Shown here in pieces: positions 1 through 38,022 of a stretch of 38,022 nt of DNA. The stretch spans positions 1 to 38,022 of the forward strand of contig JAKAUR010000034.1 in NCBI GenBank assembly GCA_021827665.1, written 5' to 3'. Under the pieces are notes generated by a model. The model did not search any database. It saw nothing but the letters and a program-made list of their open reading frames with translations, and was not told the DNA's origin. How positions within the stretch are numbered: position 1 is the first letter of the stretch; each line of letters opens with the position of its first letter. The stretch is from Microcaldota archaeon. Its GTDB lineage: Archaea > Micrarchaeota > Micrarchaeia > Micrarchaeales > Micrarchaeaceae. A program made the translations under genes and the position numbers.

Positions 1-1
1 T

Positions 2-331
2 CCGCTCGTCAAGAGCGTGTGCAATTCTGACGAGTTCAAAGCCGTCAAGATAGAGATAGAAACGTTCAGCAGGGAGGACCCCGCAGAACCGACAAGCATG
101 GATTCCGAGGTAGTGAAGAGGCTGCTCAGGAGCATAAAAGAAGTAATGAGCGTAGACGCGAAGCCCATGGGCGTAGGCGGAGGAACGTGCGCGGCATTCT
201 TCAGACATAAGGGCTTTCCGTCGGTAGCGTGGGGCACAGAGGCGGAGGATGTGGCGCACCAACCCAATGAGTATTGCAGGATAGATGACATGGTGAACGA
301 TGCAAAGGTATTCGCCAATATGTGCCTGTGA
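2..331 (+). CDS. M20-family metallopeptidase, C-terminal fragment (DapE/ArgE-like)
   Basis: The reading frame is open back to the window edge, so only the C-terminal ~109 residues are present; the GTG at 17 is internal. The segment GVGGGTCAAFFRHKGFPSVAWG followed by DVAHQPNEY is the typical end of M20 di-zinc amidohydrolases such as succinyl-diaminopimelate desuccinylase or acetylornithine deacetylase. The His of the AHQPNE motif is a metal ligand in that family. The substrate cannot be told from this fragment, and many archaeal members are general aminoacylases or carboxypeptidases. It converges on alaS with a 31-base gap. Confidence 0.8.
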   Translation, partial: PLVKSVCNSDEFKAVKIEIETFSREDPAEPTSMDSEVVKRLLRSIKEVMSVDAKPMGVGGGTCAAFFRHKGFPSVAWGTEAEDVAHQPNEYCRIDDMVNDAKVFANMCL

Positions 332-362
332 ATATCTTTACCGCATAGGGCAGGGCTTAGCC

Positions 363-3032
363 TTATTTTATGAGCATGCCTTGAGCTATGCGCTTTGAGC
401 CGCCTCCCCTGAATTCCTTGGCCTTGAGCTTCGCAAGGCTTGACTTAAGGAATTCGCTTGCGTCCTTTCCTGAATCGTTTCCTGATATGCATACGACGTT
501 TCCGGAATTGTTGTATAGTATTATTATCCTTGATGTATCCGTATCGACAACCTTTGTGGCTATCTGCCTGAGCGCATCCATGCCGTAATCCATTTTCTCT
601 ATTATCGACTTTTCCTTTGAAGACAAAAGCTTTTCGGCAGCTCCGGATGCTTCGCTTGCTTTCATTGATTCTATTGAGTTTTTGTATTCTGAGAGCTGCT
701 TCGACATCTGCGATAGCGCATCAGTCAGCTTAGAACCGTCCGTTCCGATAATCTTTGCAGCTTCTGAAAGCTTATCCTCCATCGCGCTTATGTGCTTGTA
801 CGATGCAAGCCCGGCGACATACTCTAGCCTGTCTATGCCGTCGTGTATCCTTTGCGATCCGATTATTTTTATTGTTCCTATTATGGATTCCATGCCCATG
901 GCGTGTATGCCGCCGCACGCCTCAGCATCTATCAATTTCCCTTGCATGTCGGTTATCTCGACAATCCTTGGCCTAGCAACTGGGACTCCGTGTCCCTGAT
1001 ATATTGAGAATCCGAATTTTGATTCTGCATCCTTCCTGTCCATCTCCTGCATTTTTACTTTTATCCCGTTCTGCAAATAGGAGTTTGCAGTTGCTTCTAT
1101 GTCTTTTATTTGCTTGTCGCTTAGCTTTTCGTAATGCGCTATGTCTATATGCGCCTTTGAAACCCCCTTGTGCGCTCCTTCCTGCCATGCATGCTTTCCG
1201 AGCACGCTTCTCGCTGCCGCGCTTATCAGATGCGTAGCCGTATGATGCGCTATCAGCTGCATCCTTCTTTTCTTGTCGACTACGCAATGGACCTTCGAAC
1301 CGGCCTTGAAGCCCGGCTTGCCGTCAAGCAGATGTATTATCACTCCGTTCTGTGACTGTACGTCTTTGACGTTTATGCCATTTATGGTGCCGTGGTCTGC
1401 CTCTTGGCCGCCGCTTTCGGCGTAGAAAGGAGTCTTGTCGAGAACCACCATATCGGAGCTGCACAGGAGCACCTTTGAGTCGGATTCTAGAGTGAAGTCA
1501 TAGAAAAGCTTTTCGGTGCTTTTGAGTCCAGAAACGTCCAAATCGAAGCGGTCTTTTTTCTTGGCCTTCTCTGTGAAGTCCCCCTTTATTATGCTGGAGT
1601 ACGAGCTTTCAGGCAGTTTGAGCGTTATCCCTTTGGATGCCGCTACGCTGTTTATCAGGTCAGGAGTTATGCCGTTGCTTTCGTAGAGAACTCTCATCCT
1701 TTCTGGAGTTATCTTCTCATGCTTTTCTATTATCGTGTTTATAGTCTTTATGGCCGAAGTTCTCGTGTTCTCGTAACGTTCCTTCTCTACCCTTATTACA
1801 TCTTCGAGCTCGTCTATGCTGCCGGAGAGCTCAGGATACATGTGCGACATGGACTTGGCTATTATCTCCATTAGCTCCCTCATGTCGAAATCCATGCGGT
1901 ACCTTGACCTGAAATCAAATATCCTCCTTAGTATTATCCTTAGGTTGTAGCCTCCCCCGACATTGCTCGGCAGCGCTCCGTCAGTTATGGCGAACAGCAG
2001 CGTTTTCGCATGATCTGCTATGGCGTACGCGGCCTGCATCGGCTTTATTATCGTAGCGTAGTCCTTTGCGCTTATGCCTGCTGCCTCTACCGCCTTGAGC
2101 TCGACATCTTCGAACGACTTGGTTTCGCTCAGGTCTATACGGCCGAACTGTCCAGCAACCTTGGAATAAAGCTCCCTGTCCGGAGTTATGCCGCTCTTTT
2201 TGTATATGTAGGCAAGCGCCTCTTTGAATATCGGATCATATGCGGTCTGCGCACCGCTTTTGAACCAGACAAGCCTCTCAAGCCCCCAGCCCACATCAAC
2301 AACCTTTCCGGAGAGCTCGCGCCTGACTCCGTTGTTATATTCAAACTGCGTGAACACGTTGTTGACCATTTCAAGTCCTCCGGAAAAGGCTTCAAGGCTT
2401 GGCCCGAATTCTGAGAAGTCGCCCATCGCCCACACGTCTTCCACGTATGTTATATCCTTCTTTTTTACTCCTACGATTTTTGTTAGTGCATCGTAGTTAA
2501 GTTCTATCGTCCTGTCCCTCCAATAGCCCTCTTTGGGATAATTAAAGGCGGTCTGCCCTGCCATAATGAATGAGGTGAAGTGCCTACCGGTTACCCCAGT
2601 GTTTGGTATGTCATTGAACCTGAGGCACATCTGTGGCACGAGAAGGGGATTGGCGCTGTACTCAAAATTCATGTTGCCATTTTCTATCCTCTGGAAATCC
2701 TGTATGCTTGCTATGGTAAAATAAAGATCCTGGCGCCATCTGCTTACGACAGGGTATCGCTCTATCACTGTGTGGCTGTTGTCTTCGAAGAATTTTGCGA
2801 ACTTGGACCAGAATTGTTCAAGCGACACGTCTTCTGGGCTCTTTTTCATGAAGCTGTACCCCTCGTGCTCCGAATCGCCGCAATATTCCCTTGATTCGTC
2901 AGCGGTCCAGAAAAACTTTCCGCAGCCTTTGCACTGCCTGCGCGTGAATCCTTCGTTTTTGAAAAGCTCGGTATTGTAGTAAAAATTGGGCTTTTCGGAA
3001 AATTCCTTTCTTAATGATTCCTTGTCAAGCAT
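363..3032 (-). CDS. alaS: Alanyl-tRNA synthetase (archaeal type)
   Basis: Class II synthetase that charges tRNA-Ala. The protein begins with the archaeal N-terminal Cys-rich element (CKGCGKFFW...YCGD), followed by the catalytic core (residues ~60-310), the tRNA-recognition region, an editing domain with the HHTATHL zinc/editing motif near residue 600 and CGGIHAMG near 705, and a C-terminal coiled/DHHA1-like tail ending in RGGGSKRIAQG. The length of 889 aa is normal for archaea. The ORF track starts at GTG 3041, but I prefer ATG 3032 because GTGAT (complementary to the 16S 3' end) lies 4 nt before it. The upstream nuclease gene ends at 3042, so the two are co-transcribed. The overlapping ORFs at 388-1355 and 2010-2979 are shadows. 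Confidence 0.96.
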   Translation of the reverse strand: MLDKESLRKEFSEKPNFYYNTELFKNEGFTRRQCKGCGKFFWTADESREYCGDSEHEGYSFMKKSPEDVSLEQFWSKFAKFFEDNSHTVIERYPVVSRWRQDLYFTIASIQDFQRIENGNMNFEYSANPLLVPQMCLRFNDIPNTGVTGRHFTSFIMAGQTAFNYPKEGYWRDRTIELNYDALTKIVGVKKKDITYVEDVWAMGDFSEFGPSLEAFSGGLEMVNNVFTQFEYNNGVRRELSGKVVDVGWGLERLVWFKSGAQTAYDPIFKEALAYIYKKSGITPDRELYSKVAGQFGRIDLSETKSFEDVELKAVEAAGISAKDYATIIKPMQAAYAIADHAKTLLFAITDGALPSNVGGGYNLRIILRRIFDFRSRYRMDFDMRELMEIIAKSMSHMYPELSGSIDELEDVIRVEKERYENTRTSAIKTINTIIEKHEKITPERMRVLYESNGITPDLINSVAASKGITLKLPESSYSSIIKGDFTEKAKKKDRFDLDVSGLKSTEKLFYDFTLESDSKVLLCSSDMVVLDKTPFYAESGGQEADHGTINGINVKDVQSQNGVIIHLLDGKPGFKAGSKVHCVVDKKRRMQLIAHHTATHLISAAARSVLGKHAWQEGAHKGVSKAHIDIAHYEKLSDKQIKDIEATANSYLQNGIKVKMQEMDRKDAESKFGFSIYQGHGVPVARPRIVEITDMQGKLIDAEACGGIHAMGMESIIGTIKIIGSQRIHDGIDRLEYVAGLASYKHISAMEDKLSEAAKIIGTDGSKLTDALSQMSKQLSEYKNSIESMKASEASGAAEKLLSSKEKSIIEKMDYGMDALRQIATKVVDTDTSRIIILYNNSGNVVCISGNDSGKDASEFLKSSLAKLKAKEFRGGGSKRIAQGMLIK

Positions 3033-3041
3033 GCCAATCAC

Positions 3042-3935
3042 TCACAGGGTTTTTTGAGCAGACCAAACCTTGCACTCCTTGCCGAAGAATGCGCAGTAGT
3101 CGCACTTCCATTTCTCTTCGTATGGAACCGGCAAGGCCTCCCTCTCGCCGCTCCAATATTTAAGCGCGAAATTTATAGTCCCGTCGAGTTCGTCTTCGGA
3201 CACCTTGAACTTGTAGTTGTCTATCTTCTTCCCGGTATATTGGTTTATGTATCGTATAACCAAGGTTTCGCTTAGATGTCCTATGCCCCTGTACAACCTG
3301 AAGAACTTTTCGGTTATTTCCGGCAGCGACTGCATGTTTTTTGGTATTTTGAGGGCATCGAGCTGTCTTTCGAACTCTTTGGTGACGCTGAGCCTGTGTA
3401 TCCCGTATTCCTTTGAAAAAACGTCTTCGTTGTATGTCCCGGATATTATGTCGCCAAGAAGCTTTTTGTAAAGTATTACCTGGGCCCTGTGGGATTTTAT
3501 TTGTGCCTCGGACGGCAGCTTGTCCGTTGCCCTTGTCTTGTCTTCGACTATTACGACGTTGCCGCTGGATATCAGGAGCTCGTCCATTTTTCCAACTACC
3601 CTGTATTTGCCAAGGTTCCCGTAAAGAAGAAGCTCCCTTGACTTCTTGTTTTTCTTCAAAGTCTCAAGCGCTTCATAAGTGGTGTAGAGGCTTTTGTACA
3701 TGAAGTCAGCATAGCTTTTAGTCTGAAGCACTATTGGGATGTTTGTCTCGTTCTCCATCTCCTCGTGTATTTCCTTTCCCTTCATTATTTCCTTTGTTAT
3801 GGACGGGCCTATGAGGTAGTTGAGTTCCATCTGCTTCTCGCACCAGTATTGCGCGGCTATGTCAGTAGCGCGAATACTTTTCTTTCCAAGCCTTTGCAAT
3901 GCATCCAATAAATCAGCCCGCCTACCTCTCTTCAT
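3042..3935 (-). CDS. Cas4/Exo5-like PD-(D/E)XK nuclease with Fe-S cysteines
   Basis: The 297-aa protein shows all elements of the Cas4/Exo5 branch of RecB-like nucleases. These are an N-terminal Cys (YWCEKQ), a His motif (GKEIHEEME), the metal-binding Asp (GKMDELL), the E-x-K motif (IVEDKTR), a QxxxY helix (QVILYKK), and a C-terminal cluster CDYC-x6-C. Four cysteines in this arrangement hold a [4Fe-4S] cluster in known family members. The expected activity is ssDNA exonuclease in repair or replication. No CRISPR array or other cas gene is visible here, so an Exo5-like housekeeping role is more likely than adaptation. It lies directly upstream of alaS, with stop and alaS GTG adjacent. Start is ATG 3935. 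Confidence 0.8.
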   Translation of the reverse strand: MKRGRRADLLDALQRLGKKSIRATDIAAQYWCEKQMELNYLIGPSITKEIMKGKEIHEEMENETNIPIVLQTKSYADFMYKSLYTTYEALETLKKNKKSRELLLYGNLGKYRVVGKMDELLISSGNVVIVEDKTRATDKLPSEAQIKSHRAQVILYKKLLGDIISGTYNEDVFSKEYGIHRLSVTKEFERQLDALKIPKNMQSLPEITEKFFRLYRGIGHLSETLVIRYINQYTGKKIDNYKFKVSEDELDGTINFALKYWSGEREALPVPYEEKWKCDYCAFFGKECKVWSAQKTL

Positions 3936-4016
3936 AGCCTTAGCTCAGCGATTACCTCATTCATCATATGCTATGAATTGCATTATAGGTTATAAATAAG
4001 TTTTGTGGCTGCGTCG

Positions 4017-4634
4017 CTATTTTTGTCTTGTCATCCTTGACATGGCAAACCTGTATAGCACATATAGCACTATGGCGAAAGCACCTATCGCCGTCAGGGT
4101 TATTACCGCGTTGTGCGTGGTGAGCGCCTTCATGCCGAATATTATTAGCACTATGTCATATATGCCGGTTCCAAGTATCGAATAGGCATAGAACTTTTTC
4201 TGAGGCATCTTGGCAAACCCTGCCGGAAGGCTCATGATTGTCCTAAGCACGGGTATGAAACGCGTGAAAAAGACCGAAGCGACGCCGTTCTTGTCGAACC
4301 ACCTGTCGAACGCATCAAGCTGTTCCTGGCTTATGTGGAATAGTTTCAGGTGCTTGTACACAACGTCCTTTCCGAGAAAATACCCTATGTAGTAGTCTAT
4401 CGCCAGGCCTCCGATGCTCCCGAGCAGGGCCGCTATGTAGACAGGTACGAACGAAAGAGTGTGCTGTGCTACAAGAACCCCAGCGAGTGGAAGCACAACC
4501 TCACTAGGAACCGGAAGGGACGAACCCTCCAAAAGCATCAATCCGAATATCGCGAAGTATCCATATTGTGCGATCAGGGCGTTTATTGTCCCGTAGGCGT
4601 TTGAGAGTATCGAGAGCAGAGCCAGTTCAATCAT
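4017..4634 (-). CDS. DedA/SNARE-associated (VTT-domain) membrane protein
   Basis: The 205-aa protein has about five hydrophobic segments and the DedA signature: a re-entrant GSSLPVPSEVVLPLAG loop, the FFTRFIPVLRT motif with conserved Arg residues, and PAGFAKMP. DedA proteins are polytopic membrane proteins implicated in lipid (undecaprenyl- or dolichyl-phosphate) flipping and proton-dependent membrane homeostasis; the exact archaeal role is not established. ATG 4634 is the start. It is a single gene between a convergent-free upstream region and the nuclease gene. Confidence 0.9.
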   Translation of the reverse strand: MIELALLSILSNAYGTINALIAQYGYFAIFGLMLLEGSSLPVPSEVVLPLAGVLVAQHTLSFVPVYIAALLGSIGGLAIDYYIGYFLGKDVVYKHLKLFHISQEQLDAFDRWFDKNGVASVFFTRFIPVLRTIMSLPAGFAKMPQKKFYAYSILGTGIYDIVLIIFGMKALTTHNAVITLTAIGAFAIVLYVLYRFAMSRMTRQK

Positions 4635-4679
4635 TGGAATCCATATTGTTTTTGCGGTTGGATTTAAAAATACGCTTGG

Positions 4680-5594
4680 TTAGCCGACTTCTGCGGGGCA
4701 TGGTATTGGATGCGTCCTCGTGACCTTGAATAAAGCATACTGGCCGGCATAACTGGCATTATGCAGATATGCTATGTAGCCGGAGCATGAAAAACCAACC
4801 TCCTGCCCGTTGTGAAATGTTTCTTTTGCCGGCTTTACCGTTGCATTTGAGATTATTCCGTAGTACGGATATACCAGCCCGGTTATTGTACCGTTTGGAT
4901 TAACTTGCGACAAGACGAAGTTCAGCAGGCGTGAGCCGTCGCTGCAGCTCGTGTAGCTGCTTTGGTTTATCGATATTGGAAGGCCCGTGCCGCAGCCGTC
5001 CAGAGTAGTCGTTGAGTTTAGATACGTTCCAGGCAATAAATTTATCGAATAGTTTGCAGTAGAATTTGCTGGTCCGGTGCGCAAGCCGTATGATCTTGAA
5101 ATCGCCAGTATGAACATGGGGCACGCCAGACCTGGGAAACAGTACGGGCTTTCGGATCCCTTTACGGTGACAGTATAATTAGAGTATGGCCTGAGCCCGG
5201 TAAAAAGCATATGCGTTTCGTTGTCTGGAACCACTATGGTTCCGTTAAGTTCCGTGCTTGAGCTTATAGTAATGGGCCCTGATGCAGTGCCTATGCCCTT
5301 TACCTCACTGGAATTGAGAGAGTAAAGTTTAGGGCCAAGCTCTGCACGCTGTGATTCGTTGAATCCGTTACCGGATACCGTGACTACAAAACTCTCCACG
5401 GAATACGCAGGGGCAGTTATATAGATATTGAGGCCGGCTTTAGGGGCTTGAGGGGCTATGCTTGTGGGGGGTGTGCTTGGAATAGATTTTGTTATTGAAT
5501 ATATTGCGAACGATTCGAGCACTAGCGCTGCCGCCAAAATCATTATGGCTGCAACAAAGATGTAAGAGGCATCGTTTTTCGATTTTCCAGCCAT
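4680..5594 (-). CDS. Membrane-anchored extracytoplasmic protein, unknown function
   Basis: The 304-aa protein starts at ATG 5594, which has GGTGG 4 nt upstream; the ORF-track start at 5609 lacks such a site. A short basic N-terminus is followed by one hydrophobic helix (residues ~11-35) and a Pro/Thr-rich linker (SIPSTPPTSIAPQAP), then about 250 residues rich in Ser, Thr, Asn and Gly with many N-x-S/T sequons and several cysteines. The pattern suggests a signal-anchored, possibly N-glycosylated surface protein with beta-rich, Ig-like segments (VVTVSGNGF; YSNYTVTVKG). I do not recognise a family. The end lies 46 bases from dedA, on the same strand. Confidence 0.6.
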   Translation of the reverse strand: MAGKSKNDASYIFVAAIMILAAALVLESFAIYSITKSIPSTPPTSIAPQAPKAGLNIYITAPAYSVESFVVTVSGNGFNESQRAELGPKLYSLNSSEVKGIGTASGPITISSSTELNGTIVVPDNETHMLFTGLRPYSNYTVTVKGSESPYCFPGLACPMFILAISRSYGLRTGPANSTANYSINLLPGTYLNSTTTLDGCGTGLPISINQSSYTSCSDGSRLLNFVLSQVNPNGTITGLVYPYYGIISNATVKPAKETFHNGQEVGFSCSGYIAYLHNASYAGQYALFKVTRTHPIPCPAEVG

Positions 5595-5670
5595 TTTACC
5601 ACCATGCAAAACAATATTTATTATAGGGGCAAATAATAAATGAGAGTAAGGGACTGTGAGGTTTTGTTTT

Positions 5671-6693
5671 ATGCATATAGTGAAATTTTACCACGGGGAG
5701 GGCGTCATGAGGCTTAAGCTCGACACGCTGGAAGACCTTTGGACCGTACAGCGCATAGTATTCCCGGACGATCTGGTAAAGTCCAAGAGCCTCAGGAAGT
5801 TCAAGGCCAACGAAACAGATATCGGAGAGCTAAAGGAGGTAATCATAACTTTACGCGTTGAGAAGACCGAGCTCGACAAGAACGCACTGCGGTTAAGGAT
5901 AATGGGCAAGATAGTCGAAGGCAAGCCCGAGCAATACATAAGGCTTAACAGCTACCATACGCTCAACATAGCGCCGTCGGACACGCTTGACATAATAAAG
6001 GGTGCGTGGCCTGATTACCTGGTGGACGTGATAAGGAATGCGGTCGGAGACACGAAAAAGCCAAGGCTTGGCATAATAATGGTAGACGACGAGAAGGCTC
6101 TTCCGGCCTATCTTCTTGGATATGGCATGGAGTTCAGGAACGAGATCTACAGCAACCTGAGCAAAAGGATGACGCAGAAGGACTTCCAGGAACAGCAGAG
6201 GAAGTTCTACGAAGCTATAACCGGAACGATAAAAAGCATGGATGTCGACACCGTTATAGTTGCAGGTCCGGGATTCACGAAGGATGATGTCCGCGCATAT
6301 ATCGAAGCTAAGCAGGAGAAGATAGACAAGCGCATAATATACCAGCAGGCAAGCAATACGGAAAGATCTGGGGTATATGAGATAATACGCAGCTCGGAGG
6401 TTGAAAACCTCCTCAGGAGCGAGCACATAAGAAGCGAATTTGCGGTGATGGAAGAATTTCTGAAGGGGCTTTCGTCAGGGACATCGAAATACGGAATAAG
6501 TAATGTCGCAGCAGCCATTGACGACTATGCGGCTGGCACCCTCATAGTCAACGACTCCATGCTCGGAAACCAGGATGTGCAAAAGATACTGGCAAAGGCC
6601 GAATCGATGCACATAAAGATAGAAATCTTCAACTCCATGGACGAGGTGGGGAGCCAACTTGCTTCGTTTAAGGGGATTGCCTCAATAGCGTGA
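5671..6693 (+). CDS. pelA: Pelota (aPelota/Dom34), mRNA surveillance and ribosome rescue
   Basis: The 340-aa protein aligns in layout with Pelota: an N-terminal Sm-like domain (DTLEDLWTVQRIV), a central eRF1-like domain 2 (LGIIMVDDEKA) and a C-terminal eRF1 domain 3 (GISNVAAAIDDYAAGTLIVNDSML). It is an eRF1 paralogue that binds the A site of stalled ribosomes and acts with aABCE1 to split them. I chose ATG 5671, not 5656 (GTG) or ATG 5707, because MHIVKFYHGEG supplies the first beta strands of the Pelota N-domain and GTGAGG lies 9 nt upstream. The later ATG has a strong GGAGG but would cut the conserved strand. Confidence 0.93.
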   Translation: MHIVKFYHGEGVMRLKLDTLEDLWTVQRIVFPDDLVKSKSLRKFKANETDIGELKEVIITLRVEKTELDKNALRLRIMGKIVEGKPEQYIRLNSYHTLNIAPSDTLDIIKGAWPDYLVDVIRNAVGDTKKPRLGIIMVDDEKALPAYLLGYGMEFRNEIYSNLSKRMTQKDFQEQQRKFYEAITGTIKSMDVDTVIVAGPGFTKDDVRAYIEAKQEKIDKRIIYQQASNTERSGVYEIIRSSEVENLLRSEHIRSEFAVMEEFLKGLSSGTSKYGISNVAAAIDDYAAGTLIVNDSMLGNQDVQKILAKAESMHIKIEIFNSMDEVGSQLASFKGIASIA

Positions 6694-6709
6694 CGTCGCG
6701 ACGCGTTAT

Positions 6710-7771
6710 TTACACCTTCTCTTCTTCCACGAGACGGATTGCATCGTGTATTGCACCGTAGGTGTCGCCGCCGTAAAATTCTTTCACGATCCACTCCATG
6801 CCAAACGCTTCCCAGTCGCGGTAGGATAGCCCGTACGGGTTTTTATGTAAAACGTTTGAAAGCCACAATGTTGATTTTGCCCTGATTGTCTTGTCAAGAA
6901 AGAGCGACTTTGGAGGATCTTCCATTTCCCACAACTCAAAACCTTTAACCGAGTCTGATACGGCAAGCCCGACGAGCAGTTTGTTTTCGTCCTCTGGCTT
7001 TATGAAGTTTTTCAGAAACGCTTGACTCTGCATATAGTATGACAACAGCAGTTCCATTCCGAAGATTTCGAAACTTTTATAGGTCAATGACTTAGGCGAC
7101 CCAGTTAGTTTTATCAGAGCAGATATTGCTGCGCGCCTTTTGTTTTGGTTGTTTACGAAAGCTTTGTCTAGGTATTTATCTGCCAGGGTCTTCATGGAGC
7201 CGCTTTCTATAAAATCAGGCTGCGCAAATATTATTGCGTCGAAAGCGTTGCTGTAGAACGAAAGCGCGAAACTTACACCGCTTTGCTCGAAATCGTTCTC
7301 GGTTACAATTCCAGATTTCTTTTTTATGAGCCACTTTATAGCTTCATCTGCGGTTTCCCTGTTTCTTGATATGGTGCCGTTCAAACTCCTCATGTCCCAA
7401 AGGTTTATTTCAAGCTCCGGATACGCCTCTTTAAGAGCGTTGAAAACTGCGGGAAAACTTACGCGTTTTACCGAATATACCTTCAGCATGTCTATTAGAC
7501 CCATTTTGAAAAAGTCTTCGTTTTTAAGGTCTAGCGGTGATATCTGCATTACCTCCACTAGCTTGCGCACGGATTTTATCCTGTCTTCCTTGTTGTTCCA
7601 GCGAGTATTGACCTTTAGCTTGCCGTCTCCGTCTCTGATTACATATCCTTCAGATTCCATCCATGAGATGAATTCCGCTTTTGCGGGCCTGGAAAATTCT
7701 TTTCTGGATAAAGACGAAAGTCCTTCGTACACGTCTTTGTCAGCGGTCGCGGGTTCCTTCTTTATTTCCAT
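6710..7771 (-). CDS. Uncharacterised protein with four internal ~55-residue repeats
   Basis: I do not recognise a named family. The 353 residues contain four degenerate repeats, at about 59-119, 136-186, 207-255 and 294-347. Each has an Asn/Lys-Arg-rich helix, then a core of the form L-x-x-x-(D/S)-(F/W)-E-x-(F/S)-G-(M/V)-x-x-x-(L/V)-x-x-(Y/F), then a helix with A-(I/L)-x-x-A. Examples are LTYKSFEIFGMELLLSYY and LSYRDWEAFGMEWIVKEF. Such a regular helical repeat suggests a binding or scaffold protein. No signal peptide, membrane segment or catalytic motif is visible. It converges with pelA (16-base gap). AGGT lies 5 nt before ATG 7771, and an AT-rich TATA-like stretch lies ~30 bases further up. 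Confidence 0.6.
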   Translation of the reverse strand: MEIKKEPATADKDVYEGLSSLSRKEFSRPAKAEFISWMESEGYVIRDGDGKLKVNTRWNNKEDRIKSVRKLVEVMQISPLDLKNEDFFKMGLIDMLKVYSVKRVSFPAVFNALKEAYPELEINLWDMRSLNGTISRNRETADEAIKWLIKKKSGIVTENDFEQSGVSFALSFYSNAFDAIIFAQPDFIESGSMKTLADKYLDKAFVNNQNKRRAAISALIKLTGSPKSLTYKSFEIFGMELLLSYYMQSQAFLKNFIKPEDENKLLVGLAVSDSVKGFELWEMEDPPKSLFLDKTIRAKSTLWLSNVLHKNPYGLSYRDWEAFGMEWIVKEFYGGDTYGAIHDAIRLVEEEKV

Positions 7772-8077
7772 GAAAACCTGATGACTTGTATGTTTTGTAA
7801 ATATTTATTCTTTGGGTTGAAGCTATTCGTGCACCGACGTTGCTGCACATAAGGTTTAAATATTGTTGCTCTGGTTTAAACATAACACAATGTGCTTTAG
7901 CAAATAGGCAGCAAATGGAACTGGTGTGAAAAAAATGCAATTCGCAGTGCTGTGGAGAAGTTTTGTCTCATCCTTTATAGGCAGCGACTGCATTGCAAAT
8001 AATTCAATGATTAAGTACACACCATTGAACCATTTGGCTGCATAAACCCTCTTTAAAAAAATTTCTGAGGTGTTTAT
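7772..8077. other. 306-base intergenic region with divergent promoters
   Basis: No convincing gene. The left end carries a TATA-like AATAAATATTTAC (minus strand) for the repeat protein. The right end carries CTTTAAAAAAAT and then AGGTG ahead of the winged-helix gene. Short ORFs exist (a 36-codon plus-strand frame at 7935-8045 and two overlapping minus-strand frames), but they have no recognisable content or ribosome-binding site. The winged-helix protein might bind here to control itself or its neighbour; I see no clear operator palindrome. Confidence 0.4.
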
Positions 8078-8440
8078 GTGGGCCAAATGGTATTTAGTGT
8101 AGAGAAGGGTTTGTTGAGACTTACAGAGCGTGAGCAGCTCGTGATTCTTGAGATAGGAAGCGACGCCATAGACAGCGCGAGCAGCTTCGTGGGGTACATA
8201 AGCGATACCTACAGCATATCTAAAAGCTCGGTGTGGTACCTGCTCAACAGGCTTAAGGAGAAGGGATTGCTTGATTTCGCCAGCAGGGACGAGCCGGGGA
8301 AGCCTTTGAAGCTTACCCAGCTCGGCAAAAGCACGCTCGAAGACATAAATGCAAACGGAAAGGACCTGATGGCAAGGTACGAGAGCGTGTCCCTGGCTTA
8401 CAGCGCTAAGAATGAGAGCTTTGGTGCTTACAGGTTTTAA
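8078..8440 (+). CDS. Winged-helix DNA-binding protein (MarR/PadR-like regulator)
   Basis: The 120-aa protein has a helix-turn-helix core (SISKSSVWYLLNRLKEKGLL), where SSVWYLLNRL is the recognition helix, and a wing (DFASRDEPGKPLKLTQLGKSTL) ending in the usual LTxxG turn. This is the small winged-helix layout of MarR/PadR-type archaeal repressors. GTG 8078 is preferred because AGGTG sits 5 nt before it; ATG 8087 in the same frame would be 14 nt away, and the ATG at 8076 is out of frame and quickly stopped. No ligand-binding domain is present, so the effector is unknown. It is followed by a strong hairpin terminator. Confidence 0.75.
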   Translation: MGQMVFSVEKGLLRLTEREQLVILEIGSDAIDSASSFVGYISDTYSISKSSVWYLLNRLKEKGLLDFASRDEPGKPLKLTQLGKSTLEDINANGKDLMARYESVSLAYSAKNESFGAYRF

Positions 8441-8456
8441 GCCTTGGGTGGATAAG

Positions 8457-8483
8457 AGCCCCGGCGGTATATTCCGCCGGGCT
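8457..8483 (+). terminator. Hairpin terminator between convergent genes
   Basis: The stem CCCGGCGG / CCGCCGGG (8 bp, 6-nt loop TATATT) extends by an AGC/GCT arm with one bulged C and is followed on the plus strand by ACTTCTTTTT. It sits 16 bases past the winged-helix stop and overlaps the stop codon of the convergent ogt gene, so it may serve both transcripts. GC-rich hairpins are not required for archaeal termination, so the function is inferred. Confidence 0.55.
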
Positions 8484-8811
8484 ACTTCTTTTTGAAATTT
8501 ACGATACCGCGGCTTATTTCAACGCCTTCTCGTTGAAGCAGCCCTATTTTCCTGGTGCCGGATTTGCCCGAATATTTTCCTGGCTCTCCGTTGCTTTTTA
8601 TCACCCTGTGGCATGGTATCGTTATTGGAAATGGGTTTTTGCGCAGAGCAGTCCCAACGGCCCTGCAGGCGTTCGGATGCCCTATTTCTATTGCTATTTC
8701 CTTATATGTCTTTACATGGCCCTTGGGTATTCTTGATGTGGCTTCGAGCACGCTTACCTGGAAGTCAGTCATACCGCTTTCGATGAGCTTTCTCCTTAGG
8801 GAAACATCCAT
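8482..8811 (-). CDS. ogt: Methylated-DNA-protein-cysteine methyltransferase (single-domain)
   Basis: The 109-aa protein is the C-terminal DNA-binding/active-site domain of O6-alkylguanine-DNA alkyltransferase. It has the recognition helix with the Arg finger (NACRAVGTALRKNP), the suicide active site IPCHRVI with its cysteine intact, and the KYSG loop. Because PCHR is kept it should be a true methyl acceptor, not an ATL protein (where Trp replaces Cys). The N-terminal ribonuclease-H-like domain found in ~150-180 aa homologues is absent. Start is ATG 8811. Confidence 0.9.
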   Translation of the reverse strand: MDVSLRRKLIESGMTDFQVSVLEATSRIPKGHVKTYKEIAIEIGHPNACRAVGTALRKNPFPITIPCHRVIKSNGEPGKYSGKSGTRKIGLLQREGVEISRGIVNFKKK

Positions 8812-8867
8812 GATTGTATTACAGGCACAAACGCTATTAACTTATTATATTTTCATATGGGAGTCTT

Positions 8868-9794
8868 ATGGGTATATTTATGGATGGCAGCAACCTCAAG
8901 GTATGGCTTGATGGAAAGATTATGGATTACGCGGACGCAAGTGTTCCGATACTTACGCATTCGCTGCAGTACGGAAGCGGGATTTTTGAGGGAATAAGGG
9001 CTTACAAGAACGGCTCTGGCAGCGCGGTTTTCAGGCTTGGCGACCATGTCAGGCGTTTCTTTGAAACTGCCAAGATATATTCGATGAAGCTCGGCTTTTC
9101 CGAGGACGAGATACAGAAGGCGATACTGCAGGTAATAAAGATAAACGGGCTCGATTCGTGCTACATACGGCCGTTCGCATTCTACAGGGATGACGGCATT
9201 GGCATGACCACTTCAGGTAAGCACGTAAGCGTTTTCATAGCCGCGGTGCCTTTTGGAGCGTATTTTGGAAGCGGAGTCGACAAAGGCATAAAGTGCAAGG
9301 TCTCTTCGTGGCGCAGGATAAATTCGGACATATTGCCGGTAAGGGCGAAGGCAAGCGGCAATTACATAAATTCCATAATTGCCGAGAACGAAGCGCACGC
9401 CTCTGGATACGACGAAGCGATACTGCTCTCGCACAACGGGTACATAGCAGAAGGCCCAGGAGAGAACATATTTTTGGTAAAGAAAGGCAGGCTTCTCGCA
9501 CCTGGAGAGGAATCTGACATACTTTTTGGCATTACAAGGGACAGCATAATAAAGGTTGCGAAGAACGAAGGAATAGATGTCGTAGAAGCGAACATCCACA
9601 GGGAGGAGCTTTACACTGCTGACGAGGTTTTCTTCGCAGGAACTGCCGCTGAGGTTACGCCGATAATAAACGTGGACGGCATGCAGGTGGGAAATGGAAT
9701 GGTAGGTCCTCTCACATCGAAGATTGCTTCAGAATACAGGGACATAGTAAGTGGAAAAAACGCCAAATATAAGGATTGGCTCACCCAGCTATGA
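8868..9794 (+). CDS. ilvE: Branched-chain amino acid aminotransferase (class IV PLP)
   Basis: The 308-aa protein is a fold-type IV aminotransferase of usual length. It has HSLQYGSGIFEGIRAY near the N-terminus, the PLP lysine in RAKASGNYINS, the substrate/phosphate loop EGPGENIFLVKKG, and the C-terminal GTAAEVTPI element. It interconverts Val, Leu and Ile with their 2-keto acids using 2-oxoglutarate/glutamate. No other branched-chain pathway gene is nearby, so it may serve catabolism or salvage. ATG 8868 is taken as the start; ATG 8880 is an alternative. A TATA-like TTATTATATTTTC ~28 bases before the ATG suggests a leaderless mRNA. Confidence 0.92.
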   Translation: MGIFMDGSNLKVWLDGKIMDYADASVPILTHSLQYGSGIFEGIRAYKNGSGSAVFRLGDHVRRFFETAKIYSMKLGFSEDEIQKAILQVIKINGLDSCYIRPFAFYRDDGIGMTTSGKHVSVFIAAVPFGAYFGSGVDKGIKCKVSSWRRINSDILPVRAKASGNYINSIIAENEAHASGYDEAILLSHNGYIAEGPGENIFLVKKGRLLAPGEESDILFGITRDSIIKVAKNEGIDVVEANIHREELYTADEVFFAGTAAEVTPIINVDGMQVGNGMVGPLTSKIASEYRDIVSGKNAKYKDWLTQL

Positions 9795-9799
9795 ATGCA

Positions 9800-10156
9800 T
9801 CATAGCAGCTTGAGCTGCTTGGTGAAGAGGTCTATCTCTTCGCTTTTCCATGGGCCTATGCCCAGCGCAGTCTTGCTTCCAGGAGGTATTTCGGTAAGCC
9901 CTGCATCGGTAACCAGCGCGCATGGAACCTTCTTAAACTTGAATGCATTGTAGAGCTTTATTAGGGATTCTTCGTCGCTGACTTTGAGCACTATCTTCTT
10001 CTCCCCTGTATCGAGCCATTCCCTTGCTATCTGCTTGTCCTGCCTGTCTGCCTCAAAATAGCTCATCAGCGATGCGTGCGCGGCCTGTGCTGCAGTCTTT
10101 CCCTTGCTCATCTCAAGGTCGGATCTTATTATTATTGCCTGCTTTATCTCTGTCAA
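9800..10156 (-). CDS. pth2: Peptidyl-tRNA hydrolase, Pth2 type
   Basis: The 118-aa protein is a full-length Pth2 with the family hallmarks: an N-terminal strand with KQAIIIRSDLEMSKGKTAAQAAHA (the catalytic Lys/Ala region), REWLDTGEKKIVLKV, VTDAGLTEIPPGSKTALGIGP and a C-terminal helix. It releases peptides from prematurely dropped peptidyl-tRNA. The only start that keeps the first beta strand is TTG at 10156. It converges with ilvE with a 5-base gap. Confidence 0.95.
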   Translation of the reverse strand: MTEIKQAIIIRSDLEMSKGKTAAQAAHASLMSYFEADRQDKQIAREWLDTGEKKIVLKVSDEESLIKLYNAFKFKKVPCALVTDAGLTEIPPGSKTALGIGPWKSEEIDLFTKQLKLL

Positions 10157-10341
10157 TCAAACGCCAGCTGTGTCGGTTTTACGTTGCGGCCGATAGTTGC
10201 GGCCTGACATATTTATTACGCTGTTGATATTTTATGCCTTGCGTGTTGCAGCCAAAGTTTGTCAAAAGGATTAGGCAGATGGACGGCTCTATGAATTTAT
10301 AATGGTTTTCTGCCAAGAGTGTATGCATTCAGAAAGTGTTT

Positions 10342-10860
10342 ATGATGGACGCACTTCTTTACGCGATATATTCGATTGTGATATATCCCATAATCTACAT
10401 CTTCCCGGCGTACGCTGCAAACGGAGCCCCGGTGCTCTTCGGAGGCGGGAAGCCATTGGACATGGGCAGAAAGATAAACGGGAGAAGGATATTCGGCGAC
10501 CATAAGACAATTAGAGGAACTGCGTCCAGCCTGATTGCAGGAATAGCCGTAGGATTAATAGAGTACCCGTTCCTGCATTATATGCTGCCGGTAGCGATAC
10601 TGCTTACGCTTGGAGCCAACTTCGGCGACCTTATCGGGAGCTTCATAAAAAGGCAGCTTAGGATAAAATCAGGCAAGAGCTTCCCAGTAATGGACCAGTA
10701 CGGGTTCTTCATTTTCGCCATGGTTTTTGCATTTGCGGCTTATCCTGTCGGCATTCCTGGCTTGTACGGCCTTATTTTCCTGGTTTTGCTGACCGGAATA
10801 ACCCACTTGATGACAAACATGGGGGCGTACAGGCTGAAGCTCAAGGAGGTTCCATGGTAA
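10342..10860 (+). CDS. carS: CDP-archaeol synthase (CarS, DUF46)
   Basis: The ~172-aa integral membrane protein transfers CTP to 2,3-di-O-geranylgeranylglyceryl phosphate to make CDP-archaeol, the activated precursor of archaeal polar lipids. Visible features are several hydrophobic helices, the cytidylyltransferase-like motif INGRRIFGDHKTIRG, GANFGDLIGSFIKRQ, and PVMDQYGFF. ATG 10342 (or 10345) is chosen over the GTG at 10336 given by the ORF track. It shows that this cell makes ether lipids at least from the CDP-archaeol step. Confidence 0.93.
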   Translation: MMDALLYAIYSIVIYPIIYIFPAYAANGAPVLFGGGKPLDMGRKINGRRIFGDHKTIRGTASSLIAGIAVGLIEYPFLHYMLPVAILLTLGANFGDLIGSFIKRQLRIKSGKSFPVMDQYGFFIFAMVFAFAAYPVGIPGLYGLIFLVLLTGITHLMTNMGAYRLKLKEVPW

Positions 10861-10971
10861 TATCCCTGCAAAAGGGTTTAAATTTTAATAAATATAAGAG
10901 ATAATGCAGTGTAGCAGGTGGCGTGTAGGCATAGCGCGATATGCGACGCCGTGCCGCAGCAGGTATTTCGG

Positions 10972-13725
10972 ATGCCAAAAATAGGTAACGAGGAGATAAA
11001 AAGCGAAAGAGTCCGCAATATACTCAAGCAGGCAAAGCGCGGGCCCCTGTGGTATTACAGGATAAAAGACCTGCTGATGAATATACGGTCCAACAAGAAC
11101 TTCCTAGATGCGGTTCTCGTAGCGCTTGCTTTTGTATCGATAGCATACGCGTTTCCGTTCTATCCGTACCTTATACTTCTGCTAATAGTCATAGGACTCT
11201 TTGCAGCCACGGAGATACACCCGTTCCTGGGATTTGTATTGTTAATGCTGATAATGGTGCCCATATTAGTGTATCAGACGCCGGCCCTGGCCTGGATATT
11301 CCTCTTCATACTGAGCTTCTCGCTAATATATGGCTACCTGCATTACAGGACCATACTGTTCGCATATATATTGATTGCTTCGGCATTTTCAGTAGTAGGT
11401 GCAATAATTGCGATACCGGCAGCCATATTTGCGGTGCTTACCGTAGGGTTCAAAAGATCGGTCGTAATGTTTCTCTTAGTGGTGCTCGGCATTGCCGCAT
11501 TCTCAGGGATTATGGGGATAGGAGTAAGCGCCTTGGTGCCGTTCAACGGACATCTGGTGCATCAAGGATTCAGCACCAAGGATTTCGGGAGCGAACTAAA
11601 TTATACCTATGAAGGGTTGCCTATTCTCAGTCTTACCGGTTTTGCCAAGGGAGTAGAAGTAGCATCGAACAAATTCGTTTCCAAAAACGCAATAGAGAGC
11701 ATAGATGTTACGTTTGCAATGATGCTTGGCTCCATTTCAAAACAGATATTTTACCTTTTGGTAATACCGATATACCTTCTCGCTGCCTTTGTTGTTGAGA
11801 GGATTGCCATAAACAGCAGGTCCAAGATGAAGGGCAGTAAGGCGGCGATAGCAGGAGTGATAATCCCGATAGGATACCTAGCAATTAGCACGTTCCAGCC
11901 TATAAACATAAATTACATTTACCCCTTCATCAGCTTTGCAATAGAGACGATAGGTCTCGGGATAATGGAACTCTACAACGTGAAGGTCGTAAAGGCTCTC
12001 GATGTTAAGAAGCAGGACACGAGGATGAAGTTTGGCGAGGCCTTCGAAGATCTGCAGCAGGGCAACGTTACTGAAACGTTTGACGACATAGGAAACTATG
12101 ATAATACAAAGACCGAGCTGAAGGAAGCCATAATAGCGCCATTGGAGCAGAAAGGCATTTCCAGAGCTTACAACATAAAGCCACTCAAGGGCATAATATT
12201 TTTCGGGCCTCCTGGAACGGGAAAGACCCTCATGATGAGAGCCCTTGCCAACGAAATACACGCTAATTTCTTTTATATCAAGGGAACTAGCATAGTATCG
12301 GCGTATACCGGCGAATCCGAGAAGATGCTCAGCAACATATTCGGAATAGCAAACAAGAACACGCCCTGCGTGCTTTTCATAGACGAGATAGATTCAATAG
12401 CGATGAGCAGAGACATAGAAACAGACGAGGTGCACAGACATATACTGTCACAGTTGCTGCAGGAGCTCGATGGATTCCAGAAACTTGAGCACGTGATAGT
12501 TGTTGGGGCTACGAACACGCCAGACAAACTTGACCCTGCTCTGCTCAGGCCCGGAAGGATTGACAGGGCAATATACATGCAGCTTCCGGACTGGAACGGC
12601 AGGAAGAAGATATTTGAGATATACCTGAAAAAATTGCCGGTAGCAAACAACATAAACCTTGACGTTCTTGCAGAAAAAACGCCAAGATATACAGGTGCCG
12701 ACATAAAAGCAGTGTGCCAGAGCGTGGCCCAGATGGTAGCCCAGGAAGCCGCTAACGAACACAGGATACTGGAAATAACGATGGATGACATGCTGAGCGT
12801 CATCAAGTCCACAAAACCTTCCACAACACTTGCACAGATAGAGAAGTACAATACGTTCAAGGTGGATTTCGAAAGGCGCATGGGCAATGACATAACGTCC
12901 AAAAAGGAGGATGAGATCACTCTTGACAAAGTCATAGGGCTTGACGCAGCAAAGAAGGCGATAGTCGAGGCAATACAGATACCGCTGATGCACCCGGATC
13001 TTCTTGAGAAGTACGATATAAAGACCATAAACGGCATGCTTTTGTTCGGGCCTCCCGGAACGGGAAAGACCATGCTCATGCGTGCTGTGGCCAATGAGCT
13101 GAAGGGCGTGACCATGCTCGAAATAGACGCGCCTACGCTCCAGAACGAGGGCATAGAAAACGCCAACGCGAAACTTAAGTCAATATTTTACAGGGCCATA
13201 GAGAACAAGCCGTCAATCATATTCATAGATGAAATAGACGGAATAATAATAAACAGGCAGAACGCAAGCGAGATAAACGCGCAGATAACAACTGAAATGC
13301 TCAAGGACATGGACGGACTAAAGCAGATGAACAATGTGATAGTGGTTGGGGCTACGAACAGGCCCGACGTTATGGATCCTGCAATACTAAGGCCCGGAAG
13401 ATTCGACAAACTCATATTCATAAAACCGCCTGACGAAGAGGCGCGCGCAAAAATATTCGAAGAGTATTTGGAGAAGGTCCCAAAAGCGCCGGATTTGGAT
13501 TTCAAGCTCCTTGCTAGCATGACCAAGAATTACACCGGAGCCGATATAGCCAGCATTTGCAGGGAGGCGAAAACCAGGGCAATGCAGCGCACCATAAAGA
13601 GCGGCGAGGATTCGAAGGTCACAAACGAAGACTTGGAAGGCATAATAAAATTGACAAAGCCTTCAGCGCCCGACGTCGTGATGAGCCAGTACCTGTCGTT
13701 TTATGCAAAATACGGGCAGAGATAG
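10972..13725 (+). CDS. Membrane-anchored tandem AAA+ ATPase (Cdc48-like D1-D2)
   Basis: The ~917-aa protein starts at ATG 10972 (AGGT 7 nt upstream); the ORF-track GTG at 10918 would add 18 unlikely residues. The N-terminal ~340 residues hold eight or nine hydrophobic segments, and the C-terminal two thirds hold two complete AAA modules. D1 has Walker A GPPGTGKTL (~412), Walker B LFIDEID (~469) and LDPALLRPGRIDR. D2 has Walker A GPPGTGKTM (~693), Walker B IFIDEID (~749) and MDPAILRPGRFDK. The AAA pair is closest to Cdc48/VAT, but the Cdc48 N-domain is replaced by membrane helices. A probable role is extracting or unfolding membrane proteins. No protease domain (FtsH HExxH or Lon Ser-Lys) is present. 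An AT-rich TATA stretch lies at 10878-10893. Confidence 0.85.
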   Translation: MPKIGNEEIKSERVRNILKQAKRGPLWYYRIKDLLMNIRSNKNFLDAVLVALAFVSIAYAFPFYPYLILLLIVIGLFAATEIHPFLGFVLLMLIMVPILVYQTPALAWIFLFILSFSLIYGYLHYRTILFAYILIASAFSVVGAIIAIPAAIFAVLTVGFKRSVVMFLLVVLGIAAFSGIMGIGVSALVPFNGHLVHQGFSTKDFGSELNYTYEGLPILSLTGFAKGVEVASNKFVSKNAIESIDVTFAMMLGSISKQIFYLLVIPIYLLAAFVVERIAINSRSKMKGSKAAIAGVIIPIGYLAISTFQPININYIYPFISFAIETIGLGIMELYNVKVVKALDVKKQDTRMKFGEAFEDLQQGNVTETFDDIGNYDNTKTELKEAIIAPLEQKGISRAYNIKPLKGIIFFGPPGTGKTLMMRALANEIHANFFYIKGTSIVSAYTGESEKMLSNIFGIANKNTPCVLFIDEIDSIAMSRDIETDEVHRHILSQLLQELDGFQKLEHVIVVGATNTPDKLDPALLRPGRIDRAIYMQLPDWNGRKKIFEIYLKKLPVANNINLDVLAEKTPRYTGADIKAVCQSVAQMVAQEAANEHRILEITMDDMLSVIKSTKPSTTLAQIEKYNTFKVDFERRMGNDITSKKEDEITLDKVIGLDAAKKAIVEAIQIPLMHPDLLEKYDIKTINGMLLFGPPGTGKTMLMRAVANELKGVTMLEIDAPTLQNEGIENANAKLKSIFYRAIENKPSIIFIDEIDGIIINRQNASEINAQITTEMLKDMDGLKQMNNVIVVGATNRPDVMDPAILRPGRFDKLIFIKPPDEEARAKIFEEYLEKVPKAPDLDFKLLASMTKNYTGADIASICREAKTRAMQRTIKSGEDSKVTNEDLEGIIKLTKPSAPDVVMSQYLSFYAKYGQR

Positions 13726-13729
13726 AACG

Positions 13730-14497
13730 TCATTTCGAAAGCATTGCGATCCTGGACAGATCTCCGGCATGCGCTTCTATTGTGCCATTGCGTTCACGAA
13801 CGTCGCAGAATTCTATCTTTACCTTGGAATTTAGGGGCACCTTGGAGGCTATTTCCGCCGAAGAGCCAGTGCATGCAACATTGACTGACGTTTTGCCGTC
13901 GCTCAATACCAAATACGTAGATGCGAATTTCCTCGACGGAGAGGTCTCCGCAACCCTGATTGGACCTGCCTCTATTGCAATTCCCTCGATATCTATGTTT
14001 TTCATTCCAGAAGTTAGCAAGGAAAAATTCTTTATGAGGTTGTCTCCCTTCGCTATCTCCTTTATTGAAGTTTTTGGCGTCGCTCTAAGAAGCGAAGTTC
14101 TTATATCCAAAGTCAAGTTTGTGATTATTATAATGTCGCCGCGGCAAAAATTCCCAGAGTCTATTGCATCTGAGGTTTTTTGGCTAAGCAACACGTTTAC
14201 CGTGCGGTCCTCCTTCCCTAGAACCAAAATGCGTGAAACAGAGTTGGAGTTCCCGAAATTTTTCTTTATAGGATTGAAGATGCGATAGATTTCGTCTTTG
14301 ACGTTTAGCCTTTCCTTTTCCAGGCCTTTTAGGATGCCTGTCGCACCCGGTTCCATGAGATGGCTTATATATTCTGCCGTCACCGTTCCGTCGTTTGTCC
14401 CTTGATGGACCCTTGATTCCGAATACAGCCTATCTGCTTGTTCCTTTGTAAGCAGACCGTCGAAGCCATCTATTATGTCGTCAGATGTTTTCATCAT
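13730..14497 (-). CDS. OB-fold ssDNA-binding protein, RPA-like
   Basis: The 255-aa protein has an N-terminal helical part (~1-85) followed by two probable OB folds. OB1 is ~90-165 (SRILVLGKEDRTVNVLL...). OB2 is ~168-250 and reads like archaeal RPA: GMKNIDIEGIAIEAGPIRVA...STYLVLSDGKTSVNVAC, then KVKIEFCDVRERNGTIEAHAG. It lacks the C-terminal zinc finger of larger RPA41 proteins. The likely role is ssDNA binding in replication and repair; the family call is by pattern only. Its ATG overlaps the stop of the upstream SDR gene (ATGA), so translation is probably coupled. The plus-strand ORF 13557-14288 is its shadow. It converges with the AAA gene with a 4-base gap. Confidence 0.55.
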   Translation of the reverse strand: MMKTSDDIIDGFDGLLTKEQADRLYSESRVHQGTNDGTVTAEYISHLMEPGATGILKGLEKERLNVKDEIYRIFNPIKKNFGNSNSVSRILVLGKEDRTVNVLLSQKTSDAIDSGNFCRGDIIIITNLTLDIRTSLLRATPKTSIKEIAKGDNLIKNFSLLTSGMKNIDIEGIAIEAGPIRVAETSPSRKFASTYLVLSDGKTSVNVACTGSSAEIASKVPLNSKVKIEFCDVRERNGTIEAHAGDLSRIAMLSK

Positions 14498-15357
14498 CGG
14501 ATCGACCTAGTTGCGAGCCCCAAGCCTTTGACGAATTCCGAGTACCGCATGGGTTCTTTTATAACCTCATTGAGTATGCTGTCAGAGCGGTAAAAATCAT
14601 ATCCGAGCATGTCTATCTGCTCCTTTTCTATTATGCCGTAATGTGCCAATATGGGCGACATCGTCTTGAACAAAAGCATTGGTGCCTGGTGTATAGGTTT
14701 CTTTCCGAACCTTTTCCTGAATATGTTGAACATGTCGCCAAACCTAAGGTTCTCATCCCCGCAAACATTGAAAGCCCCAGTGCCATTCATCTTGGATTTT
14801 ACGACATTTGTTATATCGTCAATATGCACAGGGTATATCAAACCCGATTTTGGAAACAGTGGAATGTTTTGGCTTATCATTTTATAGAATTGCAGAGTAA
14901 GAAAATCATATTTTCCATATATTATCGAAGGTCTTATTATCAGGCTGTTTTTATATGAGGAGATTATTTTCTCGGCCTCCCTTTTCGTCCTGAAATATTC
15001 GGTGGTCCCATTTTCGGCGTTTATGGCAGATATGTATATCATTTTGGGTTCAATGCCTGTGGATAATGCAGCATCTATTATGTTTTGCGTTCCTGTTATA
15101 TTGACGTCGGAGTGCTTCTCTGCTTTTTCGCTTATCAGGCCCACAAAATCGAATACGTAGTCGTAGCCCCTCCCCAATGCCCTTTCGACGTCCACCTTGG
15201 AGGTTATGTCACCTTCTATCCAATCCTTACCGGGTATGTTGCCGTTATCGTGCTTGAATCTAGACATCACTTCCACAGAATATTCTCCTGATAGCACAGA
15301 GTACATGTGGCTCCCGAAGAAGCCATAGCCTCCGATTAACAATACCTTTTCCATCAA
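14494..15357 (-). CDS. Atypical SDR, NDUFA9/complex-I-assembly-like NAD(P)-binding protein
   Basis: The 287-aa protein opens with the Rossmann glycine motif LIGGYGFFGSHMY. It continues with EGDITSKVDVERAL, the DFVGL segment, the YFRTKREAE helix (Tyr-x3-Lys pair) and LIIRPSIIYGKYD. This is the atypical extended SDR group that includes NDUFA9 and flavin-reductase-like proteins. The substrate is unknown. A sugar-nucleotide epimerase is less likely because of its short C-terminal domain. It is the first gene of a two-gene operon with the OB-fold protein. Confidence 0.8.
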   Translation of the reverse strand: MMEKVLLIGGYGFFGSHMYSVLSGEYSVEVMSRFKHDNGNIPGKDWIEGDITSKVDVERALGRGYDYVFDFVGLISEKAEKHSDVNITGTQNIIDAALSTGIEPKMIYISAINAENGTTEYFRTKREAEKIISSYKNSLIIRPSIIYGKYDFLTLQFYKMISQNIPLFPKSGLIYPVHIDDITNVVKSKMNGTGAFNVCGDENLRFGDMFNIFRKRFGKKPIHQAPMLLFKTMSPILAHYGIIEKEQIDMLGYDFYRSDSILNEVIKEPMRYSEFVKGLGLATRSIR

Positions 15358-15408
15358 ATCATATCCATATGCGCTGCTATTTGTTTTGATGTAAAACGTA
15401 TTAAGGCT

Positions 15409-15418
15409 TTTATATATT
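15409..15418 (+). promoter_or_regulatory. TATA box of tRNA-Lys
   Basis: TTTATATATT lies 26-35 bases before the first base of the mature tRNA, the standard archaeal TBP/TFB spacing if transcription starts at or just before G1. Confidence 0.6.
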
Positions 15419-15443
15419 TCAGGGCAAAATAATCTGATTCCTT

Positions 15444-15518
15444 GGGCTCGTAACTCAGTTTGGCCAGAGTGGGAGGCTTTTAACCTCTAAGTCGAGGGTC
15501 CAAATCCCTCCGAGCCCG
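15444..15518 (+). tRNA. tRNA-Lys (anticodon UUU)
   Basis: Full cloverleaf: acceptor GGGCTCG/CGAGCCC, D stem ACTC/GAGT with GG in the loop, anticodon stem GGAGG/CCTCT around CTTTTAA (anticodon TTT at 15479-15481), 5-nt variable region, T stem GAGGG/CCCTC, discriminator G. CCA is not encoded. No intron. The T-loop reads TCCAAAT instead of TTCAAAT, so position 55, normally the near-universal uridine (pseudouridine), is C. A run of seven T follows directly. Confidence 0.95.
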
Positions 15519-15526
15519 CTTTTTTT
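15519..15526 (+). terminator. Oligo-T terminator after tRNA-Lys
   Basis: CTTTTTTT directly follows the discriminator base. T-runs are the standard archaeal transcription termination signal. Confidence 0.6.
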
Positions 15527-15585
15527 AGTTGCATGATATTGGACGCATCTACATGGCACATTCCAGAAATTGCTAAATAAAAGAA

Positions 15586-16191
15586 ATGGCATCTGCTGTT
15601 TGTGATTCTATGGATGAGAAAAAGTTTGATTTTAGGGATACTGCCTTAGTTGTAATAGATTTGCAGAAGGGCATAGCAGCAAGCGGAAGAAATACAGAAC
15701 CGAACGCAGCTTCAGAAGTAGTTTCCAACGCGGCAAAGCTTGCGGCTAAGTTCAGGGAAAACAAAGCGCCAGTGTGCTTAGTGCATGTATCTTCGATAGA
15801 CGGCAAAGACATGCTAAATCCGATAGTCGACAGCACGCCGAATTGGGGAGGCGAAAGGCCGGCAGACTGGGATAAATTCGTCCCTGAGCTAAATGAACAG
15901 AAGAGCGACATAATAATAACGAAGAGGCATTGGGGCGCTTTCCACGGAACGGAACTTGACCTGCAGCTCAGGCGCAGAGGGATAAAGAATATTGTCTTAT
16001 GCGGCATATCGACAAACATAGGCGTCGAATCCACTGCAAGGGAGGCATACCAGAACGGTTACAACCAGGTATTCGCCGAGGACGCAATGAGCGCGATGAG
16101 CAAGGAGGAGCACGATTCTACCGTCAAGAACATATTTCCAAGGATTGGCTTGGTAAGAAAAACTAGCGAGATACTTGAAATGCTTTCCTGA
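15586..16191 (+). CDS. Isochorismatase-family cysteine hydrolase
   Basis: The protein (201 aa, or 193 aa from ATG 15610) has the isochorismatase-like fold: the Asp strand ALVVIDLQKG, a Lys at the end of the next strand (IIITKRHWGAF), and the nucleophile loop IVLCGISTNIGVESTAREA with its cysteine. Asp, Lys and Cys form the triad in nicotinamidases and related amidases. The sequence does not allow a choice between nicotinamidase, N-carbamoyl amidase or another substrate, and the metal-binding D-x-H pattern of nicotinamidase (PncA) is not evident. The second ATG (MDEKKFDF) begins closer to the conserved core and may be the true start. Confidence 0.85.
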   Translation: MASAVCDSMDEKKFDFRDTALVVIDLQKGIAASGRNTEPNAASEVVSNAAKLAAKFRENKAPVCLVHVSSIDGKDMLNPIVDSTPNWGGERPADWDKFVPELNEQKSDIIITKRHWGAFHGTELDLQLRRRGIKNIVLCGISTNIGVESTAREAYQNGYNQVFAEDAMSAMSKEEHDSTVKNIFPRIGLVRKTSEILEMLS

Positions 16192-16278
16192 AAACAATCT
16201 TAATGCAAAAAAACAATTTTGCTTTGAAAAGACTAGAAGAAAGCTATTTATTGTTTTTTAAATATTATATGTGAGCGC

Positions 16279-17199
16279 ATGCAGACGAGGATTGGATTTT
16301 TGGTAAAAAGTTCGGCAAAATCGCAGTCGGCAATGGAATACCTGATGACATATGGCTGGGCAATTCTAATTATCGCAATTGTCCTCGCAGCATTGTTTTC
16401 CCTTGGTGTTTTTAACCCAATGACGTTCGCACCGAAGGCACAGCCGGGCTCTTGCCAAGTTACACGGCCAGAAGGGCCAGGGACGCTGAACCTCATAAGC
16501 CTTTCGGGAACATGTAATGGAGAAATTCCGCAGTATACAGCAACATTTATCGGGACTGGGTACACTAGCGACATTTCAACTTCGTTGTATTTTCCATCGT
16601 CAAATATGGTGAGCTTTTCTGTATTCGCTTGGATAAAACCCGCTTCCAGTACGCTAGAATGCTCATATTGCGGGATAATAGATGCGGACAACGGCAATGA
16701 GGGCTGGGGCTTGACGTACTGGAGCGGCGGCCCGATGGATTTTTGGATACTTGGCCAAGGCTATACACAGGACATGGTGTTCGGCACAGAGCCAAGGAAT
16801 ACGTGGACGTTCGTAGGGATAACAGACTCTTGCAAAAATGGCATATGCTATGCTAATGGCTACATAAACGGCGTTGACGTTGACCCTAATGTGGAGAGGG
16901 CTCCGATACTGGAACCGATACCATTCGGCATAACTATAGGCCAATCCAGGGAAACGGCGAGCCAAAACTTTAACGGCTCGATCGCCAATGTGCAAATCTA
17001 CAACGCTGCCTTGTCTGCCAACCAGATTCAGGCAATCTACCAAGAAGGCATAGGCGGAGCTCCAATAAAAATACAGAACCTGGTTGGATGGTGGCCCCTG
17101 AACGGCAACGCCAACGATTACAGCGGCAACAATAATAACGGCGTAGGCAACGGCATTACTTATACGAGCGGCTGGTATTCAGGTTATACTACGCCGTGA
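16279..17199 (+). CDS. Type IV pilin-like protein with C-terminal LamG domain
   Basis: The 306-aa protein has a class III (prepilin) signal: a charged leader, MQTRIGFLVKSSAKS, then QSAMEYLMTYGWAILIIAIV and a hydrophobic helix to residue ~42. Cleavage before Gln16 by a FlaK/PibD-type peptidase is expected. Residues ~90-255 look like a concanavalin/LamG-like jelly roll: YTSDISTSLYFPSSN, FSVFAWIKPAS, WTFVGITDS, YINGVDVD, FNGSIANVQIYNAALSANQI. The tail is Asn/Gly-rich (WWPLNGNANDYSGNNNNG). The combination suggests a pilus-borne adhesin that binds carbohydrate or a host surface; the function is inferred. It is a single gene, with an AT-rich leader (ATTTATTG; TTTAAATATT) before the ATG. Confidence 0.85.
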   Translation: MQTRIGFLVKSSAKSQSAMEYLMTYGWAILIIAIVLAALFSLGVFNPMTFAPKAQPGSCQVTRPEGPGTLNLISLSGTCNGEIPQYTATFIGTGYTSDISTSLYFPSSNMVSFSVFAWIKPASSTLECSYCGIIDADNGNEGWGLTYWSGGPMDFWILGQGYTQDMVFGTEPRNTWTFVGITDSCKNGICYANGYINGVDVDPNVERAPILEPIPFGITIGQSRETASQNFNGSIANVQIYNAALSANQIQAIYQEGIGGAPIKIQNLVGWWPLNGNANDYSGNNNNGVGNGITYTSGWYSGYTTP

Positions 17200-17246
17200 C
17201 TTTGTCTTCCGCCCATCATAGAATAAGCGTTTAACGTTAAAATGAG

Positions 17247-17347
17247 CGCCGGGGGTGGGAATCGAACCCACGAAGGCCTTTCAGCCAAACAGCTTAGCAG
17301 GCTGCCGCCCTTTAGAGTGCTTGCGCATACCTCTAGGCGACCCCGGC
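17247..17347 (-). tRNA. tRNA-Ser (anticodon GCU) with an intron in the D-loop
   Basis: Class II tRNA: acceptor GCCGGGG/CCCCGGC, D stem GCCT/GGGC, anticodon stem GCAGC/GCTGT around CTGCTAA (anticodon GCT), long variable arm with a GGCT-GAAA-GGCC hairpin, T arm GTGGG-TTCGATT-CCCAC, discriminator G, CCA not encoded. The D-loop is 24 nt and contains a 17-nt intron; removal leaves the standard 7-nt loop AGAGGTA. The mature length is 84 nt. It needs splicing by the archaeal tRNA endonuclease and CCA addition. Its own TATA box lies 26-33 bases upstream. Confidence 0.93.
17312..17328 (-). other. Predicted non-canonical tRNA-Ser intron (17 nt, D-loop, ~20/21)
   Basis: In the pre-tRNA the D arm folds as outer helix GCCT/GGGC, 3' bulge AAA, 4-bp central helix AGAG/CTCT, 5' bulge GTA and inner helix TGC/GCA closed by a GCAA tetraloop. 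That is an exact bulge-helix-bulge. Cutting after the second base of each bulge gives this intron and the mature loop A-G-A-G-G-T-A with A14, G15, G18, G19 and A21 in place. Confidence 0.85.
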
Positions 17348-17372
17348 ATGCTATTCATTTACGTTTGCACTG

Positions 17373-17380
17373 TTTTTAAA
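17373..17380 (-). promoter_or_regulatory. TATA box of tRNA-Ser
   Basis: TTTAAAAA on the minus strand lies 26-33 bases upstream of the tRNA 5' end. It falls just past the 3' end of the SRP RNA gene, so the two RNA genes can be transcribed separately. Confidence 0.5.
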
Positions 17381-17384
17381 TCTT

Positions 17385-17652
17385 AGCGGCGGAAGCCGGC
17401 CTTGCCATGCAAGCAGCAGTTGCGTTGACCATACTTCAGCTCAGCCCCGTATCCCGGGAGCGTAGCCTGAATGTGCTTAAGGTTGCTCCTTCCGGCCTGG
17501 CCTGGTTCACGCACCAAGCTACCACCTGGGGCAAGGCATCAACGCTTCCATCTGGGCGCAAAAGCCGCTTGCATAACGCAACCGGCATTGGCCCGCCAGA
17601 AAGGGATTTGCGAACGGGAAACCCTTAGCTTCCCGGCCTATCCGCCAAGGCT
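17385..17652 (-). ncRNA. Signal recognition particle (7S) RNA
   Basis: The diagnostic SRP54-binding helix 8 is present at 17481-17515 (minus strand: GTGAACCAGGCCAGGCC, then GGAAGGAGCAACC with the GGAA-type apical loop). The ends pair (GGCGGA near 17646 with TCCGCC near 17388, plus GCCGG/CCGGC), forming the closing helix 5 / helix 1 region. A 5' Alu-like part with AAGGG...CCCTT follows. At about 265 nt it is somewhat shorter than the usual ~300-nt archaeal RNA; ends are approximate to a few bases. It directs SecY-dependent targeting, and secY is also in this window. The plus-strand ORFs 17407-17674 are artefacts. Confidence 0.88.
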
Positions 17653-17668
17653 TATATTCAATAAGGAG

Positions 17669-17676
17669 TTATAAAT
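17669..17676 (-). promoter_or_regulatory. TATA box of SRP RNA
   Basis: ATTTATAA on the minus strand lies ~20-25 bases before the inferred 5' end of the SRP RNA. Confidence 0.5.
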
Positions 17677-17756
17677 AGGTTTGCGGAGATAAGAATGAGG
17701 CGCAGTGCAGCGTGCTCAAAATAGCATATGCTAAATATTTTATTCCCTAGAATAAT

Positions 17757-18188
17757 ATGCTGGTGATTGAAATAAATGACAAAGAATACTCGGAATTGCT
17801 AGACAGGGCTTTTTCGAAACTCCCCGCATTGGAAGCGGAGAAATCCGACTTCGTGATACCTACGGTTGAATCCATGGTGCAGGGGAACAAGACCATAATA
17901 AGAAACATGACGATAATTGCCGACAAGGCAAGGAGGGACGTCTCGGACATTGCGAGATATCTCAGCAGGGAATTCGGAGTGCCGACGAGCATGGAGGACC
18001 AGAGGCTTGTCCTGACGGGAAAATTCTCCCAGGAGCAGCTGGATAAGGAGATGCACAAGTATTTCGAGACTTACGTCATCTGCAGGGAGTGCCACAAGCC
18101 GGATACGCATTTGGAAAACGCAGGCAGGGGCATGCTCATGCTGGTGTGCGAGGCGTGCGGCGCGAGATACGGATTGAAAAACTATTGA
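17757..18188 (+). CDS. eif2b: Translation initiation factor aIF2 subunit beta
   Basis: The 143-aa protein has the aIF2-beta layout: a short N-terminal helix, a central alpha-beta domain (GNKTIIRNMTIIADKARR; YLSREFGVPTSMEDQRLVLTGKF) and a C-terminal zinc ribbon (CREC...CEAC). It forms the ternary complex with aIF2 alpha and gamma, GTP and Met-tRNAi. TAAATATT about 20 bases before the ATG with no ribosome-binding site suggests leaderless translation. It heads the block aIF2-beta, aIF1A, cdc6, rnp3, rnp2. Confidence 0.96.
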   Translation: MLVIEINDKEYSELLDRAFSKLPALEAEKSDFVIPTVESMVQGNKTIIRNMTIIADKARRDVSDIARYLSREFGVPTSMEDQRLVLTGKFSQEQLDKEMHKYFETYVICRECHKPDTHLENAGRGMLMLVCEACGARYGLKNY

Positions 18189-18195
18189 TGATCAG

Positions 18196-18516
18196 ATGGG
18201 AAAAAACGAAGGAAGGACTCACGACAGCAGAAGGGGTGCGCCGGTATCCTACCAGACCAAGATGCCGAACAACGGCGAAGTCGTGGGAAGAGTCTCGAAG
18301 ATAGTAGGGTCCACGAGGTTCCTGGTAGACTGCAGCGACGGCAACCAGAGGCTATGCATAATCCCCGGAAGGCTCAGGAGGAGGTTCTGGATAAAGGAAA
18401 ACGACGTGGTGCTGGTAAAACCGTGGAGCGTGCAGGCAAACGAGCGAGGCGACATAGTATGGAGGTACAGCCTCATGGACATAAGCAAGCTTAAGAGCAT
18501 GAACATGATAAGTTAG
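18196..18516 (+). CDS. eif1a: Translation initiation factor aIF1A
   Basis: The 106-aa protein is an S1/OB-fold factor related to bacterial IF1. Motifs are GEVVGRVSKIVGSTRFLVDCSDGNQRLCIIPGRL (split here by the usual loops) and VVLVKPWSVQ, with a basic N-terminal tail (GRTHDSRRG). It binds the A site of the small subunit during initiation. It follows aIF2-beta by 7 bases, so the two initiation factors are co-expressed. Confidence 0.95.
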   Translation: MGKNEGRTHDSRRGAPVSYQTKMPNNGEVVGRVSKIVGSTRFLVDCSDGNQRLCIIPGRLRRRFWIKENDVVLVKPWSVQANERGDIVWRYSLMDISKLKSMNMIS

Positions 18517-18557
18517 ATGTTGGCAATCGGCAAGCCTGCTAGCGGCAAGGGGGTAAT

Positions 18558-19778
18558 ATGCAGACTTTGAAGGACATCATAGGCGAATCAAAGATATTTG
18601 CCCAGCGTGAGGTATTGTCGCCGCATTACACCCCGAAGAAGCTCATACTAAGGGAAAAGGAGATAAACAGCATTGAGAAGGCGATAAAGCCCGCACTGGA
18701 AGGGGAGAAGGGCAGGAACCTTTTCGTATACGGTAGGACAGGCACCGGAAAAACCACGTGCGCCAGATATGTAATAGCAGAGATAAAGGACATACCAAAC
18801 ACCAAGGCCAGGGTTTCGTACGTAAACTGCAGGATGTACAACACGCGATTCAGGGTGCTCAACAAGGTCATAGCTGACCACATGCCCAACTACGCAAGGA
18901 GAGGATACGGCATAATAGACCTTTACGGGAAGCTCACCAGCTGGATAGAAGAGGACAACAAGATACTGGTTCTCGTGCTCGACGAGATAGACATGGTAAA
19001 GGATCTCGACGACCTCGTATACACAATGACCAGGATAAACAGCGAGATAAGGTCAGGAGGCGTGGCGATGATAGGCATATCCAACAAGGTGTCATTCAAG
19101 GAGGAGCTGGACCCGAGGAGCCTTTCGGCATTGTATGAAAGCGAGCTAGTGTTCCCGTCATATTACTCTGACGAGCTTTACGAGATAATAAAGGACAGGG
19201 CTGAGAACGGCTTCAAGAAGGGGGTTGTTGAAGACGACATATTGCATTTCATAGCCGCGGCTGCGGCCAAAGAGGGCGGAGACGCAAGGCTTTCGCTGAA
19301 GATACTTTCAAAATCCGGAGAGCTTGCTGAAGAGCACGGCAAGGACAGGATAACCATGGCGGAAGCAGAGGAAGCGATAAAAATGGCCGAGAGCGAAATA
19401 GTTTACGAGCTCATATCTTCGCTTCCGGAGCACCAGAAGCTTGTCCTTTATTCTATAGTCCTGCTTGCGCAGAGCGGAGGTTCATACAAAAAGCTTACCG
19501 ACGGAATAGACACCTACCTTTTCAGCGGCGAGGTTTACAACAGGTACAAATCCATAGCTGAGGGGCTCAAGAGAGTGCCGAAAAGCGAGAGATGGTATAG
19601 GAACTACATATCCGAGCTGGAGATGCAGGGGCTCATAGCATCGTTCGATTCGAGCAAAGGGATAAGGGGGCACACGAAGCTGATAAAACTGCTTTACCCT
19701 ACGCAGAAGACGCGAGCTGTCCTGGAGAAGAACATATTCGGGCTCAACGGCAATTCTGAAAAGAAGGAAGATGATTAG
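18558..19778 (+). CDS. cdc6: Orc1/Cdc6 replication initiator
   Basis: The 406-aa protein has an AAA+ domain with Walker A YGRTGTGKTT (~56-64), Walker B LVLVLDEIDM (~135), sensor 1 (VAMIGISNK), sensor 2 (GDARLSLKIL), and a C-terminal winged helix (~290-395) for origin binding. It recognises origins and loads MCM. A strong GGGGGT site precedes ATG 18558. In many archaea the cdc6 gene lies beside an origin; I looked for origin recognition boxes in the flanks and saw none, and the gene is tightly packed in an operon. Confidence 0.95.
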   Translation: MQTLKDIIGESKIFAQREVLSPHYTPKKLILREKEINSIEKAIKPALEGEKGRNLFVYGRTGTGKTTCARYVIAEIKDIPNTKARVSYVNCRMYNTRFRVLNKVIADHMPNYARRGYGIIDLYGKLTSWIEEDNKILVLVLDEIDMVKDLDDLVYTMTRINSEIRSGGVAMIGISNKVSFKEELDPRSLSALYESELVFPSYYSDELYEIIKDRAENGFKKGVVEDDILHFIAAAAAKEGGDARLSLKILSKSGELAEEHGKDRITMAEAEEAIKMAESEIVYELISSLPEHQKLVLYSIVLLAQSGGSYKKLTDGIDTYLFSGEVYNRYKSIAEGLKRVPKSERWYRNYISELEMQGLIASFDSSKGIRGHTKLIKLLYPTQKTRAVLEKNIFGLNGNSEKKEDD

Positions 19779-19786
19779 GTGTTTAC

Positions 19787-20311
19787 TTGGCATATTACGA
19801 CGCGGCGCGCAGCGGAATGGCAAACGCGCGCGGGCTTTTTAAGCGCCTGGGCTTCCATGATGTCATAATAGAGGGCGAAGATTTCGATTTCTCAAAGGAT
19901 CCCGGATCCGCTAACGGAAAAGCGGTGGTCTATTCTTCGAAGAGCGAAAGCCTCACGCCCTACCTTAAGAATGGGGCAAGGTCCATAATACCGCAGAATC
20001 CCGAGACGCTTGGCGAGATGAAGAAATACGTAAGGGACATGAAGGATTACGGCACCTCGTTCGTCATAGACGCATCTACAATGGAAAACGCTTACGGGAC
20101 GTACAGGGCGCTGCTTATCGGCAAGTTCGGCGAGTGCACGGCAATGATGCTCGGCAAGGGCATTGGAATAGGCATCGCTTCCCTGGCAAGAAACGAGATG
20201 GAGGTCCTTGCGCCAGAACAGCTTATGGCGATATGCGGTGCGCTCGGGCTGGATAGGAACGACGCAAGGAAGGCGCTCGCGGAAAACAGAGGCATGATTT
20301 CAAAACTGTGA
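19787..20311 (+). CDS. rnp3: RNase P protein component 3 (Rpp30)
   Basis: The 174-aa protein is a short Rpp30/RNP3 with the PHP-like TIM barrel pattern: the first strand (YYDAARSG), LKRLGFHDVII, SLTPYLKNGARSIIPQ, FVIDASTMENAYGTYR, and GIGIGIASLARNEMEVLAPEQL. It forms a heterotetramer with Pop5 that stimulates RNase P RNA in tRNA 5' processing. The start is TTG 19787, supported by AGGTG 5 nt upstream and by the need for the first beta strand; the next ATG (19817) would remove it. It lies next to rnp2. Confidence 0.85.
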   Translation: MAYYDAARSGMANARGLFKRLGFHDVIIEGEDFDFSKDPGSANGKAVVYSSKSESLTPYLKNGARSIIPQNPETLGEMKKYVRDMKDYGTSFVIDASTMENAYGTYRALLIGKFGECTAMMLGKGIGIGIASLARNEMEVLAPEQLMAICGALGLDRNDARKALAENRGMISKL

Positions 20312-20323
20312 ACGGTACTTGAA

Positions 20324-20656
20324 ATGCTGAGGGACAAAAAACGCTATATAATGCTTGAAGCCACTTCGGAACTTAAGACAGACAAGGACGAGTTGGACCG
20401 CGCGCTCAAGCAGGCTGTCCTATCGCTGGTGGGGCAGCTGGGATATTACGACATTTCGCCAAAGCTGGTTTCACTGGTAGACGGCAAGCATTTCGTGGTC
20501 AGATGCAGATTAAAAGGCTACGAAAGAATGCTTCTCGCATCCGCCCTGGTAAAAAGGCTCGGGGCTACAGAAACCGGGCTCTACACGCTCAAAAGCTCCG
20601 GCACGATAAAAGCGCTAATGAAGGATATAGTATCAGAAAATCTCGCCGACGATTGA
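20324..20656 (+). CDS. rnp2: RNase P protein component 2 (Pop5)
   Basis: The 110-aa protein matches Pop5: KRYIMLEATSE, the helix ELDRALKQAVLSLVGQLGYYDISPKLV, HFVVRCRLKGYERMLLASALVKRLG and a TLKSSGTIKAL end. It pairs with Rpp30 and is placed 12 bases behind rnp3, the usual archaeal arrangement. Its 3' end overlaps the convergent rhodanese gene by 24 bases. Confidence 0.9.
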   Translation: MLRDKKRYIMLEATSELKTDKDELDRALKQAVLSLVGQLGYYDISPKLVSLVDGKHFVVRCRLKGYERMLLASALVKRLGATETGLYTLKSSGTIKALMKDIVSENLADD

Positions 20657-20965
20657 GGTTATGCCTCCCCTAAGGTTGAATGTCTCTATACCGTGCTTGT
20701 CCCTTATCATCTCGGATACGAAAGCCGACGTGTTCCCATGATAGCACACCAGAACGGAGCCTTCGTATTTCAACAGCTCCTCTTTGGGGGCGTTCAGCAT
20801 TTCCATTGGATCCGCGGCTTCTATGAGTCCCTCCTCTATATCCAGCAGGCTGCGTATGTAGTCCTCTGGCTCAGATCCAAGCCAAACCAGCTTCTTTCCG
20901 TTCTGCTTGGCCATTTTCAATGCCTCCTCGTATTCAACGTTTTGCATATTTGGTATTGGATGCAT
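20633..20965 (-). CDS. Rhodanese-domain protein
   Basis: The 110-aa single-domain protein has the rhodanese pattern: an N-terminal strand and helix, an acidic stretch (EEGLIEAADPMEML), and the active-site loop VLVCYHGNTSAFVSEMI with the catalytic Cys and the conserved G-x-x-S. It ends with the substrate strand ETFNLRGGITS. It probably handles persulfide sulfur (sulfurtransferase), possibly for tRNA thiolation or redox; the partner is unknown. It is on the opposite strand inside an otherwise plus-strand information-processing block. Confidence 0.85.
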   Translation of the reverse strand: MHPIPNMQNVEYEEALKMAKQNGKKLVWLGSEPEDYIRSLLDIEEGLIEAADPMEMLNAPKEELLKYEGSVLVCYHGNTSAFVSEMIRDKHGIETFNLRGGITSIVGEIF

Positions 20966-21091
20966 GCAGTTTTTAAGAATGGCGCTGTAATTAGGGTAAA
21001 AAAGGTAACGAACGGCAAGATTATTTATATATTATTAACATTAAGAACCATATCCTAAGATATTTTAAGACATAACCCGAGGGCCGTCCAC

Positions 21092-21595
21092 ATGGGAGAA
21101 ACAAGCAAGAACAAAGATTTCGAATCAGTAAGCCTGAGCGTAAACAATAAGATATATACCAAAATCATGCGTAGCGATGAAGCTTTGGCCTACAGGGAAA
21201 GGCAGAAGCTCATAGGAGAAGTTGTACCGGAAGTGAAAAACCGGTTTGACGGCCTGATAGCTAAGCTAGGCCAGGCCTTTGTTAATTTGGACATCCCGAA
21301 AACGCTTGCTGCGAGACTTATTGGCAATGAGAAGAAGATGTACGAGGATTTCGTAAGGCCGGGGCTCGAGGCAAGGATCGGAATCATCTGCAGGAGCTAC
21401 ATAAACGAGCATGGCACATACGTTGAAAAAGCCGAAAATGAGGTCTTTGAACTGAAAGACAGGCTTGACCTGGTCATCGAAGAGACGAAGAAGAGCATAG
21501 GAGACGGGAAAATAGGATTTCACAGCACAGTGTTGTTGTCATACGAAACCCTCAAGGAATCCATGGCCGAGATACTTAAGATAAAGGACGGTTAG
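21092..21595 (+). CDS. Hypothetical helical protein
   Basis: I do not recognise a family. The 167-aa protein is soluble, rich in charged residues and largely helical by pattern (LKDRLDLVIEETKKSIGDGK; VVPEVKNRFDGLIAKLGQAFVNLD). It has no Cys cluster or catalytic motif (a single Cys occurs in IGIICRSY). It has its own promoter region (TTTATATATT ~60 bases upstream) and stands alone between rnp2 and psmA, which are adjacent in many archaeal superoperons. Confidence 0.6.
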   Translation: MGETSKNKDFESVSLSVNNKIYTKIMRSDEALAYRERQKLIGEVVPEVKNRFDGLIAKLGQAFVNLDIPKTLAARLIGNEKKMYEDFVRPGLEARIGIICRSYINEHGTYVEKAENEVFELKDRLDLVIEETKKSIGDGKIGFHSTVLLSYETLKESMAEILKIKDG

Positions 21596-21699
21596 CATAC
21601 CTGCAAAGCGTTAAAAGGTTATATTCCATAATGCTAACTGACCCCTTGGAATTTTGCAGTTTTGTATATTCAGAGGTAGATAAAATTTTTTAAGGGCAT

Positions 21700-21709
21700 G
21701 TTTAAAAAG
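21700..21709 (+). promoter_or_regulatory. TATA box before the proteasome-exosome operon
   Basis: GTTTAAAAAG lies about 45-50 bases before ATG 21752, leaving a leader of ~20 bases that contains GGTGA. Confidence 0.45.
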
Positions 21710-21751
21710 CATTGATTCTAAATAAGTAAGGAATATTTGATTGGTGAATAC

Positions 21752-22447
21752 ATGTACCCAAACATACAGGCTTACGACAGAGGAGTGATGTTCAGCCCGG
21801 ACGGAAGGCTGTTTCAGGTGGAATATGCAAAGGAGGCAGTAAGGAAAGGGGCGACTTCAGTAGGCATGGTGACCGACGAAGGAGTTGTTCTGATAGCCCA
21901 TAAGAACATAGTCGAGCCGCTCATAATACCAAGCACTGTGCAGAAAATATTCAAGGTTGACTCGTTTGTGGGAACGACCTACAGCGGCCTTGTCTCTGAC
22001 GGACTGCACGTAGTAGGAATGATGCGCTCCAAGACGCAGACCCACAGGATGGTTTACGATGAGACCGAGTCCGTAGAAACCATAGCTAGAGAGATATCGG
22101 AAGAGATGCAAATGGCCACGCAATACGGAGGACTTAGGCCTTACGCGATATCGCTTCTCATAGGCGGCTATGATACCGATTACAGGCTCTTTGAGGTCGA
22201 GCCTGGAGCTTCGTTCTCAGGCTACAGGGCCGACGCAATAGGCATCGGCAAAAAGGTGGCCGAGGACATACTCGTGAAGGAATACAAGGACGGCATGAAG
22301 CTCAACGACGCAATAAACCTTGGCGTCAGCATACTGAAGAAAATAAACGAGAAGAAGCTGTCTCCGGAAAACGTAGACATATCGACGATAACGAAAGCGA
22401 AAGGCTACAAGCCCTTCGACATAAAAGATATAAACACATACCTATGA
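21752..22447 (+). CDS. psmA: 20S proteasome alpha subunit
   Basis: The ~231-aa protein begins MYPNIQAYDRGVMFSPDGRLFQVEYAKEAV (quoted across the N-terminal gate region), the alpha-type signature that keeps its N-terminal helix instead of a catalytic Thr. ATG 21752 is chosen over the TTG at 21737 because GGTGA lies 4-5 nt upstream. It forms the outer rings of the 20S core and docks AAA unfoldases. The beta subunit is not in this window. The stop overlaps the upstream possible SBDS ATG by 4 bases. Confidence 0.95.
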   Translation: MYPNIQAYDRGVMFSPDGRLFQVEYAKEAVRKGATSVGMVTDEGVVLIAHKNIVEPLIIPSTVQKIFKVDSFVGTTYSGLVSDGLHVVGMMRSKTQTHRMVYDETESVETIAREISEEMQMATQYGGLRPYAISLLIGGYDTDYRLFEVEPGASFSGYRADAIGIGKKVAEDILVKEYKDGMKLNDAINLGVSILKKINEKKLSPENVDISTITKAKGYKPFDIKDINTYL

Positions 22448-22455
22448 GTGGTTTT

Positions 22456-23139
22456 ATGGGTAAGACCGTAACGGCAAAATATTCCGAGGGCAAGGACAGC
22501 TTCGAGATATTGGTAGATGCTGATATGGCTTATGAGTATGTCACGGGGAAGAGGAAGGAGCCGCTCTCAGTGCTTGAGGCGGAGCAGGTTTTTAAGGATG
22601 CAAGGAAGGGGGAACGCCAGAGCGACGAAAAGATAAAGAAGGTGTTCGGGACTACCGATCTCGCTTCCGTTGTCGACCAGATATTGAAAAAGGGCGATCT
22701 GCCAATAACCACTGAGCAGAGGGCGAAGATGCTGGAGGAAAAGAGAAAGCAGATAATAGACATCATAGCGAGGAACTCGATAGACCCAAGGACCAACGCC
22801 CCGGCAACTGCGCTTAGGGTCGAGAACGCCATGAAGGAGGCCAAGGTGCCGATAGACCCGTTCAAGAACGCCAATGAGCAGGTCGAAGCTGTGGTAAAAA
22901 AGATAAGCATGCTGCTGCCGATAAAGTTCACCAACATAAAGATAGAAGTGATCATACCTGCGGATTCAGTCAACAGGTGCTACAACACGCTAAAGCAGTT
23001 CGGGCTCAAGTCTGAGGAATGGATGGGCAATGGAGCTCTTAAGGCCGTGGTCGAATTCCCCGCAGGCATGCAGAACGAGCTTTACGACAAGCTGAACAAG
23101 GCAACACAGGGAAGAGTAGAGACTAAGATACTTGGATGA
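22456..23139 (+). CDS. sbds: SBDS/Sdo1 ribosome maturation protein
   Basis: The ~227-aa protein has the three SBDS domains: an N-terminal FYSH domain (TAKYSEGKDSFEILVDADMAYEY...ASVVDQILKKGDLPI), a helical middle domain (RAKMLEEKRKQIIDIIARNSIDPRTNAP) and a C-terminal ferredoxin-like domain (KFTNIKIEVIIPADS). It releases aIF6 from nascent 50S subunits in related systems. ATG 22456 with GTGGT upstream matches the local start pattern; ATG 22444 overlapping psmA is the alternative. Confidence 0.94.
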   Translation: MGKTVTAKYSEGKDSFEILVDADMAYEYVTGKRKEPLSVLEAEQVFKDARKGERQSDEKIKKVFGTTDLASVVDQILKKGDLPITTEQRAKMLEEKRKQIIDIIARNSIDPRTNAPATALRVENAMKEAKVPIDPFKNANEQVEAVVKKISMLLPIKFTNIKIEVIIPADSVNRCYNTLKQFGLKSEEWMGNGALKAVVEFPAGMQNELYDKLNKATQGRVETKILG

Positions 23140-23145
23140 TTTTGA

Positions 23146-23769
23146 ATGAGGCAGTTTGTTACCCCGGGAGAGGAGCTACCGAAAGACACGAGGCGCAACG
23201 AATACGTGATGCTCCAGGACGGGAAGGCTTATTCCAACATATTGGGCTTTTACGACAGCGACAAGAAGGACGTCATACCGCTTGAAGGCATGTGGAAGCC
23301 CAGGATAGGCGACAACGTCATAGGAGTGGTGGAAAAGCCCAACAAGCCCGGCCTGTACAACGTTGTGCTCACCGAATTCGTGCAGGGGCTAATAATAACC
23401 AGCAAATTCGACTCCGGGCCAATTTTCGAGGCCAACGACATAATAGAGGCAACGGTTGCCGATGTTGAAAGGAAGAGGCTGGCAATACTCGAAAGGCCAA
23501 GGAAGCTCGCGCTCGGGCAGACGCTGTACGTAAAGCCAGTCAGGATACCGCGCATAATAGGCAAGAGCGAGACCATGGCCAACCAGATAGCCAGGCTCAC
23601 AGGCAGCAGGATAATAATAGGCAGGAACGGCATAATATGGGTAAACGGCGGCAACACCGAGCTTGCCATAAAGGCAATAAGGACCGTTGAAAGCGAAGCC
23701 CACACAAGCGGGCTTACTGAAAGGATTAAGGCAATGCTGGAGGCCGAAGCACAGGAGGAAAACCGCTAA
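23146..23769 (+). CDS. rrp4: Exosome RNA-binding subunit Rrp4
   Basis: The 207-aa protein has an N-terminal domain (VTPGEELPKDTRRNEYVM), an S1 domain (RIGDNVIGVVEKPNKPGLYNV) and a KH domain (RIPRIIGKSETMANQIARLTGSRIIIGRNGIIWVNG). It forms the cap of the exosome over the Rrp41/Rrp42 ring. It starts 6 bases after SBDS. Confidence 0.95.
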   Translation: MRQFVTPGEELPKDTRRNEYVMLQDGKAYSNILGFYDSDKKDVIPLEGMWKPRIGDNVIGVVEKPNKPGLYNVVLTEFVQGLIITSKFDSGPIFEANDIIEATVADVERKRLAILERPRKLALGQTLYVKPVRIPRIIGKSETMANQIARLTGSRIIIGRNGIIWVNGGNTELAIKAIRTVESEAHTSGLTERIKAMLEAEAQEENR

Positions 23770-23839
23770 AAAGCTTATTATATTATTACGTTAAAAGAAA
23801 TATGCAGATTTTCGCAATTTTTGATTTTGAAGTGATTTC

Positions 23840-24565
23840 ATGGCTTCTTCGTTAAACAAACCAGAGCTTATAGTAAATGGCAAAAGGCTCGACGGAAGGG
23901 ATTTTGGCGAGCTAAGGCCCCTGAAGATAGAGGCAAACGTGCTAAAGAACGCGCAGGGCTCGGCTTACTTGGAGTGGGGCAACAACAGGGTGCTTGCAGC
24001 AGTATACGGGCCGAAGGAGGCGATGCCTAGGCACACTGCGGACTCGACAAAAGCAGTGGTCAAGTGCAGGTACTCTATGGCTCCATTCTCAGGGCTGGGA
24101 GAGCACGGTAGGACCGGACCTAACAGGAGGGCAACCGAGATATCAAAGGTAACAAAGGAGGTATTCGAGAACGTCATATTCCTTAACGAATTCCCCGGAA
24201 GCGAGATAGACATATTCATAGAGATCCTGCAGAGCGACGGAGGAACCAGGGCAGCAGGGATAACCGCTGCAGCAGTGGCGCTGGCAAATGCAGGAATAAA
24301 GATGAGGGACCTTGTCTATGCCGTGAGCGCCGGAAGGATAGGGGAGCACGTGGTCCTTGACGTTGACATGATAGAGGACAATTATTCTGATGCAGACATG
24401 CCTATGGCGATATCGCCCAAAAGCAACGACGTTCTGCTGCTCCAGATGGACGGAGGGCTTGACAGGGACCAGCTGAAGAAGGCAATGAACATGGTGGTTG
24501 AGGCTGGCAAGACCATATCAAAGGTACAGAGAGATGCCCTGAAGGCCGTATATGAAAACAGGTGA
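23840..24565 (+). CDS. rrp41: Exosome catalytic subunit Rrp41
   Basis: The 241-aa RNase PH-domain protein has GKRLDGRDFGELRPLKIEANV, the phosphate-binding arginine region (SGLGEHGRTGPNRRATEISK) and the catalytic aspartates in VLDVDMIEDNYSDADMPMA. It carries the phosphorolytic 3'-5' exonuclease activity of the exosome. GTGAT lies before the ATG. A 70-base gap with an AT-rich TATTATATTATT stretch precedes it, so a second promoter is possible. Confidence 0.96.
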   Translation: MASSLNKPELIVNGKRLDGRDFGELRPLKIEANVLKNAQGSAYLEWGNNRVLAAVYGPKEAMPRHTADSTKAVVKCRYSMAPFSGLGEHGRTGPNRRATEISKVTKEVFENVIFLNEFPGSEIDIFIEILQSDGGTRAAGITAAAVALANAGIKMRDLVYAVSAGRIGEHVVLDVDMIEDNYSDADMPMAISPKSNDVLLLQMDGGLDRDQLKKAMNMVVEAGKTISKVQRDALKAVYENR

Positions 24566-25355
24566 TTTTACGGGCGCAATAGAAATTATAAAGAGCGATT
24601 ACATAAGGGAAATGATAGCAAAGGGCGAGCGCGAGGACAAGCGCGGCTCGATGGATTACAGGAAGATAGAGCTAAAGACAGGCATCATAGACCATGCAGA
24701 GGGATCTGCACAGGTCGACATGGGCAACACCAGGGTGCTGGCCGGCGCAAAGATAGTGGTGGACGAAGTGCATTCGGACACCCCTGATCAGGGCAACATA
24801 GTTGTTTCCGCGGAGCTGCTGCCGCTCGCTGCGGCTGAGTACGAAGCTGGGCCGCCAAGCCCGGAAGCCATAGAGCTCGCAAGGGTAGTGGACAGGGGCA
24901 TAAGAGCCGGAAACTGCATAAAGCTTGAGGATCTGTTTTTGGAGGAAGGAAAGGCGTGGACTGTTTACGTTGACGTGTACGTGCTCAACTACGACGGCAA
25001 CCTGTTCGACGCAAGCACGCTTGCGGCAATGGCAGCAATAGCCAACTCCAGGCTGCCGGCATACAAGGATGGGGTAGCGGATTACAAGGAGAGGAATACG
25101 CCGATAAATGTGAACAACATAGTTGCATCGTGCACATTCGCCAAGATAGGCGACTCCATTGTGTTGGACCCTAGCGGAGTAGAAGAGTCCGCTATGGACG
25201 CAAGGCTGACCATAGCAACTGACGGCAAGGTGGTCAGGGCAATGCAGAAGGGATTGAAGGGAAGTTTCACGCTCAAGGAAATTGAAGAACTGGTAGATGC
25301 TGCACTCGACAAGCACAAGGAGCTCGCGAAGCACATCGAAGAGGCAAAGAGATGA
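24552..25355 (+). CDS. rrp42: Exosome subunit Rrp42
   Basis: The 267-aa RNase PH-domain protein pairs with Rrp41 and is catalytically silent: the aspartate motif of Rrp41 is replaced by SIVLDPSGVEESAMDARLTIATDGK. It contributes to RNA binding in the hexameric ring. It overlaps the end of rrp41 by 14 bases, implying translational coupling and a 1:1 ratio. Confidence 0.96.
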   Translation: MKTGDFTGAIEIIKSDYIREMIAKGEREDKRGSMDYRKIELKTGIIDHAEGSAQVDMGNTRVLAGAKIVVDEVHSDTPDQGNIVVSAELLPLAAAEYEAGPPSPEAIELARVVDRGIRAGNCIKLEDLFLEEGKAWTVYVDVYVLNYDGNLFDASTLAAMAAIANSRLPAYKDGVADYKERNTPINVNNIVASCTFAKIGDSIVLDPSGVEESAMDARLTIATDGKVVRAMQKGLKGSFTLKEIEELVDAALDKHKELAKHIEEAKR

Positions 25356-25359
25356 TTTT

Positions 25360-25608
25360 ATGGCAAGCCCTAATATAAGATATGGAGCCAGGATAAGGAA
25401 GAGGCAAAAAGCGGTAAAGGCCGAAAAGGTCGCGCTCTACAAATGCGAGGAATGCGGCCACGTTGCAGTTAAAAGGATAAGCACCAGCATATGGAGGTGC
25501 AGGCACTGCGGAGCAACTTATGCTGGAGGCGCATACACCATGACCACTGCGGCCGGTGAGGTCGCAAGAAGGCAGGTGGATTCCATAGGAAGGAACAACA
25601 AGGGATAA
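25360..25608 (+). CDS. rpl37ae: 50S ribosomal protein L37Ae (eL43)
   Basis: The 82-aa protein starts at ATG 25360, just after rrp42; the ORF-track start at 25297 lies inside rrp42. It has the basic N-terminus (RYGARIRKRQKAVKAEK) and a C4 zinc ribbon (CEEC...CRHC), then GATYAGGAYTMTTAAG. Confidence 0.96.
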   Translation: MASPNIRYGARIRKRQKAVKAEKVALYKCEECGHVAVKRISTSIWRCRHCGATYAGGAYTMTTAAGEVARRQVDSIGRNNKG

Positions 25609-25613
25609 TCGCA

Positions 25614-25994
25614 ATGGTAAAGATAAGCTTTTCACCGGTCAACGAGCTCGTGGTTCACGAAGTGGTAAAAGTAGGGATGGACGACCTCATGAGGGAGAGG
25701 ATAACCCCTGCAGGGACAATGCCGCTGTACTGGTGCAACGGTCTCGTATTCAGCTTTTCGTCAGTTCCGATGAACAAGCGCGTTCTCGACGATTACCTTA
25801 ACGGCAGGATACACTGGATGGAGGTGCATTACGCCGAGATGAAGGACTATGACGAGGTGCTGGTGCTCAACGACGAGCACTACAACGGCAGCATGAAGAT
25901 AAGGGTCATAGACACCAGCAAGTCCGCGCTCCACAGCGACTTCGTCAAATGGCTAAAGGCAAACAGCAAACAGGGCAAGGAAAGCAATAAATAA
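25614..25994 (+). CDS. Hypothetical protein between rpl37ae and rpoP
   Basis: I do not recognise this 126-aa family. It starts 5 bases after rpl37ae and is followed 48 bases later by rpoP, so it is co-transcribed with exosome and ribosome genes. The composition is mixed alpha-beta with a single Cys (LYWCNGLVFSF), an aromatic cluster (RIHWMEVHYAEM) and a Lys/Ser-rich tail (WLKANSKQGKESNK). It is not Brix, Pcc1 or prefoldin, the proteins usually found here. A role in RNA metabolism is only an inference from position. Confidence 0.7.
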   Translation: MVKISFSPVNELVVHEVVKVGMDDLMRERITPAGTMPLYWCNGLVFSFSSVPMNKRVLDDYLNGRIHWMEVHYAEMKDYDEVLVLNDEHYNGSMKIRVIDTSKSALHSDFVKWLKANSKQGKESNK

Positions 25995-26042
25995 TAATAA
26001 AGCCAACATTATCGCAATGTTTACGTTCAAAGGTGTCAAAAA

Positions 26043-26174
26043 ATGAGCTATGTATGCATGAGCTGCAACAGGGAAATCGAGCAGATAGAGGGATTCGTGA
26101 GATGCCCTTACTGCGGAGGAAGAAGGCTTATAAAGAAAAGGCCGAGCATACCGAGAGAAGTCTCAACGGATTGA
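26043..26174 (+). CDS. rpoP: RNA polymerase subunit P (Rpb12-like), 43 aa
   Basis: This gene is too short for the ORF track. The 43-residue protein has a zinc ribbon C-x2-C (VCMSCNRE) and C-x2-C (VRCPYCGGRR) with the basic RLIKKRPS end typical of archaeal RpoP. AGGTG lies 7 nt before the ATG. It is placed after rpl37ae as in other archaea, separated here by one extra gene. Confidence 0.85.
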   Translation: MSYVCMSCNREIEQIEGFVRCPYCGGRRLIKKRPSIPREVSTD

Positions 26175-26202
26175 GGCTTCGCTTTTTGTTTTAAGCCAAG
26201 GC

Positions 26203-26448
26203 TCAGCGCTTGCTCTCCGAACCAACTATGACGGTCTCGGAGACGTTCTTTACCCTGTCGTAGCTTACGCTGTTTTTCTTCAGCAGCTGCGCGGTGTGGT
26301 CGCTCCTTATAAGGCTGTCTATCTTCACGGTGAGCATGCTCGCTATCTTGCCCTCCTCGAAATCTATTATCAGATCCTCTACAGTCCCTATCCTCTTGCC
26401 TTCGTTGCTTATTATCTGCTTTCCATACATGTCCGAGAGTAATACCAT
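26203..26448 (-). CDS. PRC-barrel domain protein
   Basis: The 81-aa protein is a single PRC-barrel: SDMYGKQIISNEGKRIGTVEDLIIDFEEGKIASM. Small archaeal PRC-barrel proteins are linked by co-occurrence to RNA metabolism and to CdvB/FtsZ-type division; neither role can be assigned here. It is the third gene of a tight minus-strand operon after the histone and the zinc-ribbon protein (9-base gap). Confidence 0.85.
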   Translation of the reverse strand: MVLLSDMYGKQIISNEGKRIGTVEDLIIDFEEGKIASMLTVKIDSLIRSDHTAQLLKKNSVSYDRVKNVSETVIVGSESKR

Positions 26449-26457
26449 TTCAAAAAC

Positions 26458-27003
26458 CTATTTTACATTTAGTACGTGCTTGGAGGCGAATACCCTTATT
26501 ATATAGGCTTTGAGCTCATTTATAAACTTTTGCTCGTCAGCCTCGAATTCCTTCATGTCCATGCCCTCGAAGAGCTCTTTGTTTGAAACCACTAGCTTCT
26601 TCAGGTACCTGTCGGTGAGGTGGTACGCCTTCGCGCCGCAATTGCTGCAGTCGTACATGGGCATTATTGGTATCTTTGAGGGCTTTTTCTCCGACGAGGC
26701 GTGCCTTATTAGGGTCTTGTGGTGGCATGAGAGGCATTCCCTGTGCAGGGTTATCGGCTCGTAAACGCTCTCCTTTGGCTCTATTCCGTTTGATTCCATG
26801 AACGCTTCGACTACCTCCTTTTGGTCGTGTCCCTTGAGGTTTATGAGCTTCTGGTCCAGTATGCCACCATCCCTGTCGAAGATAGTTTGAAGGGTATAGC
26901 CGCCGTCCTTGGGCTCCCACAGCGCACGCAAGAGTTCTCCGCCTAGCTCATATTCGAGCTTTATGGAGTGTTCCGGGCTTTCGGATATGTTCCCTGACAC
27001 CAT
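26458..27003 (-). CDS. Zinc-ribbon protein of unknown function
   Basis: The 181-aa protein has an N-terminal beta-rich half (YELGGELLRALWEPKDGGYTL) and a central C4 zinc ribbon (CLSCHHKTL...YDCSNCGAK) followed by an acidic helical tail. I do not recognise the family. Its ATG directly follows the stop of the histone gene (TGA-ATG, no gap), which strongly suggests co-expression with chromatin protein. Confidence 0.65.
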   Translation of the reverse strand: MVSGNISESPEHSIKLEYELGGELLRALWEPKDGGYTLQTIFDRDGGILDQKLINLKGHDQKEVVEAFMESNGIEPKESVYEPITLHRECLSCHHKTLIRHASSEKKPSKIPIMPMYDCSNCGAKAYHLTDRYLKKLVVSNKELFEGMDMKEFEADEQKFINELKAYIIRVFASKHVLNVK

Positions 27004-27213
27004 TCAATTACCGGAGTCCAGCTTGTACGCCTCCACGTCTTCAGCGGTAACCCTGCCGCTATTGCTCGATTTGGCGTGCTCCACCGCGTACTTGGCTATC
27101 TCCGAGGCCTTGTCGTCAAGCATCTTAACCATTGCCGCGGCGGCTTCATCGTCTATTTTTATCCCGTATTTGCCCATGACCAGCTTCTTCACAGCAGCAA
27201 TCGGTATCCCCAT
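27004..27213 (-). CDS. Archaeal histone
   Basis: The 69-aa protein is one histone fold: alpha1 (GIPIAAVKKLVMGKYG), loop 1, long alpha2 (DDEAAAAMVKMLDDKASEIAKYAVEHAKSS), loop 2, and alpha3 (VTAEDVEAYKLDSG). The start IPIAAVKKL parallels the LPIAPIGRI opening of HMf-type histones. The Arg of the loop 2 GR-T pattern (SGRVTAEDVE) is kept. It is unusually acidic for a histone, and the alpha1-loop1 part is one or two residues different. It wraps DNA as dimers or longer assemblies. It is the lead gene of an operon, with TTTTTATATGTT ~85 bases upstream. Confidence 0.85.
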   Translation of the reverse strand: MGIPIAAVKKLVMGKYGIKIDDEAAAAMVKMLDDKASEIAKYAVEHAKSSNSGRVTAEDVEAYKLDSGN

Positions 27214-27410
27214 TCAACCACACAATCAGCACTCAAGATCCACATCACAGCAATTGCTCAGTGCGCTTTGCTCATCACTGCAGACTTATTGCAGTTTAAC
27301 ATATAAAAATATGACGCCGTCGTGGATAGCGGAAGTGCGGCATGCGCTGTGCTTAGGGTGGCCGTTTATTTATTTTGATAATTGGCGCGTTGCGATAAGC
27401 TTAAATAACA

Positions 27411-27418
27411 TATAAAAA
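27411..27418 (+). promoter_or_regulatory. TATA box of the thioredoxin gene
   Basis: TATAAAAA lies ~27-34 bases before the GTG start at 27445, within the 231-base divergent region between histone and thioredoxin. Confidence 0.45.
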
Positions 27419-27444
27419 AGAATATATATGAAAATGGTGATAGA

Positions 27445-27765
27445 GTGAGCGTTAAGGACGTAAATGAAAAGGAATTCGAAGAAGAAGTGCTTAAATCCAA
27501 GCTCCCGGTCCTTGTTGACGTATGGGCAACGTGGTGCGGACCGTGCAGGATGTACTCTCCGATAGTCGACGAAGTATCCAACGACTACGACGGAAAGATA
27601 AAATTCGTCAAGGTAGACGCGGACGAAAACGAGAACATAGCCGCGAGGTACGGCATAATGAGCATACCGACTACGCTGCTCATCGAGGGTGGCAAGGTGA
27701 AGGCCCAAAGCGTTGGGGCAGTGCCGAAGGAAGTCCTAAAGAAGTGGATAGAGAAGAACCTGTGA
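27445..27765 (+). CDS. trxA: Thioredoxin
   Basis: The 106-aa protein is a classical thioredoxin with the active site WATWCGPCR, the buried VDVW strand, the cis-proline SIPTTLL and a C-terminal helix. It is a cytosolic disulfide reductase; no reductase gene is in the window. GTG 27445 is the start, with GGTGA 5 nt upstream; the earlier ATGs are out of frame or stopped. A T-rich terminator follows. Confidence 0.95.
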   Translation: MSVKDVNEKEFEEEVLKSKLPVLVDVWATWCGPCRMYSPIVDEVSNDYDGKIKFVKVDADENENIAARYGIMSIPTTLLIEGGKVKAQSVGAVPKEVLKKWIEKNL

Positions 27766-27774
27766 CTGCAGGGC

Positions 27775-27796
27775 TTCTTTTTATTCTTTTTCTTCT
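27775..27796 (+). terminator. T-rich terminator after trxA
   Basis: TTCTTTTTATTCTTTTTCTTCT follows the thioredoxin stop by ~9 bases, a typical archaeal oligo-T termination zone. Confidence 0.5.
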
Positions 27797-27842
27797 GAAT
27801 ATCAGTGTTTGGACATATATCAATGTCCATTAGTGTGTTTTT

Positions 27843-29114
27843 ATGGGAGAGATACCATTCCCGAGAGGAGTAAGGGACCTTATGCCCAACGAGGCCATAG
27901 CCAGAAACGAGGTCATGGAAAAAATCGAGAGAGTATACAGGAGCTTCGGCTTCCTCCCGATATACACGCCCTACATGGAAAGCCTGGACGTGCTCAAGGC
28001 AAAGGAGGTCATAGGCGAGGAGAACAAGCTCATATTCGAGCTCAGGGACCAGAACAACGGGCTAAGGTACGACCACACGGTAGGCTTGGCAAGGTACATA
28101 AGCATGCACAACAGCATGCCGCTGCCCTTCAAGAGATACGCGATAGGCACAGTATGGAGAATGGACGAGCCGCAGAGGATGAGGCTAAGGGAGTTCGCCC
28201 AGGCAGACGTGGATATTTTGGGAGGCGACCCGATAAAAGCTAACGCGGAAGCCTTGGCCACAGTATGCAAGGCCATGGACGCACTCGGGCTGGATTACAC
28301 CATAAGGCTCAACAGCAGGCAGACGGTGGACATTTTCATGGAGAAGATAGGCTTGAAGGAGCAGACGCAGAAGATAATGAGGATAATGGACAAGGCCGAC
28401 AAAATAGGGAATGAGGGCGTAATAAAAGAGCTTTCCGCAATGGGCGTGAGGGATGATGCAATAGACCAGATAAGCGCGCTCGTAGGGGTTTCGGGAAGCA
28501 ACGACGAGAGGATTAAGAAGATAAACGCAATGGCTGGAAGCGACGGCGCCTGCACGGAGATATCTGGGACCCTCGAGCTTTTGCAGAGATATGAGATAAA
28601 GGGCAAGTACATGGTCGATCCTTCGATAGTCAGGGGCATAGACTACTACACAGGCATAGTGGTTGAAACGTTGGATAATACAGGCGTTGCTGGCAACTCC
28701 TCCATATGCTCCGGCGGCAGATACGACAACCTGGTGTCAAGGTTCAGCGAAAGCAAATTGCCGGGAGTGGGGTTCAGCATAGGGATAGACAGGGTGCTCG
28801 ACGTCATAAAGTTCAGCGAAAGCAAGAAACGCACATATTCGAGGGCATTCGTGGCCTACATAAAGGAGCAGAATTACGATTACGCGCTTGGAGTAGCCCT
28901 GAAGCTTAGAGGCGCAGGCATAGAGGTTGACCTAAACCAGGCAAGCAGGAACATATCAAACCAATTGTCTTATGCCTCTTCGCTCGGGATACCGTATTCG
29001 ATAGTTGTCGGGCCGAAGGAGCAGGAAAGCAGCAAGGTGAAGCTCAGGGACATGAATACTGGCGATGAATCGGAAATGTCTGTCGATGAAGCGATAGCCA
29101 GGATTTCCAAGTAA
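27843..29114 (+). CDS. hisS: Histidyl-tRNA synthetase
   Basis: The 423-aa class II synthetase has motif 1 (FLPIYTPYMESLDV), motif 2 (FKRYAIGTVWRMDEPQRMRLREFAQADVDILGG), the HisA loop (PSIVRGIDYYTGIVVE), motif 3 (PGVGFSIGIDRVLDVI) and the C-terminal anticodon domain (AGIEVDLNQASRNISNQLSYA). The length is standard. It is monocistronic or grouped with the following 169-aa gene 45 bases on, which has its own TATA-like TTTATAAATTTTTAGG. Confidence 0.96.
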   Translation: MGEIPFPRGVRDLMPNEAIARNEVMEKIERVYRSFGFLPIYTPYMESLDVLKAKEVIGEENKLIFELRDQNNGLRYDHTVGLARYISMHNSMPLPFKRYAIGTVWRMDEPQRMRLREFAQADVDILGGDPIKANAEALATVCKAMDALGLDYTIRLNSRQTVDIFMEKIGLKEQTQKIMRIMDKADKIGNEGVIKELSAMGVRDDAIDQISALVGVSGSNDERIKKINAMAGSDGACTEISGTLELLQRYEIKGKYMVDPSIVRGIDYYTGIVVETLDNTGVAGNSSICSGGRYDNLVSRFSESKLPGVGFSIGIDRVLDVIKFSESKKRTYSRAFVAYIKEQNYDYALGVALKLRGAGIEVDLNQASRNISNQLSYASSLGIPYSIVVGPKEQESSKVKLRDMNTGDESEMSVDEAIARISK

Positions 29115-29159
29115 TTTATAAATTTTTAGGATAGAGTATATTATTCGAAGGTAATTGAC

Positions 29160-29669
29160 ATGGGAAAATCAGAGGTAGAGAAGCTTACCGACGAGAAGAT
29201 AGCAAAGGGCGGCGTTCTCGTGAAATTTTATTTTGACATGCAGCACAAGGACAAGGAGAAGCTGCAGCCGCTGATGGCTGATCTGATAAACGAAAGGCTG
29301 ATGAAGGAGAAGGGCGTTGTCTACTGCTACGGCAGCATAGAGGAGCCGCTCAAGAGGGACGACATTTACACCACCAGCGCAATGGTCACGGTGCTGTTCG
29401 AAAGCTTCTTCCCGCTAATAGGCGTTGCCTTCAACTATGCGCCTGCCGGTGTTGAGGTATTGAGGCCGGAGAAGGAGATGAGGTTTAGCACGGCGGAGCT
29501 GCAGAGCCTGATACTCGAGCTATCGCAAATATCGGTGACGTATTCAAAATACATACTTGAGCATGTGATGAAGCCGGAGGAGATAGATTCGCTTAGCAAG
29601 AGCATGGATACGCGGGCAGAAGTCGGCAAAAAGTTCCTGGGAAAAAAGGACGATGAGCAGGCAGCCTAA
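29160..29669 (+). CDS. Hypothetical protein downstream of hisS
   Basis: I do not recognise the family. The 169-aa protein is soluble, alpha-beta, and begins with a helix, then KGGVLVKFYFDMQHKDKEKL. It continues with KGVVYCYGSIEEPLKRDDIYTTSAMVTVLFES, a hydrophobic stretch (FFPLIGVAFNYAPAGVEVL) and a helical end with Lys/Asp. The TATA-like sequence TTTATAAATTTTTA ~40 bases upstream suggests its own promoter. It converges with the DUF763 gene with a 5-base gap. Confidence 0.65.
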   Translation: MGKSEVEKLTDEKIAKGGVLVKFYFDMQHKDKEKLQPLMADLINERLMKEKGVVYCYGSIEEPLKRDDIYTTSAMVTVLFESFFPLIGVAFNYAPAGVEVLRPEKEMRFSTAELQSLILELSQISVTYSKYILEHVMKPEEIDSLSKSMDTRAEVGKKFLGKKDDEQAA

Positions 29670-29674
29670 ACTGC

Positions 29675-30766
29675 TTATTTGGCGCCTGCAAGGCGGTACT
29701 GCCTCGCAAGGTCTGTTGAAAGCCTAGCCAGGGCCTTTGATGATTCGCCGCTATCCATTTCTGAGGCTTTTACGACCTCGGACATTTTCTCTATAACGTC
29801 GTCATATTCCCCGAGGTTTATAGGATACGGTATACCGTCCTTGCCGCCAACGTTGTAGGAATACATTACCGGATCCCTGTACGATACTTCTTTGTCGTAT
29901 ATTAAAGACGATATGAGAGCGAGCGATTTCAGGGTTTTCCTCCCAAGCCCCTTTATTGAAAGCAGCTCCTCATAGCTCTCCGGCTGCATTTCGTTGGCGT
30001 ATTTCAGCGTATCGCGCGCGCGTTTGGACAGGTCCACGTTCTCCAGTATTTCGTGGCGCGATGGCAGCTTGTACACCGTGCCATTGAAATCAAGCACTCT
30101 GCTTATGTCCTCGTTTACGGCAGAAACGCTGTCCCTTTTTATGCCGGTGTTCTCCTTGAAGGTAAGGTCAAGCGTCTGCGAGCTGCTGGAGGCGCCGACG
30201 GCGCTGTTCGTCTCCCTTGTCATGTCGGAACGGTCTATTTTTCTTGAGTCTATCTGGAATCTTATTGCGTTGTCTGTCGAGTTCTGCATCGCCTGCTGGA
30301 CCACGCACCAGTCACCCTTGTCCGAGAATACGAACGTGTGGTGGTATATCCCTATGTCGTCGTATACCAGCGCCGAGTCTATCTTTGCCGACATCCTGCT
30401 CATGCGTATGTATTCGTCGGCCTTTGACCCCATCGAGAAGTATTCGAGGCCCTGCATTATCTGCTCCGGAGCCGACGTTCCCTGCTTGCCCTTGCCTCCG
30501 GCTATGAAAATCCCGGAATCGTTATTGAGCGCCTCTTTTAGTGCGCCCATGGTGACCGTGGTTGTGCCGCTGCTGTGCCAATCGTAGCCTATGGCGCAGG
30601 AAAGCGCCTGAAACCAGTAAGGATTAGAAAGCCTTGATACGAATTCAGATTCGCCGTACTCGCGTATTATTACTTCGCTTATAAGCTTTGAGAGCTTGAC
30701 CATTCTCGGAAACAGCCATTTCGGGGCCCTTCCTCCATGCAGAGGCAGCACGCTTACGCTTTGCAT
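29675..30766 (-). CDS. DUF763 family protein
   Basis: The 363-aa protein matches DUF763 by its N-terminal pattern VLPLHGGRAPKWLFPRMVKLS, SCAIGYDWHSSGTTTVTMGALKEAL, the GGKGKQGTSAPEQI loop and a helix-hairpin-helix near residue 268 (LLSIKGLGRKTLKSLALIS). The family is widespread in archaea and some thermophilic bacteria, and its function is not established; the HhH motif suggests nucleic-acid binding. ATG 30766 is the start. Confidence 0.85.
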   Translation of the reverse strand: MQSVSVLPLHGGRAPKWLFPRMVKLSKLISEVIIREYGESEFVSRLSNPYWFQALSCAIGYDWHSSGTTTVTMGALKEALNNDSGIFIAGGKGKQGTSAPEQIMQGLEYFSMGSKADEYIRMSRMSAKIDSALVYDDIGIYHHTFVFSDKGDWCVVQQAMQNSTDNAIRFQIDSRKIDRSDMTRETNSAVGASSSSQTLDLTFKENTGIKRDSVSAVNEDISRVLDFNGTVYKLPSRHEILENVDLSKRARDTLKYANEMQPESYEELLSIKGLGRKTLKSLALISSLIYDKEVSYRDPVMYSYNVGGKDGIPYPINLGEYDDVIEKMSEVVKASEMDSGESSKALARLSTDLARQYRLAGAK

Positions 30767-30810
30767 AGTTAGAATTCCGCTTGCAGCTATTTAAAAAGAT
30801 TGTTTGATTA

Positions 30811-31998
30811 TCAGGAAGAAGCTGTCGTCAGGTTTATCAGTATGCCTGGAGTCTGTGACGGAAGTGGCGACATGCGGAAACCTGTGACTGCGATATAGCT
30901 GTGGTGTTTGAGGCTCAGGCCGACTACCCTTATCTGCACAGCATCACCAGATAGAGATATCAGCGGTATGCTGGCGTTCCTGAACGTGTAAGGCGCGGTG
31001 GTTCCGAATTTCGATATGTTGAACGTGTTGTAATGGGCTATCTCCGCAGGGAGCCCGTTATGCAGTATTTCAACGTATATGTTCGCATCTTCGGGGCTTA
31101 TTATCTTGAAGTTCAGGAACGGCTCCGATACTACGAATGGGCTTGAAGTCAGGTTGCCCGGAGAATTGCTCAGCCCGCAGTTGAACGTGGTGGCAAAATA
31201 GCTGCCGTTGTAGCCTGCCCATGGTGCAGTGAGATAGCACCCTTCGCTGTCTGCCTTGGCCACGCTCATCGGGGCGGTGCCGAATCCTGTGCCGTTGAGG
31301 TGCCAGCCATTGTATTCGCCGGTGCTGAAATTGCCATTGTACACCTCTGGATATGTTACGTTGGAAGGCGCGGTAGTCGTGGTGTTGAGCTTTATGAATG
31401 CGTACTTGTTGCTGCACGTGCCCCCTGGAAGCCCTGTCTTAAGCGTTACGTTGTACACCTGCACAGGAAGCGTCATGTTCTGCAGGAACGTTACGCACGA
31501 ATAGGAAGAAGAACCGTTAAGGTAGGTTATGTTGTTTATCCCTTTTATTGAGTAGCTTATGCTTTTGGTGCTGCCTGAAGCGACCCATATGCCGATCGTG
31601 CCGCCATGCCACAGGCAGTAATTTGTGGTTATGGTGTTGCTGGTGGAATTGAATATGCCGAGATCTGCGCAGTTGCTCAGATAGTATATTGTGGTCGATG
31701 CCGGCGTTGTCTTGTTTGCAGTCACGTTTGTAGTGGTGTTTGGAGCTATGGTGCTCGAAAGAGTTGAGGTGCTGGTTATCCTTGTGGGAAGCCTGAAACC
31801 GATGGTAAAATACCAAAGGGCTATTATAACGAGTATTATTGCTATGTATGCGATTATGCCTTTATGCGTTGCAACACCGTACGGATTATTAGGACAGTAT
31901 ATATGAATACAGAACTTATTTAAAGGATGATGGACAAATACTATACGCCGATGCAGCTCAGTAGCGGCAATGTTCAAAGGTGTTATTTTGGGAAGCAT
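30811..31998 (-). CDS. Membrane-anchored surface protein, start uncertain
   Basis: The clear part is one membrane helix (GIIAYIAIILVIIALWYFTIGF), a Thr/Ser/Pro-rich stalk (STSTLSSTIAPNTTTNVTANKTT) and an extracellular beta-rich domain of ~280 residues. The domain has many N-x-S/T sequons and Cys pairs; its C-terminal half (VYNGNFSTGEYNGWHLNGTG...YIAVTGFRMSP) looks like a carbohydrate-binding-module jelly roll. The ORF track extends to a TTG at 32154, but that part overlaps repeats and hairpins. A TATA-like CTTTAAATAAG (31915-31925) sits inside the ORF, and no ATG, GTG or TTG occurs in frame between it and the membrane helix. ATG 31998 is my provisional start. Confidence 0.55.
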   Translation of the reverse strand: MLPKITPLNIAATELHRRIVFVHHPLNKFCIHIYCPNNPYGVATHKGIIAYIAIILVIIALWYFTIGFRLPTRITSTSTLSSTIAPNTTTNVTANKTTPASTTIYYLSNCADLGIFNSTSNTITTNYCLWHGGTIGIWVASGSTKSISYSIKGINNITYLNGSSSYSCVTFLQNMTLPVQVYNVTLKTGLPGGTCSNKYAFIKLNTTTTAPSNVTYPEVYNGNFSTGEYNGWHLNGTGFGTAPMSVAKADSEGCYLTAPWAGYNGSYFATTFNCGLSNSPGNLTSSPFVVSEPFLNFKIISPEDANIYVEILHNGLPAEIAHYNTFNISKFGTTAPYTFRNASIPLISLSGDAVQIRVVGLSLKHHSYIAVTGFRMSPLPSQTPGILINLTTASS

Positions 31999-32007
31999 CC
32001 CTAGAAA

Positions 32008-32067
32008 ATGGAAGAAGAAAGGGCGCATGCGCTGGAAATGGAAGAAAAAAAGGCGCAAGCGCTTGAA
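32008..32067 (+). repeat. Two 30-base tandem repeats
   Basis: The units 32008-32037 and 32038-32067 are identical at 26 of 30 positions; the length keeps the reading frame. The differences change E to K, R to K and H to Q, with one silent change. Confidence 0.8.
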
Positions 32068-32178
32068 GAGAGCACAGAAGCGCAGGGTAGGAGAGCTTTG
32101 AGCTCTCCGTTCTTGCGGAAAGTCTTTTCCTTTGTGCCGGATAGGATCCGGCAAGCTTTATTTTTACCCTTATTATGA
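32008..32178 (+). CDS. Possible small protein (56 aa) with coiled-coil repeat
   Basis: A plus-strand ORF opposite the doubtful N-terminal part of the preceding gene. It encodes two near-identical decapeptides (MEEERAHALE, MEEKKAQALE), then EESTEAQGRRALSS and a hydrophobic end (FSFVPDRIRQALFLPLL). Codon choice (GAA, AGG/AGA, GCG) resembles nearby genes. A TATA-like TTATTTAAAGG lies ~85 bases upstream, but there is no clear ribosome-binding site and a hairpin lies within the 3' part. It may be a gene, a decayed fragment or chance. Confidence 0.25.
   Translation: MEEERAHALEMEEKKAQALEESTEAQGRRALSSPFLRKVFSFVPDRIRQALFLPLL
32090..32166 (+). other. Hairpin cluster ending in a T-run
   Basis: Three hairpins lie in series. 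They are GGAGAGCT-TTG-AGCTCTCC (32090-32108), GGAAA-GTCT-TTTCC (about 32117-32130), and TGCCGGAT-AGG-ATCCGGCA (32135-32153), followed by AGCTTTATTTTTA. The last has the form of a plus-strand terminator. Read on the minus strand the cluster is the first sequence behind secY. It may be a terminator, a processing site or a small RNA. Confidence 0.5.
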
Positions 32179-32180
32179 TT

Positions 32181-33635
32181 CTACTTCGTGAGCTTGTCAA
32201 GCATCGGGTATGTCTCAAATAAGCTCTCCTGCTCGAGCTGCTGGTACAGCATGTATATTATGCCGACAGTAAGCAGTATGCCTATCCCGGTGCCTATTGC
32301 ACCAGTAAGGTTGGCTACAGCTGCGAGCAATCCCACGAATATGCTTCCAAGCACCGTTATCGTGGGTATGTATTTGTTAAGCACATTCTCCACTATCCTC
32401 GGATCGCGCCTGAACCCTGGTATCTGCCAGCCCATATCGCCGAGCTGCTGGGCCATGTTCTTCGGGGACTGACCCGTCATCTCGACCCAGAACTTTCCGA
32501 ATATCACACACAGGACTACGAACACCAGCACGTATATTATCATGTGTATCCATTCCGGAACGAACACGAAGCCGCCCCATGGCATGAAAAGCTGGGTAGT
32601 GTGCGTTGCGAGATAGGTGAAGTAAGTGGCGTAGTTGCCTATGCCGTAAGGAGCAGCGTATGGAAGAGGGAAATCTGGGGATATCAGGTACAGCAGCCCG
32701 CCATTGAGGGTTACTGTCCCGCCTATGTTCTGGTACAGCCCTATGAATTTGGCTATGTTGCCGAGCGAACCTCCAACGTTGTATAGCAGCGGCTTGAACC
32801 AGACGCTTAAGCTTTCTTCAAGCGCTGTTGCAAGTATCACGGGAAGCACGCTGACATATAGGAACGGTATCGGAAGCCTTCCTCCAACTCCCCTGAGCTG
32901 CTCAAAGCTAAGCGGCAGCTCTATCTTCATCCCGTAGGCGTATATGCTTATCAGGAATATTATTATTGCGAAGAACAGCGGACCGAATGCCATTATAGCG
33001 TTGGAAAGCGCTGCGGCGCCTCCAGCCTGTATTGCCGCTATTGCCTCTGGTATGAGTATCTTTATCGTTCCTGCGACTATGGCAAAAGAAACGCCTCCGG
33101 CTATGAACATGTTTATTCCGGAGGTTATTCCGTACTTCGTCATTATTTCGTCGAGGAATATGATTATTATCGCGCCGATGGCTAGCTGAAGTATGACTAT
33201 GCCTATCTGCGCCGAGCTTATAACCGGCACGTAGCCGCTTATAACGAAAACCGCGGATTCTATTACGGCTATGGACATGGCGGCGAGCTTCTGCATTGCC
33301 TGGAACCTTGACTTCTGCGTGGTGTCGTTCATGTCCATTTTGAGCAGACCTGAACCGTTCAGCAGCTGCAGGATTATGCTCGAAAGCACTATGGGGCCTA
33401 TTCCCACTGTTATAAGGCTGCCGATCTTGGCGGCGAATATTATGCTTATCAGCTGCAGCACGGGCTGTGAAACAGCGGTAGGGCTGACGCCTATTGCATA
33501 AGCATTGTAGAGTATGAAATAGATAGTCATTATGCCTGCCGTCCAGTACATCTTTTCCCTTAGCGACAGGGGTTTTTTAGGACCCTTTATCGTTGGTATG
33601 TACGGGGCTATCTTGTCCATGAATTCTAGTGTCAT
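32181..33635 (-). CDS. secY: Protein translocase subunit SecY (Sec61 alpha)
   Basis: The 484-aa protein has ten hydrophobic segments and the archaeal SecY start (LEFMDKIAPYIPTIKGPKKPLSLREKMYWT). Other elements are the plug/TM2a region (IGPIVLSSIILQLLNGSG), the TM5 loop, TM7 (AAPYGIGNYATYFTYLA) and the cytosolic loop FWVEMTGQSPKNMAQQLGDMGWQIPGFRRDPR. It forms the SecYE-beta channel. ATG 33635 has a perfect GGAGGT 4 nt upstream. It stands alone, not in a ribosomal protein operon end as in many archaea, at least within view. Confidence 0.97.
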   Translation of the reverse strand: MTLEFMDKIAPYIPTIKGPKKPLSLREKMYWTAGIMTIYFILYNAYAIGVSPTAVSQPVLQLISIIFAAKIGSLITVGIGPIVLSSIILQLLNGSGLLKMDMNDTTQKSRFQAMQKLAAMSIAVIESAVFVISGYVPVISSAQIGIVILQLAIGAIIIIFLDEIMTKYGITSGINMFIAGGVSFAIVAGTIKILIPEAIAAIQAGGAAALSNAIMAFGPLFFAIIIFLISIYAYGMKIELPLSFEQLRGVGGRLPIPFLYVSVLPVILATALEESLSVWFKPLLYNVGGSLGNIAKFIGLYQNIGGTVTLNGGLLYLISPDFPLPYAAPYGIGNYATYFTYLATHTTQLFMPWGGFVFVPEWIHMIIYVLVFVVLCVIFGKFWVEMTGQSPKNMAQQLGDMGWQIPGFRRDPRIVENVLNKYIPTITVLGSIFVGLLAAVANLTGAIGTGIGILLTVGIIYMLYQQLEQESLFETYPMLDKLTK

Positions 33636-33744
33636 TGTTACCTCCGTTATAGAGTTTCTATTGCTGCTGTTCTAATTTCAGGTGCAGGGCTTCGGTTGTA
33701 AGCCATGCTTGGATTAGTCCCCAAAGAAGCACCAGCATTTTAGC

Positions 33745-34917
33745 TTATTTATTCTTCAGTTTTAAAAGCTTTGCGCCAAAGCTTATTGCCAGCACGTAGG
33801 AAAGCCCGGTATCCGAGAGGTTTACGGATATTTTAGCCGCACCGTTTGTCAGCCCTGACGCGAACTGGCTCAGCGAATCCATGTAGCGCGAATCGGAATT
33901 CATTGGATCAAATGTGAATTTTACCGCAGAGCCATTGTACTCGGAATTGCTTGAAGCCGAGACCGAGCGCATTATCTCGGAAATCATGCGCACAGGGTTC
34001 CTTGGATCGGATCCGCCAAAGCCGAATTCCTTGCTGGCGTATTCGCCCAGCCTGTGCATTTCCTGAATCGGACCCCTCACGTGCTTTGCTGTGGAAAGTA
34101 TCATTGCATTGTAAAGCCAGGAGAAGTCTCCGTGCCCACTCTTTTTGATGTGCGAAACTGCAAGATGTTTCGCAAAATTCCTCATCAGCGCAATTCTGTC
34201 TATTGCAATTTCGGCTTTTTGCCCATGCTCGAATACGCATTCTTCTGCGCCGTTGCACTCGCACTCACTTTCGTGCATTGCCATATAGGCGTTCTTTGCG
34301 TCGCTCAGGAAACCGGAGATTATGCCTGCCTCGAACGAATGCGCGTTAAAGCCAAGCTTGATGCTTGCAGTTGATTTTAGGGTTATGATGGGATTCCCGG
34401 AACGGGATATCCTGTATTTGGCCGCGTATCCGAGCTTCTGAAAGAACTTCGTGAGCTCTGGGATAGAGTCTTCGTACCACTTCGGCCTTGATGAGCCTGC
34501 GGCTTGGCTGTAATAGAGCTTGCCTAGCCTGAATCCTGACCTGTATTGCTCGCTCGCAGGCATGCTCAAATACACCATGAGTTTCGAGAATATTATGGCT
34601 TCGGCCGGAACATTGGCTTCAGAATTATAATGCGGCGAGAGCAGATCCTTTATGATTGCGTGGTTGTATGAATCAGGGGGTTCCGGTTGATAATCCACTG
34701 GCTTTGGTTCTTCCTTTCTTTTTACGGATGGCAGACTTGCTTTGCTCGTTTTAAGGGCATTTTTTGTAGATGAACTCCTTCGAGCCTTGGATACGCTCTT
34801 TGCAACCGAAGTTTTCTTTGGTTTTTTGGCTTCGGCCATTGCCCGTGTGGATTTTTTTGTATCGTATTGCTGCTTGCGATGTTTCCTTGGCTTGTCGGTT
34901 TGGCGTTTTGCTGCCAT
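33745..34917 (-). CDS. V4R-like sensor-domain protein with a basic N-terminal tail
   Basis: The 390-aa protein starts with ~75 residues very rich in Lys, Arg, Ser and Ala and probably disordered. A central region (~145-230) resembles the V4R small-molecule-binding domain: an alpha-beta part, then SFEAGIISGFLSDAKNAYMAMHESECECNGAEECVFE, where the spaced Cys residues are the V4R hallmark. The last ~160 residues are helical then beta (AAKISVNLSDTGLSYVLAISFG). V4R domains bind hydrophobic or metal-coordinating ligands in transcription and photosystem regulators. It is the third gene of an operon with a 1-base gap. The role is unknown. Confidence 0.6.
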   Translation of the reverse strand: MAAKRQTDKPRKHRKQQYDTKKSTRAMAEAKKPKKTSVAKSVSKARRSSSTKNALKTSKASLPSVKRKEEPKPVDYQPEPPDSYNHAIIKDLLSPHYNSEANVPAEAIIFSKLMVYLSMPASEQYRSGFRLGKLYYSQAAGSSRPKWYEDSIPELTKFFQKLGYAAKYRISRSGNPIITLKSTASIKLGFNAHSFEAGIISGFLSDAKNAYMAMHESECECNGAEECVFEHGQKAEIAIDRIALMRNFAKHLAVSHIKKSGHGDFSWLYNAMILSTAKHVRGPIQEMHRLGEYASKEFGFGGSDPRNPVRMISEIMRSVSASSNSEYNGSAVKFTFDPMNSDSRYMDSLSQFASGLTNGAAKISVNLSDTGLSYVLAISFGAKLLKLKNK

Positions 34918-34918
34918 T

Positions 34919-35446
34919 TCATCTTACCTGTTTTCTCCCATTCTTGGACTTTTTAGTTTGCCTTATTGCGCACGCAGGCTTTGAAAGCTTGTTTGCGTAG
35001 TAGCCCAGTATCACAATGTTCAGTATGAGAGCAGCCAGCATTAGAGGAGTCTCGTAATTTGCTATTGTCGTATCAAGGCTTATTATCGAGCCGGTGCTCA
35101 GGCCTATTACGGCAAGGTATGAAAGTGCAGAGAAGCTGCAGCCGCAGCTTACGGCGAAACTTCCGGCAAGAGCTATTGCGCTCCCGGAGACTGGCGCGGA
35201 TACCTTCGCTTTGTTGTTTCTGGTATTGAAGGCAGCATACACGGCCAATGTTACAATAACGGATGAGGTTATGGCTATCAGATAAAACAGGTATTCCGAG
35301 ATTGTATTATTGAAAAGTATTATCTTGTTGTCGGAAAGGACTATGCTCCTCATCACGAAGTAGTATATTAGGAAAGCTGCCACGTTCAATGCGATGTATT
35401 TTGGCTTTCTTACATAAAGTGCTTTGAACATTCCATAAACTCCCAT
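34919..35446 (-). CDS. Four-helix membrane protein with an intramembrane CGC motif
   Basis: The 175-aa protein has four hydrophobic segments (around 17-35, 50-72, 88-120, 130-155). The third contains SFAVSCGCSFSALSY, two cysteines separated by Gly in or near the membrane, and a further Cys lies near the C-terminus (KPACAIRQ), which is strongly basic. The gene begins directly after the stop of the DUF929 gene (TGA-ATG). I do not recognise the family. The paired cysteines next to an extracytoplasmic CxxC protein suggest, but do not prove, a thiol-redox relay. Confidence 0.65.
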   Translation of the reverse strand: MGVYGMFKALYVRKPKYIALNVAAFLIYYFVMRSIVLSDNKIILFNNTISEYLFYLIAITSSVIVTLAVYAAFNTRNNKAKVSAPVSGSAIALAGSFAVSCGCSFSALSYLAVIGLSTGSIISLDTTIANYETPLMLAALILNIVILGYYANKLSKPACAIRQTKKSKNGRKQVR

Positions 35447-36442
35447 TCAAACACCCATTGCAGACTCTAGATCCTTTATTCCCTGCAACTGGCAAACCGA
35501 TGGAGCATTGTTCAGGGAAGGGCACAGATAAGCTATGTAAACGTCTGCGGCAGCATACTCGCCCCATGCGAACTGGTCATTAAAGTTCTTGAGCTGCGAA
35601 AGTACCTGAGCATGCGTTTCGTTGGTCAAAGGAAGAGTTGAAGTACTCGGAGTCGTATTTCCGAATACTATACCCGTTGCCCCAGGAGCGAGAACCGTGC
35701 CCCAGAAAGTGAACGGCGTGCCCTGAAAATCGTTGGTTGAATTCATGAATGACATTGCCGACCTGTAAGTGGCGTTCGGGGCCTGGCCTACGAAATAGGA
35801 TAGCGGCTGGACTTCAAAACCGTCGACTATAGGCGATTCGTAATCTGCTGATATGAAGTTTATGTATTTGCTGTTGTAGTAGTTGCCGAAGCCCACTCCT
35901 TCCGAAGTGGTGTAGTTGTCCTTGCTCCAGTACACAGTCGGTACGTCGTGGTCGCCAAAACTGCTGTAACCTTCGTAGAGCCGTGAGAAATTGCCGAAGC
36001 GCGACAGAGCAAGCGCCATTGCCCACCTGTTCTCCCCGCAGAATACGCATGAGATTGCACCTATGTATATTACACTAGGCTTTCCGTTCACAACGAATGT
36101 ATGGTTTGACTTCAGAGTCGGAGGCGTGTCTATTATCTCGTCAGTTAACGAACCGTTGAGAAGCTTCAGGGCTGACGTGTTGAAATACGAGTTCGGGGCA
36201 TTATTTATTATTGACAGATATTGCGAGCTGAAAGGAACGTCTATGTTTGTAAGCCTGGAGCCGAAATGCTCGTTTGCAGGCTTAAACGGATTTACCATTG
36301 CAAATGCTAGTACTATCACAATAATCAGGAGCGCTATGGTGCTCCACTTGTAGTGATTCTTCTGCCTTGAAAGCTCAGCCACAGACTGATTGGAGCGGCG
36401 CCTTCTCGATTTGGGCTTTGAAGAGGGCATTCGAGATTCCAT
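35447..36442 (-). CDS. DUF929 family, membrane-anchored thioredoxin-like protein
   Basis: The protein begins at ATG 36442 (~331 aa; the ORF-track TTG at 36448 is less likely; a TATA-like ATATAATTAAATAC lies ~25 bases upstream). It has a basic cytosolic tail (KPKSRRRRSNQS), one membrane helix (TIALLIIVIVLAFAMV) and an extracytoplasmic domain. That domain contains GKPSVIYIGAISCVFCGENRWAMALAL, a thioredoxin-like strand with a C-x2-C motif, then the pattern of the DUF929 proteins of acidophilic and thermophilic archaea. It probably acts in disulfide formation or metal handling outside the membrane. It heads a three-gene operon. Confidence 0.8.
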   Translation of the reverse strand: MESRMPSSKPKSRRRRSNQSVAELSRQKNHYKWSTIALLIIVIVLAFAMVNPFKPANEHFGSRLTNIDVPFSSQYLSIINNAPNSYFNTSALKLLNGSLTDEIIDTPPTLKSNHTFVVNGKPSVIYIGAISCVFCGENRWAMALALSRFGNFSRLYEGYSSFGDHDVPTVYWSKDNYTTSEGVGFGNYYNSKYINFISADYESPIVDGFEVQPLSYFVGQAPNATYRSAMSFMNSTNDFQGTPFTFWGTVLAPGATGIVFGNTTPSTSTLPLTNETHAQVLSQLKNFNDQFAWGEYAAADVYIAYLCPSLNNAPSVCQLQGIKDLESAMGV

Positions 36443-36523
36443 TACCAAAACCGTATTTAATTATATTTTGAAATAAAGAATATATAATCTTTTGTTGTAT
36501 GTTTTTACCTTGAGGGCATTTTT

Positions 36524-37324
36524 ATGGCATTGGCGCAGCTGAGCACTAAAAAGGAGGATACCAAGTACAAGCAGAAGCTGGAGTTCATAGATGCGCACTG
36601 CCATCCGGACTTTCTCAGCGATGAGGAGCTGGATATTGCAAACGGGCACGGGGTCACAGCGCTGGTGGTCAACGGCGTTGACACGAAGTCGAACATGTCA
36701 ATAATTGGAGAAAGATGGCGCTCAGGGGTTTTCGCGGCGTTGGGCATACATCCCGAAAACGCTCTGAAAATGGCAGATGAAGAGATTGATTATAACATAA
36801 GCCTGATAAGGGCAAATGCAAAGGGCATATCCGCAATCGGCGAAATAGGACTGGATTACAAATTTGCAAGCAGCGAAAAAGACAGGGAAAGGCAGAAAGA
36901 GACCTTTAAGAAGTTCGTAAACCTTGCGATAGAGCTTGACAAGCCTGCCAGTGTCCATTCCAGGGACGCGCTTGACGACGCTTTGGAGATCCTAGGCTCG
37001 TCAGGGATAAAGAAGGCCCATATACACTTTTTCGAGGGTGACGGGGCTCAGGCTGAAAGGGTTGCCAAAATGGGCTTCATGGTTTCTGTGCCGCCCATGC
37101 ACTCTGCAAAAAGAATGGCGGCAATTGAATCGATACCGATATCAAACATAATGGCAGAGACAGATTCGCCCACTGCTGGGATGCACGTTTACGACATTGA
37201 CAAGTCAATAATGCTGATAGCCAAAGCGAAGGGCATGGATTTTGAGAGCTGCGCCGTGGCGGTAGCGGACAATACGAAAAGGTTCTTTAATATTGGCGTG
37301 CACAATCTAATTCGACGGATTTAA
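36524..37324 (+). CDS. tatD: TatD-family metal-dependent hydrolase
   Basis: The 266-aa TIM-barrel protein has the metal ligands of the family: FIDAHCHPDF, ALGIHPENA, AIGEIGLDYKF, SVHSRDA, HFFEGDG and MAETDSPTA. TatD proteins are 3'-5' DNA exonucleases or RNA-trimming enzymes in other organisms. ATG 36524 is taken; ~20 residues precede the first motif. The TAA stop is directly followed by the first base of tRNA-Arg. Confidence 0.93.
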   Translation: MALAQLSTKKEDTKYKQKLEFIDAHCHPDFLSDEELDIANGHGVTALVVNGVDTKSNMSIIGERWRSGVFAALGIHPENALKMADEEIDYNISLIRANAKGISAIGEIGLDYKFASSEKDRERQKETFKKFVNLAIELDKPASVHSRDALDDALEILGSSGIKKAHIHFFEGDGAQAERVAKMGFMVSVPPMHSAKRMAAIESIPISNIMAETDSPTAGMHVYDIDKSIMLIAKAKGMDFESCAVAVADNTKRFFNIGVHNLIRRI

Positions 37325-37431
37325 GGGCCCGTAGCTCAGCTTGGACAGAGCAGCAGCCTTCTAAGCTGATGGTCGCGGGTTCAAAATAAGTTTAGCGGTT
37401 CGCTAATGCTATGAAATTCCCGCCGGGCCCG
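37325..37431 (+). tRNA. tRNA-Arg (anticodon UCU) with an intron in the T-loop
   Basis: Cloverleaf: acceptor GGGCCCG/CGGGCCC, D stem GCTC/GAGC with loop AGCTTGGACA, anticodon stem GCAGC/GCTGA (one G-A mismatch at the top) around CTTCTAA (anticodon TCT at 37360-37362), variable TGGTC, T stem GCGGG/CCCGC, discriminator G, CCA not encoded. The T-loop is interrupted by 32 nt; removing them leaves the canonical TTCAAAT. The mature length is 75 nt. There is no spacer for a separate promoter after tatD. Confidence 0.93.
37386..37417 (+). other. Predicted non-canonical tRNA-Arg intron (32 nt, position 59/60)
   Basis: The fold is outer helix GCGGG/CCCGC, 3' bulge ATT, 4-bp central helix TTCA/TGAA, 5' bulge AAA, and an inner stem ending in TTAGCG-GTT-CGCTAA. 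Cutting after the second base of each bulge joins TTCAAA to T, giving TTCAAAT. Confidence 0.85.
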
Positions 37432-37849
37432 AATCCGCGCTTTCTTTTTGGCCTCTTCCTCCTCTTTTGTCCTGCTTTCCCTGCTTCGCGTTAACGAACT
37501 CTATCGAGAGGTCCTCATCCGACGGCGTCTCCATCCATGCCTTTATGTACGAAGCTATGTTCCTGAGCGGCTTCGAATACCTGTCGGTCAGCTCGTATAT
37601 GGAATTTTCGTGCTTAAGCAGCCCCAACTGAACTGCATAATCAAGATACCTCTTTGCGGTGGCAATTGGTATGCCTTCAGGCACGTCTTTGAGCCTTAGG
37701 CCGGACTTTTTGGCCATGCTAAGGAGCGTGGCGAACCTGTATGCCTCTGTTTCGTTTTCGAAGAATATCCTTGCAATGTCTGCGACCTTTGGGCTTTTGA
37801 CCTTCTCCCTGAAGGGCGCATCCTCGAATTCCCAGTATTTTATCGCCAT
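37409..37849 (-). CDS. Winged-helix DNA-binding protein
   Basis: The ~146-aa protein starts at ATG 37849, which has GGAGGT 5 nt upstream; the ORF-track start at 37867 lacks one. Residues ~25-95 form a winged helix: FATLLSMAKKSGLRLKDVPEGIPIATAKRYLDYAVQLGLLKHENSIYELT. A helical segment and a basic Gly/Arg/Gln-rich tail follow (KQDKRGGRGQKES). Its last ~7 codons and stop lie within the convergent tRNA-Arg gene. Confidence 0.7.
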   Translation of the reverse strand: MAIKYWEFEDAPFREKVKSPKVADIARIFFENETEAYRFATLLSMAKKSGLRLKDVPEGIPIATAKRYLDYAVQLGLLKHENSIYELTDRYSKPLRNIASYIKAWMETPSDEDLSIEFVNAKQGKQDKRGGRGQKESADSGPAGIS

Positions 37850-37912
37850 TTTTACCTCCGCATACATATTGGATTATAAGCATATATTTTTATCCGTGGA
37901 ACTGTTTGCACC

Positions 37913-38022
37913 CTATCTCTCTTTTATGAATGTGACCGTGTCCCTGTCCCTCAGAACGTGCTTTACCCCTACGCGCTGGTTTCTGAATTTCACACTTGGG
38001 CCATCGACAAATGCGCAGATCG
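37913..38022 (-). CDS. C-terminal TGS domain of a DRG/Obg-type GTPase (partial)
   Basis: Not in the ORF track. The minus-strand frame enters from the right edge and ends at TAG 37913. Its residues end DGPSVKFRNQRVGVKHVLRD then RDTVTFIKER. This matches the TGS tail of archaeal DRG-family GTPases (the SVKH-PQRVG-x-x-H-x-L-x-D-x-D pattern), which act in translation. The GTPase domain lies outside the window. Confidence 0.75.
   Translation of the reverse strand, partial: ICAFVDGPSVKFRNQRVGVKHVLRDRDTVTFIKER

Follow-up and report, generated by a model that had tools for sequence, protein, structure and literature searches.

A 32-nt insert in the T-loop of a tRNA-Arg(UCU) gene, in the last kilobase of the window (the 38,022-nucleotide stretch analyzed here, from a Micrarchaeum relative of the ARMAN-2 lineage), is almost certainly a real intron of the bulge-helix-bulge (BHB) type, cut by an epsilon2 endonuclease and followed by joining of the exons by RtcB. 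We favor this reading because the pairing register of the insert is conserved, because inserts occupy the same site in relatives, and because the genome carries genes for an epsilon2 endonuclease and for RtcB. Cleavage, ligation and the exact cut sites in vivo are what we infer from these comparisons. Coordinates are collected in Table 1.

Table 1. Interrupted tRNA genes and predicted splicing elements, with positions in the window unless a locus set is given
Feature	Position	Strand	Description	Basis
tRNA-Arg(UCU) gene	37325-37431	+	107 nt with insert	
5' exon of tRNA-Arg(UCU)	37325..37385	+	3' end TTCAAA (positions 54-59)	
Central helix, exon strand	37380..37383	+	TTCA, 4-bp helix	register test
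5' bulge	37384..37386	+	AAA, predicted cut after 37385	sequence; spliced product restores TTCAAAT
Intron of tRNA-Arg(UCU)	37386..37417	+	32 nt, position 59/60	
Central helix, intron strand	37412..37415	+	TGAA	TGAA/TGGA/TGAG/TGGG in 68/74 distinct introns
3' bulge	37416..37418	+	ATT, predicted cut after 37417	sequence; spliced product restores TTCAAAT
3' exon of tRNA-Arg(UCU)	37418..37431	+	T60, 3' strand of T stem, acceptor 3' strand, discriminator G	
tRNA-Ser(GCU) gene	17247-17347	-		missed by ARAGORN unless spliced
D-loop intron of tRNA-Ser(GCU)	17312..17328	-	17 nt	ARAGORN: tRNA-Ser(gct) when spliced, not when unspliced
T-loop intron of tRNA-Arg(UCG)	L073/L078/L080 set		34 nt	ARAGORN call after in silico splicing
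T-loop intron of tRNA-Arg(CCU)	L073/L078/L080 set		21 nt	ARAGORN call after in silico splicing
T-loop intron of tRNA-Leu(CAA)	L073/L078/L080 set		18 nt	ARAGORN call after in silico splicing

The first base of tRNA-Arg(UCU) directly follows the stop codon of a TatD-family gene (36524-37324, Pfam PF01026). The acceptor stem (GGGCCCG/CGGGCCC), the anticodon arm with its UCU and the 5-bp T stem (GCGGG/CCCGC) are intact, and the T-loop has 39 bases instead of 7. A preliminary description had placed an intron here at position 59/60 and predicted ends that restore TTCAAAT; its coordinates are exact, and the spliced product has this very loop. Given the junction sequences, no cut other than 59/60 yields TTCAAAT, and a slide of one base gives another loop. 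ARAGORN calls the spliced 75-mer as tRNA-Arg(tct) and makes no tRNA call on the unspliced gene, from which the Rfam tRNA model likewise omits the T arm. The insert thus interrupts a tRNA gene, and its exact removal restores a normal tRNA. A minus-strand ORF of 152 aa (37409-37867), with no Pfam match, runs antisense across the 3' exon; its stop codon falls within the intron, and both the open frame and the stop in the intron are found at six loci of the genus.

The central helix and the two bulges lie at the places given in the preliminary description, inside the T stem, and together they span both exon-intron junctions. We examined their register in 74 distinct inserts at 59/60, from tRNA-Arg(UCU) and a few CCU and UCG paralogues; these are related by descent and do not count as independent trials or events. 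All four pairs with the exon TTCA are formed at the predicted register in 68 of them, the pairing bases being TGAA (49), TGGA (11), TGAG (7) or TGGG (1), each of which pairs completely with TTCA; the other six form three of the four pairs. Departures from TGAA are mostly A-to-G changes that preserve U-G pairing. When the register is displaced by 1-3 nt, complete pairing is found in 0-1 of the 74, and shuffled introns give a complete central helix in 1.9% of cases. On these counts the pairing is not chance, and drift would not preserve this one register alone.

The assignment to the BHB type rests on this conserved register rather than on minimum-energy folding. The preferred fold of the isolated T arm plus intron (-15.3 kcal/mol) leaves the bases of the central helix unpaired, so the minimum-energy structure alone does not reveal the motif; forcing the helix costs 0.9 kcal/mol, and its pair probability is about 15%. 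On the exon side the T stem is strong. Next to the 5' bulge the intron-side helix is weak, with at most 2 bp, and a 5/1-nt loop is left beside that bulge on the intron side when the central helix is forced. For this reason the modeled structure is not certain to be a strict BHB, in which each side of the bulges is bordered by a stable outer helix. Some relatives (L055, L052, L117, L156) have very short 59/60 introns of 12-13 nt, just long enough to fit the central helix plus a small loop. In the 12-nt introns (L055) the central helix closes directly on a loop of about 8 bases, which leaves no room for an intron-side helix; judged from their sequence, these shortest introns must therefore be relaxed bulge-helix-loop substrates, a class reportedly cut by epsilon2 enzymes (PMC12397907, PMC6379350, PMC4033280).

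The endonuclease catalytic domain has a single match in the window's genome, a 392-aa EndA protein; among solved structures, its best relative is the epsilon2 enzyme of ARMAN-2 (E 1.1e-167; 64% identical to 4fz2/9w2k). The bulge-binding, catalytic and ASL residues of the latter are described for structure 9W2K (PMC12397907). Alignment to 4fz2 shows that the catalytic triad Y236/H251/K282 is kept, together with the bulge-binding residues R275/W384 and the ASL residues Y160/K161. The protein is a single fused chain of the epsilon2 length (about 390 aa), and the same genome encodes, beside this endonuclease with its triad, the tRNA ligase RtcB. On the reading favored here, the pre-tRNA would fold into the T stem GCGGG/CCCGC, beyond which exon UUCA pairs with intron UGAA over 4 bp, flanked by two bulges of 3 nt. 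Each bulge would be cut after its second base by the endonuclease, which in ARMAN-2 is a homodimer and whose ARMAN-specific loop would let it tolerate the weak intron-side structure, and RtcB would ligate the exons into a normal UUCAAAU T-loop.

The intron at 59/60 is not peculiar to the window's genome but, on sequence comparison, an order-wide feature. Genes for tRNA-Arg(UCU) across the order were gathered by DNA similarity and pattern, and the loci were read and tallied by hand. Among 94 parsed genomes, an insert is found precisely at 59/60 in 72 (32 genera), and the other 22 (13 genera) show an unbroken, perfect TTCAAAT loop; genera g9 and g33 include genomes of both kinds. The insertion point after TTCAAA is identical for every insert in the order. 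Outside the order, tRNA-Arg(UCU) is interrupted at the same point in at least one genus (g59) from another family of the class. Two species, one with the intron (L067) and one without (L068), have near-identical tRNA exons and share their flanks: a TatD gene (65% identical) and, both upstream and downstream, ORFs that resemble each other. The preliminary description had proposed comparison with relatives as a check, unrelated sequence at the site being taken as a sign of assembly error; the insert-free relatives show the exact uninterrupted tRNA.

These comparisons bear on two other ways of explaining the insert. It could be a permanent extension of the T-loop kept in the mature tRNA, since it is able to fold a hairpin of its own and the stems of the cloverleaf are present on both flanks. 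However, the inserts vary in length from 12 to 43 nt and are free in sequence except for the four bases that pair with TTCA, and close relatives lack them exactly. The T-loop, moreover, is required for contact with the D-loop and for modification, which we count against an extension; this explanation is highly improbable. The gene could also be a pseudogene, or the product of a sequencing or assembly error, with a functional copy elsewhere in a genome that is an 852-kb draft, 87% complete. Yet dozens of independent assemblies have inserts at the same site, among them the complete genome of Candidatus Micrarchaeum sp. A_DKE, whose intron there differs from the window's by two bases. A_DKE and other Micrarchaeota assemblies share the TatD gene and the adjacent tRNA with the window. 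A second tRNA-Arg(UCU) was found neither in this draft, by the Rfam tRNA search, nor in the single-contig relative G002, and the exons are perfectly paired and conserved. We give this explanation practically no credence. Retention in the mature tRNA, a pseudogene and an assembly error were thus all rejected on comparative evidence.

The interruption of tRNA-Arg(UCU) has company in the same DNA. The preliminary description held that two of the three tRNAs of the window have non-canonical introns, with the same BHB geometry and cut rule, and took this as a sign of a widespread system rather than of sequence error. All of this has stood. The D-loop intron of tRNA-Ser(GCU) has an AGAG/CTCT central helix of the same geometry as that of tRNA-Arg(UCU), and the third tRNA, tRNA-Lys, is uninterrupted. 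The position, the boundaries, the BHB register and the cut rule all find backing in relatives, those that carry the insert as well as those that lack it, and in the gene for the epsilon2 endonuclease; same-site inserts, intron-free orthologues and this gene likewise speak against error. The gene for tRNA-Ser(GCU) lies near an SRP RNA gene (17386-17648, minus strand). A census by Rfam search and inspection of each gene gave 41 tRNA matches in the draft genome, 25 uninterrupted and 16 interrupted, the latter divided equally between eight at or near 37/38 and eight elsewhere. Four tRNAs, Arg(UCU), Arg(UCG), Arg(CCU) and Leu(CAA), have T-loop introns; in tRNA-Leu(CAA) a cut at 58/59 or at 59/60 is possible.

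Relatives of the window's genome also harbor a dispersed hairpin repeat. Its 28-nt core, ACTTCTTNNNAAGAAGTTTNATCAAGAA, consists of a 9-bp hairpin, counting two leading A's, plus a tail; the 164 genomes searched contain 57 copies, distributed over 48 of them, and no match to the reversed control. Placement was assigned by reading of the loci (L021, L147/L196, L183-L239). Tallied in this way, 24 of the 57 copies lie within tRNA introns of several isotypes: tRNAs for Thr, Arg, Gly, Ile, Ala and Phe have the repeat in introns of the 37/38 region, and G049 has it in the 59/60 intron of tRNA-Arg(UCU) itself. At four loci (L206, L207, L222, L215) the T-loop of tRNA-Arg(UCU) is uninterrupted and the repeat is carried by an anticodon-loop intron of the 37/38 region. 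Eleven copies follow a complete tRNA-Ala and eight a tRNA-Ala 3'-end fragment, two come directly after the mature 3' ends of 16S and 23S rRNA, six are grouped as a conserved-looking locus and six are elsewhere. The tRNA-Ala fragments (ending in GAGTCCAYAAA) are followed by the repeat and in several cases by a further conserved stretch (L187, L188, L190, L193, L194, L201, L216); from their sequence they look like duplicated attachment sites of an integrating element. The conserved locus with the repeat (L208, L221, L224, L225, L232) has a non-coding appearance, and L208, the one of these that was scanned, gave no Rfam match. The window's genome has a copy outside the window (G000:C40:270-297).

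The presence of the repeat at 59/60 in G049 and at other sites suggests that intron mobility is possible, and the repeat may be a mobile intron or a processing element; beside mature 3' ends, a role as an integration site and a role in RNA processing are equally open. The same copies could be taken to mean that the window's insert is itself a recent mobile-element insertion whose removal is merely incidental. But the window's intron is not a member of the repeat and has no dispersed copies, its sequence being confined to the one orthologous site, where four genomes of the genus have it; moreover, all eight members of the genus examined have an intron at the site, with diverging sequences. A recent insertion is therefore very unlikely. 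More broadly, one might speculate, quite tentatively, that the tRNA-Arg 59/60 site is a hot spot of intron gain, loss and replacement across the order, partly because the ACTTCTTNNNAAGAAGTTTNATCAAGAA repeat moves between genes for stable RNAs, entering tRNA introns at various positions as well as the 3' flanks of tRNA-Ala, 16S and 23S rRNA. If true, this would amount to a mobile tRNA-intron family in Micrarchaeota.

The class of intron, position 59/60 and the enzyme have all been published; what is new is this one species' intron and the spread of such introns through the order. The 59/60 position is among the known non-canonical positions of archaeal tRNA introns, and the introns described there share the insertion point and have splice sites in BHB or relaxed BHB motifs (Yoshihisa 2014, PMC4090602). 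In that account Crenarchaeota and Nanoarchaeota are the rich sources, whereas here the intron is an order-wide feature of one Micrarchaeota tRNA. As summarized in PMC6379350 and PMC4033280, ARMAN-1 and ARMAN-2 have multiple tRNA introns and a broad-specificity epsilon2 endonuclease (Fujishima 2011, Hirata 2012); the lineage, the enzyme type and the broad range of substrates and intron positions are the same, but the species is different from ARMAN-2, since the endonucleases are only 64% identical. Because 59/60 introns and the epsilon2 class had already been described, the T-loop intron is less surprising than the preliminary description took it to be. Transposition of tRNA introns is reported for Thermoproteales (Fujishima 2010, as cited in PMC4033280), and the ACTTCTTNNNAAGAAGTTTNATCAAGAA repeat is a similar case, in that introns of different tRNAs and at different positions resemble one another in sequence; in contrast, the window's own 59/60 intron is without transposed copies, and the repeat beside mature 3' ends is left unexplained by this parallel.

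For annotation the finding carries a warning, namely that ARAGORN misses such genes and a genome may seem to be without essential tRNAs. For the biology of the group it provides a natural series: one tRNA and one insertion point, insert lengths from 12 to 43 nt, and sister species that lack the intron, in a lineage for which an RNA-bound endonuclease structure has been solved. Such a series lets the minimum structure for the epsilon2 enzyme, and the coming and going of tRNA introns, be tested directly.
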